Shown here: in pieces, positions 1-47,903 of the stretch
Position numbering within the stretch: the stretch's first letter is position 1
Layout of the letters: each line of letters starts with the position of its first letter
Assembly: GCA_003224145.1 (NCBI GenBank)
Contig: QHYN01000206.1
Location: 1-47,903 of the forward strand
DNA length: 47,903 bases
Direction: 5' to 3'
Source: Acidobacteriota bacterium
GTDB lineage: Bacteria; Acidobacteriota; Terriglobia; Acidiferrales; UBA7541
Program-made: the position numbers and the translations under genes
The notes under the pieces: generated by a model
What the model was told of the DNA's origin: nothing
What the model saw: only the letters and a program-made list of their open reading frames with translations
The model's database searches: none

Positions 1-609
1 GTTTCTCAGGGCCCAGTTGACTGCTTTCTTCACAAAATTTCTCTCATCGAACGCCTCCCGCTCGATCACCGGCAGCAATCTTTGAAATTGCGCATCCGTC
101 GCTCTTTTGTCGCGATAGGCCAGGTAGGCCCTCAGCGCAAATCCGGCGCGCTTTATGAACTCTTCTTCGCGCTGACTCCACTCTAGCGCTTTCTTCCAAG
201 CTGGGACGGCAAAGACAAATAGATGGCAACAAGTTCCATCACAGACATCCCAATTGTCAAAATCACGAACCCATGTCTCCATCTGAGCCGCGGTGACTCT
301 TTCGGGCAAATCGATCATCCCAGCCAGAATCCGGGCATCCTGCACGCCGGTGGCCCACAATTCCAAGGCCAGTTGGTGGTCTTTTCCGATCCTACGCGCC
401 AGGAGATCCATCTTTGGCTTCGCCACGCCGTACACAATCTTGGCGCGGATCCCGAATCGGGCCATGCCATCGATGTTTCGCTGCTCTCCCAAAGCCCGCA
501 ATTCGTTCAGAGCCCTGGCGCAACTCCATCCGCCCGTCCTTTTTCCCTGGACGAACTGGCGGTTAGAACGTGTTGTCCGAATCGAGAAGGATTGTGACCG
601 GACCTTCAT
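1..609 (-). CDS. AlkD-like DNA alkylation repair protein, cut off at window edge, probable N-terminal frameshift
   Basis: The minus-strand frame is open from the window edge to an ATG at 609 and reads as a HEAT-like-repeat DNA alkylation repair protein (AlkD / COG4912 type), a glycosylase family acting on alkylated bases. Family-like motifs seen: [33 protein letters not shown] (the Trp/Asp region holding catalytic residues in AlkD) and [12 protein letters not shown] at the edge; the C-terminus lies outside. The first ~28 codons do not look like the family. An ATG at 529, with an SD-like GGAC upstream, would give a typical start (MELRQ then ALNELRALG) if one G is removed from the GGG at 513-515, so a +1 indel is likely. 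If the 609 start is real, the gene overlaps the end of dtd by 47 bases. Family assignment is fairly sure; the start is not. Confidence 0.72.
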
Positions 610-1012
610 TGACCAGCTCCACCGACATCATGGCCTGAAAAATTCCCGTTGCAACGGTCACGCCCAGCTTGCGGAGGGCCTCGCAGAATTCCTCATAGAG
701 AGTCTTGGCGGGTTCCGGCGGGGCCGCGGTGATGAAGCTGGGCCGCCGCTGCCCGCGCGCGTCGCCGTACAGAGTGAACTGTGAGACGGCAAGCACGCTG
801 CCATTCACGTCCAGCAGCGAGCGATTCATCTTGCCCTGATCGTCCTCAAAAATACGCAGGTTCGCGCATCTCTCCGCCATCCGCGCAGCGACCGCCGAGG
901 TATCGCTGCGGCCGACACCGAGAAGAATCATTAACCCGGGACCGATCTCGCCGGTCACGCAGCCATCCACGGTCACTTTCGCGCGGCTGACTCTCTGGAC
1001 GACGGCGCGCAT
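563..1012 (-). CDS. dtd: D-aminoacyl-tRNA deacylase
   Basis: DTD removes D-amino acids wrongly attached to tRNA, a cytoplasmic proofreading step. The 149-residue length is normal for the family. Visible signatures: N-terminal [13 protein letters not shown], the SQFTLYGD motif near residue 78 and the C-terminal NEGPVT motif (Gly-cisPro type) near residue 136, both of which line the active site. The start is supported by the family N-terminus. It lies 9 bases downstream of mutM on the same strand, so the two are probably cotranscribed as a small quality-control pair, with the AlkD-like gene following. Confidence 0.96.
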
Positions 1013-1021
1013 GCCCGTGGA

Positions 1022-1927
1022 TCAGTTGCCGCCCTGCTTCGCCTTCCGCGGGAACGGCAGGGCAAGGAATCCGCGCGGCGCGGCCTGGCACTTCGGACAA
1101 AAATAACTGCTTCGCCCGGCCACAATCCCGCGCCGGATGACGGTTTTGCACCGGTAGCAGCGTTTTCCTTCGCGGCCGTAGGCGCGATGGCGCCGCTGAT
1201 ATTCTCCCGGCTCGCCTTCGGCGTCAAGAAAATCGGAAATCGAAGAACCGCGCATCGCAATCGCTTGGCGCAAAATTTGCTGCAACATATTCCACAGCGC
1301 GGCGGTTTGGTCCCGCGTCAATTTCGCTCCCATCCGCGCCGGATGAATTTTCGCTCTCCACAGGCTTTCATCCGCGTAAATGTTGCCGACACCGCGCAGC
1401 ACGCTCTGGTCCAGGAGCAGCGCCTTAATGCGGGCGCGCCGCCCGCGGATACTGTGGACAAACTCTTCCTTGCTTACCTCGAGCGGGTCGGCGCCAAATC
1501 CTATCAATTCCTGGGCCAGCGGCTCTTCCGTCAGATAGGCGATGCGTCCGAAGCGCCGCGCGTCGATGTAGCGCAGTTCGCGGCCGTCATCCAGCAACAG
1601 GCAAACATGGGTGTGCTTTGCGCATGGTTTTTCCGCGGGGCTCGGCGCTATCTGCCCGGTCATCCCCAGATGCACGAGCAGGGATGCCGTGCTCGCGCCC
1701 TCGCCCCCGCGCACACCGTTGCCTCGTGCATCCGCGGAGAGCCGCAACAGCATGAATTTTCCATAGCGCTCGACAGCCTCGATCCGGCGGCCCGGCAAAT
1801 GCTGCTCGAGCGCCACGGGATCGTCGATGAAATCCGTTTTGCCAAGCGAGACTGAGAGGATGCGCCGTCCGAGGATCGCCTGCCGCAATCCGCGCGCTAC
1901 CGTTTCGACTTCGGGAAGTTCCGGCAT
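1022..1927 (-). CDS. mutM: Formamidopyrimidine-DNA glycosylase (Fpg/MutM)
   Basis: Bifunctional glycosylase/AP-lyase that removes 8-oxoguanine and other oxidised purines. Translation from the ATG at 1927 gives MPELPEVE, with the catalytic Pro2 and Glu3 in place. An in-frame ATG at 2008 would add 27 residues and bury Pro2, so it is rejected. Further signatures: GKFMLLRL with the conserved lysine near residue 57, GMTGQI, DARRFGRI, the helix-two-turn-helix LRGVGNIYADE, and a C-terminal zinc finger with CYRC and CPKC pairs. At 301 residues it is ~30 longer than E. coli Fpg; part of the excess is a Gly/Ala-rich loop after residue 60. It is the first gene of a mutM-dtd pair and is transcribed away from the esterase at 2055. 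Confidence 0.96.
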   Translation of the reverse strand: MPELPEVETVARGLRQAILGRRILSVSLGKTDFIDDPVALEQHLPGRRIEAVERYGKFMLLRLSADARGNGVRGGEGASTASLLVHLGMTGQIAPSPAEKPCAKHTHVCLLLDDGRELRYIDARRFGRIAYLTEEPLAQELIGFGADPLEVSKEEFVHSIRGRRARIKALLLDQSVLRGVGNIYADESLWRAKIHPARMGAKLTRDQTAALWNMLQQILRQAIAMRGSSISDFLDAEGEPGEYQRRHRAYGREGKRCYRCKTVIRRGIVAGRSSYFCPKCQAAPRGFLALPFPRKAKQGGN

Positions 1928-2054
1928 AAGAGTGGCGACCCTCAAAAATAGCACAGAGCACCGCTCCGCGTGAGGATCGGCGGCCTCCCGGCTCGCGACT
2001 GTCCGCACCTCTTCTTCCTAACTCGTGTTACAGTTTCGCATTCGGAGGTGTCTT

Positions 2055-2918
2055 GTGTTCATTCGCCGCAGGAGTTTGATACTGGCGATTGCGTTTGCCG
2101 TCGCTGCCGCATTGCTGACCGTAGCACCCGTGCGAGCTAAGAGAATCGAAACCGGATTTCTCGACCGCACCGTGACCGTGGCGAGCGTGCAATACAAATA
2201 TCAGGTTTTTGTTCCGGACAATTGGACACTCAAGAAAAAATGGCCCGTGATCCTCTTTCTTCATGGCGCCGGGGAACGCGGAGACGACGGCCTGATCCAA
2301 ACCGAGGTTGGCATCAGCACAGCGATCCGCAGAGACCGGAGCCGGGTTCCGGCCATCGTCGTTATGCCGCAGTGCCGCAAAGACGTCTGGTGGACGGATT
2401 CCGCCATGGGAGACGTCGCCATGGCCGCTCTGGAGCAGGTGCAGAAGGAGTTTCACGGCGATTCCCATCGAATTTATTTGACTGGGCTTTCCATGGGCGG
2501 TTACGGGACCTGGTATCTTGCCGGAAAATATCCGGGAAAATTCGCGGCTATCGCTCCCATCTGCGGGGGGATCCTGATGCCCGACAAGGCCCGCGCACAA
2601 TCTCCCGACGACCAATCGCCTTACCTCGAGGCCGCTAAGAGAATCGGCAAGACACCTGTTTGGATTTTTCACGGTGGCGACGACCCAGTCGTCCCGGCCT
2701 CAGAATCTCGCCGCATGGCCGAAGCCATGAAGACCGTGATCGGCCAGGATGCCGTGCACGCGCACCCCCAGGCAACAATCGCAGACCTCGCCGAAGTTAT
2801 CTACACAGAATATCCCGGAGTCGGCCACAATTCCTGGAACAATGCGTATGCGGAGCCTGACGTATTCAGTTGGCTGCTTGGAAAATTCCTACTAAAGAAG
2901 GGGGACATGCTCCTCTAG
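2055..2918 (+). CDS. Secreted alpha/beta-hydrolase esterase (PHB-depolymerase / feruloyl-esterase-like)
   Basis: Predicted exported serine hydrolase. An N-terminal signal peptide (Arg-rich start, hydrophobic LAIAFAVAAALL, processing near VRA) precedes an alpha/beta-hydrolase fold: LFLHGAGERGDDG (oxyanion-hole region), the nucleophile elbow GLSMGGYG, an acid within WIFHGGDDPVVP and a late His in GVGHNSWN, which together make a plausible Ser-Asp-His triad. The start is the GTG at 2055 because GGAGG at 2044-2048 lies six bases upstream; a GTG at 2025 in the same frame has no such site. The family acts on polyesters or feruloylated sugars, so the substrate is not known. It converges on the cyclase gene at 3067. 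Confidence 0.86.
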   Translation: MFIRRRSLILAIAFAVAAALLTVAPVRAKRIETGFLDRTVTVASVQYKYQVFVPDNWTLKKKWPVILFLHGAGERGDDGLIQTEVGISTAIRRDRSRVPAIVVMPQCRKDVWWTDSAMGDVAMAALEQVQKEFHGDSHRIYLTGLSMGGYGTWYLAGKYPGKFAAIAPICGGILMPDKARAQSPDDQSPYLEAAKRIGKTPVWIFHGGDDPVVPASESRRMAEAMKTVIGQDAVHAHPQATIADLAEVIYTEYPGVGHNSWNNAYAEPDVFSWLLGKFLLKKGDMLL

Positions 2919-3066
2919 ATCGCACCCTCGTCATTGTCCCCGGACCTTTTCCTACGGTACCGAGGTGTTTACTTCAAGATGTGTTTGGTTTCACAGAACC
3001 CAGCGCATCCCGCAGCATACTTCAGATGAAAGAACGGCCCAAAATGTTTGAAGGAATTCTCGTGGC

Positions 3067-3867
3067 CTAAGGCAACAGGGCAAAGACCCGCACCGGCCCG
3101 CCCGAGCCACCTTCGAGCTTGATTGGCGCCACCACCAGGAATGCTCCCGTTTGCGGCAATGCACTTAGGTCCGCGAGGTTTTCAAGGTGATACAGTCCCG
3201 CGCCCAGCGCCAGGTGATGCACCGCAAAATCTCCCGATGCGCCGCAATCGATACTCATCGTATCGCAACCCAGGCCGCTGACCTTCCGTTCGATCAGCAG
3301 TTTTGCAGCCTCCAGAGAAAATCCAGGAAAGTGCATCTTCCCCTGCGCGTCCTGATTTCGGTACTTCTGCGCATCCGGCCACCGCGAAGCCCAGCCAGTC
3401 CGCAACAGCACGATCGCTCCTTCCGGTATCCGCCCGTGCCGCTTCTCCCATTCCTCAACGCGCGCTGCGGGAAGCTGGTAGTCCGCATCTTTCGCGCCCT
3501 CGGCTCGCGCATCGATCACCACTGCGGGTCCAAAGAGCTGCTCCACGGGAATCTGATCGACGGTTGTTTTTCCCGGCGGGAAGTGCGCCGGGGCATCCAG
3601 ATGCGTCCCGTAGTGTTCCAGCATCCAGAAGCTCCGCGTGAAATACCCATTCTTGTCGATCGTAGCGTTGACTTTCGCTTCGAACCACTTTTCGTCGCCC
3701 GGCCAAGGTACCAACTTGTCGTTAATCGCGTAGCCCAAATCGAGTACCTGTGTTCTCCCGGATGGAATATCGTCAAGCATGGAATCCCGCCGCGCATTTT
3801 GCGGGAAAAAAGCCAGCATGGCAACTGCACACGTTGCGAAAAAACCGGAACGGCCCATCGTAGCCAT
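3067..3867 (-). CDS. Cyclase family protein (kynurenine-formamidase-like metal hydrolase)
   Basis: The family signature HxGTHxDxPxH is present as HYGTHLDAPAHF near residue 85; in relatives such as KynB it binds zinc or manganese for amide or ester hydrolysis. Also visible: DLGYAINDKLVPWPGD at the start of the domain, LLRTGW and GCDTMSIDCGASGDFAVHHLAL in the C-terminal half. At 266 residues it is slightly longer than KynB because of an N-terminal hydrophobic stretch (FFATCAVAMLAFF) that may be a signal peptide. No kyn genes are nearby, so a tryptophan-degradation role is not supported and the substrate is unknown. It is a single gene, with 89 gene-free bases before the EVE gene upstream. Confidence 0.88.
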   Translation of the reverse strand: MATMGRSGFFATCAVAMLAFFPQNARRDSMLDDIPSGRTQVLDLGYAINDKLVPWPGDEKWFEAKVNATIDKNGYFTRSFWMLEHYGTHLDAPAHFPPGKTTVDQIPVEQLFGPAVVIDARAEGAKDADYQLPAARVEEWEKRHGRIPEGAIVLLRTGWASRWPDAQKYRNQDAQGKMHFPGFSLEAAKLLIERKVSGLGCDTMSIDCGASGDFAVHHLALGAGLYHLENLADLSALPQTGAFLVVAPIKLEGGSGGPVRVFALLP

Positions 3868-3956
3868 TTGTCACCCCGAATTCTGCTGCGGAAGATGATT
3901 CTTTCCCACCCTCACCGTCACTTTCGAATCCACGTCGAAGGGAGAAGCGTCGTGCG

Positions 3957-4415
3957 TCAGGGCAGTGGTATTCCGGGCGTGGCGACGATCCCGGCCATGC
4001 GTAGGATTTCCTGGTACTCCACATCGCTGATCGAAGAAATGAGCACTCTCACGTTCTTCAGCAGCTTCATTTTTCTCAGCGCCGGATTCGCGCGCAATTC
4101 CGCCAGTGTCACATGCCGGGGAAGTTTCTCGAATGCGCGCAGATCTGCGACCAGGTTTTTCCCTTTGTGGTTGTGCGGGTCGGGGTAGGGATCGCGGGTG
4201 ATCTCCGCGATGGAATAGAGTGCGCGCTCTGGCGCTGAGTGATAACACAGTACTCGGTCACCTCTGCGCGCCTGCTTCAACGCGCGGATCGCATCCGGTT
4301 TTGCTGCTGCTCCATCCCACATCTCCTTGCCTTTTACGAAGAGGGTGTCCCAGTGATAGTGGTGAGGGTCCGCGCTGAAAATCCAGTAGTGTCGTTGGAC
4401 AGTCGGTGTAGCCAT
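3957..4415 (-). CDS. EVE domain-containing protein
   Basis: EVE domains are PUA-like folds thought to bind modified bases in nucleic acids. The protein starts RHYWIFSADPHHYHWDTLF, continues with ARRGDRVLCYHS (the family GD-x-V-x-x-Y-H-S element) and ends IVATPGIPLP. At 152 residues it is a stand-alone EVE protein, the usual length. Nothing around it (cyclase, Rieske) suggests a restriction or defence island, so it is probably a housekeeping nucleic-acid-binding protein. The ATG at 4415 gives the expected N-terminus. A weak -10-like TATAGT lies about 29 bases upstream on the minus strand. Confidence 0.9.
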   Translation of the reverse strand: MATPTVQRHYWIFSADPHHYHWDTLFVKGKEMWDGAAAKPDAIRALKQARRGDRVLCYHSAPERALYSIAEITRDPYPDPHNHKGKNLVADLRAFEKLPRHVTLAELRANPALRKMKLLKNVRVLISSISDVEYQEILRMAGIVATPGIPLP

Positions 4416-4577
4416 CGAGGCTTGGAGTCGGCAGAACTATACACGGTGGTAACCAAAAAGCGAAACAAAATATGAGGGTTAGGTGCGCTACATTCTCAAC
4501 CGGAAGTTGGTAGAGAGGTGGCCATATTTGGTCACGATCTAATTATCTGCTGTATTTTCTATGAGATACAGAGTCAA
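4416..4577. other. AT-richer gap with a 6-bp inverted repeat
   Basis: Gene-free stretch between the EVE and Rieske genes, more AT-rich than its surroundings. It holds the perfect arms CTGTAT (4550-4555) and ATACAG (4566-4571), and an imperfect one around GTGGCCA/TGGTCAC near 4517-4534. Neither is followed by a T-run, so no intrinsic terminator can be called. Confidence 0.4.
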
Positions 4578-4883
4578 CTACCCAGCGTCTACGAAGATGT
4601 CTTCGCCCCGGACCTCGACTGCATAGCAATCCACCCCCACCGCCGGGTTCTGCTTCACTTTCCCTGTAGTCGCGTCATATTGCCAGCCGTGCCAAGGACA
4701 GGTAACGATATCCCCCTCCAAAACCCCTTGCCCGAGCGGCCCACCCCGGTGCAGGCAGGTATTGTTGATGGCATAGAACTTGCCCCCGAGATTGGCCAAC
4801 GCGACGGCCTTGCCTTCCACATGAAACTCCCGGATCGTTCCCGGCGTGATCTCATTGATCTTTGCAGTTCTCGCAAACGCCAT
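4578..4883 (-). CDS. Rieske [2Fe-2S] ferredoxin
   Basis: A small soluble Rieske protein of 101 residues. Cluster ligands are in a C-x-H-x16-C-x2-H arrangement: CLHRGGPLG near residue 43 and CPWHGW near residue 62. The length and sequence are those of stand-alone ferredoxins that feed dioxygenases or nitrite-reductase-like enzymes, not of the bc1 Rieske subunit (no membrane anchor). It lies 43 bases downstream of nuoB on the same strand and is probably cotranscribed from the promoter at 5527-5555. No oxygenase gene is adjacent, so its redox partner is unknown. Confidence 0.93.
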   Translation of the reverse strand: MAFARTAKINEITPGTIREFHVEGKAVALANLGGKFYAINNTCLHRGGPLGQGVLEGDIVTCPWHGWQYDATTGKVKQNPAVGVDCYAVEVRGEDIFVDAG

Positions 4884-4926
4884 CTCTTCTTCGCTCCCCC
4901 TTTTTTATTTTCTGACTCCCTTTCCT

Positions 4927-5487
4927 TCACCTTGGCTCTGGCGTCTGCGCCACCATCACACCCTTCTTGAAACCTTCCACCATACCTGACCGCAAGCGCA
5001 CTTCGGTGGGCCGTTTTGCCAGCGTCATTTGGTCAATCTTGTCCTGCAATTTGAGCAATCCGAAGAAGAGCCCCTCTGGCCGCGGCGGGCAGCCCACAAT
5101 GTACACATCCACGGGAACGATGCGGTCCACCCCTTGCAAGACGGAGTAAACATTAAACGGCCCGCCCACGCTCGAGCACGCCCCCATCGACATGCACCAC
5201 TTTGGGTCTGGCATTTGGGCCCACACGCGCTGGATTACCGGCGCCATCTTCAGCGTTACGGTCCCAGATACGATCATCAAGTCCGCCTGCCGCGGCGATG
5301 GCCGGAACACTTCGGCGCCAAACCGCGCCATGTCAAACCGTGAAGTGGTGGATGCGATCATCTCAATCGCGCAGCATGCCAGTCCGAACGTCAGCGGCCA
5401 GAGAGCGCTCTTCCGCGCCCAATTGAACACGTAGTCCACCGACGTAATCATGAAATTCTTTTCGAAGCGCTGATCCAGCACGCCCAT
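4927..5487 (-). CDS. nuoB: NADH-quinone oxidoreductase subunit B (complex I, N2 cluster subunit)
   Basis: NuoB carries cluster N2, the last 4Fe-4S centre before quinone in respiratory complex I. All four ligands are visible: the adjacent pair in GLACCAIEM, one Cys in [11 protein letters not shown] and one in [10 protein letters not shown]. The 186-residue length is normal. No other nuo gene lies in the window: it is flanked by a Rieske ferredoxin and a broken SDR gene, so this is an orphan nuoB outside a nuoA-N operon. It may supply the only NuoB or be a second copy; the window cannot tell. A strong sigma70-type promoter lies 40 bases upstream. Confidence 0.96.
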
Positions 5488-5526
5488 GTGAAGTTACCCC
5501 AGCCTCAAGGTTCTCTACCTCCGCGC

Positions 5527-5555
5527 AGTATATATCCTGCGCGAAACTCCGTCAA
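5527..5555 (-). promoter_or_regulatory. Sigma70-type promoter for nuoB, -10 inside an inverted repeat
   Basis: On the minus strand TTGACG (5550-5555) and TATACT (5527-5532) are separated by exactly 17 bases. The -10 box sits inside a perfect 7-bp inverted repeat, CGCGCAG (5522-5528) / CTGCGCG (5537-5543), which could be an operator. Expected transcription start is near 5520, about 33 bases before the nuoB ATG. Confidence 0.7.
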
Positions 5556-6448
5556 AATACATCGCGCCCTCTGACCCTAAGAGCAGCGCTCAATGGCGCG
5601 ATTCTCTCAGCCGGGATTCTCTCCCTGCCAGCTTCTGATCTTCGAGCTTCCGCGCGAGCGATTTCCAGTACGTTGCAGGCCGCAAACGTTGGAGAAAGTC
5701 GATCTGGTAGGCATCCATTCCGATTAGAATGCGCGGCGCCTGGCGTTCCACGCCGCGCAAAATCTTTGGCCGCAGCCGTTTCCGGAGGCGTGCGCGCCAG
5801 CCGTTCGAATCGCGCGATATTTGCTTCGCGCTTCGGCGCCGGCGTCCCTGCCCCCAGCCGCGAATGCCGCGCGATCGGTGTGCGAATGCCTCCTGGATGA
5901 ACGCAGGAAACAAAAACATTACTTCCTTCCAGTTCGTGCCGCAGCGCTTCCGTGAATCCCCGCACCGCAAACTTGCTCGCCGCATAGGGTATCTGTCCTG
6001 CTGGAGCGATCAGTCCGAATACGCTCGAAATATTCACAATTTGCGCGCACTTCTCGCCCTTCAGTAGGGGCAGGAAATACTTCACTCCATACACCGTTCC
6101 CCAGAAATTGATGTTCATCAGCCAGCGAAAATCATCCAAAGAAATCTCTTCAAAATCTCCGTGCAAGGAAACTCCAGCATTATTGATCAGCAAAGTCACG
6201 CGTCTGTGCCGTTCCTTCACTTCGTCCGCGAAGGATTTCACACTTTCTTCCTTCGCGACGTCCACAACATGGGTCGTGATCATCGCACTCTTTTTTCCCA
6301 GAGTCTCCGTCGTTTGCCCAAGTCGCGCTTCGTCAATATCAGCCAGTGCCAGCGCCGAACCCGCAGCCGCCAATTGCTGTGCCAGTGCCCGGCCGATGCC
6401 CGACCCGGCTCCCGTCACCACTGCCACTCCGCCGCTCAGAAATGACAT
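5552..6448 (-). pseudogene. Short-chain dehydrogenase/reductase, C-terminus frameshifted
   Basis: Classical NAD(P)-dependent SDR with TGAGSGIG (cofactor binding, residue ~12), LLINNAG, a catalytic Ser in NISSVFG and YAASK. The start is the ATG at 6448, with GAGG upstream; an in-frame ATG at 6526 only adds non-homologous sequence. After ETAAAK the reading frame turns into unrelated Arg/Ala-rich sequence and runs to 5552. The expected SDR tail (KILRGVERQAPRILIG, then DLLQRL-like text) is present in another frame and ends at a stop at 5590. One surplus base at about 5764-5768 explains it; the restored protein would be ~285 residues. The restored end also clears the nuoB promoter, whereas the frameshifted end overlaps it. 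Substrate unknown. Confidence 0.82.
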
Positions 6449-6542
6449 TAATAAACCTCGCCTTGACGATCCATGACCGCCTGAGTTCAGTTTTACCGGC
6501 CACCAGAATGGGAGAATCGCGCACACACGCCTGCGAGAGGCT

Positions 6543-7469
6543 TCACAGTGATTCGATCTTCACTTGATTGCCCCCTGCGCGTTTCGCGCAGTAAAGAGCC
6601 TGGTCCGCACGCCGCACCAGCATCGAAAAGTCGGGAGGTTCTTTCCCTTGGAACCCGGAAATCCCAAAACTCGCCGTAACTACAGTCCCGCTGCCAAACA
6701 AAAACTTTTCGGAAGCAAGGTGTTTGCGGAAGCGGTCAACTGCCAGGTGGATGTTTTTCCCATCCACATGCGTCATGACCAGCAAAAACTCATCCCCACC
6801 CATCCGGCCACTGATGTCAGATGCACGCGTGTTTTTCTTTAGAATTTCCGCGAATTTCTTCAAAACCAGATCACCTGCCTCATGACCGTAGCTGTCGTTG
6901 ATCTTCTTAAAGCCATCCAGATCAACATGTACAACCCAGAAAGGAAATCCGTGACGCGCCGCGCCACGTAGTTGCCGCTCCGCCCATTCCTCGATTGCCC
7001 GGCGGTTCGGCAAGCCCGTGAGCGGATCGGTGTTCGCCATCTCCATGAGTAGTTTGTTCTTCGCGTCGATTTCATGATGTAAGCCGATGATTCGTCGTCC
7101 CACCCCTATCCGGGCCCGCAGTTCATTTGAGTCGAAGGGTTTTGTGAGGTAATCATCCGCGCCGGCGGACAATCCTTCCACGACGCTGTCCTTTTCGGTG
7201 ATGCTCGTGACCAAAATGATGTAGGTGTACGAGCTATGCGCATCGGTCCGGATTCGTTCGCACAGTTCGGGACCGGATAGATCAGGCAGCATCCAGTCGG
7301 TGATGACCAGCTCAGGCTTGTGCTTGCTGAAGAGTCTCAGCGCTTCCTCCCCGTTTTTCGCAAACAGGAGGGGATACGGTTCGGAGGAAAGCGCATGCTC
7401 TAGTAGTTTTCGGGAAACGGGTGAATCATCCACCACGAGAACCCGCAATTGGGGCGCGGCATCAGTCAT
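6543..7469 (-). CDS. REC-GGDEF response regulator, diguanylate cyclase (PleD-like)
   Basis: Receiver domain at residues ~8-125: acidic pair in VLVVDDSPVSRK, phospho-acceptor Asp in VITDWMLPD, conserved Lys in YLTKPFD. GGDEF domain at ~140-305, with the intact catalytic motif GRMGGDEF and the inhibitory-site motif RASD exactly five residues before it. It is therefore predicted to make cyclic di-GMP when phosphorylated and to be product-inhibited. The ATG at 7469 opens directly into the receiver domain; longer in-frame starts (up to 7964) add only Arg/Ser-rich sequence antisense to the neighbouring methyltransferase. No histidine kinase is adjacent. An 8-bp inverted repeat lies just upstream (7482-7517). 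Confidence 0.93.
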   Translation of the reverse strand: MTDAAPQLRVLVVDDSPVSRKLLEHALSSEPYPLLFAKNGEEALRLFSKHKPELVITDWMLPDLSGPELCERIRTDAHSSYTYIILVTSITEKDSVVEGLSAGADDYLTKPFDSNELRARIGVGRRIIGLHHEIDAKNKLLMEMANTDPLTGLPNRRAIEEWAERQLRGAARHGFPFWVVHVDLDGFKKINDSYGHEAGDLVLKKFAEILKKNTRASDISGRMGGDEFLLVMTHVDGKNIHLAVDRFRKHLASEKFLFGSGTVVTASFGISGFQGKEPPDFSMLVRRADQALYCAKRAGGNQVKIESL

Positions 7470-7481
7470 GCATATCTCACA

Positions 7482-7517
7482 AACGAAAGTTTTCCCGTGT
7501 GGTAAGTCTCTTTCGTT
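7482..7517. promoter_or_regulatory. Perfect 8-bp inverted repeat upstream of the diguanylate cyclase gene
   Basis: AACGAAAG (7482-7489) and CTTTCGTT (7510-7517) are perfect inverse copies separated by 20 bases, starting 13 bases upstream of the ATG at 7469. The 28-base centre spacing is near three helical turns, as expected for a dimeric repressor site. No T-run follows, so a terminator is unlikely. Function is inferred. Confidence 0.45.
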
Positions 7518-7614
7518 CAGTGGGAGAGGGAAACCTTCGTCCATTGTAGCAGCCGTCAAGCGGAGAAGACCTGAACCCCTGGATTGTGGGTTCGGAAAAG
7601 GCAACCTGGACTTC

Positions 7615-8229
7615 TTACTTGGTTCCGCAAACGAGCAATGCTCCTTCGGCCTTGAATGCGCGCAGATGTTCAACGTCGCGGAACCACCGGCCCGTATAAA
7701 CTTCCGGCGATGGCGAAAGATCAACAATGCGTTCGCGCGTGACGTTCTGGAAGCCAGCGGCGCAAAGGTGTTCCGCCCATTCTTGCGCAGAAAGCAGGTG
7801 CGTTTCCACCGCCAGCAAATCGCCCCACTGGTGACAATGCTCATTGTCCCGATAGTAGTTGATGAGGATCCACGCCGACCCGCCTTCTTGCAGAACGCGA
7901 AAAATGTCTCGGATGCCTGCGGCTGGGTCCGGCCAGTAGTACGACGATTCAACAGAAATGGCATGGGAGAAAAAATTTGGTTGCCAGGGAATTTCCGCCA
8001 CTTCTCCCGTCACGAACATCAAATTTTCGAAATCCACGCTGGCACGCCGCGCGTGACGGATCATCTCGTCGGAAATGTCCATCCCCACCACGCGGCCCTG
8101 GGGCACCAGTTTCGCCAGCCGCCTCGACAACCACCCCGCCCCGCAGCCGACGTCGAGCACGTTGTCCGTCGCGCCCAGCCTCATCTTTTCTAGCACCGGC
8201 AGCGTGATCGGCAGGTGATCTTGCTCCAT
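7615..8229 (-). CDS. Class I SAM-dependent methyltransferase, N-terminus probably frameshifted
   Basis: Methyltransferase_11/25-type protein with the SAM-binding motif VLDVGCGAGWLSRR near residue 24 and an acidic residue in VVGMDIS. Substrate unknown. From the ATG at 8229 the product is 204 residues, starting MEQDHLPITLP. Relatives begin ~25 residues earlier. That missing part is present upstream in another frame: a GTG at 8309 opens a peptide containing EFNRWAEAGRGE. The two frames are separated by a tandem 5-bp duplication, TCGCC-TCGCC at 8234-8243; removing one copy gives a continuous 229-residue protein. It is last in a minus-strand run from thiC and may be cotranscribed with the immunity-like gene. 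Confidence 0.78.
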   Translation of the reverse strand: MEQDHLPITLPVLEKMRLGATDNVLDVGCGAGWLSRRLAKLVPQGRVVGMDISDEMIRHARRASVDFENLMFVTGEVAEIPWQPNFFSHAISVESSYYWPDPAAGIRDIFRVLQEGGSAWILINYYRDNEHCHQWGDLLAVETHLLSAQEWAEHLCAAGFQNVTRERIVDLSPSPEVYTGRWFRDVEHLRAFKAEGALLVCGTK

Positions 8230-8333
8230 GCCCTCGCCTCGCCGCGCCCCGCCTCCGCCCACCGGTTGAACTCCTTTTGTAGCGCCTGGTCGGATTGCGG
8301 TTTCGTCACTCGTGCTTCCGGGGAATCCGCCAA

Positions 8334-8603
8334 TCACACCACCCTGCCGCACGCCGCACAGAAATGCGCTCCATAGGCTGACAGCGCACCGCACTGGCAG
8401 CAGAACCGACCCGAACTTACAGGAACAACCCGCAGCGGAACATACCTCTCCGCGGCGCACGCCCAAATCAGCGCAATCACCCAGCCAATGATCGTCCAGC
8501 CGAACAGCAGGTTAACAATGAAAATCCCCATCGCGTCGGCCTTGTGTCGCCCGATGAGCGTCGGCAGGAAATACAGCAGCATTGAGAAAATCAGGAAGAA
8601 CAT
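8334..8603 (-). CDS. Superinfection-immunity-like membrane protein with C-terminal zinc ribbon
   Basis: An 89-residue protein of the Imm superinfection-immunity type (named after phage T4 Imm, but widespread in bacteria). Two hydrophobic segments (MFFLIFSMLLYFLPTLIG and IFIVNLLFGWTIIGWVIALIW) contain the family core NLLFGWTIIGW. The last ~25 residues carry CCQCG and CAACG pairs, a zinc-ribbon-like tail on the end of the membrane part. GGAGG lies just upstream of the ATG at 8603 and overlaps the stop of the aspartic protease gene, so the two are probably translated together. Despite the family name there is no phage gene nearby; a membrane housekeeping role is as likely as phage exclusion. Confidence 0.82.
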   Translation of the reverse strand: MFFLIFSMLLYFLPTLIGRHKADAMGIFIVNLLFGWTIIGWVIALIWACAAERYVPLRVVPVSSGRFCCQCGALSAYGAHFCAACGRVV

Positions 8604-8615
8604 TTCCGCACCTCC

Positions 8616-9119
8616 TCAGCCTTGATTTGGCCTAAGGCAAGTACACCACTCCGCTGTACAAAGAATACGCAGCAGAAGGCCCAATTGTTCCACATACGTA
8701 GTCCCTACGAGCAGGTCTACTCCCGCAATCAGATCCTCGAATCCCCTGAGGGACGAGTTCGCAGAGCGCGGAGGTTCTGCGCGGATCAATTTCTTTGCAA
8801 CGGGGTCCACCACAAAGCCCAAGACTTCGAGGGCCGTCGCACCCAGAACTGCTTCTTCCCCAGGCTCTCCAAGAGCTACGGGTACAGGAGCTTTCCTTCC
8901 ATCAATGGTCAGAATCACGGCCGTGGTATCTCGCTCCAGCACGCGTCCGTCGGCAAGTGAAAATGGAAGCTTTGAAAATGCGGTTACCCCGAGCTTTTGG
9001 AGAACCTCGCGCGGAATCCATGACAGCGTTGCGCCCGTGTCCACCAGAAGAGAAACTTCTTCCGCCCGGCCCGGAGCAGCCAGGTTCGCCAATTCCACTT
9101 TCACCTCAAACATTCCCAT
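8616..9119 (-). CDS. Retropepsin-like clan AA aspartic protease
   Basis: Single-domain aspartic protease of the retroviral-like type, which works as a homodimer. The active-site motif LLVDTGATLSWIP is at residues ~25-37 and the second conserved element VLGATALEVLGFVVD near residue 90. Relatives usually stop soon after the following KKLIRAEP; here ~50 extra residues follow, ending CTCLRPNQG, which may be a genuine tail or read-through after a small indel. The gene lies 21 bases after thiC and directly before the immunity-like gene. Natural substrates of bacterial members are mostly unknown. Confidence 0.85.
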   Translation of the reverse strand: MGMFEVKVELANLAAPGRAEEVSLLVDTGATLSWIPREVLQKLGVTAFSKLPFSLADGRVLERDTTAVILTIDGRKAPVPVALGEPGEEAVLGATALEVLGFVVDPVAKKLIRAEPPRSANSSLRGFEDLIAGVDLLVGTTYVEQLGLLLRILCTAEWCTCLRPNQG

Positions 9120-9140
9120 GGCAAATACCTGCAGCCTTCC

Positions 9141-10932
<1,792 letters not shown>

Positions 10933-12186
10933 ATGGCTGCTCAAAACAAGTCCTCCCGAATCGACGAGTGGTTGCTGCAAAAAATCCATCGAGCGGCGGG
11001 TCACCCCGCCGTCCGGCTCGAACTCCGGAACAGCGCCGAAGTTTCGCCAAGAGACGCGCTGGCGGTGGCCAACATCGTCATCCAGGACCGAAACTCTCTC
11101 TTGCGCTTGCTGCTCGATCCGGAAGCGGAGTTCGGCGACGCATACAGCGAGGGGCGAATCACGCTCGAGGGAGATCTCGTCTCCGCCCTGGAACTCCTGT
11201 ATCGCTCCATGTCGGAAGCCCAACATCACAGCTGGTACGTCAAACTCGTCTCCAAGTGCATGGAATATGTTCAGCGCAACTCTTTGCGCGGCTCGCGTCG
11301 CAATATCCAGCGACACTACGATCTGAATACCGATTTTTACCGCCTCTGGCTCGACCCGCAGCTCGTCTATACCTGCGCTTATTATTCGTCTCCCAGTGCA
11401 ACGCTGGAGCAAGCGCAAGTCGCGAAATTGGATTACGTATGCCGCAAGGTGCAGCTGCAGCCCGGGGAGCGCGTCGTGGAAGCAGGCTGCGGCTGGGGCG
11501 CCTTGGCCCTGCACATGGCAAAAAACTATGGAGTGACCGTCCGGGCGTTCAATATTTCGCGCGAGCAAATCTTGTTCGCCCGCCGGCGAGCCAAAGAACT
11601 GGGACTCGACCACCAAGTGGAATTCATCGAAGACGATTACCGGAACATCTCCGGCGCGTGTGATGCGTTCGTCTCCGTGGGAATGTTGGAACACGTCGGA
11701 CGGGAACACTACCGGGACCTGGGGAGCATCATCCACCAGTCGCTCACCAAAACTGGGCGCGGACTCCTCCACTTCATAGGGCGCAATTATCCGCGCCCGT
11801 TCAGCACCTGGACCAGAAAACGCATTTTCCCCGGCGCCTACGCACCAGCGCTCGGCGAGGTCATGCAAATCTTTGAACCTTGGGATTTGTCCATCCTGGA
11901 CGTCGAGAACTTGCGGCGCCACTATGCAAAAACACTGGAGCATTGGCTGGCGCGATTCGACAAATCCGAGCAACAGATATCCGAAATGTTCAGCCCGGAA
12001 TTCGTGAGAACCTGGCGACTCTATCTCGCCGGAGCTGTCGCCGGATTTCGTGTCGGCACCCTGCAACTGTTTCAAATCGTTTTCGCGCGAAATGCCTGCC
12101 AACTAGTTCCATGGACCCGCGCGCACTTGTATACAAAAGCACAGCACGAGGAGCAGGAGACCAAATGGATGTATGCGACGTCCTGA
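10933..12186 (+). CDS. cfa: Cyclopropane-fatty-acyl-phospholipid synthase
   Basis: Transfers a methylene group from SAM onto double bonds of membrane phospholipid acyl chains. Visible elements: QRHYDLNTDFYRLWLD, the conserved Cys in VYTCAYY, SAM motif EAGCGWGALALHMAK, SVGMLEHVGREHY (Glu and His of the bicarbonate/active site) and LLHFIG. Start: the ATG at 10933 has AAGGAGG at suitable spacing; an in-frame ATG at 10882 has its GAGG only one base away, so the later start (417 residues) is preferred. The last 22 bases overlap the start of the flavoprotein gene, so translation is likely coupled and the two products may act on the same lipid. Confidence 0.94.
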   Translation: MAAQNKSSRIDEWLLQKIHRAAGHPAVRLELRNSAEVSPRDALAVANIVIQDRNSLLRLLLDPEAEFGDAYSEGRITLEGDLVSALELLYRSMSEAQHHSWYVKLVSKCMEYVQRNSLRGSRRNIQRHYDLNTDFYRLWLDPQLVYTCAYYSSPSATLEQAQVAKLDYVCRKVQLQPGERVVEAGCGWGALALHMAKNYGVTVRAFNISREQILFARRRAKELGLDHQVEFIEDDYRNISGACDAFVSVGMLEHVGREHYRDLGSIIHQSLTKTGRGLLHFIGRNYPRPFSTWTRKRIFPGAYAPALGEVMQIFEPWDLSILDVENLRRHYAKTLEHWLARFDKSEQQISEMFSPEFVRTWRLYLAGAVAGFRVGTLQLFQIVFARNACQLVPWTRAHLYTKAQHEEQETKWMYATS

Positions 12187-13289
12187 TCGTGGGAGCCGGT
12201 CCTGCCGGAAGTTCCTGCGCCTGGAAACTGCGCGATTCGGGCCTGACTGTTGTGATCCTGGACCGGCAGACCTTTCCCCGGGACAAGGTGTGCGGAGGAT
12301 GGATCACCCCGCCCGTCGTCGACGAGCTCGCAATTGATCTCGAAGAATATTCACGCGGCCATGTTTTGCAGGACATCCAGGGCTTTCGCACCAGCCGGAT
12401 GGGCAGCCGAGAAGTGGAAACCGATTATGGCCGACCAATCAGCTACGGAATTCGCCGCTGCGAGTTCGATGATTTTCTATTAAAGCGCTGCCGTGCGCGC
12501 ATTCACCAAGGCGTAGCTCTTGCCAGCCTGGAACAATCGGGCGATCGCTGGATTGTCAATGGCCAGTTCAAGGCTCGCCTGGTGATCGGCGCTGGCGGGC
12601 ATTTTTGTCCTGTTGCCCGATTGCGGGGAGCCAACGCCCGCCAAGAGGTCAGCATTGCCGCCCAGGAAATGGAATTCGAGATGTCAGAAACCCAGCGCGA
12701 GCAATGTTCCATCCGGCCTGAGATTCCAGAGCTTTATTTTTGTCCCGACATGAAGGGTTATGGTTGGTGCGTCCGTAAAAAGAACTTTCTCAATATGGGC
12801 TTGGGGAGACTCGATCCCCATGGCCTGCCCAATCACCTTGTGGCCTTCAGTGCTTTTTTGAAAAAGGCGAGGAAAATTGCTTTCGATCTGCCTGCGAAGA
12901 TGGTGGGCCATTCGTATCTTCTGTACGGACATGCTAAACGAAACGTGGCCGCCGACGGTGTACTGCTGATCGGCGATGCCGCCGGCTTGGCGTATTCTCA
13001 GAGTGGCGAAGGCATACGGCCAGCGATCGAGTCGGGACTCCTTGCCGCGAAGGCCATCCTGGCCGCGGGCGGCGTCAACAGTCCGGCACTTTCAGAAAAA
13101 TATCGCTTCCTGCTCGCGCAGCGATTCGGAAAAGTACAGCAAGAATGGGCTTTCAGCATTGGCAGTCATCTTCCAACGTGGCTGGTGAGTTCACTGGCCC
13201 GAATTCTGTTGGCAAACCAGTGGTTTTCTCGCCGCGTCATCCTCGACCGCTGGTTTCTCCATTGTGACGAACCCGCTCTGATTTGCTGA
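12165..13289 (+). CDS. FAD-dependent oxidoreductase, geranylgeranyl-reductase-like
   Basis: Flavoprotein of the GGR / p-hydroxybenzoate-hydroxylase superfamily: dinucleotide-binding VGAGPAGSSCAWKL at residue ~8, PRDKVCGGWI near 36, the GAGG motif mid-protein and the FAD motif LLIGDAAGLAYSQSGEGIRPAIESG near 270. Relatives reduce isoprenoid chains or oxidise or reduce lipids. The ATG at 12165 follows GAGGAGCAGGAG and gives a 374-residue protein opening directly into the Rossmann fold; much longer in-frame starts are inside cfa and rejected. Overlap with cfa suggests a shared lipid-modifying role, which is inference. Confidence 0.88.
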   Translation: MDVCDVLIVGAGPAGSSCAWKLRDSGLTVVILDRQTFPRDKVCGGWITPPVVDELAIDLEEYSRGHVLQDIQGFRTSRMGSREVETDYGRPISYGIRRCEFDDFLLKRCRARIHQGVALASLEQSGDRWIVNGQFKARLVIGAGGHFCPVARLRGANARQEVSIAAQEMEFEMSETQREQCSIRPEIPELYFCPDMKGYGWCVRKKNFLNMGLGRLDPHGLPNHLVAFSAFLKKARKIAFDLPAKMVGHSYLLYGHAKRNVAADGVLLIGDAAGLAYSQSGEGIRPAIESGLLAAKAILAAGGVNSPALSEKYRFLLAQRFGKVQQEWAFSIGSHLPTWLVSSLARILLANQWFSRRVILDRWFLHCDEPALIC

Positions 13290-13557
13290 ACAAAACCATG
13301 GAATCGTTTTGCGGAATTGCAGCCCGTCAACAATGCGAAGAACCCAAACTCCCAATCATGAGCGAGCAAGCGGCTTACGGTATCGCCGAGACTTCGAATA
13401 TAATCCATACGGACACGTCGCGCGCTGATCGGAGAAGTGAAACTCGCATACCTAGAATGAACAATTTTCCAGTTCTAGTACGCTCCTCGCTCCGGAGATC
13501 GCCCGCGGAGCAGTTGATAAGTCGCTTTCCCTCATAGTCTTCCAGAAAGCACCCAGG
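13290..13557. other. Gene-free region before the sigma54-type site
   Basis: 268 bases with no supported gene. Short open frames exist but lack an SD sequence, domain features or coding character. No terminator with a T-run was seen after the flavoprotein gene. Confidence 0.4.
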
Positions 13558-13574
13558 TTGGCACTGCTGTTGCA
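13558..13574 (+). promoter_or_regulatory. Sigma54 (RpoN)-type -24/-12 promoter
   Basis: TTGGCAC (13558-13564) followed by TTGCA (13570-13574) gives GG (13560-13561) and GC (13572-13573) separated by exactly 10 bases, the hallmark of sigma54 promoters. Predicted start is near 13585, leaving a ~68-base leader before the ATG at 13653. The leader contains a hairpin CCCATT (13614-13619) / AATGGG (13624-13629) with a 4-base loop. The sequence match is seen; use by RpoN is inferred. Confidence 0.6.
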
Positions 13575-13652
13575 CTACAAAAAGCGCCCTGTATCACTCG
13601 GAGGTAGGACAAACCCATTGCTAAATGGGAATGCTGGCCGAGGAGGATGCTT

Positions 13653-14009
13653 ATGGGTTCACACCATGCCGTTGCTGGGAATCCGCAGACCGAATGGAGA
13701 GTCCCAGGTAAACCTCTGCAAAGAGATGAATATGCATCGGATAACGAGCTGGAGAATCGCATAAAAAACTTGGACAAGCTTGTCGATAGTTTACAGGCAA
13801 CTTCGGACCAGATGTCCTTCTCAGGCAAGCCTCATGCTCTTGATCTCGTGAATGACCTTCGTGCGAAGATCAAAGCTAGCCAGAATCTGCTCCGAGTCGC
13901 GAAGCTCCTCAGCGAACCGGCGCGCGGAAGCATGGTTTCGAGGATACGCGATTCCCTAAATGATCTTGAAGAATCCATTGCCTCCCACTTGGTTGTCGGA
14001 ACGAGCTAG
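13653..14009 (+). CDS. Small helical protein of unknown function
   Basis: Not recognised. From the ATG at 13653 (GAGGAGG about six bases upstream; the ATG at 13647 is too close to that site) the product is 118 residues. It is charged and mostly helical: ELENRIKNLDKLVDSLQ and DLVNDLRAKIKASQNLLRVAKLL look amphipathic and could form a helical bundle or short coiled coil, ending in a helical DSLNDLEESI stretch. There is no signal peptide, membrane segment or Cys/His cluster. The leader is preceded by a sigma54-type promoter, hinting at control by nitrogen, envelope stress or attachment state. It converges on the kinase gene at 14063 with only 53 bases between. Confidence 0.6.
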   Translation: MGSHHAVAGNPQTEWRVPGKPLQRDEYASDNELENRIKNLDKLVDSLQATSDQMSFSGKPHALDLVNDLRAKIKASQNLLRVAKLLSEPARGSMVSRIRDSLNDLEESIASHLVVGTS

Positions 14010-14062
14010 CATGGCCAGGCCAATGGTTCCCCGCTGCTGAATTATCTCGCCAGAAATTGCAG

Positions 14063-16717
14063 CTAGCGAATATTTTCGATCATGCTGATGTCAGACTCAT
14101 GAAACCGAAATGCCTCCACGATGATGCGCCGCCGGTCTGGGTGCACGTCGAATCGAAAATAAAACTGAAGAGCAGCTGAACCTATGTCCGGGAGATCGAA
14201 AGCGGGCGGCAGTGTTGTTCGAGTTCGCACCGATGGGGAGCCATCTAAGCGAACACGCCAGAGAACCGCACTCAGATTGGGCTGACCCTCCAACACGAAA
14301 AGCTCATCGACCCCGGCCCAGGCATAGTATGCAACCCAACCACGAAAAACCTGGCGCGCTGTGCCCCCGTTGGAATCGTAAACCCACACTCCCGCCTCAG
14401 GGTCGCCAGAATGGGCGGCAGAAATCACAGACGAGAGGTGCTTGCCGTCTGGGGCCCAGTGGAGGAAACCTCCCCGCACACCGTTAAGGGTTTCCGTCTT
14501 GTTGCTCCCAGGATCGTAAATCTGGGGCAGGCCGTTGGTTCCGCGAAAGACCAAGCGCCCGTCCGGACTCACGTCGCCCCAGATAGATTCTGCCGGCTCG
14601 GGGGGAAGTTGCAACGGTGTCGTATCGGAGAGTGTGAGCTTCCTTAAAATTCGCGATGACTCAATACCGGGGTGCCGCGCCGTGAAGATTAACGATTGCC
14701 CGTTACGATTCCACCGTGGAAAAACATTCAAATAGCTGTCTTCTACGAGTTTAACGGGATTGGAACCGTCCGCATCCATGATCCATATGGCCTCATTCTC
14801 AGCCCCTTTGCGGTTCGTGAAATACGCAATCTGTCGGCCATTCGGCGAATAAACGGGCGCCAGTGTTCCGCGGCTCGCATCCGTCGTCAGCCACCGGCGA
14901 CTCGCTTCTGCCTCGGAGTCCACGTTGACTTCCAGAAGGTTGGTAGCCAAACGTTGGCTGTCAAAGACAATTTTGTTGCCGTCAGCGGACAGATCGAGAG
15001 AAACTTCATCCCCTCGGCCGGCGGTGATCTGAACGGGAGGGCCGCCCTTTGCCGATGTCTTCCAGATGTTCATGCTGCCACCGCGGGTAGAGGCGAAGTA
15101 CACAAACTGGTTGTCAACCGACCACAGCGGAGAGAGCGCCAAAGCTCGATCTTCCGTGATAGGCTCCACTTTCCCCGTGGACACTTCGACGGACGCTAAC
15201 TCTGAGTAGGGTCCGGGACCTCTCCGGACAAACGCGATTTTCCCCCCATCGCGAGAAAAGGCCGGCTGGAGGTGCCACGCGATGCGTTCCGGCTGCGTCA
15301 GCTCGCGCGCGTTGCTTCCCGTGGAATCGCAAATCCAGAGGGTGTGCCGCGAAGAATCCCCATACGCGAGGGACATCCCATCGGGAGACCAAGCCGAACC
15401 GTTGGCGATACTCAACAGTTTGCGCGGAGCTCCCCCCAGCGCAGGTACCGTCCAGATGTCCCACAGGCCGCTTTCATTCAACCGGCTGTACGAGATTTTC
15501 GAACCGTCCGGCGACCAGTGCGGCCGCGCTTTGAAATTGGGATCATTTGTGATTCGCACAGGGCTCCCACCGGAAACCAGCCCTACCCAAATGTTGGAAG
15601 AGCCACCACGATTGGACAAAAAAGCTACGGAGCGCCCATCCGGTGAGAACGAGGGTTGTGCATCAACGCCCGTGAAGTTGGTGACCGCACTAAAGCGCAT
15701 CATGGACTGTTGGGGAGTGGCAGGCCGTGTTTTCCAGAAAACAGCGCCTGCAACGAGTGCGCCGAGCGCAACGCCGCCGAACAGCCACGCAAGTTGCCGC
15801 CTTCGCGGCGGTGGCAATGCGGGGACTGCGCTGGCAGCCCCGGGCTGCACCGCGGCCGGATTCGCCAGGAATTCTTCCAGGGCAATTCGCGCCTCCCCGA
15901 TATCGCGCAATCGCTGTCGCGGATTTTTCGTGAGGCAGCGGCGCATCAGCTCACGAATTGCCAGCGGCATGCTTGCAGGCAGTTGATTTAAGTCCGGTTC
16001 GCGTTCGATTACTCGAGCAAGGATCTCCGATGTCGTCTCCCCCGCATATAACGGCTTGCCGGCCAGCATTTCAAACAGCAGCACGCCAAACGCCCAGATA
16101 TCCGCGCGGCGATCCACGGATTTGCCTTTCGCTTGCTCCGGACTCATGTAAGCAGCGGTGCCGAGGATGATGCCCGCTTGGGTAGCGGCGGCGCTCAACG
16201 TCGGTGAACTTGAAATGTCGGAAGTGGCGGAATCGCTTTCGGCCGCTTTCGCCAAACCGAAGTCGAGAAGCTTCACTTTTCCATCGAGCGTGACTTTGAC
16301 GTTGGCGGGTTTCAGGTCGCGATGGATGATGCCGCGGTCGTGCGCATACTCCAGTGCTTCGGCGACTTGCTTGGCAATGTACAGCGCTTCATCGAGCGGC
16401 ATCGCGCCCCGGCGCAGTCGATCCGCGAGGGTATCACCCTCGACCAACTCCATAACGATTCCACGAATGCCATTGGATTCTTCGAGTCCAAAAATCGACG
16501 CAATCCCCGGATGGTTGAGCGAAGCCAGCGCTTGCGCTTCGCGTTTGAATCGCGCCATGCTCTGCGCATTTTCGGCAAACGACCCTGGCAGCACCTTGAT
16601 GGCTACATCACGCCCCAACCGCGTGTCCCGTGCCCGATAAACTTCACCCATTCCGCCCACTCCGAGCGGCGCAAGGATTTCGTAGGGGCCAAGGCTTGTG
16701 CCGGGGAGGAGAGGCAT
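14063..16717 (-). CDS. Transmembrane Ser/Thr protein kinase with TolB/PD40 beta-propeller sensor
   Basis: Hanks-type kinase at residues ~11-280: glycine loop GVGGMGEVY, ATP-binding Lys in VAIKVL, HRDLKPANV, DFG in LLDFGLAKA and SPEQAKG in the activation segment, all intact. A Pro/Arg-rich juxtamembrane stretch leads to one membrane helix (LAWLFGGVALGALVAGAVFW, ~310-330). The remaining ~540 residues are PD40/TolB-like repeats (FSPDGRSVAFLSNRGG, WSPDGSKISYSR, YSPNGRQIAYFTNRKG and others), predicted to form extracytoplasmic propeller(s). This architecture is especially abundant in Acidobacteria. No partner phosphatase is nearby. It is transcribed from a promoter immediately before the ATG, leaving almost no leader. 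Confidence 0.95.
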   Translation of the reverse strand: MPLLPGTSLGPYEILAPLGVGGMGEVYRARDTRLGRDVAIKVLPGSFAENAQSMARFKREAQALASLNHPGIASIFGLEESNGIRGIVMELVEGDTLADRLRRGAMPLDEALYIAKQVAEALEYAHDRGIIHRDLKPANVKVTLDGKVKLLDFGLAKAAESDSATSDISSSPTLSAAATQAGIILGTAAYMSPEQAKGKSVDRRADIWAFGVLLFEMLAGKPLYAGETTSEILARVIEREPDLNQLPASMPLAIRELMRRCLTKNPRQRLRDIGEARIALEEFLANPAAVQPGAASAVPALPPPRRRQLAWLFGGVALGALVAGAVFWKTRPATPQQSMMRFSAVTNFTGVDAQPSFSPDGRSVAFLSNRGGSSNIWVGLVSGGSPVRITNDPNFKARPHWSPDGSKISYSRLNESGLWDIWTVPALGGAPRKLLSIANGSAWSPDGMSLAYGDSSRHTLWICDSTGSNARELTQPERIAWHLQPAFSRDGGKIAFVRRGPGPYSELASVEVSTGKVEPITEDRALALSPLWSVDNQFVYFASTRGGSMNIWKTSAKGGPPVQITAGRGDEVSLDLSADGNKIVFDSQRLATNLLEVNVDSEAEASRRWLTTDASRGTLAPVYSPNGRQIAYFTNRKGAENEAIWIMDADGSNPVKLVEDSYLNVFPRWNRNGQSLIFTARHPGIESSRILRKLTLSDTTPLQLPPEPAESIWGDVSPDGRLVFRGTNGLPQIYDPGSNKTETLNGVRGGFLHWAPDGKHLSSVISAAHSGDPEAGVWVYDSNGGTARQVFRGWVAYYAWAGVDELFVLEGQPNLSAVLWRVRLDGSPSVRTRTTLPPAFDLPDIGSAALQFYFRFDVHPDRRRIIVEAFRFHESDISMIENIR

Positions 16718-16727
16718 GTTGGCGACG

Positions 16728-16758
16728 ATTATACCCTTAGGAGACGACAGGCAGGCAA
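16728..16758 (-). promoter_or_regulatory. Promoter of the kinase gene with a near-leaderless start
   Basis: A perfect TATAAT on the minus strand (16728-16733) ends only 10 bases before the kinase ATG at 16717. A TTGCCT -35 (16753-16758) lies 19 bases upstream of it. Transcription would begin 3-5 bases before the start codon. No SD fits within such a leader. Confidence 0.5.
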
Positions 16759-17258
16759 CCGCACCGACTCAGTGCGTGGTGAACGCGCTTACTGGAGAAG
16801 TGAAATCGGTGGCGAAACCTGGCGGCAAGATGCCCGGTCGCGACCTCGCTGATAAGTCCGCTGACACCTTTGCGTACGGTCCGGAGCCGTTTCCTTCGCG
16901 GACTTTTTCGCAGCTTGAGCGAAGGCCACTCGAACCTTTATGTCGTCTATTGGCGTGAGTGCGCACCAAGCTCCAGGTCAACTTTACGGGCAGTTTTCGC
17001 ATCCAAGGTAAGAGCACAGTACCAGCCTGCAAGCATAATCCAGCCTGCGAAGACAGCTCAGCCCAAATTCTGCTCGAACTGCGAGCGAGAGGCAGCGCTA
17101 TGAGAGGTCTTGCAAGACGGCTGGCCGCGCAAACCTTTTCTCAGATCTTATTCTTCGGCCTCTGTGCACCTCCCGCGGAATCCGTCCCGCAGCAGCAGCG
17201 GCGGGCCATATCCGTTGTGCGAACAAATACGTCCTCCGATGGTCATGACAGTTTCTCA
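16759..17258. other. 500-base region without a supported gene
   Basis: Between the kinase promoter and the end of the C3H gene. A plus-strand frame from the ATG at 17100 has GAGAGG upstream and a signal-peptide-like start (MRGLARRLAAQ, then ILFFGLCAP), but it soon runs into sequence antisense to the C3H gene with no recognisable domain. It may be a remnant of an exported protein's 5' end. Nothing else was supported. Confidence 0.35.
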
Positions 17259-17684
17259 TCAGTCGCGTTTGGGGCGAGGCAGATCGAAGACGATTTGCTG
17301 CGGCTCGTCGTTTGGCGGATTGACCTCCTTGTCGATGGCCGGGAGCGTGCGAAGGAGCAGGTTACACGTGTAGGCCATGACGGCGGCACGGCGCGGGGAG
17401 ATGCGATCCTGCGCCTGGAAGAGAAGAAGCCGGGAGAGAAAGTCGTTGATAGGGACGGCGGACTTGAATTCGGTGAGGCCGGCGATAAGGTCGGCGGAGA
17501 GATTGGCGGCGTTGTCGCGCTTCTGCTGGCGGCGAGCGTGTTCGGCGCAGAGCGAGGTGAGAGGATCTGCGACAGGCATGCGGCAGCGACCGTTGCGAGT
17601 GTGGTGTTTACAGCCGTCCTGAGGGGATGCCGTGAGGGCGTGGGAATCGTTGAGCGGATTAGAGTTAATAATTGTGGCGGCCAT
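17259..17684 (-). CDS. Small C3H zinc-motif protein (copy 1 of a paralogous pair)
   Basis: Function unknown. From the ATG at 17684 (GAGGA five bases upstream) the product is 141 residues; a frame open to 18002 adds only unlike sequence. An N-terminal Ser/Asn-rich region is followed by Cys/His ligands spaced C-x8-C-x11-C-x2-H (CKHHTRNGRC ... LCAEH), resembling WRC-type C3H zinc motifs. The helical C-terminal half contains NLSADLIAGLTEF, ISPRRAAVMAYTCNLLLRTL and the terminus DLPRPKRD. The gene at 47362-47799 encodes the same layout with matching NLSADL/DLSADL, PRRAAV-AY and DLPRPKRD blocks. Both genes carry the same inverted repeat upstream. A nucleic-acid-binding or regulatory role is plausible but unproven. 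Confidence 0.78.
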   Translation of the reverse strand: MAATIINSNPLNDSHALTASPQDGCKHHTRNGRCRMPVADPLTSLCAEHARRQQKRDNAANLSADLIAGLTEFKSAVPINDFLSRLLLFQAQDRISPRRAAVMAYTCNLLLRTLPAIDKEVNPPNDEPQQIVFDLPRPKRD

Positions 17685-17823
17685 TTTGTTCCTCGATTTT
17701 CTGAGAATTGAAAGCAAGGGATGAAGTTTTTTTGAGCGAAATGACTTCATTTTTCCTTCAAAGAATTTAGTTAGAAATACCAATTCCACCCGGCAGTTTA
17801 CGTTAGAGCGCATTCTAAAGGAC

Positions 17824-17845
17824 TTACAGACGTCACAGTTTGTAA
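17824..17845. promoter_or_regulatory. Inverted repeat TTACA-N12-TGTAA, copy 1
   Basis: TTACA (17824-17828) and TGTAA (17841-17845) flank 12 bases. Surrounding bases also match copy 2 at 47864-47885: AAAGG just before and AG just after the first arm, TT-arm-GT around the second. It lies 139 bases upstream of the C3H gene's ATG. Likely an operator or promoter-proximal binding site; inferred from its repetition. Confidence 0.55.
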
Positions 17846-17868
17846 GTGCGGAATCTAAAGGAGTTGCG

Positions 17869-17894
17869 GTGACGAGTCTTTCGTCACGTGACGA
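17869..17894. promoter_or_regulatory. 14-bp perfect palindrome with an extra half-site
   Basis: TCGTCACGTGACGA at 17881-17894 is a perfect palindrome. A further direct GTGACGA half-site lies at 17869-17875, so three GTGACGA copies occur within 26 bases. The core is CACGTG. It is about 185 bases upstream of the C3H gene. Typical of a dimeric transcription-factor site; the protein is unknown. Confidence 0.5.
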
Positions 17895-18244
17895 TGGGAA
17901 GGGGAGGTAAGGAAGCGGAGAGGTAGGGACGCAAGGGGAAAGCGGGAACCGGTTAAGGAATTGAGAACCGCGGCGTGGAAGGAGTCGAGATCGTGATTCC
18001 AAGGCGGACTTCGACCAGCTCCATGATTCTCTGATTCCCGTGCATGGATTCTACTCCTAAAAGCGCGGCTAACCTTCCCTGCAGGAGGCTGCTCTGGCTG
18101 TTGCGTGGAAACGTCAAAAGCACCAGGCGCAAACACGCGCCGGGGGCACCCGGCGCTCAGAATTCGTTCCCTCATCGATAACCGCCACGCAGCCCGGCTA
18201 GCTTGCCCCACTCCCGCAGAACTTTACAGGACATGGCCGGCGAT
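17895..18244. other. Gene-free region with a strong GC hairpin
   Basis: No supported gene. GCGCCGGG (18137-18144) and CCCGGCGC (18149-18156) form a perfect 8-bp stem with a 4-base loop. No T-run follows on either strand, so it is not a standard intrinsic terminator. Confidence 0.45.
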
Positions 18245-18274
18245 TTGACGACGGCTGCGCGCAAGACCTACACT
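18245..18274 (+). promoter_or_regulatory. Sigma70-type promoter for the SDR gene
   Basis: TTGACG (18245-18250), an 18-base spacer, then TACACT (18269-18274). Expected start near 18281, about 35 bases before the ATG at 18316, which has AAGGAG upstream. Confidence 0.6.
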
Positions 18275-18315
18275 CTGCCTCTCCATCTTGAAGCTCTGAT
18301 TCGCAAGGAGAAATC

Positions 18316-19092
18316 ATGACTGCGGAATTGCACGGCAAAATTGGGATTGTGACTGGCGGGACGTCCGGTATTGGGCGTGATACCGCTGTGCTTTTTGCGA
18401 AGACGGGAGCCAAAGTGGTGGTGGCCGGGCGGCGCGAAGCGGAAGGAAAGAAAACGCTTGATCTAGTCCGTGTCGCCGGTGGCGATGGCCTGTTTGTGCA
18501 GACCGACGTGTCGCGAGCCACAGAAGTTCAGGTGCTCGTCCGGAAAACAGTGGAGAAATTTGGCCGCTTGGATGTCGCGTTCAATAACGCCGGGATCGAA
18601 GGCGCCTGGAGTCCCATCGCCGAACAATCCGAGAAAGACTGGGACCGCACCATCGACATCAATCTCAAAGGCGTCTGGCTTTGCCTGAAGTACGAGATTC
18701 AGCAGATGCTCAAGCAGGGCGGTGGCGGCGCCATTGTCAACATGGCGTCCGTCGCAGGCTTCATCGGTTCCGCGGGGGCCGCCGCGTATTGCGCGAGCAA
18801 ACACGGCGTGATGGCCCTGACCAAGACTGCGGCGCTCGAAAACGCGCGAAGCAGTATCCGAGTAAACGTGGTGTGCCCCGCGGTGATCGAGACGCCCATG
18901 GGGGAGCGGCTCTGGGGCGCACCGGAGGCGAAGAAGTTTGCGCTCGGCCTCCATCCCATCGGCCGTTTTGGAACGGCGATGGAAATCGCGGAAGCCGTCG
19001 TGTGGATGTGCTCGGACCGCGCATCCTTCATGACCGGCCAGTCCCTGGTTCTCGACGGCGGATTTCTGGCGGGGCCTAATCCTCCCCAGTAG
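18316..19092 (+). CDS. Short-chain dehydrogenase/reductase
   Basis: Classical SDR of 258 residues, cytoplasmic, NAD(P)-dependent. Motifs: TGGTSGIGRD (cofactor loop, residue ~14), FNNAGIEG, catalytic Ser in NMASVAGF and the YCASKHG active-site block, ending with the usual LVLDGGFLAG. The Arg pair in VVVAGRREAE after the second strand would favour NADPH, an inference. The substrate cannot be read from sequence; closest in style to glucose-1-dehydrogenase-like and 3-oxoacyl-reductase-like members. The ATG has AAGGAG upstream. The O-methyltransferase gene follows ~90 bases later on the same strand. Confidence 0.93.
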   Translation: MTAELHGKIGIVTGGTSGIGRDTAVLFAKTGAKVVVAGRREAEGKKTLDLVRVAGGDGLFVQTDVSRATEVQVLVRKTVEKFGRLDVAFNNAGIEGAWSPIAEQSEKDWDRTIDINLKGVWLCLKYEIQQMLKQGGGGAIVNMASVAGFIGSAGAAAYCASKHGVMALTKTAALENARSSIRVNVVCPAVIETPMGERLWGAPEAKKFALGLHPIGRFGTAMEIAEAVVWMCSDRASFMTGQSLVLDGGFLAGPNPPQ

Positions 19093-19179
19093 TTCCCATT
19101 TTGAATCTGTTGCCAGAACCGTTTGATGCGCAGAGTTAGCGGAGTAAAGCAGCGTCTGCAAGCGCAGTTCGAGTGTACA

Positions 19180-20253
19180 ATGTCGGCCGCTCCGCAACCT
19201 CAAATCGAAAGCTCGGTGGACAAAATGAACGCACCGACTGCAAAGAGCCAGACGCCGCCTGCCCACGTCGGCATGTTTCAACTGTTGAATGGCGTGTTCG
19301 TTGTGGGCGCCGTTTCCTGCCTGGCGCGGCTCGGCATTCCCGACCTCGTCGAACACGGGCCGAAGTCGGCTGACGAGCTGGCCAGCCAGATAGGAGCTGA
19401 CCCGCGCGCACTCTATCGTCTGCTGCGCGCCACGGCCTGCGTGGGAGTGCTTTCGGAAGGCCCCGATGGAAAGTTTTCGGAGACACCGCTTTCTTCCGTG
19501 CTGCGCAGCAACGCGAATCCCAGCTTGCGAGCCTTCGCGATCATGCACGGCAGGGATTGGCACGGACTCGGCTGGTCCCACCTCGATTATTGTGTGCGGA
19601 CTGGAAAGCAAGCCCTCGACAAAATCTACGGCATGCCCATCTTTCAATTCTTTGAGCAGCACCCCGAGGAGGGGCAACTCTTCCAACAATCCATGACCGA
19701 TTTGTCCACGATTGACGGTCCGGCGGTGGCCGACGCCTATTCGTTCGGCGAAATTCATTCCCTTGTGGATGTGGGCGGCGGGCACGGACTTCTCCTAGCG
19801 ACGATCCTGGCGGGGAATCCACATTTGAAAGGCACGCTCTACGATATGCCACACGTCGTGGCGGGGGCCAAGGACGGACCGCTCAAGCCGGTGATGGAAC
19901 GCTGCACGCTGGCATCCGGTGATATGTTTTGTTCGGTTCCCGCGGGCGCCGATGCCTACATCATGAAACACATCATGCACGACTGGCCGGATGAGGGGTG
20001 CATCAATGTCCTCAAAGCCTGCCGAGAGGGCGTGAATTCCGGCGGCAAGCTCCTCGTCGTAGACAACGTGATTCAGCCCGGCAACGATTTCGCACCGGGC
20101 AAATTCCTCGACCTGCAAATGCTGATCTTTCCCGGCGGATGTGAGCGTACCGAAAAGCAGTTCCGCGACCTGTTCGCAGCCGCGGGCTGGCGGTTGAGCC
20201 GTGTTATCCCCACCGCTGTTCCCGAGTCCATCGTTGAAGGTGTCCCCGCCTGA
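19180..20253 (+). CDS. O-methyltransferase (plant/hydroxyneurosporene OMT type)
   Basis: SAM-dependent methyltransferase with an N-terminal winged-helix dimerisation domain (GMFQLLNGVFVVGAVSCLARLG to RLLRATACVGVL) and a C-terminal catalytic domain: LVDVGGGHGLLLATIL for SAM, DMPHVV, GDMF and IMKHIMHDWPDE, whose His is the catalytic base in this family. Relatives methylate hydroxyls on carotenoids or aromatic secondary metabolites; no such biosynthetic genes are in the window. The start is uncertain: ATGs at 19126, 19180 and 19225 are in frame and none has a strong SD; 19180 is chosen, giving 357 residues. Confidence 0.88.
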   Translation: MSAAPQPQIESSVDKMNAPTAKSQTPPAHVGMFQLLNGVFVVGAVSCLARLGIPDLVEHGPKSADELASQIGADPRALYRLLRATACVGVLSEGPDGKFSETPLSSVLRSNANPSLRAFAIMHGRDWHGLGWSHLDYCVRTGKQALDKIYGMPIFQFFEQHPEEGQLFQQSMTDLSTIDGPAVADAYSFGEIHSLVDVGGGHGLLLATILAGNPHLKGTLYDMPHVVAGAKDGPLKPVMERCTLASGDMFCSVPAGADAYIMKHIMHDWPDEGCINVLKACREGVNSGGKLLVVDNVIQPGNDFAPGKFLDLQMLIFPGGCERTEKQFRDLFAAAGWRLSRVIPTAVPESIVEGVPA

Positions 20254-20544
20254 CGTTCCGCATCCGTCCTGTGGTGTCGCTCTAATTTCAAGTCACTACC
20301 CATCCGTTAAGCATTGCTATCGCCCCCACTCTTGGTCTATGCTGCGCTCGCGGCGTGACCGTGGGGCGTAGTTTTTTGCTGCTTGGTGTTTGATTGGAAC
20401 GCGAAAGTCCGGAAAAAACGCACAAGCTGAACTCACGGCTGCTCCGTCCGGCCAGGTTCCACATCGTATCTTCATCCGAGCGTCGGGTTGACAGCTGTTC
20501 CACAATTAAAACGGATCGAACGGCATCGGTGAGAGACGCGGCAA
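20254..20544. other. Intergenic region between O-methyltransferase and DUF305 genes
   Basis: Contains a candidate terminator (20337-20377) and a perfect TTGACA at 20489-20494 without a convincing -10 at normal spacing. No gene supported. Confidence 0.4.
20337..20377 (+). terminator. Candidate intrinsic terminator
   Basis: CTATGC (20337-20342) can pair with GCGTAG (20366-20371, one G-T pair) around a GC-rich inner region, followed directly by six T residues. It lies ~85 bases after the O-methyltransferase stop. The inner pairing is imperfect, so confidence is moderate. Confidence 0.4.
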
Positions 20545-21305
<761 letters not shown>

Positions 21306-21309
<4 letters not shown>

Positions 21310-23387
21310 ACCGAGTGTCCAGTTTTGCTTTTCGCGTGGCGGTGGCCGCGATTTTTTTATCTTTCGGTATAAGCCGGATGAAAGCGCAGGAGCCTGCATC
21401 CCCTCCGCCTAAGCAGGAGGCAGCGAAGCAGGAGCCCAGCAAGCAAGAGCCAGCCAAGAAGGAAACCGTAGACGAGCCAGAGGAAGAACGGAATCCGTTT
21501 GCGCCGGAGCCGGCTCCGACGTTGCCACCGGGGATGGCGGGGTCGGATGCGAATGATCCGCGCGCCAAGCTGACGCCGGGACTGTATGACGCGGGTGATG
21601 CTTCGATGGGCATCAAGCACGTCATGCTATTCAAGAAGTCTGACGCGTTTCAACTCGGCGCGACTGATCCCGATGATCCGAAGGTGCAGAAGACGATTGG
21701 ACAGCTCGGTATCGGCAACACCGCAAAGATTCCGAAGCCGATGCATTTGGTGATCGCGCAGCTTGCTTTCGCGAACTCGGATCTTGCGTTCCAGGGCAAC
21801 CACTTGTTCCAGGGGAATTTTTATGGCGTGAGTATCTATGACATCTCCCATCCGGCGACCACCACCTTGCTGACAACAATGGTATGCCCGGGCGGGCAGG
21901 GAGATGTATCGGTGTACAAAAACCTGCTGTTCATGTCGGTGGAGATGCCGAATGGACGTTTGGATTGCGGCGTCGAAGGATTTCCGCCGGAGCCTCCACC
22001 GCCTGCAGGAGAGGAGAAAGACAGAGACAAGGAGAAAGAAAAAAAGCGTCGCATTCCTGCTGCGCAAAAGGACCGTTTCCGCGGCGTGAGGATCTTCGAC
22101 ATTTCCGACATCCTGAACCCGAAGCAAGTCGCGGCGGTGCAGACGTGCCGCGGATCGCATACGCATACTCTCTTGCTAGATCCGAACGACAAAGACAACG
22201 TTTATATCTACGTGTCGGGCACATCGTTTGTGCGTCAGCCGGAAGAACTGGCTGGGTGCTCCGGCGAAAAGCCGGACAAAGACCCGAATACGGCGCTCTT
22301 TCGTATCGAGGTGATCAAGGTTCCGGTGGCTGCGCCGCAGGACGCGAAGGTGGTGTCCAGCCCCCGGGTATTTATCGATCCGAGGACGGGCGCGATGAAC
22401 GGTCTGAGCAACGGCGGCACCCACGGCAAGAAGGGTATGGAGAAGCCGGAGGACACGGATCAGTGCCACGACATCACGGTGTACTCAGCGATTGGGTTGG
22501 CGGCAGGCGCGTGCTCCGGAAACGGAATTGTGCTCGACATCAAGGACCCGATCCATCCGAAGCGTCTGGATGCGGTGAACGATCCGAACTACTCCTATTG
22601 GCACTCGGCTTCGTTCTCCAACGATGGGACCAAAGTCGTGTTTACCGACGAGTGGGGCGGCGGCCTGGGGGCGCGGTGCCGTCCGAACGACCCGAACAAG
22701 TGGGGCGCGGATGCCATCTTCCGTTTGAAGGACGATAAGCTCAGTTTCGCCAACTATTACAAGCTGCCGGCTGCGCAGAGCGACACGGAAAACTGTGTGG
22801 CGCATAACGGCTCGCTGATTCCGGTCCCTGGCCGCGATATCGAAGTGCAGGGCTGGTACCAAGGCGGCATCTCTGTTGTGGACTTCACCGATCCGGCGCA
22901 ACCTTTCGAGATTGCCTATTTCGACCGCGGGCCGATTGATCCGAACATGTTGGTGCTGGGCGGCGAATGGTCGGCCTATTGGTACAACGGCTACATTTAC
23001 GGTTCGGAGATTGCGCGCGGCCTGGACGTGTTTGAACTGACGCCGACCAAGTTTCTGACGCAGAACGAAATTGATGCAGCGAAGGCGGTTCGCGTGCCCG
23101 AGCTGAATGTGCAGAACCAGCAAAAAATCGAGTGGCCTGCACAATTGGTCGTGGCCAAGGCGTACCTGGACCAGTTGTCCCGGTCGCACGCCTTGCCGGC
23201 CGACCGAATCGCATCTCTGCGGAAGGGGATCCAAAGCGCAGAGAGTTCGTGCATGAGCCAGAGCCAGCTGGCGAAGTTGAAGCGCATGGCGCCATCGTTG
23301 GAAAAAAACGCCGCGACGGCGAAGAACCAGGCGGACTGGGCTCGGCTGCATGCTTTGGCGGAGATTCTGAAGCACCCGTCAACGTAA
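21306..23387 (+). CDS. LVIVD-repeat beta-propeller protein, exported
   Basis: A 693-residue secreted protein. A signal peptide (AVAAIFLSFGISRMKA) leads to a Lys/Glu/Pro-rich linker (~28-75). The body has repeats of the form GVSIYDIS, GVRIFDISD, GIVLDIKDP and GISVVDFTDP, as in LVIVD propellers. A low-complexity, highly charged insert (residues ~238-256, Glu/Lys/Arg/Asp) interrupts the propeller. The C-terminal ~100 residues are helical. Its start overlaps the DUF305 stop by four bases, so the two are made together; the pair presumably acts outside the cytoplasm, perhaps on metal. No catalytic residues recognised. Confidence 0.85.
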
Positions 23388-23582
23388 CGACCTCGCGAAC
23401 CCGGCGGCTTTTCGTTTAGCACGCAGAGCCAAGTTCGGTGCGCCGAGATTTGAACTAATACTCCTGCACGCAAGACTTGGGGTCGTCCGCGACCGCAGAA
23501 CACCTGATTAACGCGGCGACCGGACAAGTGGGTCTCGCGACGCATGGCAGTGTCCGATCCCAGGGTCCACCCCACCGCCGAG

Positions 23583-23873
23583 TCAGCCGATCATCTCGGT
23601 CCGCGTAACGTCGCGGGGCTGGTCGAGCAGGGCATCGACGCGTTTGAGGAAGCGCACGGTGTGCGGCAATTCTGCGTGGAGTTGGAATGCCGCTTCGTCC
23701 ACCCAGCGCGAATGAATGTAAAAGAGCTGCGGGTCGCGCGTCGAGCGGAAGATGTGGAAACTCAGGCAGCCGGGCTCGGCGCGCGAAGGCCCGGTCACTT
23801 CGTGCAAGGCTTCCTCAACGGCGCTCTCCTCTCCCGCACGCGCGTGCAACCGCACAAAGACGTATTGCTCCAT
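23583..23873 (-). CDS. Antibiotic-biosynthesis-monooxygenase (ABM) domain protein, quinol-monooxygenase type
   Basis: A 96-residue dimeric alpha/beta-barrel-type protein of the ABM family: YVFVRLHARAGEE, EPGCLSFHIFRS, FYIHSRWVDEAAFQLH and TVRFLKRVDALL are recognisable family blocks. Relatives such as YgiN oxidise quinols or act in small-molecule turnover without cofactors. The start is the ATG at 23873, preceded by GGAGGGAG; the frame is open to 24029 but the extension is unlike the family. It stands alone, convergent with the LVIVD gene. Confidence 0.86.
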   Translation of the reverse strand: MEQYVFVRLHARAGEESAVEEALHEVTGPSRAEPGCLSFHIFRSTRDPQLFYIHSRWVDEAAFQLHAELPHTVRFLKRVDALLDQPRDVTRTEMIG

Positions 23874-24046
23874 GGCTCCCTCCGCTTCTTCTTTTGTAGA
23901 AGGGCGCCGAATCTCTCGCGCCTCTATGAGGTTGAATGCGCCCAAGCCGGAGAGCGAGAGCCAATTTGCACCCCGGTTTCCCCGCCGCACCTCTGGCAGG
24001 GGAATGGCGCCAGAGGAAAAGCACGACAAAGTCCGCAGGCGCTAAA

Positions 24047-24172
24047 GCCCCTGAATTTGGGGCACTTTTGGCACGGCTAGAGCTGTGCCCTCCTGAAGAT
24101 CCTTGACGACTTCCTCTACTTACCCAGCGCACAGGCGGTGGGCTAACGCGTCTAACACGCCTACGGCGCTGG
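24047..24172. repeat. Cluster of REP-like palindromes
   Basis: Three inverted repeats in a gene-free stretch: GCCCC (24047-24051) / GGGGC (24059-24063); GGCACGGCT (24070-24078) / AGCTGTGCC (24081-24089, one G-T pair); and CCAGCGC (24124-24130) / GCGCTGG (24166-24172) with an inner GGCG/CGCC. Text of the form 'GCTAAAGCCC ... GCACGGCT' resembles dispersed palindromic repeats I recall from acidobacterial genomes (from memory). No second copy was noticed in this window. Confidence 0.55.
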
Positions 24173-24211
24173 AAGAATAAAATGCGCGGTTGGAGACGTC
24201 GATTCCATACC

Positions 24212-24939
24212 TCACGAATCAGTGGCCTGGGTCAGGAAAAATGGGGCACGATTCATTCCGACGGCGGAATTCGCAGCGCTCTGCGGGGCGAGCTTGCCCC
24301 GGGTGTAGTGGATCCAAGATTCGGCGGCGATGAGCTGGAGGGTGAAGCCAATCCAGAAGGCGGTGCCGAAGAACTCCTGCGGCGTGAGATGCGTGAAGCG
24401 GCTGGTGGCAAAGAAGACGCCGATGATGGGACGAATGGTAGCGACGGCAAGGCCGATTGCGAATGCGCGGAGCATCCATTCGCGATGCTGAGCAATTTCG
24501 CGGCGGCGGATGTGGAGGAAAGCTTTGCCGAGCGAGAAGAGGAAGAGGATGCCAAAGAGCAGAGTGGCGGCAGCCTGGTTGACACCGCCAAAGGACATGG
24601 TGAGGCTCATCCAGATAGCGGTAAAGCCGATGATGAGGCCGGAAACGACAAGAAGGCGGCCGGACCAGCGATGAAAGCGCGGATAGCGCGAGCGAATGTT
24701 TTTGGCGAATTGCAGCGGGCCGAGAACCATGAAGAGAAGCCGGGGATGATGTGCACCAGGGTCAACGAGCGGTGAGCGGTGAAGAGGTCGTCCAAGGCGC
24801 GGGCGGGCGGGAATTTGCCCGTAAATGTAGCGGGATAAAGGAGCGCGAGCGCCCTATGCGAGACGGCAGTGACTCCAATGAATGCGAGGAAAATAACCGC
24901 GCTCCAGAGGATTCGTGGGGTTTTGGCGGCATTTTGCAT
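24212..24939 (-). pseudogene. DUF2306 integral membrane protein, frameshifted
   Basis: A polytopic membrane protein split over two frames. The N-terminal part (ATG at 24939) has a membrane helix (ILWSAVIFLAFIGVTAV) and the conserved RSLTLVHIIPG. Family sequence then continues in another frame as FMVLGPLQFAKNIRSRYP, HRWSGRLLVVSGLI, several further helices and REWMLRAFAIGLAVATIRP, to a stop at 24212. The junction is near 24735; one missing base restores an HIIPGFLFMVLGPLQF read. DUF2306 relatives have His-rich helices and are often annotated as cytochrome-b-like, but function is unknown. The downstream half alone has an ATG at 24730 but probably no independent start signal. Confidence 0.78.
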
Positions 24940-25092
24940 GACGGATCCCTGGGCCGGGCGGGACATCAGAATGGCGTGATGGGCCATTCGGGTCCCCATG
25001 GAAATACGTAAGCGGGGAGGAAAAAATTGCGCCGGTTTCGAGGGAACCAAAATACACGCGACACCATTCGGAGGCATCCTCGCAAAGGCGAG

Positions 25093-25895
25093 CTACTCGA
25101 AGAGGTCGGGGTGTTCGCGAGAGATGCGTTGATAGAGGGGCTGGAACTGGAACCAGCCGGCGAGAGACGAGCCCACGAGCGCGTAGGTGTGCTTGGCGGT
25201 TTCGTGAGGGATTCTGCGGGGCTCGCCAGCGGCTTCGGCGAGCAATTGCGCCTGGCAGGAGCGGTCCATGGTAATGAACCACCAGGCGGCTTCGTCGACG
25301 CTGTGGCCGACGGTGAGCAGGCCGTGATTGCGGAGGATGGCGGCTTTTTTCGTTCCGAGCGCGCGGGCGATGCGGTCACCTTCGGAAGTTTCCTCGACGA
25401 TGCCGCTGTAATCTTCAAAGACCACGTGATCCTCGTAAAACGCGCAAGCATCCTGCGTGAGCGGATCGAGCAGGCGGCCGAGCGTGGACCAGGACTTGCC
25501 GTACAGCGAATGGGCGTGCGCGGCTGCGACCACGTCCGGGCGGGCGGCGTGAATGCGCGAGTGAATGGCGAAGGCGGCGAGATTGACTTCCGCGCGGCTT
25601 CGACGACCTTGCCGGAATGATCTACCAGAATCAGATCGGAGACGCGAATCTGGCCGAAGTGCATGCCGAACGGGTTCACCCAGAAATGATCGAGCCGCTC
25701 AGGATCGCGGGCGGTGATGTGGCCGGCGACGCCTTCGTCAAAACCGAAGCGGGAGAACAGACGAAACGCGGCGGCGAGCCGCTCCATGCGGTGACGGCGC
25801 TCTTCGGCGGGCGTGGCAAAGACGGGCGGGCGCGGGACGCGGTCCATGAAAGCACTGCGCGATGGAGAGGCGGCCGAGGGCGATGGTTGCGGCAT
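25093..25895 (-). pseudogene. Class II aldolase/adducin family protein, frameshifted
   Basis: The ATG at 25895 has GGAGG upstream. The first ~100 residues are typical: [29 protein letters not shown] and [13 protein letters not shown]. After SGKVVEAAR the frame changes; the expected continuation ([21 protein letters not shown], then [12 protein letters not shown] with zinc-ligand histidines, [16 protein letters not shown]) lies in another frame and ends at 25093. The break is at about 25585-25600, a single-base loss or two-base gain. The continuous version would be ~267 residues and metal-dependent, cleaving or oxidising small sugar or keto substrates. The in-frame alternative running past this point to 24966 is Ser/Arg-rich and unlike any family. 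Confidence 0.82.
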
Positions 25896-26085
25896 GGGAA
25901 CCTCCGTGAGAAGAAGAATTGGAGAGAGGAATTGTGCCTTAGTGGAGAGCGGTTGGGAAGAGAAATGAGGCGCAGTGAGGTACAGGCTGAACGCGCATCT
26001 GTTGACGTTGAGATGCTTCGCTGCGCTCAGCATGACAGCGTCCCGGCCGAGGGGCCCATTCAACAAGGCATACTGGGTTTGCTAC
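25896..26085. other. Short intergenic region
   Basis: Upstream region of the aldolase gene. No clear promoter or repeat was identified beyond the SD sequence. Confidence 0.35.
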
Positions 26086-26089
26086 AAAG

Positions 26090-26116
26090 AAAAACGCCCC
26101 GAGCGGATCGGGGCGT
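26090..26116 (-). terminator. Rho-independent terminator after ompH
   Basis: ACGCCCCGA (26094-26102) and TCGGGGCGT (26108-26116) form a perfect 9-bp stem with a 5-base loop. On the minus strand it is followed by TTTTT (26090-26094 read in reverse). It begins 34 bases after the ompH stop and closes the envelope block. Confidence 0.88.
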
Positions 26117-26150
26117 CACGGAAAACGGAAGGTCAGCCGGAAAAACGAAA

Positions 26151-26786
26151 CTATTGCTGCGGCTTGGTCGGCGTAGTCGTAGGAGCCGGCTTCGCTGCAG
26201 GCGGCTTCTGCTGCGCGGGTGCAGCCGCCTTTATCGGATAGGCCGCGTCGTAAAGACGAATGATGTCCTGGGTGAGATCGATCTGCGCGTAGAGAATCGG
26301 ATTGCCCTGGGCGGAAGAATCCAAGACCACGGAATAACTGTTCTCGCGAGCGTAGCGGTCGAGCACGTCGACCATCTTGCGGCCGATGCGGTCGATCACC
26401 TCGCCCTGCGCGGCGTTGACGTCTTCCTGGAATTCCGTCTGCTTGCGATCCACCTGCTGCGTTAGGCGCTGCCCCTGGGTCGTCAGGCGGGCAATTTCTT
26501 CCTGACTGCACTTGCCCTCGCAGGTCGCGAGCCGCTGACGGAGATCGTTGATTTGCTTGTTGAGATTCTCGATTTCGTTTTGGCGAGGCGCGAACTGCGA
26601 CTGCAATTCGGCGGAAGCCTGCTTGCCTTCCGCGGTAGCGACGATGGCCGAGCGAATGTTGATGACGCCAACTTTTGCGGGGGAGGCCGAGCCCGCTGCG
26701 GGGGAAGCCTGTGCCCCAGCGGCAATAGCGCTTAGAAGGGCGGCAGCGGCGAGGGCCGCCGCACGAAATACCATTCTGGAATTCAC
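26151..26786 (-). CDS. OmpH/Skp-family periplasmic chaperone
   Basis: Skp-like holdase that carries unfolded outer-membrane proteins to BamA. From the GTG at 26786 (AAGGAG six bases upstream) the protein is 211 residues: a signal peptide (RAAALAAAALLSAIAAGAQA), a beta-strand VGVINIRSAI, a long charged coiled-coil region (~50-125) typical of Skp tentacles, and VLDRYARENSYSVVLDSS returning to the body. Unlike Skp the C-terminus ends in a Pro/Ala/Thr/Lys-rich tail. A Cys pair (CEGKC) sits mid coiled-coil. It follows the giant lipoprotein and bamA but has its own promoter. Confidence 0.9.
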   Translation of the reverse strand: MNSRMVFRAAALAAAALLSAIAAGAQASPAAGSASPAKVGVINIRSAIVATAEGKQASAELQSQFAPRQNEIENLNKQINDLRQRLATCEGKCSQEEIARLTTQGQRLTQQVDRKQTEFQEDVNAAQGEVIDRIGRKMVDVLDRYARENSYSVVLDSSAQGNPILYAQIDLTQDIIRLYDAAYPIKAAAPAQQKPPAAKPAPTTTPTKPQQ

Positions 26787-26807
26787 TTTTTTCTCCTTGT
26801 TATGGTT

Positions 26808-26828
26808 CGTTCCGGAAAACCCGGAACG
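26808..26828. promoter_or_regulatory. 8-bp hairpin in the ompH leader
   Basis: CGTTCCGG (26808-26815) and CCGGAACG (26821-26828) form a perfect stem with a 5-base loop in the transcribed leader, ending 9 bases before the ompH SD sequence. It could influence ribosome access or mRNA stability. Confidence 0.5.
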
Positions 26829-26905
26829 GACGTGTCCCAAGCCAGCTTGGCTTGAAGTTCCTTGCGCTCCCCCAGCAGGTCCCGCGGGCGTATTGCAAAC
26901 CTGAA

Positions 26906-26935
26906 AGTATAGCCGACGCGCTTCTGTTCCCGCAA
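26906..26935 (-). promoter_or_regulatory. Sigma70-type promoter for ompH
   Basis: On the minus strand TTGCGG (26930-26935), an 18-base spacer and TATACT (26906-26911). Expected start near 26899, giving a leader of about 110 bases that includes the hairpin at 26808-26828. It suggests ompH can be expressed independently of the upstream block. Confidence 0.5.
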
Positions 26936-27010
26936 TCGGAAAGCGCGCCCCGCTCGTCGCGATGCGATTCGAGACAGCGCACGCAGCAGGTACGCGCCGG
27001 TCAACCCCAT

Positions 27011-30000
27011 TTAGTTGGGCATGGGGAAGAGCAAAACGCGGTTGTTCGCCTGGTCGACGATCACCGCCAAATTCGTGAATTGGTCAATGGCCACGCCGAA
27101 GGTCGGTGACCCGGGGAAGCCTAGTGTTTGGCGCGTCTTAAAAGGACTGGAAAGCGTATCCACGATGGAGACGGTGTTGCTCGCGGAGTTGGACGTGAGG
27201 ATCGCGCCAGTCTGCGAATTGACAGCCAGGGAAGTGGGGTTGATGCCCACGTTGACAGAACTCTGACCGCCGTCCGGATTAAATTCGAAGATCGCGTTAG
27301 TGCCGCTGGAGTTGGCGAAGAACACGCCGGCGTTCGTGGTGTTCGTCGCAACCGCCGGATCGAAAACGATGCCGGTCGGAGTGCTCGAAACAAAACCGGA
27401 GGAAATCGTGGTGCTGAGAGCGGGAGTGGCAAGACCAATTTCCACAACCGCCAGGGCGCCGGTGGGAGCTGAACCATTGCTCAACTGGACTGTAGTGACA
27501 ACAGCAATGCCCTGACTATTCGTTCCGCGGTCGGGATCGATGGCCACGGCAATGGGCTGCTGAATGCCACCGATGGTACTTGGGCTCAAGGTCGTCGGCG
27601 GAGTGGTACCAGCCGGTGGAAAGAGCAGGCCGAGATTGATCATGCTGACGGTGTTGTTACCGGTATTTGTGACGACGGCCGCCCCGGTGGCTTCGTTGAT
27701 GGCCACCCCAGTGGGATTCGTTCCGACTGTTACATCTGCGGTGAGCGGGGAGACGGGCGGATTCTTCGTCAAGTCAATAACAGAGGCGGTGTTGCTACCA
27801 TGGTTGGCAACGACGGCAAGGCCCCTATGCTGCCAGATAGCAATGCCCTGGGGATTGGTCCCCACGGAGACCGGGGTGCCGATCAACTTGCCAAAACTGG
27901 GATTTGGTTGGGGCGCACCAGAGACAGTAACGGTGGGATTGAGATCAATCGTCACGATGCTGTTGCAGCCAGTAACGCTGACCAGTGCTAGGGGCGAAAA
28001 AGGCCCATTCGCGATCTGGTCGGCGATAGCAACAGACGACGGCTGTGTATTGGTAGGTTTCCCGCTGGAATCGGTGCACACCGTGGACAGGTCCACGGAC
28101 TGGATGACGAGGAAGTCCACGGCATTGGACTGCACGCCGTTGCCATTGACGAGGTCAAGCGCATAGTGATGCGGAAAGGACAGGAGCGAACCCGGAATCG
28201 TAACCGTAAGCTGACGGACGCTGTTGAATTGGACGTTGTCCAGCGGAATGGACGTACCGTCCAGACGGACTTGCGTTGTGGAGTCGAAACCGGAGCCGAA
28301 GATTTGTACGCCAGCCAAATCGCAGGTAGTGGCCGGCGGCGTCGGAGTGGTGCAGGTTAGCGTGGCTTGCGGAACGAGGGCATTGGAAATGCCGCCGATT
28401 ACCCCCGGGCCGGGCGTGGGACTGGGAACAATCAGCTCCGAAATATGGGTGGGTTTGGGGTTATTACTCGAGGCCGGTCCAAGATTCACGATTTCGATCT
28501 TGCCAGACTGGTTAGGACCGCTTCCGGATTCCAAAACGAAGGCCTGGTTTGTAGCCGGGTCAACCGCGACACCACCCCAGAGTGTGAGGGTATTCGTGGT
28601 GCCGTTGGAGACTTGGAAAGCAACGGCACTGGGGCCGAGGCCGCTGACGATCGCGTATCTCTTTTGGCTTACGGGGTCAGAAACAGAAACCAGTCCTTGC
28701 TTCGGGTTGTAGGAAACAAGAGCGTTCGTGTAAGGCTGCCAAGCCACATCGGTTGTGGCCAGCAATTCCGGCGAAAACGAACAGGGATTGGTGAAAGCGG
28801 TGCAGTTCGCAAAAAAGGTGATCGAAGAAACGGTTTGATCCAAGGCACTGAGCAGGTCGATCTGGGGCCCGTTGGTGCCCGTAGAGTTGGCGTTGGCCAT
28901 TGCGGCCGTGCGGGTGATGGGATTGATAGCCACACCCTGGGTTGTTGCCGCGTTAGAGATTGGGAAAATCAGGTTAGGACTGCCGTAAAAGACCGCCCCC
29001 CCGGACGCCGAGTCACTGGCGGTCAGATTATTCACGACGTAGGTGAAGCTGTTGCTGCTGGTGACCGTGGCAGTAAAGACGCCGTTGAAAAGTGCGTCGT
29101 TGGAGGGGTTAGTTGGCTTCACCCCCGTGATGAGCACGCTGCCAGCGTTGCCGGGAACCATGGAAAACGGGCAAGGATTCGTCGTCGAAGTGGGATTCGG
29201 CAAGGGTGGTGGACACTTGGTAGCGTCAATGGTCACCGTGACAAGGCCCGCTGTAAGGGTGGAGGAAAGGATTACATTTGTGCTGGAAGGCTTGGTGACG
29301 TCCACGCCCCGAATCACACCAGAACCAGAGCCTCCCGGCGTCACCAACGCCAAATGGCCATGAGGGGCCATTGCAATATGCGGGTAGATTCCGGTGTTTA
29401 AGGTAACCTGCGCTGACAAGCATTGCCCAACTTGGCCCGTCTGGCCCGTAATGGCGTTCGTGAGCGTGCAGCCGTAAGGGTTGGTTCCCGAATTCGGGTT
29501 TAGGTTCACGATGAAACCAAGGTTTGTAGCAGAGGAAGCGGAAGTGGAGGAATAGGCCACCAACGCCAGATTGGAATCCGGGTCCACGCCGATGGCGTAA
29601 GGCATGGGGGCGGGGGAGACGGTACCTTGAAGGGCGTTGGTGAGATCCACGCTGAAAGCGGTAATGGGTGTGCCGGGTGCGCCAGGAATCGGCAGGACGG
29701 TAACGCTCTGCCCGCTCGGAATCAAATTTCCATTCGTGTCCTTCACCAGAGAGCCGTAATTGACCACGGCTACCGTGTGGTTGTTTCTATTTACCGAGAT
29801 GCTTGTGGGCACGTTAATCGGAGCGGCGGGTGTGCTCATAACCGTGCTCAGCGGAGTCAGGGATCCGTTGCCGATGCTGTAAAACTGAATGTCGTTGGAA
29901 GCTGTTTCGGCCACGACCAAAACTCCCAGGGTTGGGTCGATATCGATGGCGCTTGGGTTTTGGCCGGGGGGGATCGCCGAACCACTGACTTGCGGCGGAG

Positions 30001-31609
30001 CGGTCGAATAATCGGGAAAGAGCGCCATATTGGTGACAGAGGGATTGCCTGGGCTGGGTGCCGGGGTCGCGTTGCTGGAGACAAAAAGTGGGTAGAGGCC
30101 GGGACTACCGGTATTGATCTGGCTTGTAGATATGAAAGTATCCAATTGGCGAGAAGTGGAGGGATGGTTCGGATCCAGCGAAAGGATATTCCCAGGTGAT
30201 TGAAAAAAGACCTGGGCGAGACTACCGCCGGGTCCAAAGTAGCCGCCGTCGACGATAACTCGCGTGTTCTGGGTATTTGCGCCTTGCACCACGTCGTCCG
30301 GAACTGTGGCGGTGCTCGTCGGACGCACGGGGACAAATGTAAAAGTAAAGGCACTCGGCGGGGGCGGCGTTGCAGGCGCGGTGCAAGTCGGGGGACATAC
30401 CGGCTCGGCTGGGTCTGCGACGGTGACGAGCACGGACACGGCTCCCGGGAAATTAACCAAATCCTGCTCCAACAAGCGGAGGCGCGCACCGATCGACGTA
30501 GGGTTCGTGGTTGTAGTGGTTGTGCTGGTTGCAGGGGCCGGAATGGGAAATAGGATTTTGATCTGCCCGTTGGAGGAGTCAAATTGCTTTTTGCCGATGA
30601 CATTGGGTGGAGTGGCGCCATCCTGGTAATTGAGGGTGATTATAGAAGCGGAGGAAATGTTGGGAGCGTCGAGATAAATATCCCAAAGAGTAGCGCCCTG
30701 CGGTGCGATGGTTGGTGTAATTCCGTTGAAGGTGATGGGCCCGCCTTGGATGATGGTGATCGTTCCTACTTCGAGGCGCGTGTCGTCCGCCTTGGAAATG
30801 GCTACGATGGCGACAATCGCGGGCGAGTTGTTGTTGTTTTTCTGCGCGGGCGTGATGCTAGTTGGAACCGAGTCGGGAGCGGTATAGACGGCCACGTTGG
30901 GATTGTTGGTGTCCGGAGTAATGGTGCCGCAGGTGGGGCTGCAGGTGGGGAGCTGAGGAATGTTGGGCGTGGTAGAGGTGGTGACATTTTGCGTGAGCAG
31001 CCAGGTCACGCCCGTGGTCTGCCCAATGTCGTTGGTGAGCTGGGCCCTGAACTGTTGCGCTTCCTTGGTGGGCACCGTTGCGGTCCTTGGAGTCAGGACC
31101 ACACTGATGCCGGAGTTGAGAGTGAGGCTGATGGTGCCAGTTATTTTGGTGTTCTGGACCGATTGAGCAGTAATGATAATTTGCAGGCCCGGGTATTTGG
31201 TTTGATCGGGCAGCTGATTCGGTGCGGTGAACACTTCCGTGCCTGTAGTCTGCTGATTGCTAAATGTGCCAAAGAGAGTGTGATTGGGGTCGGGGGGCGT
31301 GACAGCGGGGTCCGGGGGACAGGTGGCTGGTTTGGTCGTGGTGCTTTTACCAGTGGAATCGACAGTCGTGGTGGTGAACTGGCAAACCGGTGTCCAATTC
31401 ACGTCGGTGTTGGTCGCGCCGGTCACGGTAGCTGTCAAGGTGGTGGAGATACCCAGAATGAGGTTAGTGCCGTTGGAGGAGCTGATCGTGACCCTGATTA
31501 CGTTGGCCGCCGCGGAGCCCTTTCCGCCGCAGCCACTGGACAAAAGAAGACAAATGACGGCAAGCCCGGTGCCAAGAACGTTCAAGACGGCTCGTAATTT
31601 AGTACCCAC
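27011..31609 (-). CDS. Giant exported beta-propeller/Ig-like putative lipoprotein
   Basis: About 1,532 residues from the GTG at 31609 (GGGGG six bases upstream); an in-frame ATG at 31696 would add 29 residues. An N-terminal hydrophobic segment ends LLLSSGCGG, close to a lipobox (Leu at -4). Layout: an Ig-like region (~45-170, NLILGISTTLTATVTG), two IPT/TIG-like segments (VDGGYFGPGG; GSGFDSTTQVRLDG) and many YncE/NHL-like propeller repeats (NPSAIDIDPTLGVLVVAE, HRGLAVVANHGSNTASVID, PTGVAINEATGAAVVTNTGNNTVSMIN). It is rich in Thr, Ser, Asn and Pro and low in charge, as typical surface proteins are. It lies between bamA and ompH. Probably a surface or outer-membrane scaffold or adhesin; no enzyme site recognised. 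Confidence 0.82.
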   Translation of the reverse strand: MGTKLRAVLNVLGTGLAVICLLLSSGCGGKGSAAANVIRVTISSSNGTNLILGISTTLTATVTGATNTDVNWTPVCQFTTTTVDSTGKSTTTKPATCPPDPAVTPPDPNHTLFGTFSNQQTTGTEVFTAPNQLPDQTKYPGLQIIITAQSVQNTKITGTISLTLNSGISVVLTPRTATVPTKEAQQFRAQLTNDIGQTTGVTWLLTQNVTTSTTPNIPQLPTCSPTCGTITPDTNNPNVAVYTAPDSVPTSITPAQKNNNNSPAIVAIVAISKADDTRLEVGTITIIQGGPITFNGITPTIAPQGATLWDIYLDAPNISSASIITLNYQDGATPPNVIGKKQFDSSNGQIKILFPIPAPATSTTTTTTNPTSIGARLRLLEQDLVNFPGAVSVLVTVADPAEPVCPPTCTAPATPPPPSAFTFTFVPVRPTSTATVPDDVVQGANTQNTRVIVDGGYFGPGGSLAQVFFQSPGNILSLDPNHPSTSRQLDTFISTSQINTGSPGLYPLFVSSNATPAPSPGNPSVTNMALFPDYSTAPPQVSGSAIPPGQNPSAIDIDPTLGVLVVAETASNDIQFYSIGNGSLTPLSTVMSTPAAPINVPTSISVNRNNHTVAVVNYGSLVKDTNGNLIPSGQSVTVLPIPGAPGTPITAFSVDLTNALQGTVSPAPMPYAIGVDPDSNLALVAYSSTSASSATNLGFIVNLNPNSGTNPYGCTLTNAITGQTGQVGQCLSAQVTLNTGIYPHIAMAPHGHLALVTPGGSGSGVIRGVDVTKPSSTNVILSSTLTAGLVTVTIDATKCPPPLPNPTSTTNPCPFSMVPGNAGSVLITGVKPTNPSNDALFNGVFTATVTSSNSFTYVVNNLTASDSASGGAVFYGSPNLIFPISNAATTQGVAINPITRTAAMANANSTGTNGPQIDLLSALDQTVSSITFFANCTAFTNPCSFSPELLATTDVAWQPYTNALVSYNPKQGLVSVSDPVSQKRYAIVSGLGPSAVAFQVSNGTTNTLTLWGGVAVDPATNQAFVLESGSGPNQSGKIEIVNLGPASSNNPKPTHISELIVPSPTPGPGVIGGISNALVPQATLTCTTPTPPATTCDLAGVQIFGSGFDSTTQVRLDGTSIPLDNVQFNSVRQLTVTIPGSLLSFPHHYALDLVNGNGVQSNAVDFLVIQSVDLSTVCTDSSGKPTNTQPSSVAIADQIANGPFSPLALVSVTGCNSIVTIDLNPTVTVSGAPQPNPSFGKLIGTPVSVGTNPQGIAIWQHRGLAVVANHGSNTASVIDLTKNPPVSPLTADVTVGTNPTGVAINEATGAAVVTNTGNNTVSMINLGLLFPPAGTTPPTTLSPSTIGGIQQPIAVAIDPDRGTNSQGIAVVTTVQLSNGSAPTGALAVVEIGLATPALSTTISSGFVSSTPTGIVFDPAVATNTTNAGVFFANSSGTNAIFEFNPDGGQSSVNVGINPTSLAVNSQTGAILTSNSASNTVSIVDTLSSPFKTRQTLGFPGSPTFGVAIDQFTNLAVIVDQANNRVLLFPMPN

Positions 31610-31723
31610 GATTTCCCCCACACATTGGCGCCCCGCGGATCTTCCGCCGGCGTCCGTGATATTTATCCTTCCCAAGAATCTTTCCCGGTGAATCAAATTT
31701 GAGTCCGTCTCCCGCCTTCGCGC

Positions 31724-34700
31724 TCAGAAAGTGCGGCTGACCGTGAACCGGAAGGTGGTCTTCGGCTCAAAATAGTTCAACCGCCCCGGATTGTTCTGAA
31801 TGAAATCAAGCTGCGGCTTGATCACGTCCGGATAAATTGATGGATCAATGGGATTCAAAGCATTCTGCAAAAAGAGCTTTTCCGACGGGTCAATATAGGG
31901 CTGCTTGGCGACCAACCCCTGGTACAGCCGGTGCACGTTATAAGCGTAATAGATGCGAAACGGCGCCTGAATAATGGGAAGCTGCACGACGAACTCGATG
32001 CCCGCTGAAGCGCGCAAGCGGAAATTCGTTCCCGAGGCAATAGGCAGTTGCCGCGTTAGATTATCTCCGCGAAGCAGAGGATTCGGATCATTTGGGGAGT
32101 TTGGGGCATTCGGAAACAGGTTGGGACTGATTAGATTGTTAAAGCCGGCAGAATTCAGTTGAAGTGCGCTGCGGCGGAGAATGCCGTCAGTCCCGGTGTC
32201 CACAAAAAGACTCGTCCCCACGATCGAGCCGACGATGGGAATGCGGTACTCGACGTTTCCATACCCCTGGAGGTCGCCTCCGGGCAGTGTGGCAACATAA
32301 GTGAGCACGGGCACGGTGAAGAATCGAAGGGCGCCGCCTGAAGTGGGATCGTGGTAGGAAATCGTTTGCCGGGTTTGTTCGGGAATGAACGTAACCGGGG
32401 AAATGGCGCGAATGTCGAACCCGCGGATATCGTTTTCACCGCCCATATAAAACCGGCTGAAAGGCGGGACTTCCTTGCCGGCATAGCCGGTAGTATGCGC
32501 GGCGCTGAAGTGGAGCCCCAGAACGTTGCGACGCTTGTTGATGGGATGGAAGTACTTCATGTCGACAACATTGGTAATGCTGTTGACGTTCCCGCCGAGC
32601 CCGGAAAACCCCACCGAATAGTAAAAGCTCTTCCCATGGGTTGCGTTGATCGGATTATCAACAGTGTTATAAGAAATCGAAGGCGTGATGGTGCTGGAGA
32701 TGATGCCGTTCAGCGCGCTCGGTCCGGTCAGGCTCCGGAACTGCAAGGACTCGAATAGCAGCGTGGATGCCTCATTGAAGGACTTGATGTTCGTGCGCGT
32801 CAAACCGTAGTTCAATCCAAAGCGCGCAAAGGAAAGGCGGCGAAGCGGGTACTGCGCGAACATCGTGAAACCTGTGCTGTTCTGGACGTAGTTCTGGACA
32901 AACTGAGGGTTGATACTGACGGATTGCTGCAGCAGCAGGGCTTCCTGTCTGGCCTGGTCAAACTGATAGCGGCTGGAAAAAATGGTGAAACCCGTGGAGA
33001 TAGGCCGGTCAAACAGATAAGGCTCGGTAAAACCAAACATGAAGGTGCGCGACAAACTCCCGAACTGCGCGGAGAAGGTCAGCGTTTCGCCAAGACCCAG
33101 GAAGTTGTTGGTCTGATAGGTGAGGCCGATGAAGCTGCCGGCCAATCCACTGACACCGCCCTGCAAACCGATGGACTGCTTGCCTTTTTCCTTGAGTTTG
33201 AGAGTGATGTCGACATTGCCTTCCTTGGCGTTGCGTTTGATTTCGGCGGCCTTGTCCGCTTCGATTTTGTCGAAATAGTCGAGCTGATTCAGACGGAGGA
33301 TGCTCAATTCCCACAAGCGCTTGTTGAAGAGCTGGCCTTCATCAATCATCAGCTCTCGGCGAATAACTTTGTCACGGGTGGTGGTGTTGCCTTTAAAATC
33401 GATGCGGTGGACAAAATACTGTTTCTGTTCGTCAAACCGGAGAGTGAGATTAATGATTTTATTGACGTCGTCCACTTCGGTGTCCGGTTCCGGCGTGAAA
33501 TCGATAAAACCATACTCCCCGTAAATCTTGCCGTAGGTCTCCAGGGCCTTGCGGACTTTTTCCGTGGAAAAAATATCACCCTGTTTCAAGGGAAACGCCG
33601 TCTTCAGTGCATCCACCTTAAGGGATAAAGCCTTGTCCGGATCGGAACTGACAATTTTCAGCGTGCCCATGCGGAAGCGTTCACCTTCTTCGATGGGGAT
33701 GGTAATGTTAACGGCTTTGCCGTGCCCTTTTCCGGTGACGAGGGGAACGCCGAGGCGCGAATGCGTGGTGTCGATATTTTCAAGAACGGGTTCGCCGACG
33801 GAAACTTTGAAGTAACCATTGTCGCGGTACAGGCCACGGACGCCGACTTCGAGATCCTCGCTCAGCTTCTGGCGGTCATAGGTCTTCGTGAGGACCGGGA
33901 TATACCGGAAATAGAGGGGAATCGCGTACGGGCGGTCGTGGCGCATGGCGCGGATTAACTTGCGGTCGCTGAAGGCATGGTTTCCGGTGAACTTGATTCT
34001 GCCGACCTTGACTTTGGGGCCTTCCTCGATTTTGAAAACGAGAATGACGGCATTGCTGGAAGCGATGCGCTCGTACTGCGGCGTGACCTTGGCAAACTGG
34101 CGGCCATGCTCGCCCAGCAGCTCTTTCAAGACGACTTCGGCTTTTTTGATTTTCGTGGGATCGAACTGGCTTTCGACGCTCAGACCGACCTTGCGCTCCT
34201 TGAAGCGGTCGAGAATGTCCGACTCTGAAATGGAGTGAATGCCGTCGTAGCGGATGCGGCGAATTTGCGGACGCTCCTTCACTTCGAAAACGATGATCTT
34301 GCCGTTGGGACTCTTCGGCGAATCTTCGACGCGCAGCTTCACATCTTCGAAGAATTGCGTGTTCCACAGCGCCTGAAAGTCACGCCGCAAAGTATCCTCG
34401 TTGTAGGGGTCCCTTTCGCGGCTAAAGATGCGAGCTTTCAAGGTGTCCGTGCGGATACGCCGGTTGCCAATGAAGTCGACGCGCTCGATGACATATTGCT
34501 GCTGGGCGGCCGCAGCCTGCGGTTCAGCCGGAGAGTGGTCTTCCAGCAATTCCTTGCCGGTGATCAAATCCAGGGAGACGGAGAAAAGAACAATGCTCGT
34601 GGAATGGTCCGCAGCAAGGCTTTCCCGAGTGGACGCGGGTGAGGCGTTCACAAAAAGAAAAACGAGCGCGACAACCGGTGTCACGCGAGCCGCAATCACT

Positions 34701-34744
34701 CCCAACGGCGAACAGACTCTTCTTTGAGCGGCCGGTAAAGTCAT
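31724..34744 (-). CDS. bamA: Outer membrane protein assembly factor BamA (Omp85)
   Basis: Central component of the machine that folds beta-barrels into the outer membrane. After a hydrophobic export signal (VVALVFLFVNASPAS) come five POTRA-like units: YVIERVDFIGNRRIRTDTL, IRRIRYDGIHSISESDIL, VKVGRIKFTGNHAFSDRKL, a fourth with GERFRMGTLKIV and a fifth with FVHRIDFKGNTTTRDKVI. The barrel (~530-1006) carries the IRGF motif of the lid loop (GGENDIRGFDIRA) and ends FRFTVSRTF with the terminal Phe needed for assembly. At 1,006 residues it is longer than E. coli BamA (~810), mainly through a ~85-residue N-terminal region and longer loops. It lies between clpC and the giant lipoprotein on one strand. 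Confidence 0.95.
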   Translation of the reverse strand: MTLPAAQRRVCSPLGVIAARVTPVVALVFLFVNASPASTRESLAADHSTSIVLFSVSLDLITGKELLEDHSPAEPQAAAAQQQYVIERVDFIGNRRIRTDTLKARIFSRERDPYNEDTLRRDFQALWNTQFFEDVKLRVEDSPKSPNGKIIVFEVKERPQIRRIRYDGIHSISESDILDRFKERKVGLSVESQFDPTKIKKAEVVLKELLGEHGRQFAKVTPQYERIASSNAVILVFKIEEGPKVKVGRIKFTGNHAFSDRKLIRAMRHDRPYAIPLYFRYIPVLTKTYDRQKLSEDLEVGVRGLYRDNGYFKVSVGEPVLENIDTTHSRLGVPLVTGKGHGKAVNITIPIEEGERFRMGTLKIVSSDPDKALSLKVDALKTAFPLKQGDIFSTEKVRKALETYGKIYGEYGFIDFTPEPDTEVDDVNKIINLTLRFDEQKQYFVHRIDFKGNTTTRDKVIRRELMIDEGQLFNKRLWELSILRLNQLDYFDKIEADKAAEIKRNAKEGNVDITLKLKEKGKQSIGLQGGVSGLAGSFIGLTYQTNNFLGLGETLTFSAQFGSLSRTFMFGFTEPYLFDRPISTGFTIFSSRYQFDQARQEALLLQQSVSINPQFVQNYVQNSTGFTMFAQYPLRRLSFARFGLNYGLTRTNIKSFNEASTLLFESLQFRSLTGPSALNGIISSTITPSISYNTVDNPINATHGKSFYYSVGFSGLGGNVNSITNVVDMKYFHPINKRRNVLGLHFSAAHTTGYAGKEVPPFSRFYMGGENDIRGFDIRAISPVTFIPEQTRQTISYHDPTSGGALRFFTVPVLTYVATLPGGDLQGYGNVEYRIPIVGSIVGTSLFVDTGTDGILRRSALQLNSAGFNNLISPNLFPNAPNSPNDPNPLLRGDNLTRQLPIASGTNFRLRASAGIEFVVQLPIIQAPFRIYYAYNVHRLYQGLVAKQPYIDPSEKLFLQNALNPIDPSIYPDVIKPQLDFIQNNPGRLNYFEPKTTFRFTVSRTF

Positions 34745-34823
34745 CAGGGCCGCGCCCCCAAACTCAAGTTGTTATTCTCCCGCCGGACCCGGTGTGGGCC
34801 GGCCGTGCGTTGTTTCAGATTCG

Positions 34824-37250
34824 CTAGTGGACGACCGGGGTTGCCTCACCGACAGGACGGAACGACAGGCCTTCCCCGGCGACGTAAATCTGGAGTGTCG
34901 CGGGCCTTTGAATTCCCCCCTGGATCAGCGCCTCGGAGAGCGGGTCTTCAACGTACTTCTGCAAAGCCCTGCGCAACGGACGCGCACCATAACTGCGATC
35001 CGCGCACGTTTTCTCGAGTATCCACTGGCGAGCTTCCGGCGAAAGTACGACCTGCACTTGCCGGTGGATCAGCGTGTCATTCAACTGTCCCACGAGCAAA
35101 TCGATGATGCGGAGCAGATCTTCATCGGCGAGCGGGTTGAAAATAATGACCTCGTCCAGCCGGTTGAGAAATTCCGGATTGAACGCCCGCTTGACTTCGT
35201 TCATCACCAATTCTTCCATCGACTTGCGCCCGGCTTCGTCCGTGCCAGCCTGAAAACCCAGGCTGGTGCGCTTCTGCAAATGCCTCGCGCCCAGGTTCGA
35301 GGTCATGATGATGATGGTGTTCCGGAAATCCACGGTATTGCCGAGCCCGTCCGTCAACTGCCCGTCCTCAAACACCTGCAACAATATGTTGAAAACGTCC
35401 GGATGGGCCTTCTCGATTTCATCCAGCAGGATGACCGAGTAGGGCGTCCGGCGGACGCGCTCCGTCAACTGACCGCCTTCTTCGTAGCCCACGTACCCTG
35501 GAGGCGCGCCGATCAGTTTCGAAACGGAGTGCTTTTCCATGAACTCCGACATGTCGAAACGAACCAGCGATTTCTCCGAACCAAACAGGAACTCGGCCAA
35601 GCGGCGAGCGACTTCGGTCTTGCCGACGCCGGTCGGGCCCAGGAAAAAGAAGCAGCCTACGGGACGCAGAGGCGACTTGAGGCCGGCGCGGCTGCGGCGA
35701 ATGGCGCGCGCAAGCGCCGTGATGGCCTTGTCCTGGCTGATGACGCGCTTGTGCAGCTCCGGCTCGATGCGCAACAGTTTCTGCTGCTCGTCTTCTTTAA
35801 TGGAGGTGACGGCAATGCCGGTCCAGCGAGCGACAACTTCCTCGATGTCCTCGCGGGTCACCACGCCCGTCGAGGCGTCGTCCAATTTGTAGCGTTCGCG
35901 AAGACCGCGCAGGTTTTCTTTTTCTTTGCGTTCTTCTTCGGAGTAGAAGCGCGCCTTCTCGAATTCGTGATTGGCGATCGCCGTTTCCATGCGGTGGGTG
36001 ATGAATTTTACGCGTTTCTGCACTTCACCGACTTCGTCGGGAACCGTGGCCTGGCGCAGCTTCACGCGCGCGCCCGCTTCGTCGATCAGGTCGATGGCCT
36101 TGTCGGGAAGAAAGCGGTCCGGGATGTAGCGGTTGGAAAGGTAGACCGAGTATCGCAGCGCTTCGTCGGTGTAGCTGACCGCATGGAATTTTTCGTAGCG
36201 CTCGCGCACACCTTGAATCACCTGGATGGCTTCTTCTTCATTCGGCGCAGGCACCTTGACCGCTTGGAACCGGCGCTCCAGCGAACGGTCTTTTTCAACG
36301 GATTTGCGGTATTCGCCCGGCGTCGTGGCGCCGATGCATTGAATTTCGCCACGGGATAGCGCGGGCTTCAAAATGTTCGCGGCGTCCAGCGAACCCTCCG
36401 CGGAACCGGCGCCCACCAGGGTATGCAACTCATCAATGAAGACGATCGCGTTCTGGCTCTCCATCAATTCTTTCATGATGGTCTTGAGGCGCTCTTCGAA
36501 CTGGCCGCGGTATTTCGTCCCCGCAACGATGAGGGAAAGATCCAGGGAGAGAATGCGCTTGTCCGCCAGAAACGGCGGAACGTCGCCATCAGCGATGCGC
36601 TGCGCGAGCCCCTCGACGATCGCGGTTTTGCCCACGCCAGGCTCTCCTATGAGCACGGGATTGTTCTTGGTGCGCCGGCATAAAATCTGAATGACGCGCT
36701 CGACTTCGTTTTCGCGGCCCACGAGCGGATCGAGGGAGCCTTCACCGGCGGCTTGCGTGAGGTCGCGGCTAAACTCCGCGAGCAAGGAAGTTTCTTTCGG
36801 CCGCGCTGCCGCCGTTTTTTCGCCCGAAGTGCGCGCCAGTTCTTCGCGCAGCGTCGAGAGGCGCAAGCCGCGCTCCATCAGGATTTCCGACCCGAAGCAC
36901 TTTTCTTCGCGCAAGATGCCGAGCAGCAAATGCTCGGTGCCAACGTGCTTGTGGCCGAGGCGCTCCGCTTCTTCGGCGGCCATGTTCAGGATGCGCTTGC
37001 ATTCCGCGCTCAGGGGCACTTCGACCGAGGTGGAGATGCGCTCGCGGATGGTGATCCGGGCTTCAATCTCCTTGCGAATGGACTCAATCGAGCCCTGTTG
37101 CCGCAGGAAGCGGTTGGCCAGGGCCTTGTCCTCGCGCATCAAGCCGAGCAGCAAATGCTCCGTCTCGATGTACGGGCTGCCATACTGGCTGGCTTCGTAC
37201 CTCGCAAAAAATATGACGCGGCGCGCTTTCTCTGTGTAACGTTCGAACAC
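34824..37250 (-). CDS. clpC: ATP-dependent Clp protease ATP-binding subunit (ClpC-type)
   Basis: HSP100 unfoldase that feeds substrates to ClpP. The N domain ([20 protein letters not shown] and a second repeat) is followed by AAA-1 with Walker [10 protein letters not shown] and Walker [12 protein letters not shown], a mid UVR-like segment ([16 protein letters not shown]) diagnostic for ClpC, then AAA-2 with GPTGVGKTE and [15 protein letters not shown]. It is 808 residues from the GTG at 37250. That GTG is one base after the lolD stop, so translation is coupled; the in-frame ATG at 37343 lies inside lolD and adds non-homologous residues. There is no ctsR-mcsAB context. Confidence 0.94.
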
Positions 37251-37251
37251 G

Positions 37252-38028
37252 TTAGCTCGCTTCTCCCCCAGGGACCCCGCCCGCAATGGCCGCAGCCCCG
37301 CGGGTATGCAGAACGCCATGTTCCAGCCCCAGGATGCGGTCACACCGCGCGGCGAGCGCCAAGTTATGCGTCGCGATCAGCGAGGTCAACTTGTGCGCGC
37401 GATGCAGCCGTTCCAGCAACTCGAACACGGCCCAAGCATTCTCCTCGTCCAAATCTCCGGTAGGTTCATCTGCCAGCAGCACGCGCGGCCCAGTGACGAG
37501 CGCCCGGGCAATCGCTACGCGCTGCTGTTCCCCTCCCGAGAGTTCCCCTGCGCGGTGATCGGCACGGTCTTGCAGCCCAACCTCCGCGAGCCACTTCCGC
37601 GCCATCCCCAGCGCCGAAGCGAAATTCTCGCCGCGCAACAGCAGCGGCATGGCTACGTTTTCCGCAGCCGTAAAATCCGGCAGCAATTGCTGGCGCTGCC
37701 ACAAAAATCCCACGGCGCGATTTCGAAATTCCGCCAACGCCGCGTCATCATTTGTTTCAATGGCTTTCGAATCGAAGTATACTGTACCGCTCGTTGGCGT
37801 GTCTAGCGCGGCCAGCAAGTGCAGCAATGTGCTTTTTCCCGCTCCGGATGGCGCGACGATCGCTACCATCTCTCCTTGCCGCAAACTCAAGTTCGCATCC
37901 CGCAAAACCGGGACGCTTTTCTCCCCACTCCCGTAAACTTTCTTCAAGCCCTGCGATTGCAGGATCACGCCTGCTTTTGGCGAAACACCTGTTGCTTTCC
38001 GGTTTGCGGGCTGAGAGTCAGGGGTCAT
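37252..38028 (-). CDS. lolD: Lipoprotein-releasing ABC transporter ATP-binding protein LolD
   Basis: ATPase of the Lol system, which extracts outer-membrane lipoproteins from the inner membrane. Walker A PSGAGKST, Q-loop region FLWQRQQLLPDF, signature LSGGEQQRVAIARAL and Walker B VLLADEPTGDLD are all intact. The 258-residue length is normal with a short N-terminal extension before the strand VILQSQGLKKVYGSG. The permease gene lies 340 bases upstream on the same strand, and the clpC start is fused to its end. No strong SD was seen before the ATG at 38028. Confidence 0.9.
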   Translation of the reverse strand: MTPDSQPANRKATGVSPKAGVILQSQGLKKVYGSGEKSVPVLRDANLSLRQGEMVAIVAPSGAGKSTLLHLLAALDTPTSGTVYFDSKAIETNDDAALAEFRNRAVGFLWQRQQLLPDFTAAENVAMPLLLRGENFASALGMARKWLAEVGLQDRADHRAGELSGGEQQRVAIARALVTGPRVLLADEPTGDLDEENAWAVFELLERLHRAHKLTSLIATHNLALAARCDRILGLEHGVLHTRGAAAIAGGVPGGEAS

Positions 38029-38367
38029 GGCGCGAACATGTTTTTCCGTTCCCTAAACATTGCTCCTTATCGAATTAGATGCTCTTTGTGCAATCTCCGT
38101 GCCGTGCGCTGCATCACGTTACACTGCCTCAAATGACCCAAAGTGTTTCCCATTTTTGCCAGTGATGTGCCTGCCCAAAAACGGCCACTTGGGAGTCCCG
38201 CCAAGACACTTCTAATCTTCCCGTTTTCAACAGCTTGCGGCGGGCATATCGCCAACCAGGCACGAGGGAACCCCCGGGTTCTGCCCACCGGCCTCTCCAC
38301 CGAACTACGTGCAAACCGTGCGCCAAATTCCTCCCAAAATAAGCTTATTGCTTGGCTTTGCCGCCCC
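38029..38367. other. Gap between lolC/E and lolD
   Basis: 339 bases without a supported gene, unusual inside a Lol operon. It contains GAACCC (38268-38273) / GGGTTC (38276-38281), an inverted repeat with a 2-base gap. Open frames here lack coding features. It may hold a second promoter for lolD-clpC, but no clear -35/-10 was found. Confidence 0.45.
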
Positions 38368-39594
38368 TCATTCATACCGGAGAATCTCCACCGGCAGGAG
38401 CCGCACGGCGGCACGAGCCGGAAGAATGGTTGCCCCAATCGAAATCCCCAACGCCACCGTCGTAATCCATAAGCCATCGAAGAAACTCGGATGAAACGGC
38501 ACGTACGGAACCGCATAAACCTGCGGATCCAGAGGGATCAGATGATAGCCGCCAGCGACGAACGCGAACGTGTAACCCACGATCAGGCCTATGAGCGTGC
38601 CCAGGGCCCCGATGCTGATTCCCTGGCAAAGAAAAATCGTTCGAACCTGTTCGCGGCGCGCACCCAACGACCGGAGCACGGCGATATCGCGCGCCTTGTC
38701 CGTGACCGTCATGGAAAGAACCACCAGAATATTGAGCCCCGCGACGAAGGTGATCAGCCCGATAAAGATAGCGGTCACCAGTTTCTCCAGACGCAACGCC
38801 CGGAAAAGCGCGCGATTCTCTTCCATCCAGGTTGTTGCGGAAAACCCCTGCCCCGCGGCGTGTTGGATTTCTTCGGCAATTTCTCCGGCACGTTCCGGTT
38901 GGTTGAGGCGAAATTCGAGCACGTTGATCAGGTCGCCCGAGCCGGATAGACCTTGCGCTGCGGCGAGAGTCGTGAAGCACCAGTTCTCATCGTAATCGTA
39001 GAATCCCGAATCGAACACGCCCGCAACGCGAAATCGGCGCGTCCGGGGAATCAGTCCAAAGGGAGTCAATCTCCCTTGAGGACTCGTGAGCGTTACATAA
39101 TCACCGGGCGAGATTTTCCATTCCTCAGCGAGCTGTTTGCCAACGAGCAGCGCTTCGATTCCGTCCGCATCCGGCGAAAAGTCCAGCCGCCCGGCAACAA
39201 GGCGCTGAAGCGCTTCATCACTTCTGCGTTCGCGCTCCGGATCGACGCCTTTGGTCACCACGCCGCGCGCCTGCCCCCCGAAGGAAAGCAGCACCGTCTG
39301 ATAGACCGCCGGTGTAACCGAGCGCACGCCCGGCACGGCCGCCAATTTCGCAGCCATTTCCTCGTAGTTCCTGATCCCGCTCGAGCCAGGCCTGGTGAGA
39401 GAAATATGAGCCGTGACACCCAGCAAGCGATCCTGAAGAGTCTCGCGGAAACCGGTGTTCATCGATAGCGCGATCACCAGAGTCGCGACGCCTGCGGCCA
39501 CACCGATGATGGAAAAAAGAGTGACCAGGCGGAGAACCGCTGGGCGGTAAGGAGACCGCAGGTAGCGCTGGGCCACAAACCATTCGAATCGCAT
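38368..39594 (-). CDS. Lipoprotein-releasing ABC transporter permease (LolC/LolE family)
   Basis: Inner-membrane permease of the LolCDE type (MacB-like fold). N-terminal FEWFVAQRYLRSP and a first membrane helix (LVTLFSIIGVAAGVATLVIAL), a ~200-residue periplasmic domain, then three helices at the C-terminus (AIFIGLITFVAGLNILVVLSM, SIGALGTLIGLIVGYTFAFV, LWITTVALGISIGATILPA) and the typical end LPVEILRYE. The 408-residue length is normal. Only one permease gene is present, so it may act as a homodimer, as in organisms with a single LolC/E hybrid. It starts 18 bases after the lysS stop, so the two are cotranscribed. Confidence 0.92.
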   Translation of the reverse strand: MRFEWFVAQRYLRSPYRPAVLRLVTLFSIIGVAAGVATLVIALSMNTGFRETLQDRLLGVTAHISLTRPGSSGIRNYEEMAAKLAAVPGVRSVTPAVYQTVLLSFGGQARGVVTKGVDPERERRSDEALQRLVAGRLDFSPDADGIEALLVGKQLAEEWKISPGDYVTLTSPQGRLTPFGLIPRTRRFRVAGVFDSGFYDYDENWCFTTLAAAQGLSGSGDLINVLEFRLNQPERAGEIAEEIQHAAGQGFSATTWMEENRALFRALRLEKLVTAIFIGLITFVAGLNILVVLSMTVTDKARDIAVLRSLGARREQVRTIFLCQGISIGALGTLIGLIVGYTFAFVAGGYHLIPLDPQVYAVPYVPFHPSFFDGLWITTVALGISIGATILPARAAVRLLPVEILRYE

Positions 39595-39612
39595 CGTGGT
39601 TGGAAGAATACG

Positions 39613-41172
39613 TTACGCGCCGTGCGCTTCGGAAGTGGAAGATGATTCGCCGCCTTCGGGCCGCAGCAGCGGAAACAGAATTACGTCGCGGATGGAGGGC
39701 GAGTCGGTCAGTAGCATCGTTAGGCGGTCGATGCCGATCCCCTCACCGGCGGTTGGCGGCATCCCGTGGCACAGGGCGCGAATGTAATCGACGTCAAGCT
39801 GCTTGGGCATTTCCTCGCCGCCTTGCGCGATCTGCGCGAGGAATCGGCGCTCCTGCTCCGCTGGGTCATTGAGTTCCGAGAAGCCATTCGCAACTTCCAT
39901 TCCCGCAACGTAAACTTCGAATCGCTCCGTCAGCGAAGGATCTTCCGGCTTCTGTTTCGAAAGCGGCGAAATCTCCTTGGGAAAATCGTAAAGGATCGTG
40001 GGCTGAACGAGTTGGTCTTCCGCTATCGTTTCAAACAGCAACCCCGTCCACTCTCCATCCTTCAATTCGCCTTTCGACGTAGCATAGGGAGCTCCGCTCT
40101 TTTTTGCCCATGTGTTATACCTATCCGTTGCCTCGCGCGCGCCTCCCGGAGAAGCCAGTTTTTCAAGGGTGGGGGCCTCGCCTGCCGCTTTGGGCCAATA
40201 TTTCACGATGGCTTCGCGCATGGAAAGGCGTGGCATCTTCGAAAAATCCAGTTCTGTCTGGCCGTACTTCACCGTCGTCGAACCGGTGACATTCTTTGCC
40301 AGCAGCGCGAAAAGCTGTTCGTTCATGTCCATCAAGTCGCGGTAATTACTATAGGCTTCGTAAAACTCCAGCATGGTGAATTCTGGATTGTGTTGCGTGG
40401 AGATGCCTTCGTTCCGGAAGTTGCGATTGATCTCGTAGACACGGTCGAATCCGCCGACCGTCAACCTCTTCAGGTACAGCTCCGGCGCGATGCGCAGATA
40501 TAAGTCAATGTCCAGCGTGTTGTGGTGCGTGATGAAAGGGCGCGCGGTGGCGCCGCCCGGGATGGGATGCATCATCGGCGTTTCGACCTCGATATAGCCG
40601 CGCGCGTCAAAGAAACGGCGCAATTCCTGGATGATGCGCGCCCGCGTCGCAAACACCTGGCGCGATTTGTCATTCGCGATGAGGTCGAGATAGCGCTGGC
40701 GGTAACGCAACTCCACATCTGTCAAGCCATGCCATTTCTCCGGCAGCGGCAGCAGCGCTTTCGAAAGGAAGAAAATCTCTTCAACCCAGACGCTCAACTC
40801 ATTGGTCTTGGTTCGAAACAGATGGCCCCGTACGCCAATCGAATCGCCCAGGTCCAGCAAATGAAACAACTGGAAACCCTTCTCCCCGACCACATCCTTC
40901 CTCACGTAGATCTGGATGCGCTTCCCGGCTCCTTGTAAATGCGCAAAGCCAGCCTTGCCCATGAGCCGGAGAGAGACGACGCGGCCGGCGACGCACAGCT
41001 CGCGTTTGTTGGTGTCTAATTCCGGCGCGCTGGCGCCTCCGAATTTCTCCACCAACGCGGCCGGCGTATCCGTCCAGCGAAATTCGCGCGGATACGGATC
41101 GTGGCCCAGCGCCTGGATCTGCTCGAGCTTCTTCTGGCGCTGCTCAAACTGGTCGCGCGGCTCAAATTGCAA
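39613..41172 (-). CDS. lysS: Lysyl-tRNA synthetase, class II
   Basis: Charges tRNA-Lys. An OB-fold anticodon domain (VAGRVVSLRLMGKAGFAHLQ) and the class II core: motif 2 FRNEGISTQHNPEFTMLE and motif 3 GEGIGIDRLTMLL ending SIRDVILFP. The 519-residue length is normal. The start is a TTG at 41172 with AAGGA ~9 bases upstream, unusual but without a better in-frame option. It heads the lysS - lolC/E - lolD - clpC run and is preceded by a promoter-like element at 41205-41234. Confidence 0.95.
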   Translation of the reverse strand: MQFEPRDQFEQRQKKLEQIQALGHDPYPREFRWTDTPAALVEKFGGASAPELDTNKRELCVAGRVVSLRLMGKAGFAHLQGAGKRIQIYVRKDVVGEKGFQLFHLLDLGDSIGVRGHLFRTKTNELSVWVEEIFFLSKALLPLPEKWHGLTDVELRYRQRYLDLIANDKSRQVFATRARIIQELRRFFDARGYIEVETPMMHPIPGGATARPFITHHNTLDIDLYLRIAPELYLKRLTVGGFDRVYEINRNFRNEGISTQHNPEFTMLEFYEAYSNYRDLMDMNEQLFALLAKNVTGSTTVKYGQTELDFSKMPRLSMREAIVKYWPKAAGEAPTLEKLASPGGAREATDRYNTWAKKSGAPYATSKGELKDGEWTGLLFETIAEDQLVQPTILYDFPKEISPLSKQKPEDPSLTERFEVYVAGMEVANGFSELNDPAEQERRFLAQIAQGGEEMPKQLDVDYIRALCHGMPPTAGEGIGIDRLTMLLTDSPSIRDVILFPLLRPEGGESSSTSEAHGA

Positions 41173-41204
41173 GAAGACAATCCTTTCCGAAGAGACGGAG
41201 ACCG

Positions 41205-41234
41205 AGTATAGCGGCGCGAGCGGTCTTGGAGCAA
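41205..41234 (-). promoter_or_regulatory. Promoter for the lysS operon
   Basis: On the minus strand TTGCTC (41229-41234), an 18-base spacer and a perfect TATACT (41205-41210). Expected start near 41198, about 26 bases before the lysS start. Confidence 0.5.
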
Positions 41235-41370
41235 GAAACCGGCTCTCTTAATTCGCTGAGGGATTTGTAAAGAGACGGGCGCTGGCAGCGAGCATGGGCT
41301 TACAGATGATGTCCGGGATGACTAGTTCCAGGTCAGGCCAGTGAGCCTTGGTTACTCATTAAAAAAAGTA

Positions 41371-41398
41371 TTGCCTAGGGAATCCCTTTTGGTATACT
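41371..41398 (+). promoter_or_regulatory. Sigma70-type promoter for the unknown gene at 41428
   Basis: TTGCCT (41371-41376), a 16-base spacer and TATACT (41393-41398). Expected start near 41405, leaving a short leader with GGAG before the ATG at 41428. Confidence 0.6.
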
Positions 41399-41427
41399 CC
41401 CGCACCTGTCCTCTACGGAGACCTCTC

Positions 41428-42156
41428 ATGAAAGACAGCAGCCGCCCCCTCTCTGCCCGCGGCAGTTCTGTCCAGCAAGACTGGCGCGCGTGGCTTCCGG
41501 AAGAAAAAGCGCAAATTTTCCATCAACACGAACATCATCTGCAATCTCTCTACTGCATGTTCAGCGTCTCCCTGAATGAAGCGATTGAACTCAAGCACAT
41601 TGGACTGCTGGCTAGGTCTCTAGAGGCGATCGCTATGGCCTCGGAACTCTGTGAACGGCTGACCCGTTCGCTTGCCGCCACGCTTCGAGTATTGCACGAG
41701 CACGCCAAACATTACGGAACAGTGCCTAATGCAGCCCCGATGAACCCGGGGAATTATCAGGGACAAACAAGCCAGCGTTCGGCACGCATGAGCGGCCTGC
41801 TGAATCGTGTCCTGCTTTCCCATCGCCTCCAATTCCTTCATAAGGTCAGCACCCTGGAGGAAATGGTAGAAGACCTGGGGAGGGCCTTTCGTAGCGCCGC
41901 CGGAGATCTCGCCGACGGGCTTTCCACCGACCCGCAACGCACGTGGAATGAGGTGGATGTGGACCATTACGATCTCAATACCTGCCTAAGGGAAGCGATA
42001 GTCCTGTTCAAATCCTTTCTCGTTGTACTTCCAGTCGCCCAGCTTGGCGCCTTTGAGCGTACTGTTGGCGAACAACTCAAAGCTCCAGCAGACTCACTCG
42101 CTGTCCGGCGACCGGTGATCCGTCATAGACGAATGGCCGCAATCGCGGGAGAATAA
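41428..42156 (+). CDS. Conserved-looking protein of unknown function
   Basis: Not recognised. The ATG at 41428 with GGAG upstream gives 242 residues; the frame is open to 41341, but that part contains the promoter. The protein is soluble and mostly helical, with a His-rich region early (IFHQHEHHLQSLY), long helices (LNEAIELKHIGLLARSLEAIAMA; LQFLHKVSTLEEMVEDLGRAF) and a basic C-terminus (RRPVIRHRRMAA). No membrane segment or known motif. It is followed by a 150-base structured region and the ECF sigma operon, and may share its transcript. Confidence 0.68.
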   Translation: MKDSSRPLSARGSSVQQDWRAWLPEEKAQIFHQHEHHLQSLYCMFSVSLNEAIELKHIGLLARSLEAIAMASELCERLTRSLAATLRVLHEHAKHYGTVPNAAPMNPGNYQGQTSQRSARMSGLLNRVLLSHRLQFLHKVSTLEEMVEDLGRAFRSAAGDLADGLSTDPQRTWNEVDVDHYDLNTCLREAIVLFKSFLVVLPVAQLGAFERTVGEQLKAPADSLAVRRPVIRHRRMAAIAGE

Positions 42157-42159
42157 GAA

Positions 42160-42296
42160 GGCCTGCTCGCCCGCGCAGGCCCGGGGAAACCATCCCGGGC
42201 CATAGGCACCCTTTCCGGGGTGTGAATCTCACAATGCGGACCAATGGCAGGACAACTCCAGGGGGTATCCGGTGCATCCGATGACAAGGATGCGCC
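42160..42296 (+). ncRNA. Structured leader ahead of the ECF sigma gene, competing hairpins
   Basis: Five hairpins in ~137 bases. H1 GGCCTGC (42160-42166) / GCAGGCC (42175-42181). H2 GGCCCGGG (42178-42185) / CCCGGGCC (42194-42201), sharing 42178-42181 with H1, so the two cannot form together. H3 CACCC (42207-42211) / GGGTG (42218-42222). H4 TGTGA (42221-42225) / TCACA (42229-42233), sharing two bases with H3. H5 GGTGCATCC (42271-42279) / GGATGCGCC (42288-42296, one G-T pair) right before the sigma start. No T-run. It matches no riboswitch class I could recognise. Confidence 0.5.
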
Positions 42297-42308
42297 GCAA
42301 TTGGACCG

Positions 42309-42980
42309 TTGGCCCGAAAACGACCAAGCGCTCCGAATGCGTTGACTTCCCGACAGGCCACCAAGCCGGTGACTGAAGCGGAAGCCATCCGTCTGGCCCA
42401 ATCAGGTGACGCTGCAGCTTTTGAGTTTCTGTACCAATTGCACAGCCGCCGCGTTTACGCCTTGTGCCTTCGGATGGTGAATAACCCGGCGGATGCGGAA
42501 GACTTGATGCAGGAAGCGTTCCTGCAGCTCTTCCGCAAGATTGGGACCTTTCGAGGCGAGTCGGCTTTCTCGACATGGCTGCATCGCATGACCGTCAATG
42601 TCGTGCTGATGCGCCTTCGCAAGAAGTCGCTTCCAGTGGCCTCTCTCGAAGAAACGACGGAGCCCGACGAAGAAACAGGTGGCCCAAGAAAAGACATTGG
42701 AGCACCGGACCTCGGCTTGAGCGGCGCGGTGGACCGCGTCAATTTGGAGCGTTCCGTCGAAAAGCTTCCGCCGGGTTACCGGACGGTATTTATGCTGCAC
42801 GACGTTCAGGGCTACGAGCACAACGAGATTGCCGACATTATGGGATGCTCGGTCGGAAATTCGAAATCGCAATTGCACAAGGCGCGAACCCGTCTGCGGG
42901 ACTTGTTGCAGGAAGAACTTCGCGCCCAGGCGCGGCAGGAACGCCACGCCGCGAAAACGCAGACGGCCCACGATGATTGA
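42309..42980 (+). CDS. ECF RNA polymerase sigma factor (RpoE-like)
   Basis: Sigma-70 family ECF factor of ~223 residues. Region 2 is seen as [34 protein letters not shown] and [18 protein letters not shown] (~35-105); region 4 as [44 protein letters not shown] (written here only as landmarks [15 protein letters not shown] and SQLHKAR, ~150-195). It is split by an acidic linker. The start is uncertain: a TTG at 42309, or a GTG 20 codons later ([11 protein letters not shown]), where the homology begins. The anti-sigma gene follows, so it is probably held inactive at the membrane until envelope stress. Confidence 0.92.
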
Positions 42981-43107
42981 GCTACAATGAGCGAAATCGT
43001 GGGGTGCAAGTGCGGCTTCGTGGCGCCATCAGCAACCGGTGCCGCAAGTTATTGAGAGCAGTCGAGGGAACAGCCGTCCAGTAGCTGTCCTCTTGGAGTG
43101 ATGGGCT

Positions 43108-43752
43108 ATGCAGTGTAGGGACGTGGAAGTCGTAATTGAGCAGGAAGGCCTCGCGCCACTGCCGGAAGCAGCGCGTGCGCACTTGGCTGGATGCAGGCAT
43201 TGTCAGGAGTTCGTATCCGATCTCGCGGCGATTGTTTCTGTCGCAAATAAACTGCCGGCCGAAGTCGAGCCCCCTGCGCGCGTGTGGGTCTCCCTCCGGA
43301 CCCAGCTCGAATTGGAAGGAATCATCAAGGAGCCTGTGGCTGCTCCCTCAGAAGAAAGTCTTTCTTGGTGGCGCGGTTTCAGCGGTCTGTTCCGGAGCCG
43401 TGCCCTGGCAACCGTTATGGCGGGCGCATTGATCGTCGCCGCTGCCATTTTGCAATTGCGGCAACCCAGTGAGCTTCCCTCGTCTCCTCCGCCGCCGGAT
43501 ATCGGCCAGACCGCCAAACTCTTAAATGAACAGGAAGTGGACCTGAGGAACATGCATCTCACGAGCACTTCCCCGGTGGACATTGCACTCCAGCAAGACC
43601 TGCAACAAGTCGATGATTTTATCGCCGACTGCGAGCGCCATCTGAAAGAGGTGCCACGGGACGATCTGGCGCGCGAGTATCTCTCGGACGCTTACCAGCA
43701 AAAAGCGGAATTACTCTCCGCGATGATGGATCGCGGAAGGAGCGTGAACTAA
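43108..43752 (+). CDS. Zinc-finger anti-sigma factor, membrane anchored
   Basis: The N-terminal zf-HC2-type anti-sigma motif is HLAGCRHCQEF (H-x3-C-x2-C) near residue 25. A single membrane helix (ALATVMAGALIVAAAILQL, ~98-116) is followed by a helical extracytoplasmic tail. That arrangement sequesters the ECF factor at the inner membrane. 214 residues; ATG at 43108 with GGAG upstream. The stop is one base before the DUF4097 ATG, so translation is coupled. The 127-base gap between sigma and anti-sigma contains an imperfect GGAACAGC/GCTGTCC inverted repeat. Confidence 0.9.
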   Translation: MQCRDVEVVIEQEGLAPLPEAARAHLAGCRHCQEFVSDLAAIVSVANKLPAEVEPPARVWVSLRTQLELEGIIKEPVAAPSEESLSWWRGFSGLFRSRALATVMAGALIVAAAILQLRQPSELPSSPPPPDIGQTAKLLNEQEVDLRNMHLTSTSPVDIALQQDLQQVDDFIADCERHLKEVPRDDLAREYLSDAYQQKAELLSAMMDRGRSVN

Positions 43753-43753
43753 C

Positions 43754-44635
43754 ATGGGGACCGGATTGATGGGACGAAGCATCCTGCTCACCGCGAGCGT
43801 CGCGGCTATTCTCCTCTCTGGCGGGCCCGCTAGCGCCGCCGGGCAACGCATCGAAAGGCATTTTGCGGTAAAGAGCCGGCCGGTGGTCGTGATTCAGAAT
43901 GTGGCGAACGGCCGCATCGAAGTGAAATCATCGAAGAATCCCGAAGTCGCCGTCATCGCCAGTCAAACTTCCAACAAGATCACCCTCGACATGGAGCAAG
44001 CGGGCGACCGCATTGACATCATCGCCAACATCGTGGATGCCGCGGCTCAGGCGGGGGAACTCGAGACCAGCCTGCAACTCACTGTGCCCGAAGAAACGGA
44101 ACTCCAGCTTAAGACGGAAACCGGCCTCATCTACGTCGAACAAGTGATGGGCGACATGACCCTGGAAAGCGTGAAGGGCGACGTGCACCTCAAGGAAGTC
44201 TCGGGCTATATCATCGTCCGCACAACCGAGGGCTCGCTGGTGTGCACCCAGTGTGCTGGCAAGCTGGATTTCAAGTCCGTCAGCGGCGGGGCGCAGATTC
44301 TTCAGCCAGCGCTGACCAACGTGAGCCTCTTTACCACCTCGGGCAACATTCTCTTCGATGGCGATTTTGTGCGCACCGGACTCTATACCATGAAGAGCGG
44401 TAAGGGTCTCGTGGAAGTCCGTTTCTCCGGTAATGACTCCTTTGACCTACAAGCGAAGACCGCCACGGGCACCGTCGACAATCAGGCCGCCGCTTTCCTA
44501 AAGCCTGATTCTCACAGCGTCAGGCGTTTTGCTTCGAAATTCACCAAGGGCGTCATCGGTACTTTTGGCGCCGGCCTGGCGAAAGTCGAACTCTCCTCCT
44601 ACAGTGGTACAATTCGCATTCTAAAGCGCGACTAG
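43754..44635 (+). CDS. DUF4097 beta-helix-like exported protein
   Basis: A signal peptide (LLTASVAAILLSGGPASA) precedes a repetitive all-beta region with DUF4097-type units: VANGRIEVKSSK, TETGLIYVEQVMGDMTLESVKGDVHLKEVSG, RTTEGSLVC, SVSGGAQI and TTSGNILFDGDF. Such proteins are typical third members of ECF/anti-sigma operons and are thought to act in the periplasm or at the envelope. 293 residues. Two Cys residues in SLVCTQCAG are unusual for the family. It is the output or feedback partner of the ECF system by context (inferred). Confidence 0.87.
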   Translation: MGTGLMGRSILLTASVAAILLSGGPASAAGQRIERHFAVKSRPVVVIQNVANGRIEVKSSKNPEVAVIASQTSNKITLDMEQAGDRIDIIANIVDAAAQAGELETSLQLTVPEETELQLKTETGLIYVEQVMGDMTLESVKGDVHLKEVSGYIIVRTTEGSLVCTQCAGKLDFKSVSGGAQILQPALTNVSLFTTSGNILFDGDFVRTGLYTMKSGKGLVEVRFSGNDSFDLQAKTATGTVDNQAAAFLKPDSHSVRRFASKFTKGVIGTFGAGLAKVELSSYSGTIRILKRD

Positions 44636-44654
44636 CTTTTCGCGCCTCCCTAGC

Positions 44655-45251
44655 GTGACCACTTCGCCTCTTTCGCGCGGACTTCCACCCCGCGTCCCGG
44701 TTCTGTGCCTTGCTGGTTTCATGGGCTCCGGCAAGACCACCATCGGTACGCTCCTGGCCCGGCAGCTCGCCTGGCGCTTTGTCGATCTCGACGAACGCAT
44801 TGAGGAGTCCGCCGGCCTCCCCATCCCGCAGATTTTCGAACGCTTCGGCGAACCCTCTTTCCGCCAAATTGAGGCGGACCAGCTCCGTGCTGCCCTCGGC
44901 CGTGCTTCCGAGCACAAAGAAGGTACGGTCCTCGCGCTCGGCGGCGGCACCTACGCGCAGCCCGGCTGCCCCGAATTTCTCCGTTCCGCCGGGGCTGCGG
45001 TGCTCTGGCTTGATTCGCCCATTGAAGTTCTGCTCTCGCGCTGCATGACCATGACCGACCGGCCCCTCTTCCGCGACGAAGGCAGCTTTCGCGAGCTTTA
45101 CGCGCAGCGTCTCCCTTCGTACCAGCTTGCCGATTACCGTGTGGACAGCTCCGGCGAACCCACGCAAGTGGTCGCCGAAATTCTGCGCCGCGGTATTGTT
45201 GCATCTGGTGGAAACCAGGCGCATCTAGTGGTTGAGAAACCCCTGCCCTGA
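44655..45251 (+). CDS. aroK: Shikimate kinase
   Basis: Phosphorylates shikimate in aromatic amino-acid synthesis. P-loop GFMGSGKTT near residue 21, shikimate-binding FVDLDE, an Arg in EPSFRQIE, LALGGGTY and the lid RPLF, then LYAQRLPSYQLADY. 198 residues, slightly long, from a GTG at 44655. It lies 19 bases after DUF4097 and 6 bases before the next gene, so it may ride on the stress operon's transcript. No other aro gene is in the window. Confidence 0.93.
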   Translation: MTTSPLSRGLPPRVPVLCLAGFMGSGKTTIGTLLARQLAWRFVDLDERIEESAGLPIPQIFERFGEPSFRQIEADQLRAALGRASEHKEGTVLALGGGTYAQPGCPEFLRSAGAAVLWLDSPIEVLLSRCMTMTDRPLFRDEGSFRELYAQRLPSYQLADYRVDSSGEPTQVVAEILRRGIVASGGNQAHLVVEKPLP

Positions 45252-45257
45252 GAGAGA

Positions 45258-46037
45258 ATGACCACGGGGGTGAGACGCACCGTGAAATTCAGAGCAACCT
45301 GCGTTGGATTGATCTTGGGATTCGCAGCCTGCGCTGCACTGTCTTTCGCCGCTCAGAAGAAGGTCGCGGCCGGCTCCGGCGTCCTCGCACAGGACAAAGG
45401 AAAGTTCACCATCAAACTGGCCGGCCAAACCGTCGGCCACGAGGAATTTGAGATTGCGCCTTCCGGCGGCGGCTGGCTCGCCAAAGGGACCGCGGACATC
45501 AAGCCCCCGGAAGGCGCCGCCAGCAAAGTCACCGGCTCGCTCACGCTCCAGTCTGACGGCGCGCCCATCAGCTACGATTGGACGGCGCAAACCGACAAAA
45601 CCAACGGCGCGCACGTCCTCTTCGCCAACGGCATCGCGCGCATCACTCTCGAGATGCAAGGCGCGCGCCCGTGCACGGCCGCGGAAATAGCGGATCCACA
45701 CCGCACACAGCCTTGCTTTTTCGAACAGGACCTTTCGTTCAACACTCCACTCATCGCCGTGCTGGACAACAATCTCTACCATCAATACGCTGTCCTGGCG
45801 CGCATCTACGACTGGTCCAAGGGCGGCGAGCAAACTTTCCCGGTGCTCATCCCGCAGGAATTGACGCCTGGTTCCGTGAGAGTCCTCTCCGCCGGCTCCG
45901 CCACCGCCGACGGCAAAACGTACGAAAGCCTCAAGGTCAGCTCCTCCGACCTCGAGATCCTTTTATTTCTCGACAACACGCATCGTCTCATCCGGCTCGA
46001 AGTTCCCGACGCGAAAGTCTCCGTCATCCGCGAGTAG
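45258..46037 (+). CDS. Exported protein of unknown function
   Basis: Not recognised at family level. A signal peptide (VGLILGFAACAALSFAA) is followed by a ~215-residue beta-rich domain: GKFTIKLAGQTVGHEEFEIAPSG, GSLTLQSDGAPISYDW, QTFPVLIPQELTPGSV and SSDLEILLFLDNTHRLIRLEVP. The pattern (how a value deviates from a base signal, then an HRLIRLEVP end) resembles lipocalin-like or DUF-type outer-envelope proteins that are common but uncharacterised in Acidobacteria (from memory). 259 residues; ATG 6 bases after aroK. It may be cotranscribed with aroK. Confidence 0.75.
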   Translation: MTTGVRRTVKFRATCVGLILGFAACAALSFAAQKKVAAGSGVLAQDKGKFTIKLAGQTVGHEEFEIAPSGGGWLAKGTADIKPPEGAASKVTGSLTLQSDGAPISYDWTAQTDKTNGAHVLFANGIARITLEMQGARPCTAAEIADPHRTQPCFFEQDLSFNTPLIAVLDNNLYHQYAVLARIYDWSKGGEQTFPVLIPQELTPGSVRVLSAGSATADGKTYESLKVSSSDLEILLFLDNTHRLIRLEVPDAKVSVIRE

Positions 46038-46071
46038 CCGCCGCCTCCTCGGCAAAATCTCTTCGGCAAAT

Positions 46072-46106
46072 AAAAAAAAGCGGCGCAACCGGAACGGTCA
46101 CGCCGC
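46072..46106 (-). terminator. Rho-independent terminator of the XRE regulator gene
   Basis: GCGGCG (46080-46085) and CGCCGC (46101-46106) pair, with an inner ACCG-GAA-CGGT stem. On the minus strand it is followed by eight T residues (46072-46079). It begins 29 bases after the stop at 46136. Confidence 0.9.
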
Positions 46107-46135
46107 GTCAATTTGTGCTCTGTTCGAACCGAATT

Positions 46136-46888
46136 CTATCGCGCCATCGGCCGCTGAAACACGGGTGCGCCCGGCCGACGCAGCGCGTAGCCCTGCGACT
46201 GCCCGGGAACGTGCGCGTGCGCAGCCCCACTCGAATGGCCCATCCCGATATGTCCCATCCCGTTGCCATTCGCCGGCGCAGTTTGCGGAAGCCGCGCCGG
46301 ATTACCGATAGGGCGGAGGTTCACCGGGGCCGCATGCACGTGATCGCTGATCGCCTGCAGCCTCTTCAGAATGGACTGCCACTGTTCCCAATCCAGTTGC
46401 CGCAGGAACGGCCGCAGTCCTTGGATGAACGGATCCTCCAGCAGCGCTTCGCCGTCCGATTCCGGGATGAAGAACCGGTTCAGCCCCACGTTCAGCGCTT
46501 CGGAGATTTTCTCCAGCGTGCCCAGGCTCGGGGTCATCTGCCCGCTCTCGATGCGTGACAGATACGAGCGCGAGACCTTCGAGCGCGATTGCAGTTGGCT
46601 TTGGGTCATCGAGCGCGATTCGCGCAACTGGCGAATCCGCTGCCCGATGTTCTCCACCGTCTGCTGGTTGACCAGCTTCTCCGACTCAGTTTCAGCGGCC
46701 ACTTCCTCCGGCGGTGCCGGGGGAGGAATCAGAAATTCCAGGCGCTGAGGCAATACGCGCACGCATCGCCGGCAATTTCCCGTGCGCGTCCGGTACTGTA
46801 CCAGTCCGCAAGTCTTGCAGCGGATGACTTCCCGGTCCATCTCTAACGAAAACGAATTCAATTCTTCTTTATTCACTTGTGCCGCCAC
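46136..46888 (-). CDS. XRE-family regulator with N-terminal zinc ribbon and His/Met/Gly-rich tail
   Basis: A 250-residue DNA-binding protein. N-terminal zinc ribbon from CKTC and CRRC pairs (~24-43); a Pro/Glu linker; an HTH_3 domain at ~78-135 (IGQRIRQLRESRSMTQSQL, SRSYLSRIESGQMTPSLGTL); then a helical segment and a low-complexity tail (GNGMGHIGMGHSSG and following His/Ala). The tail could bind metal. The start is a GTG at 46888 with AAGGAG upstream. It is expressed from a strong promoter at 46979-47007 and has its own terminator, so it is a single-gene unit. Target genes are unknown. Confidence 0.88.
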   Translation of the reverse strand: MAAQVNKEELNSFSLEMDREVIRCKTCGLVQYRTRTGNCRRCVRVLPQRLEFLIPPPAPPEEVAAETESEKLVNQQTVENIGQRIRQLRESRSMTQSQLQSRSKVSRSYLSRIESGQMTPSLGTLEKISEALNVGLNRFFIPESDGEALLEDPFIQGLRPFLRQLDWEQWQSILKRLQAISDHVHAAPVNLRPIGNPARLPQTAPANGNGMGHIGMGHSSGAAHAHVPGQSQGYALRRPGAPVFQRPMAR

Positions 46889-46978
46889 CGGTGCTCCTTG
46901 CTGACTGTATTTCCGGCGTGCGGATAGGAGAGAAACGTCGGAACGTTCTCGGGGGAAGGCAGTTACTGGCGCACCGGG

Positions 46979-47007
46979 AGTATCTTGGAACCTGCATTTT
47001 GTGTCAA
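46979..47007 (-). promoter_or_regulatory. Strong sigma70-type promoter for the XRE regulator
   Basis: On the minus strand a perfect TTGACA (47002-47007), a 17-base spacer and GATACT (46979-46984). Expected start near 46971, giving a ~83-base leader. Confidence 0.8.
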
Positions 47008-47009
47008 GG

Positions 47010-47361
47010 GTATTTTTGTACTTTTTTTAATTTCGCTCCTTCTCTTCTCCCTCTTTACGCCCTGCTTTCGCTGTCCTTTCGTCCAGCTTCTCTCCTCTCA
47101 CTGCTCTTTTTCCACGAATCCTTGTGCGCAAGCCCAAATACTGCCTATATCTTGTGGTCCCTTTTCTTCTCTTTTTCCGCTTTCCGCTCTCAACTTCGGG
47201 CCTTCTCCTGAGCTGTCCCTCGTGAGCTGCGAGGCACTTGTTTGCAAAACAGGACTAGATCGGCGCGGAAGCCAGAGTTTCGAGTCTCTTGAGCTGCGTG
47301 TCACCACCAATGACGATGGTTGACCGTGATGGTGGGTGAAATTGGGCATGGCGGTGGCCTT
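47010..47361. other. Gene-free region with a long pyrimidine-rich tract
   Basis: From ~47010 to ~47215 the plus strand is strongly C/T-rich, with runs such as CTTCTCTTCTCCCTCTTT. A frame starting at 46985 is Leu/Phe/Ser-rich only because of this bias and shows no SD or domain. No gene supported. Confidence 0.5.
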
Positions 47362-47799
47362 TCAGTCGCGCTTGGGGCGAGGCAGATCCATGATGATTTC
47401 CTGCGGCTGGTCGTCCGATTCTTTTTTGATGGCGCGGTGGGAATGCAGGAGCTGGTTGGTGATGTAGGCGAGGACGGCGGCGCGGCGCGGCCCGACGCGG
47501 CCTTTGGTCACCTGAACAAGGAGACGGGCGAGGAATTGGCGGATGTCGACGCCGGAGGAGAATTCGGAAAGCTCGGGGAGGAGGTCCGCAGAGAGATCGG
47601 CAGAGTCATTGGGGGATGCCGGGAGGGCGACGAGGATTGGATGGAAATGTCGAGAACAGAAGCCAGATTGAGATTCTAAGCCGGGGAAACGGCAGCGCTT
47701 GCCATTGGAGAAGCGATACTGGCAGCGAGGAGACTCGTTCTGGGACGGAACTGCAGGGACTTCCAGGGTAGAGCTGGCGTTCGTGATGGTGGAGTTCAT
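47362..47799 (-). CDS. Small C3H zinc-motif protein (copy 2 of a paralogous pair)
   Basis: Function unknown. The ATG at 47799 (GAGGAAAA upstream) gives 145 residues. Zinc-type ligands are C-x9-C-x11-C-x2-H (CQYRFSNGKRC ... FCSRH), the spacing of WRC-like motifs, with SNGKRC and GFC surrounding text. The C-terminal half matches copy 1 (17259-17684): DLSADLLPELSEF, VGPRRAAVLAYITNQLL and the terminus DLPRPKRD. Both are on the same strand with the same upstream repeat. The matching blocks lie mainly in the helical half, which suggests that the conserved function is there. Not obviously mobile: no transposase or target duplication seen. Confidence 0.8.
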   Translation of the reverse strand: MNSTITNASSTLEVPAVPSQNESPRCQYRFSNGKRCRFPGLESQSGFCSRHFHPILVALPASPNDSADLSADLLPELSEFSSGVDIRQFLARLLVQVTKGRVGPRRAAVLAYITNQLLHSHRAIKKESDDQPQEIIMDLPRPKRD

Positions 47800-47863
47800 G
47801 ATTTTCCTCGTTTGGGGGGTAGACACACCCCGGTCATTTTGTAAGAGGTTCAACACAAAGGGG

Positions 47864-47885
47864 TTACAGAATTTGATTGTTGTAA
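47864..47885. promoter_or_regulatory. Inverted repeat TTACA-N12-TGTAA, copy 2
   Basis: TTACA (47864-47868) and TGTAA (47881-47885) with a 12-base spacer, 64 bases upstream of the C3H copy 2 ATG. An additional TGTAAG occurs at 47840-47845. Same spacing and flanks (AAAGG before, AG after the first arm) as copy 1. Confidence 0.55.
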
Positions 47886-47903
47886 GTTGTTGAAAAGAAA
47901 GAG

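Follow-up and report, generated by a model that had tools for sequence, protein, structure and literature searches.

Two paralogous C3H genes

The window, i.e., the whole stretch of 47,903 nucleotides that was analysed, contains two genes for small proteins that are referred to here as C3H proteins, copy A and copy B. Both are read from the minus strand with ATG starts at the coordinates in Table 1. The proteins have a common layout: a short variable head, a C-x8/9-C-x11-C-x2-H motif, a helical half and a DLPRPKRD end. The initial annotation had taken them for a paralogous pair on the strength of this layout, and this is upheld: the two align with 54 identical residues of 123 (44% over 123 aa; BLASTP E 3e-31), the Cys/His motif can be read in both, and the ADL and PRRAAV-AY blocks as well as the identical DLPRPKRD end are present in each. 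Among 23 aligned relatives C36, C48, H51, P104, R105, R106, A107, V109, A111 and Y112 (copy B numbering) are invariant, while C26 of copy B is kept in 90% or more of the rows.

Table 1. Features of the C3H genes in the window
Feature	Position	Strand	Basis
C3H protein copy A, whole gene, 141 aa	17259..17684	-	dN/dS 0.34 against L174
Copy A zinc-type motif, C25-x8-C34-x11-C46-x2-H49	17538..17612	-	Direct reading and alignments
Copy A TerS-like C-terminal tail, QQIVFDLPRPKRD	17262..17300	-	Coding pattern and tail comparison
C3H protein copy B, whole gene, 145 aa	47362..47799	-	dN/dS 0.26 against L169
Copy B zinc-type motif, C26-x9-C36-x11-C48-x2-H51	47647..47724	-	Direct reading; model, pLDDT means 76-88 over residues 21-50
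Copy B predicted two-helix unit, residues 83-98 and 104-129	47413..47553	-	Model, pLDDT means 74-90
Copy B TerS-like C-terminal tail, QEIIMDLPRPKRD	47365..47403	-	Coding pattern and tail comparison
G-run/C-run leader element GGGGTGTGTCTACCCCCC before copy B, loose variant	47814..47831	-	Resembles leader before many genes of the class

Modelled with AlphaFold2 (pLDDT 73.7, pTM 0.44), copy B has a small knuckle, a loose tail and, between them, helices at residues 83-98 and 104-129. The initial annotation had looked to structure prediction for signs of a DNA- or RNA-binding fold. A knuckle and two helices were modelled, and no solved structure matched at E≤0.001: Foldseek gave no PDB or BFVD match at this level, the best BFVD hit being an unnamed entry at 8.4e-3. 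Judging from the motif and the model, the head may bind zinc and DNA. The dN/dS ratio, measured for ten pairs of C3H-family genes, is 0.11-0.68, and in nine of the pairs it is below 0.5. These values are as expected of real genes which, judged by their sequences, are under purifying selection.

In the window, the C3H copies have kinase-PD40, SDR and XRE genes as neighbours (Pfam). An XRE-type HTH regulator whose N-terminal part is Cys-rich adjoins copy B (window 46136-46888, minus strand). Elsewhere, C3H genes are found near matches of the copy A neighbourhood, namely window 19123-20253 (O-methyltransferase) with L195 and L196, and 20641-22000 with L174. This suggests that C3H genes of different species lie in a common insertion neighbourhood around copy A.

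A wider leader element

The leader before copy B is a loose variant, and loose matches are no commoner in the window than in shuffles. The exact palindrome, GGGGGTACCCCC, is present at 67 places, spread over 17 of the 26 genomes scanned; the reversed control is present in 2 of them. Contexts were fetched for 57 of the 67 places, leaving out the ten of G221, and the palindrome stands just before a C3H gene in six of the 57, a seventh being a chance reading. Autoregulation of C3H genes through a GGGGGTACCCCC leader was set aside on this count. Among 18 other places are what we take to be leaders of genes reading like RibD and MnmA and, in one family, the palindrome often follows TTACA..GGTAATAT. 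It is a wider leader element, not specific to the C3H family, and from its placement it may possibly act as a leader or regulatory element. The string was not found in the literature searched.

Size, spread and assignment of the family

A larger family had been anticipated by the initial annotation, and 12 members are found in G000 (4.79 Mb, 359 contigs), the genome to which the window belongs. Here, tblastn gives 13 matches at E≤1, which comprise these 12 C3H-family genes (two damaged and one cut by a contig end) and one gene that has the tail only. One damaged copy, L004 on contig C160, is without the middle of the gene; in the other, L012 on contig C201, the zinc region is found, by reading, in another frame. 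DNA similarity among the copies is mainly in the coding region, with few short matches outside. A transposon repeat was ruled out, as the copies have no long shared flanks.

At the level of the genus, a profile built on eight paralogues finds C3H matches in 27 of 36 genomes, with up to 13 per genome. A part of these matches was retrieved, e.g., 11 of 13 in G003, 9 of 10 in G033, 1 of 3 in G001, and 1 of 2 each in G026 and G034. Database relatives come from assemblies named Acidobacteria (several of them gp2), Terriglobia, Acidoferrales and Candidatus Acidiferrum typicum, and the soil group of Acidobacteria that carries the family is known here mostly from metagenome assemblies. In a sample of the phylum, at least 15 of 297 genomes have matches, one of these being G000; in the remaining 14 the matches are weak, with 1e-8 as the best E, and the count is a lower bound because 13 candidates per genome were scored.

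No Pfam, NCBIfam or PHROG family covers the C3H proteins at its cut-off. The WRC type named by the initial annotation is not borne out: the WRC domain (PF08879) has no match in either window copy and, in the paralogue L007, falls below the Pfam gathering score (E 0.095; 12.9 bits against 28.6). DUF5763 (PF19067) reaches 11.4 bits against 26.3 for copy B (E 0.23) and has no match in copy A, and the zf-primase score is sub-threshold as well. The Cys/His spacing of DUF5763 and WRC is like that of the C3H proteins, but the scores are far under the curated cut-offs. A phage or plasmid gene was also considered and rejected: tblastn with copy B returned no phage record and one weak plasmid match (E 0.6). 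Likewise, an f11 relative used as the query gave no phage record, and no relative turned up when viral contigs were scanned with A2.

The proteins of family f11 and L053 are zinc-knuckle/helical proteins of other Acidobacteria. They resemble the C3H proteins in that a C-x9-C-x10 or more-C-x2-H knuckle can be read in them and their helical region aligns. They differ in their C-termini (e.g., VEEVIxDPxxGxLAP-like), and their best E per genome is 1e-8 to 1e-4. Many of these remote relatives (L051-L078) end in a recurring VEEVIxDPxxGxLAP or similar motif. To judge by its sequence, this end might serve for docking on some other partner.

The tail is shared with the protein upstream of the large terminase

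A pattern coding for DLPRPKR is found at seven places in G000 (reversed control 0), which are six C3H genes and C150:1871-2392. The latter encodes a 174 aa protein that is of a different build from the C3H proteins and shares the tail only; its tail, QQIIFDLPRPKRD, is one residue off the copy A tail QQIVFDLPRPKRD. Relatives of this protein in the genus are encoded in the same orientation as, and upstream of, a gene with FGGAAGPGKTKALLWEAI, which is the large terminase, TerL (PHROG large terminase, 6.8e-40). A match to the protein at this position lies within about 0.8 kb upstream of TerL and on the same strand in 15 of 15 TerL-bearing genus genomes, two of these matches being weak (G019 and G034, E 0.004 and 0.01). 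It has no Pfam or PHROG match, and its low-confidence, three-helix model gave no PDB fold match at E≤0.001. From gene position and this model, it is a putative small terminase and is called TerS below. The initial annotation had seen the identical tail of copies A and B, not its sharing with the TerS-position protein of a phage-like cluster, nor its tendency to go with the genome, which is described below.

The main TerL match of G000 is on contig C150. In the cluster, TerL is followed downstream by a portal-sized ORF, a scaffold-like ORF (both labelled by size and place), the capsid gene (PHROG major head protein, 1.4e-5) and more conserved ORFs. The portal-sized ORF and other scanned neighbours have no phage family match at E≤0.01, and the gene order is kept. 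Cluster loci are L265, L266, L267, L268 and L271, with L301-L357 from IMG/VR. A MOSC-domain gene lies on the upstream side of the cluster in four genus genomes (L265, L267, L268, L270) and five IMG/VR contigs. Apart from L267, 62 loci were inspected for this gene, and 8 have it. Twelve of them extend at least 5 kb upstream of TerL; the gene is present in 7 of these, and in the remaining five TerL identity is 50-56%. A second TerL in G026 (contig C233) is identical to that on contig C1 of G027, which is perhaps due to mixed strains in the assembly.

From its genes, the cluster looks like a domesticated prophage or a gene-transfer-agent-like locus. IMG/VR yielded 94 related terminase loci, of which 80 were kept, and with so many relatives there an active phage family is also possible. 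The cluster may make particles. A limited full-text search, which took in excerpts of PMC5900883, found no report of a gene-transfer-agent cluster in Acidobacteria.

Different genomes have different tails. In G003, TerS and five C3H genes have the tail GIDMTGAPRPIRN, and the DMTGAPRP-coding pattern is found in this one of the 36 genus genomes, at six places that are the one TerS and the five C3H genes. Other C3H genes of G003 have a second tail, IIIDIPGAIR. IIFDMPGPERD is present in both TerS and the C3H protein L215 of G033, WNIPRP in TerS and C3H of G019, and IIWD-x-P-x-P in both in G008. For G424, the sole new TerL-bearing genome among eight further assemblies, the C3H tail IIWDMPGP was known first and the TerS end, read afterwards, is IIWDMPGPVREPR, which matches. 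L169, from another assembly (G425), also ends in the DLPRPKRD type.

The tail is carried by 6 of the 12 C3H copies of G000 and is missing from the other half. It forms the very C-terminus in L001, L003 and L005. It is not always at the very end because about 25-35 further residues follow it in L002, L004 and L006, an arrangement that is also seen in most tailed C3H copies of other genomes. With a wider DNA pattern for the tail, 18 matching places were obtained, which come from 7 of 61 genomes; the reversed control gave one match each in several genomes. These places are seven in G000, three C3H genes of G023, one TerS of G004, two bare pieces and five chance readings in other frames. The bare pieces, SQTIIFDLPRPKRD and QQIVWDLPRPKRG in L264 (G011) and L081 (G030), are each followed by a stop and preceded by nothing that can be recognised as a C3H or TerS body; they are perhaps remnants.

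The tail tends to follow the genome

When the TerS tail of each of 15 genomes was compared with the C3H tails of the same genome, the mean best score was 41.4 versus 28.1 on permutation (p 5e-5; 20,000 shuffles). This test omitted 12 open frames without a helix anchor (L258, L232, L218, L209, L210, L222, L254, L256, L243, L257, L234 and one frame of L186). L218, which has a tail, was used in the 11-genome test and in the pair comparison below. For the 11 genomes with tail-motif C3H proteins, G424 included, the scores were 52.9 versus 33.9 permuted (p 1e-5; 100,000 shuffles). Label shuffling leaves relatedness in, for which the nine-genome repeat, with the similar pair G007/G009 removed, is a partial control (exact p 5.5e-6). 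Ranked against 51 TerS tails, the TerS of the same genome came first in 6 of the 11 genomes, tied in 2, and was not first in the other five (G007 4th, G009 3rd, G005 13th, G026 3rd, G027 8th). Five more TerS-bearing genomes (G001, G004, G011, G034, G035) have no C3H tail that scores above 20.

The tree of the C3H cores, made without the tails, places the DLPRPKRD copies of G000 in three separate places, where their neighbours mostly have different tails. The tails of G003 and G033 are likewise found in separate places, i.e., the cores are polyphyletic for tail type. The tree holds 62 distinct cores of the 74 that could be cut, over 101 columns, and 15 of its 59 inner branches are open. Same-genome pairs with less than 60% core identity have a tail score of 58.0 (31 pairs), as against 28.9 (475 pairs) for different-genome pairs under 60% core identity and 35.5 (81 pairs) for those at 60% or more (label shuffling, p 5e-5). 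This comparison used 36 tail-motif rows, including the broken L004, the contig-end L006 and the near-identical pair L180/L181. Tail type thus tends to go with the genome, not with the protein core.

The codons bear on how this likeness is kept. In G033, TerS and L215 share 11 identical residues and 7 of the 11 codons differ synonymously; in G424, the eight residues IIWDMPGP of TerS and C3H have synonymous differences in 4 of 8 codons. Identical peptides with different codons mean that the tail peptide is maintained, and this codon usage points to selection on the peptide.

The association between the C3H family and TerL is partial, since C3H matches are present in 15 of 15 TerL-bearing genus genomes and also in 12 of the 21 without TerL (p about 0.003, hypergeometric by hand, with relatedness and completeness ignored). 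Four assemblies with tailed C3H genes (G421, G422, G423 and G425, with L184, L175, L176 and L169) gave no TerL at E≤1e-10 and no TerS at 0.01, an empty search that by itself proves nothing. For family f11, this TerL is found in only 4 of 80 genomes, and the link through the tail is therefore seen at the level of the genus alone. C3H genes do not lie beside TerL, and the 80 IMG/VR terminase loci contain no C3H match. When the C3H and TerS profiles were compared, hhalign gave 60% probability (E 8.6e-5) over an alignment that spans the helices, with agreement in the tail by eye. As the genes are not beside TerL and the profile comparison is only 60% probable, the C3H proteins are not placed in the TerS family here.

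Proposed mechanism and alternatives

We propose that the dispersed, chromosomal C3H proteins dock on the terminase by means of a copied small-terminase tail, a reading to which we give a probability of roughly 0.55. A C3H protein would consist of a zinc-knuckle head, a two-helix middle and a TerS-type tail, and the tail would dock on the partner of TerS. By precedent this partner would be TerL, and more precisely its ATPase domain. C3H proteins would then be alternative adaptors, with the zinc/helical part on chromosomal DNA and the terminase either brought there or held away, so that their effect on the terminase may be one of recruitment or of restraint.

The precedent is the gene transfer agent of Rhodobacter capsulatus (RcGTA), in which the C terminus of TerS binds the ATPase domain of TerL, according to excerpts of PMC6854486. 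By analogy, the tail can be read as a terminase-docking peptide and the C3H proteins as extra adaptors or decoys. As described in the same excerpts, it is the C-terminal part of RcGTA gp1 (TerS) that docks on TerL; here, the tail is common to the protein upstream of TerL. Unlike gp1, C3H proteins contain a zinc knuckle, and their genes stand away from TerL and are many in each genome. Their likeness to the TerS-position protein is mainly in the tail. The TerS of SaPI satellites is likewise a second small-terminase-type protein in the cell, in the parts of PMC6893505 consulted. The C3H proteins differ from it in being encoded by several dispersed single genes and in having a core that is not recognisably TerS.

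It is tentatively possible that the arrangement goes further. Here, a domesticated, virus-like packaging machine would have a motor that is addressed by dispersed adaptors, each with its own zinc-knuckle head and a copy of the resident small-terminase tail, and the tails would co-evolve with the machine species by species. Each adaptor might mark its own packaging site, as phage pac sites do. TerS proteins set the packaging start through pac sites; for RcGTA, no discrete start sites were found, as stated in excerpts of PMC7947584.

The same tail evidence would be seen if C3H proteins were decoys that bind TerL by the copied tail and block or limit packaging, either as host control or as a defence against phages with related terminases, which we hold to be conceivable, if rather unlikely. 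An inhibitor could well take the form of several cheap copies at scattered loci, with heads that vary and a tail that keeps pace with its target, and related terminases are present on the IMG/VR contigs counted above. A plain inhibitor, however, needs no conserved unit of zinc motif and helices, and the genes appear to be under purifying selection. It is less likely that the tail binds not TerL but another partner common to both families, such as the portal, a protease, a polymerase or other host protein. The tailed C3H genes in the four assemblies without a detectable TerS/TerL cluster speak for such a partner. However, a housekeeping partner leaves the joint change of the tail in both families from species to species unexplained, and in G000 and G003 nothing outside the C3H and TerS families has the exact tail pattern.

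An ordinary regulatory or nucleic-acid-binding zinc-motif family with an incidental tail, which is the view of the initial annotation, is very unlikely. The Cys/His spacing and the sub-threshold DUF5763, WRC and zf-primase scores are in keeping with it, but it does not explain the co-variation of the tails, and no family scores over its cut-off. Least probable, and already disfavoured by the codon pattern, is DNA-level gene conversion, in which the end that encodes the tail would be copied from gene to gene and have no functional partner: some C3H paralogues do have 94-97% DNA identity in their 3′ ends over 39-127 bases with differing upstream parts, but the identical TerS and C3H peptides differ synonymously (7 of 11 codons in G033, 4 of 8 in G424).

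What is unexpected is the genome-specific sharing of a tail between a chromosomal family of several scattered copies and a phage-type protein at the small-terminase position; no report of such sharing was found in the open-access literature searched. It provides a handle from sequence alone, in which the tail of one uncharacterised protein predicts that of another and possibly its partner, and it points to a gene-transfer-agent-like cluster in soil Acidobacteria. If docking on the terminase by the copied tail is true, the C3H proteins would form a layer, encoded by the host in several copies, that attaches to a packaging motor of phage origin, and this would bear on how such elements choose DNA or are kept from it.
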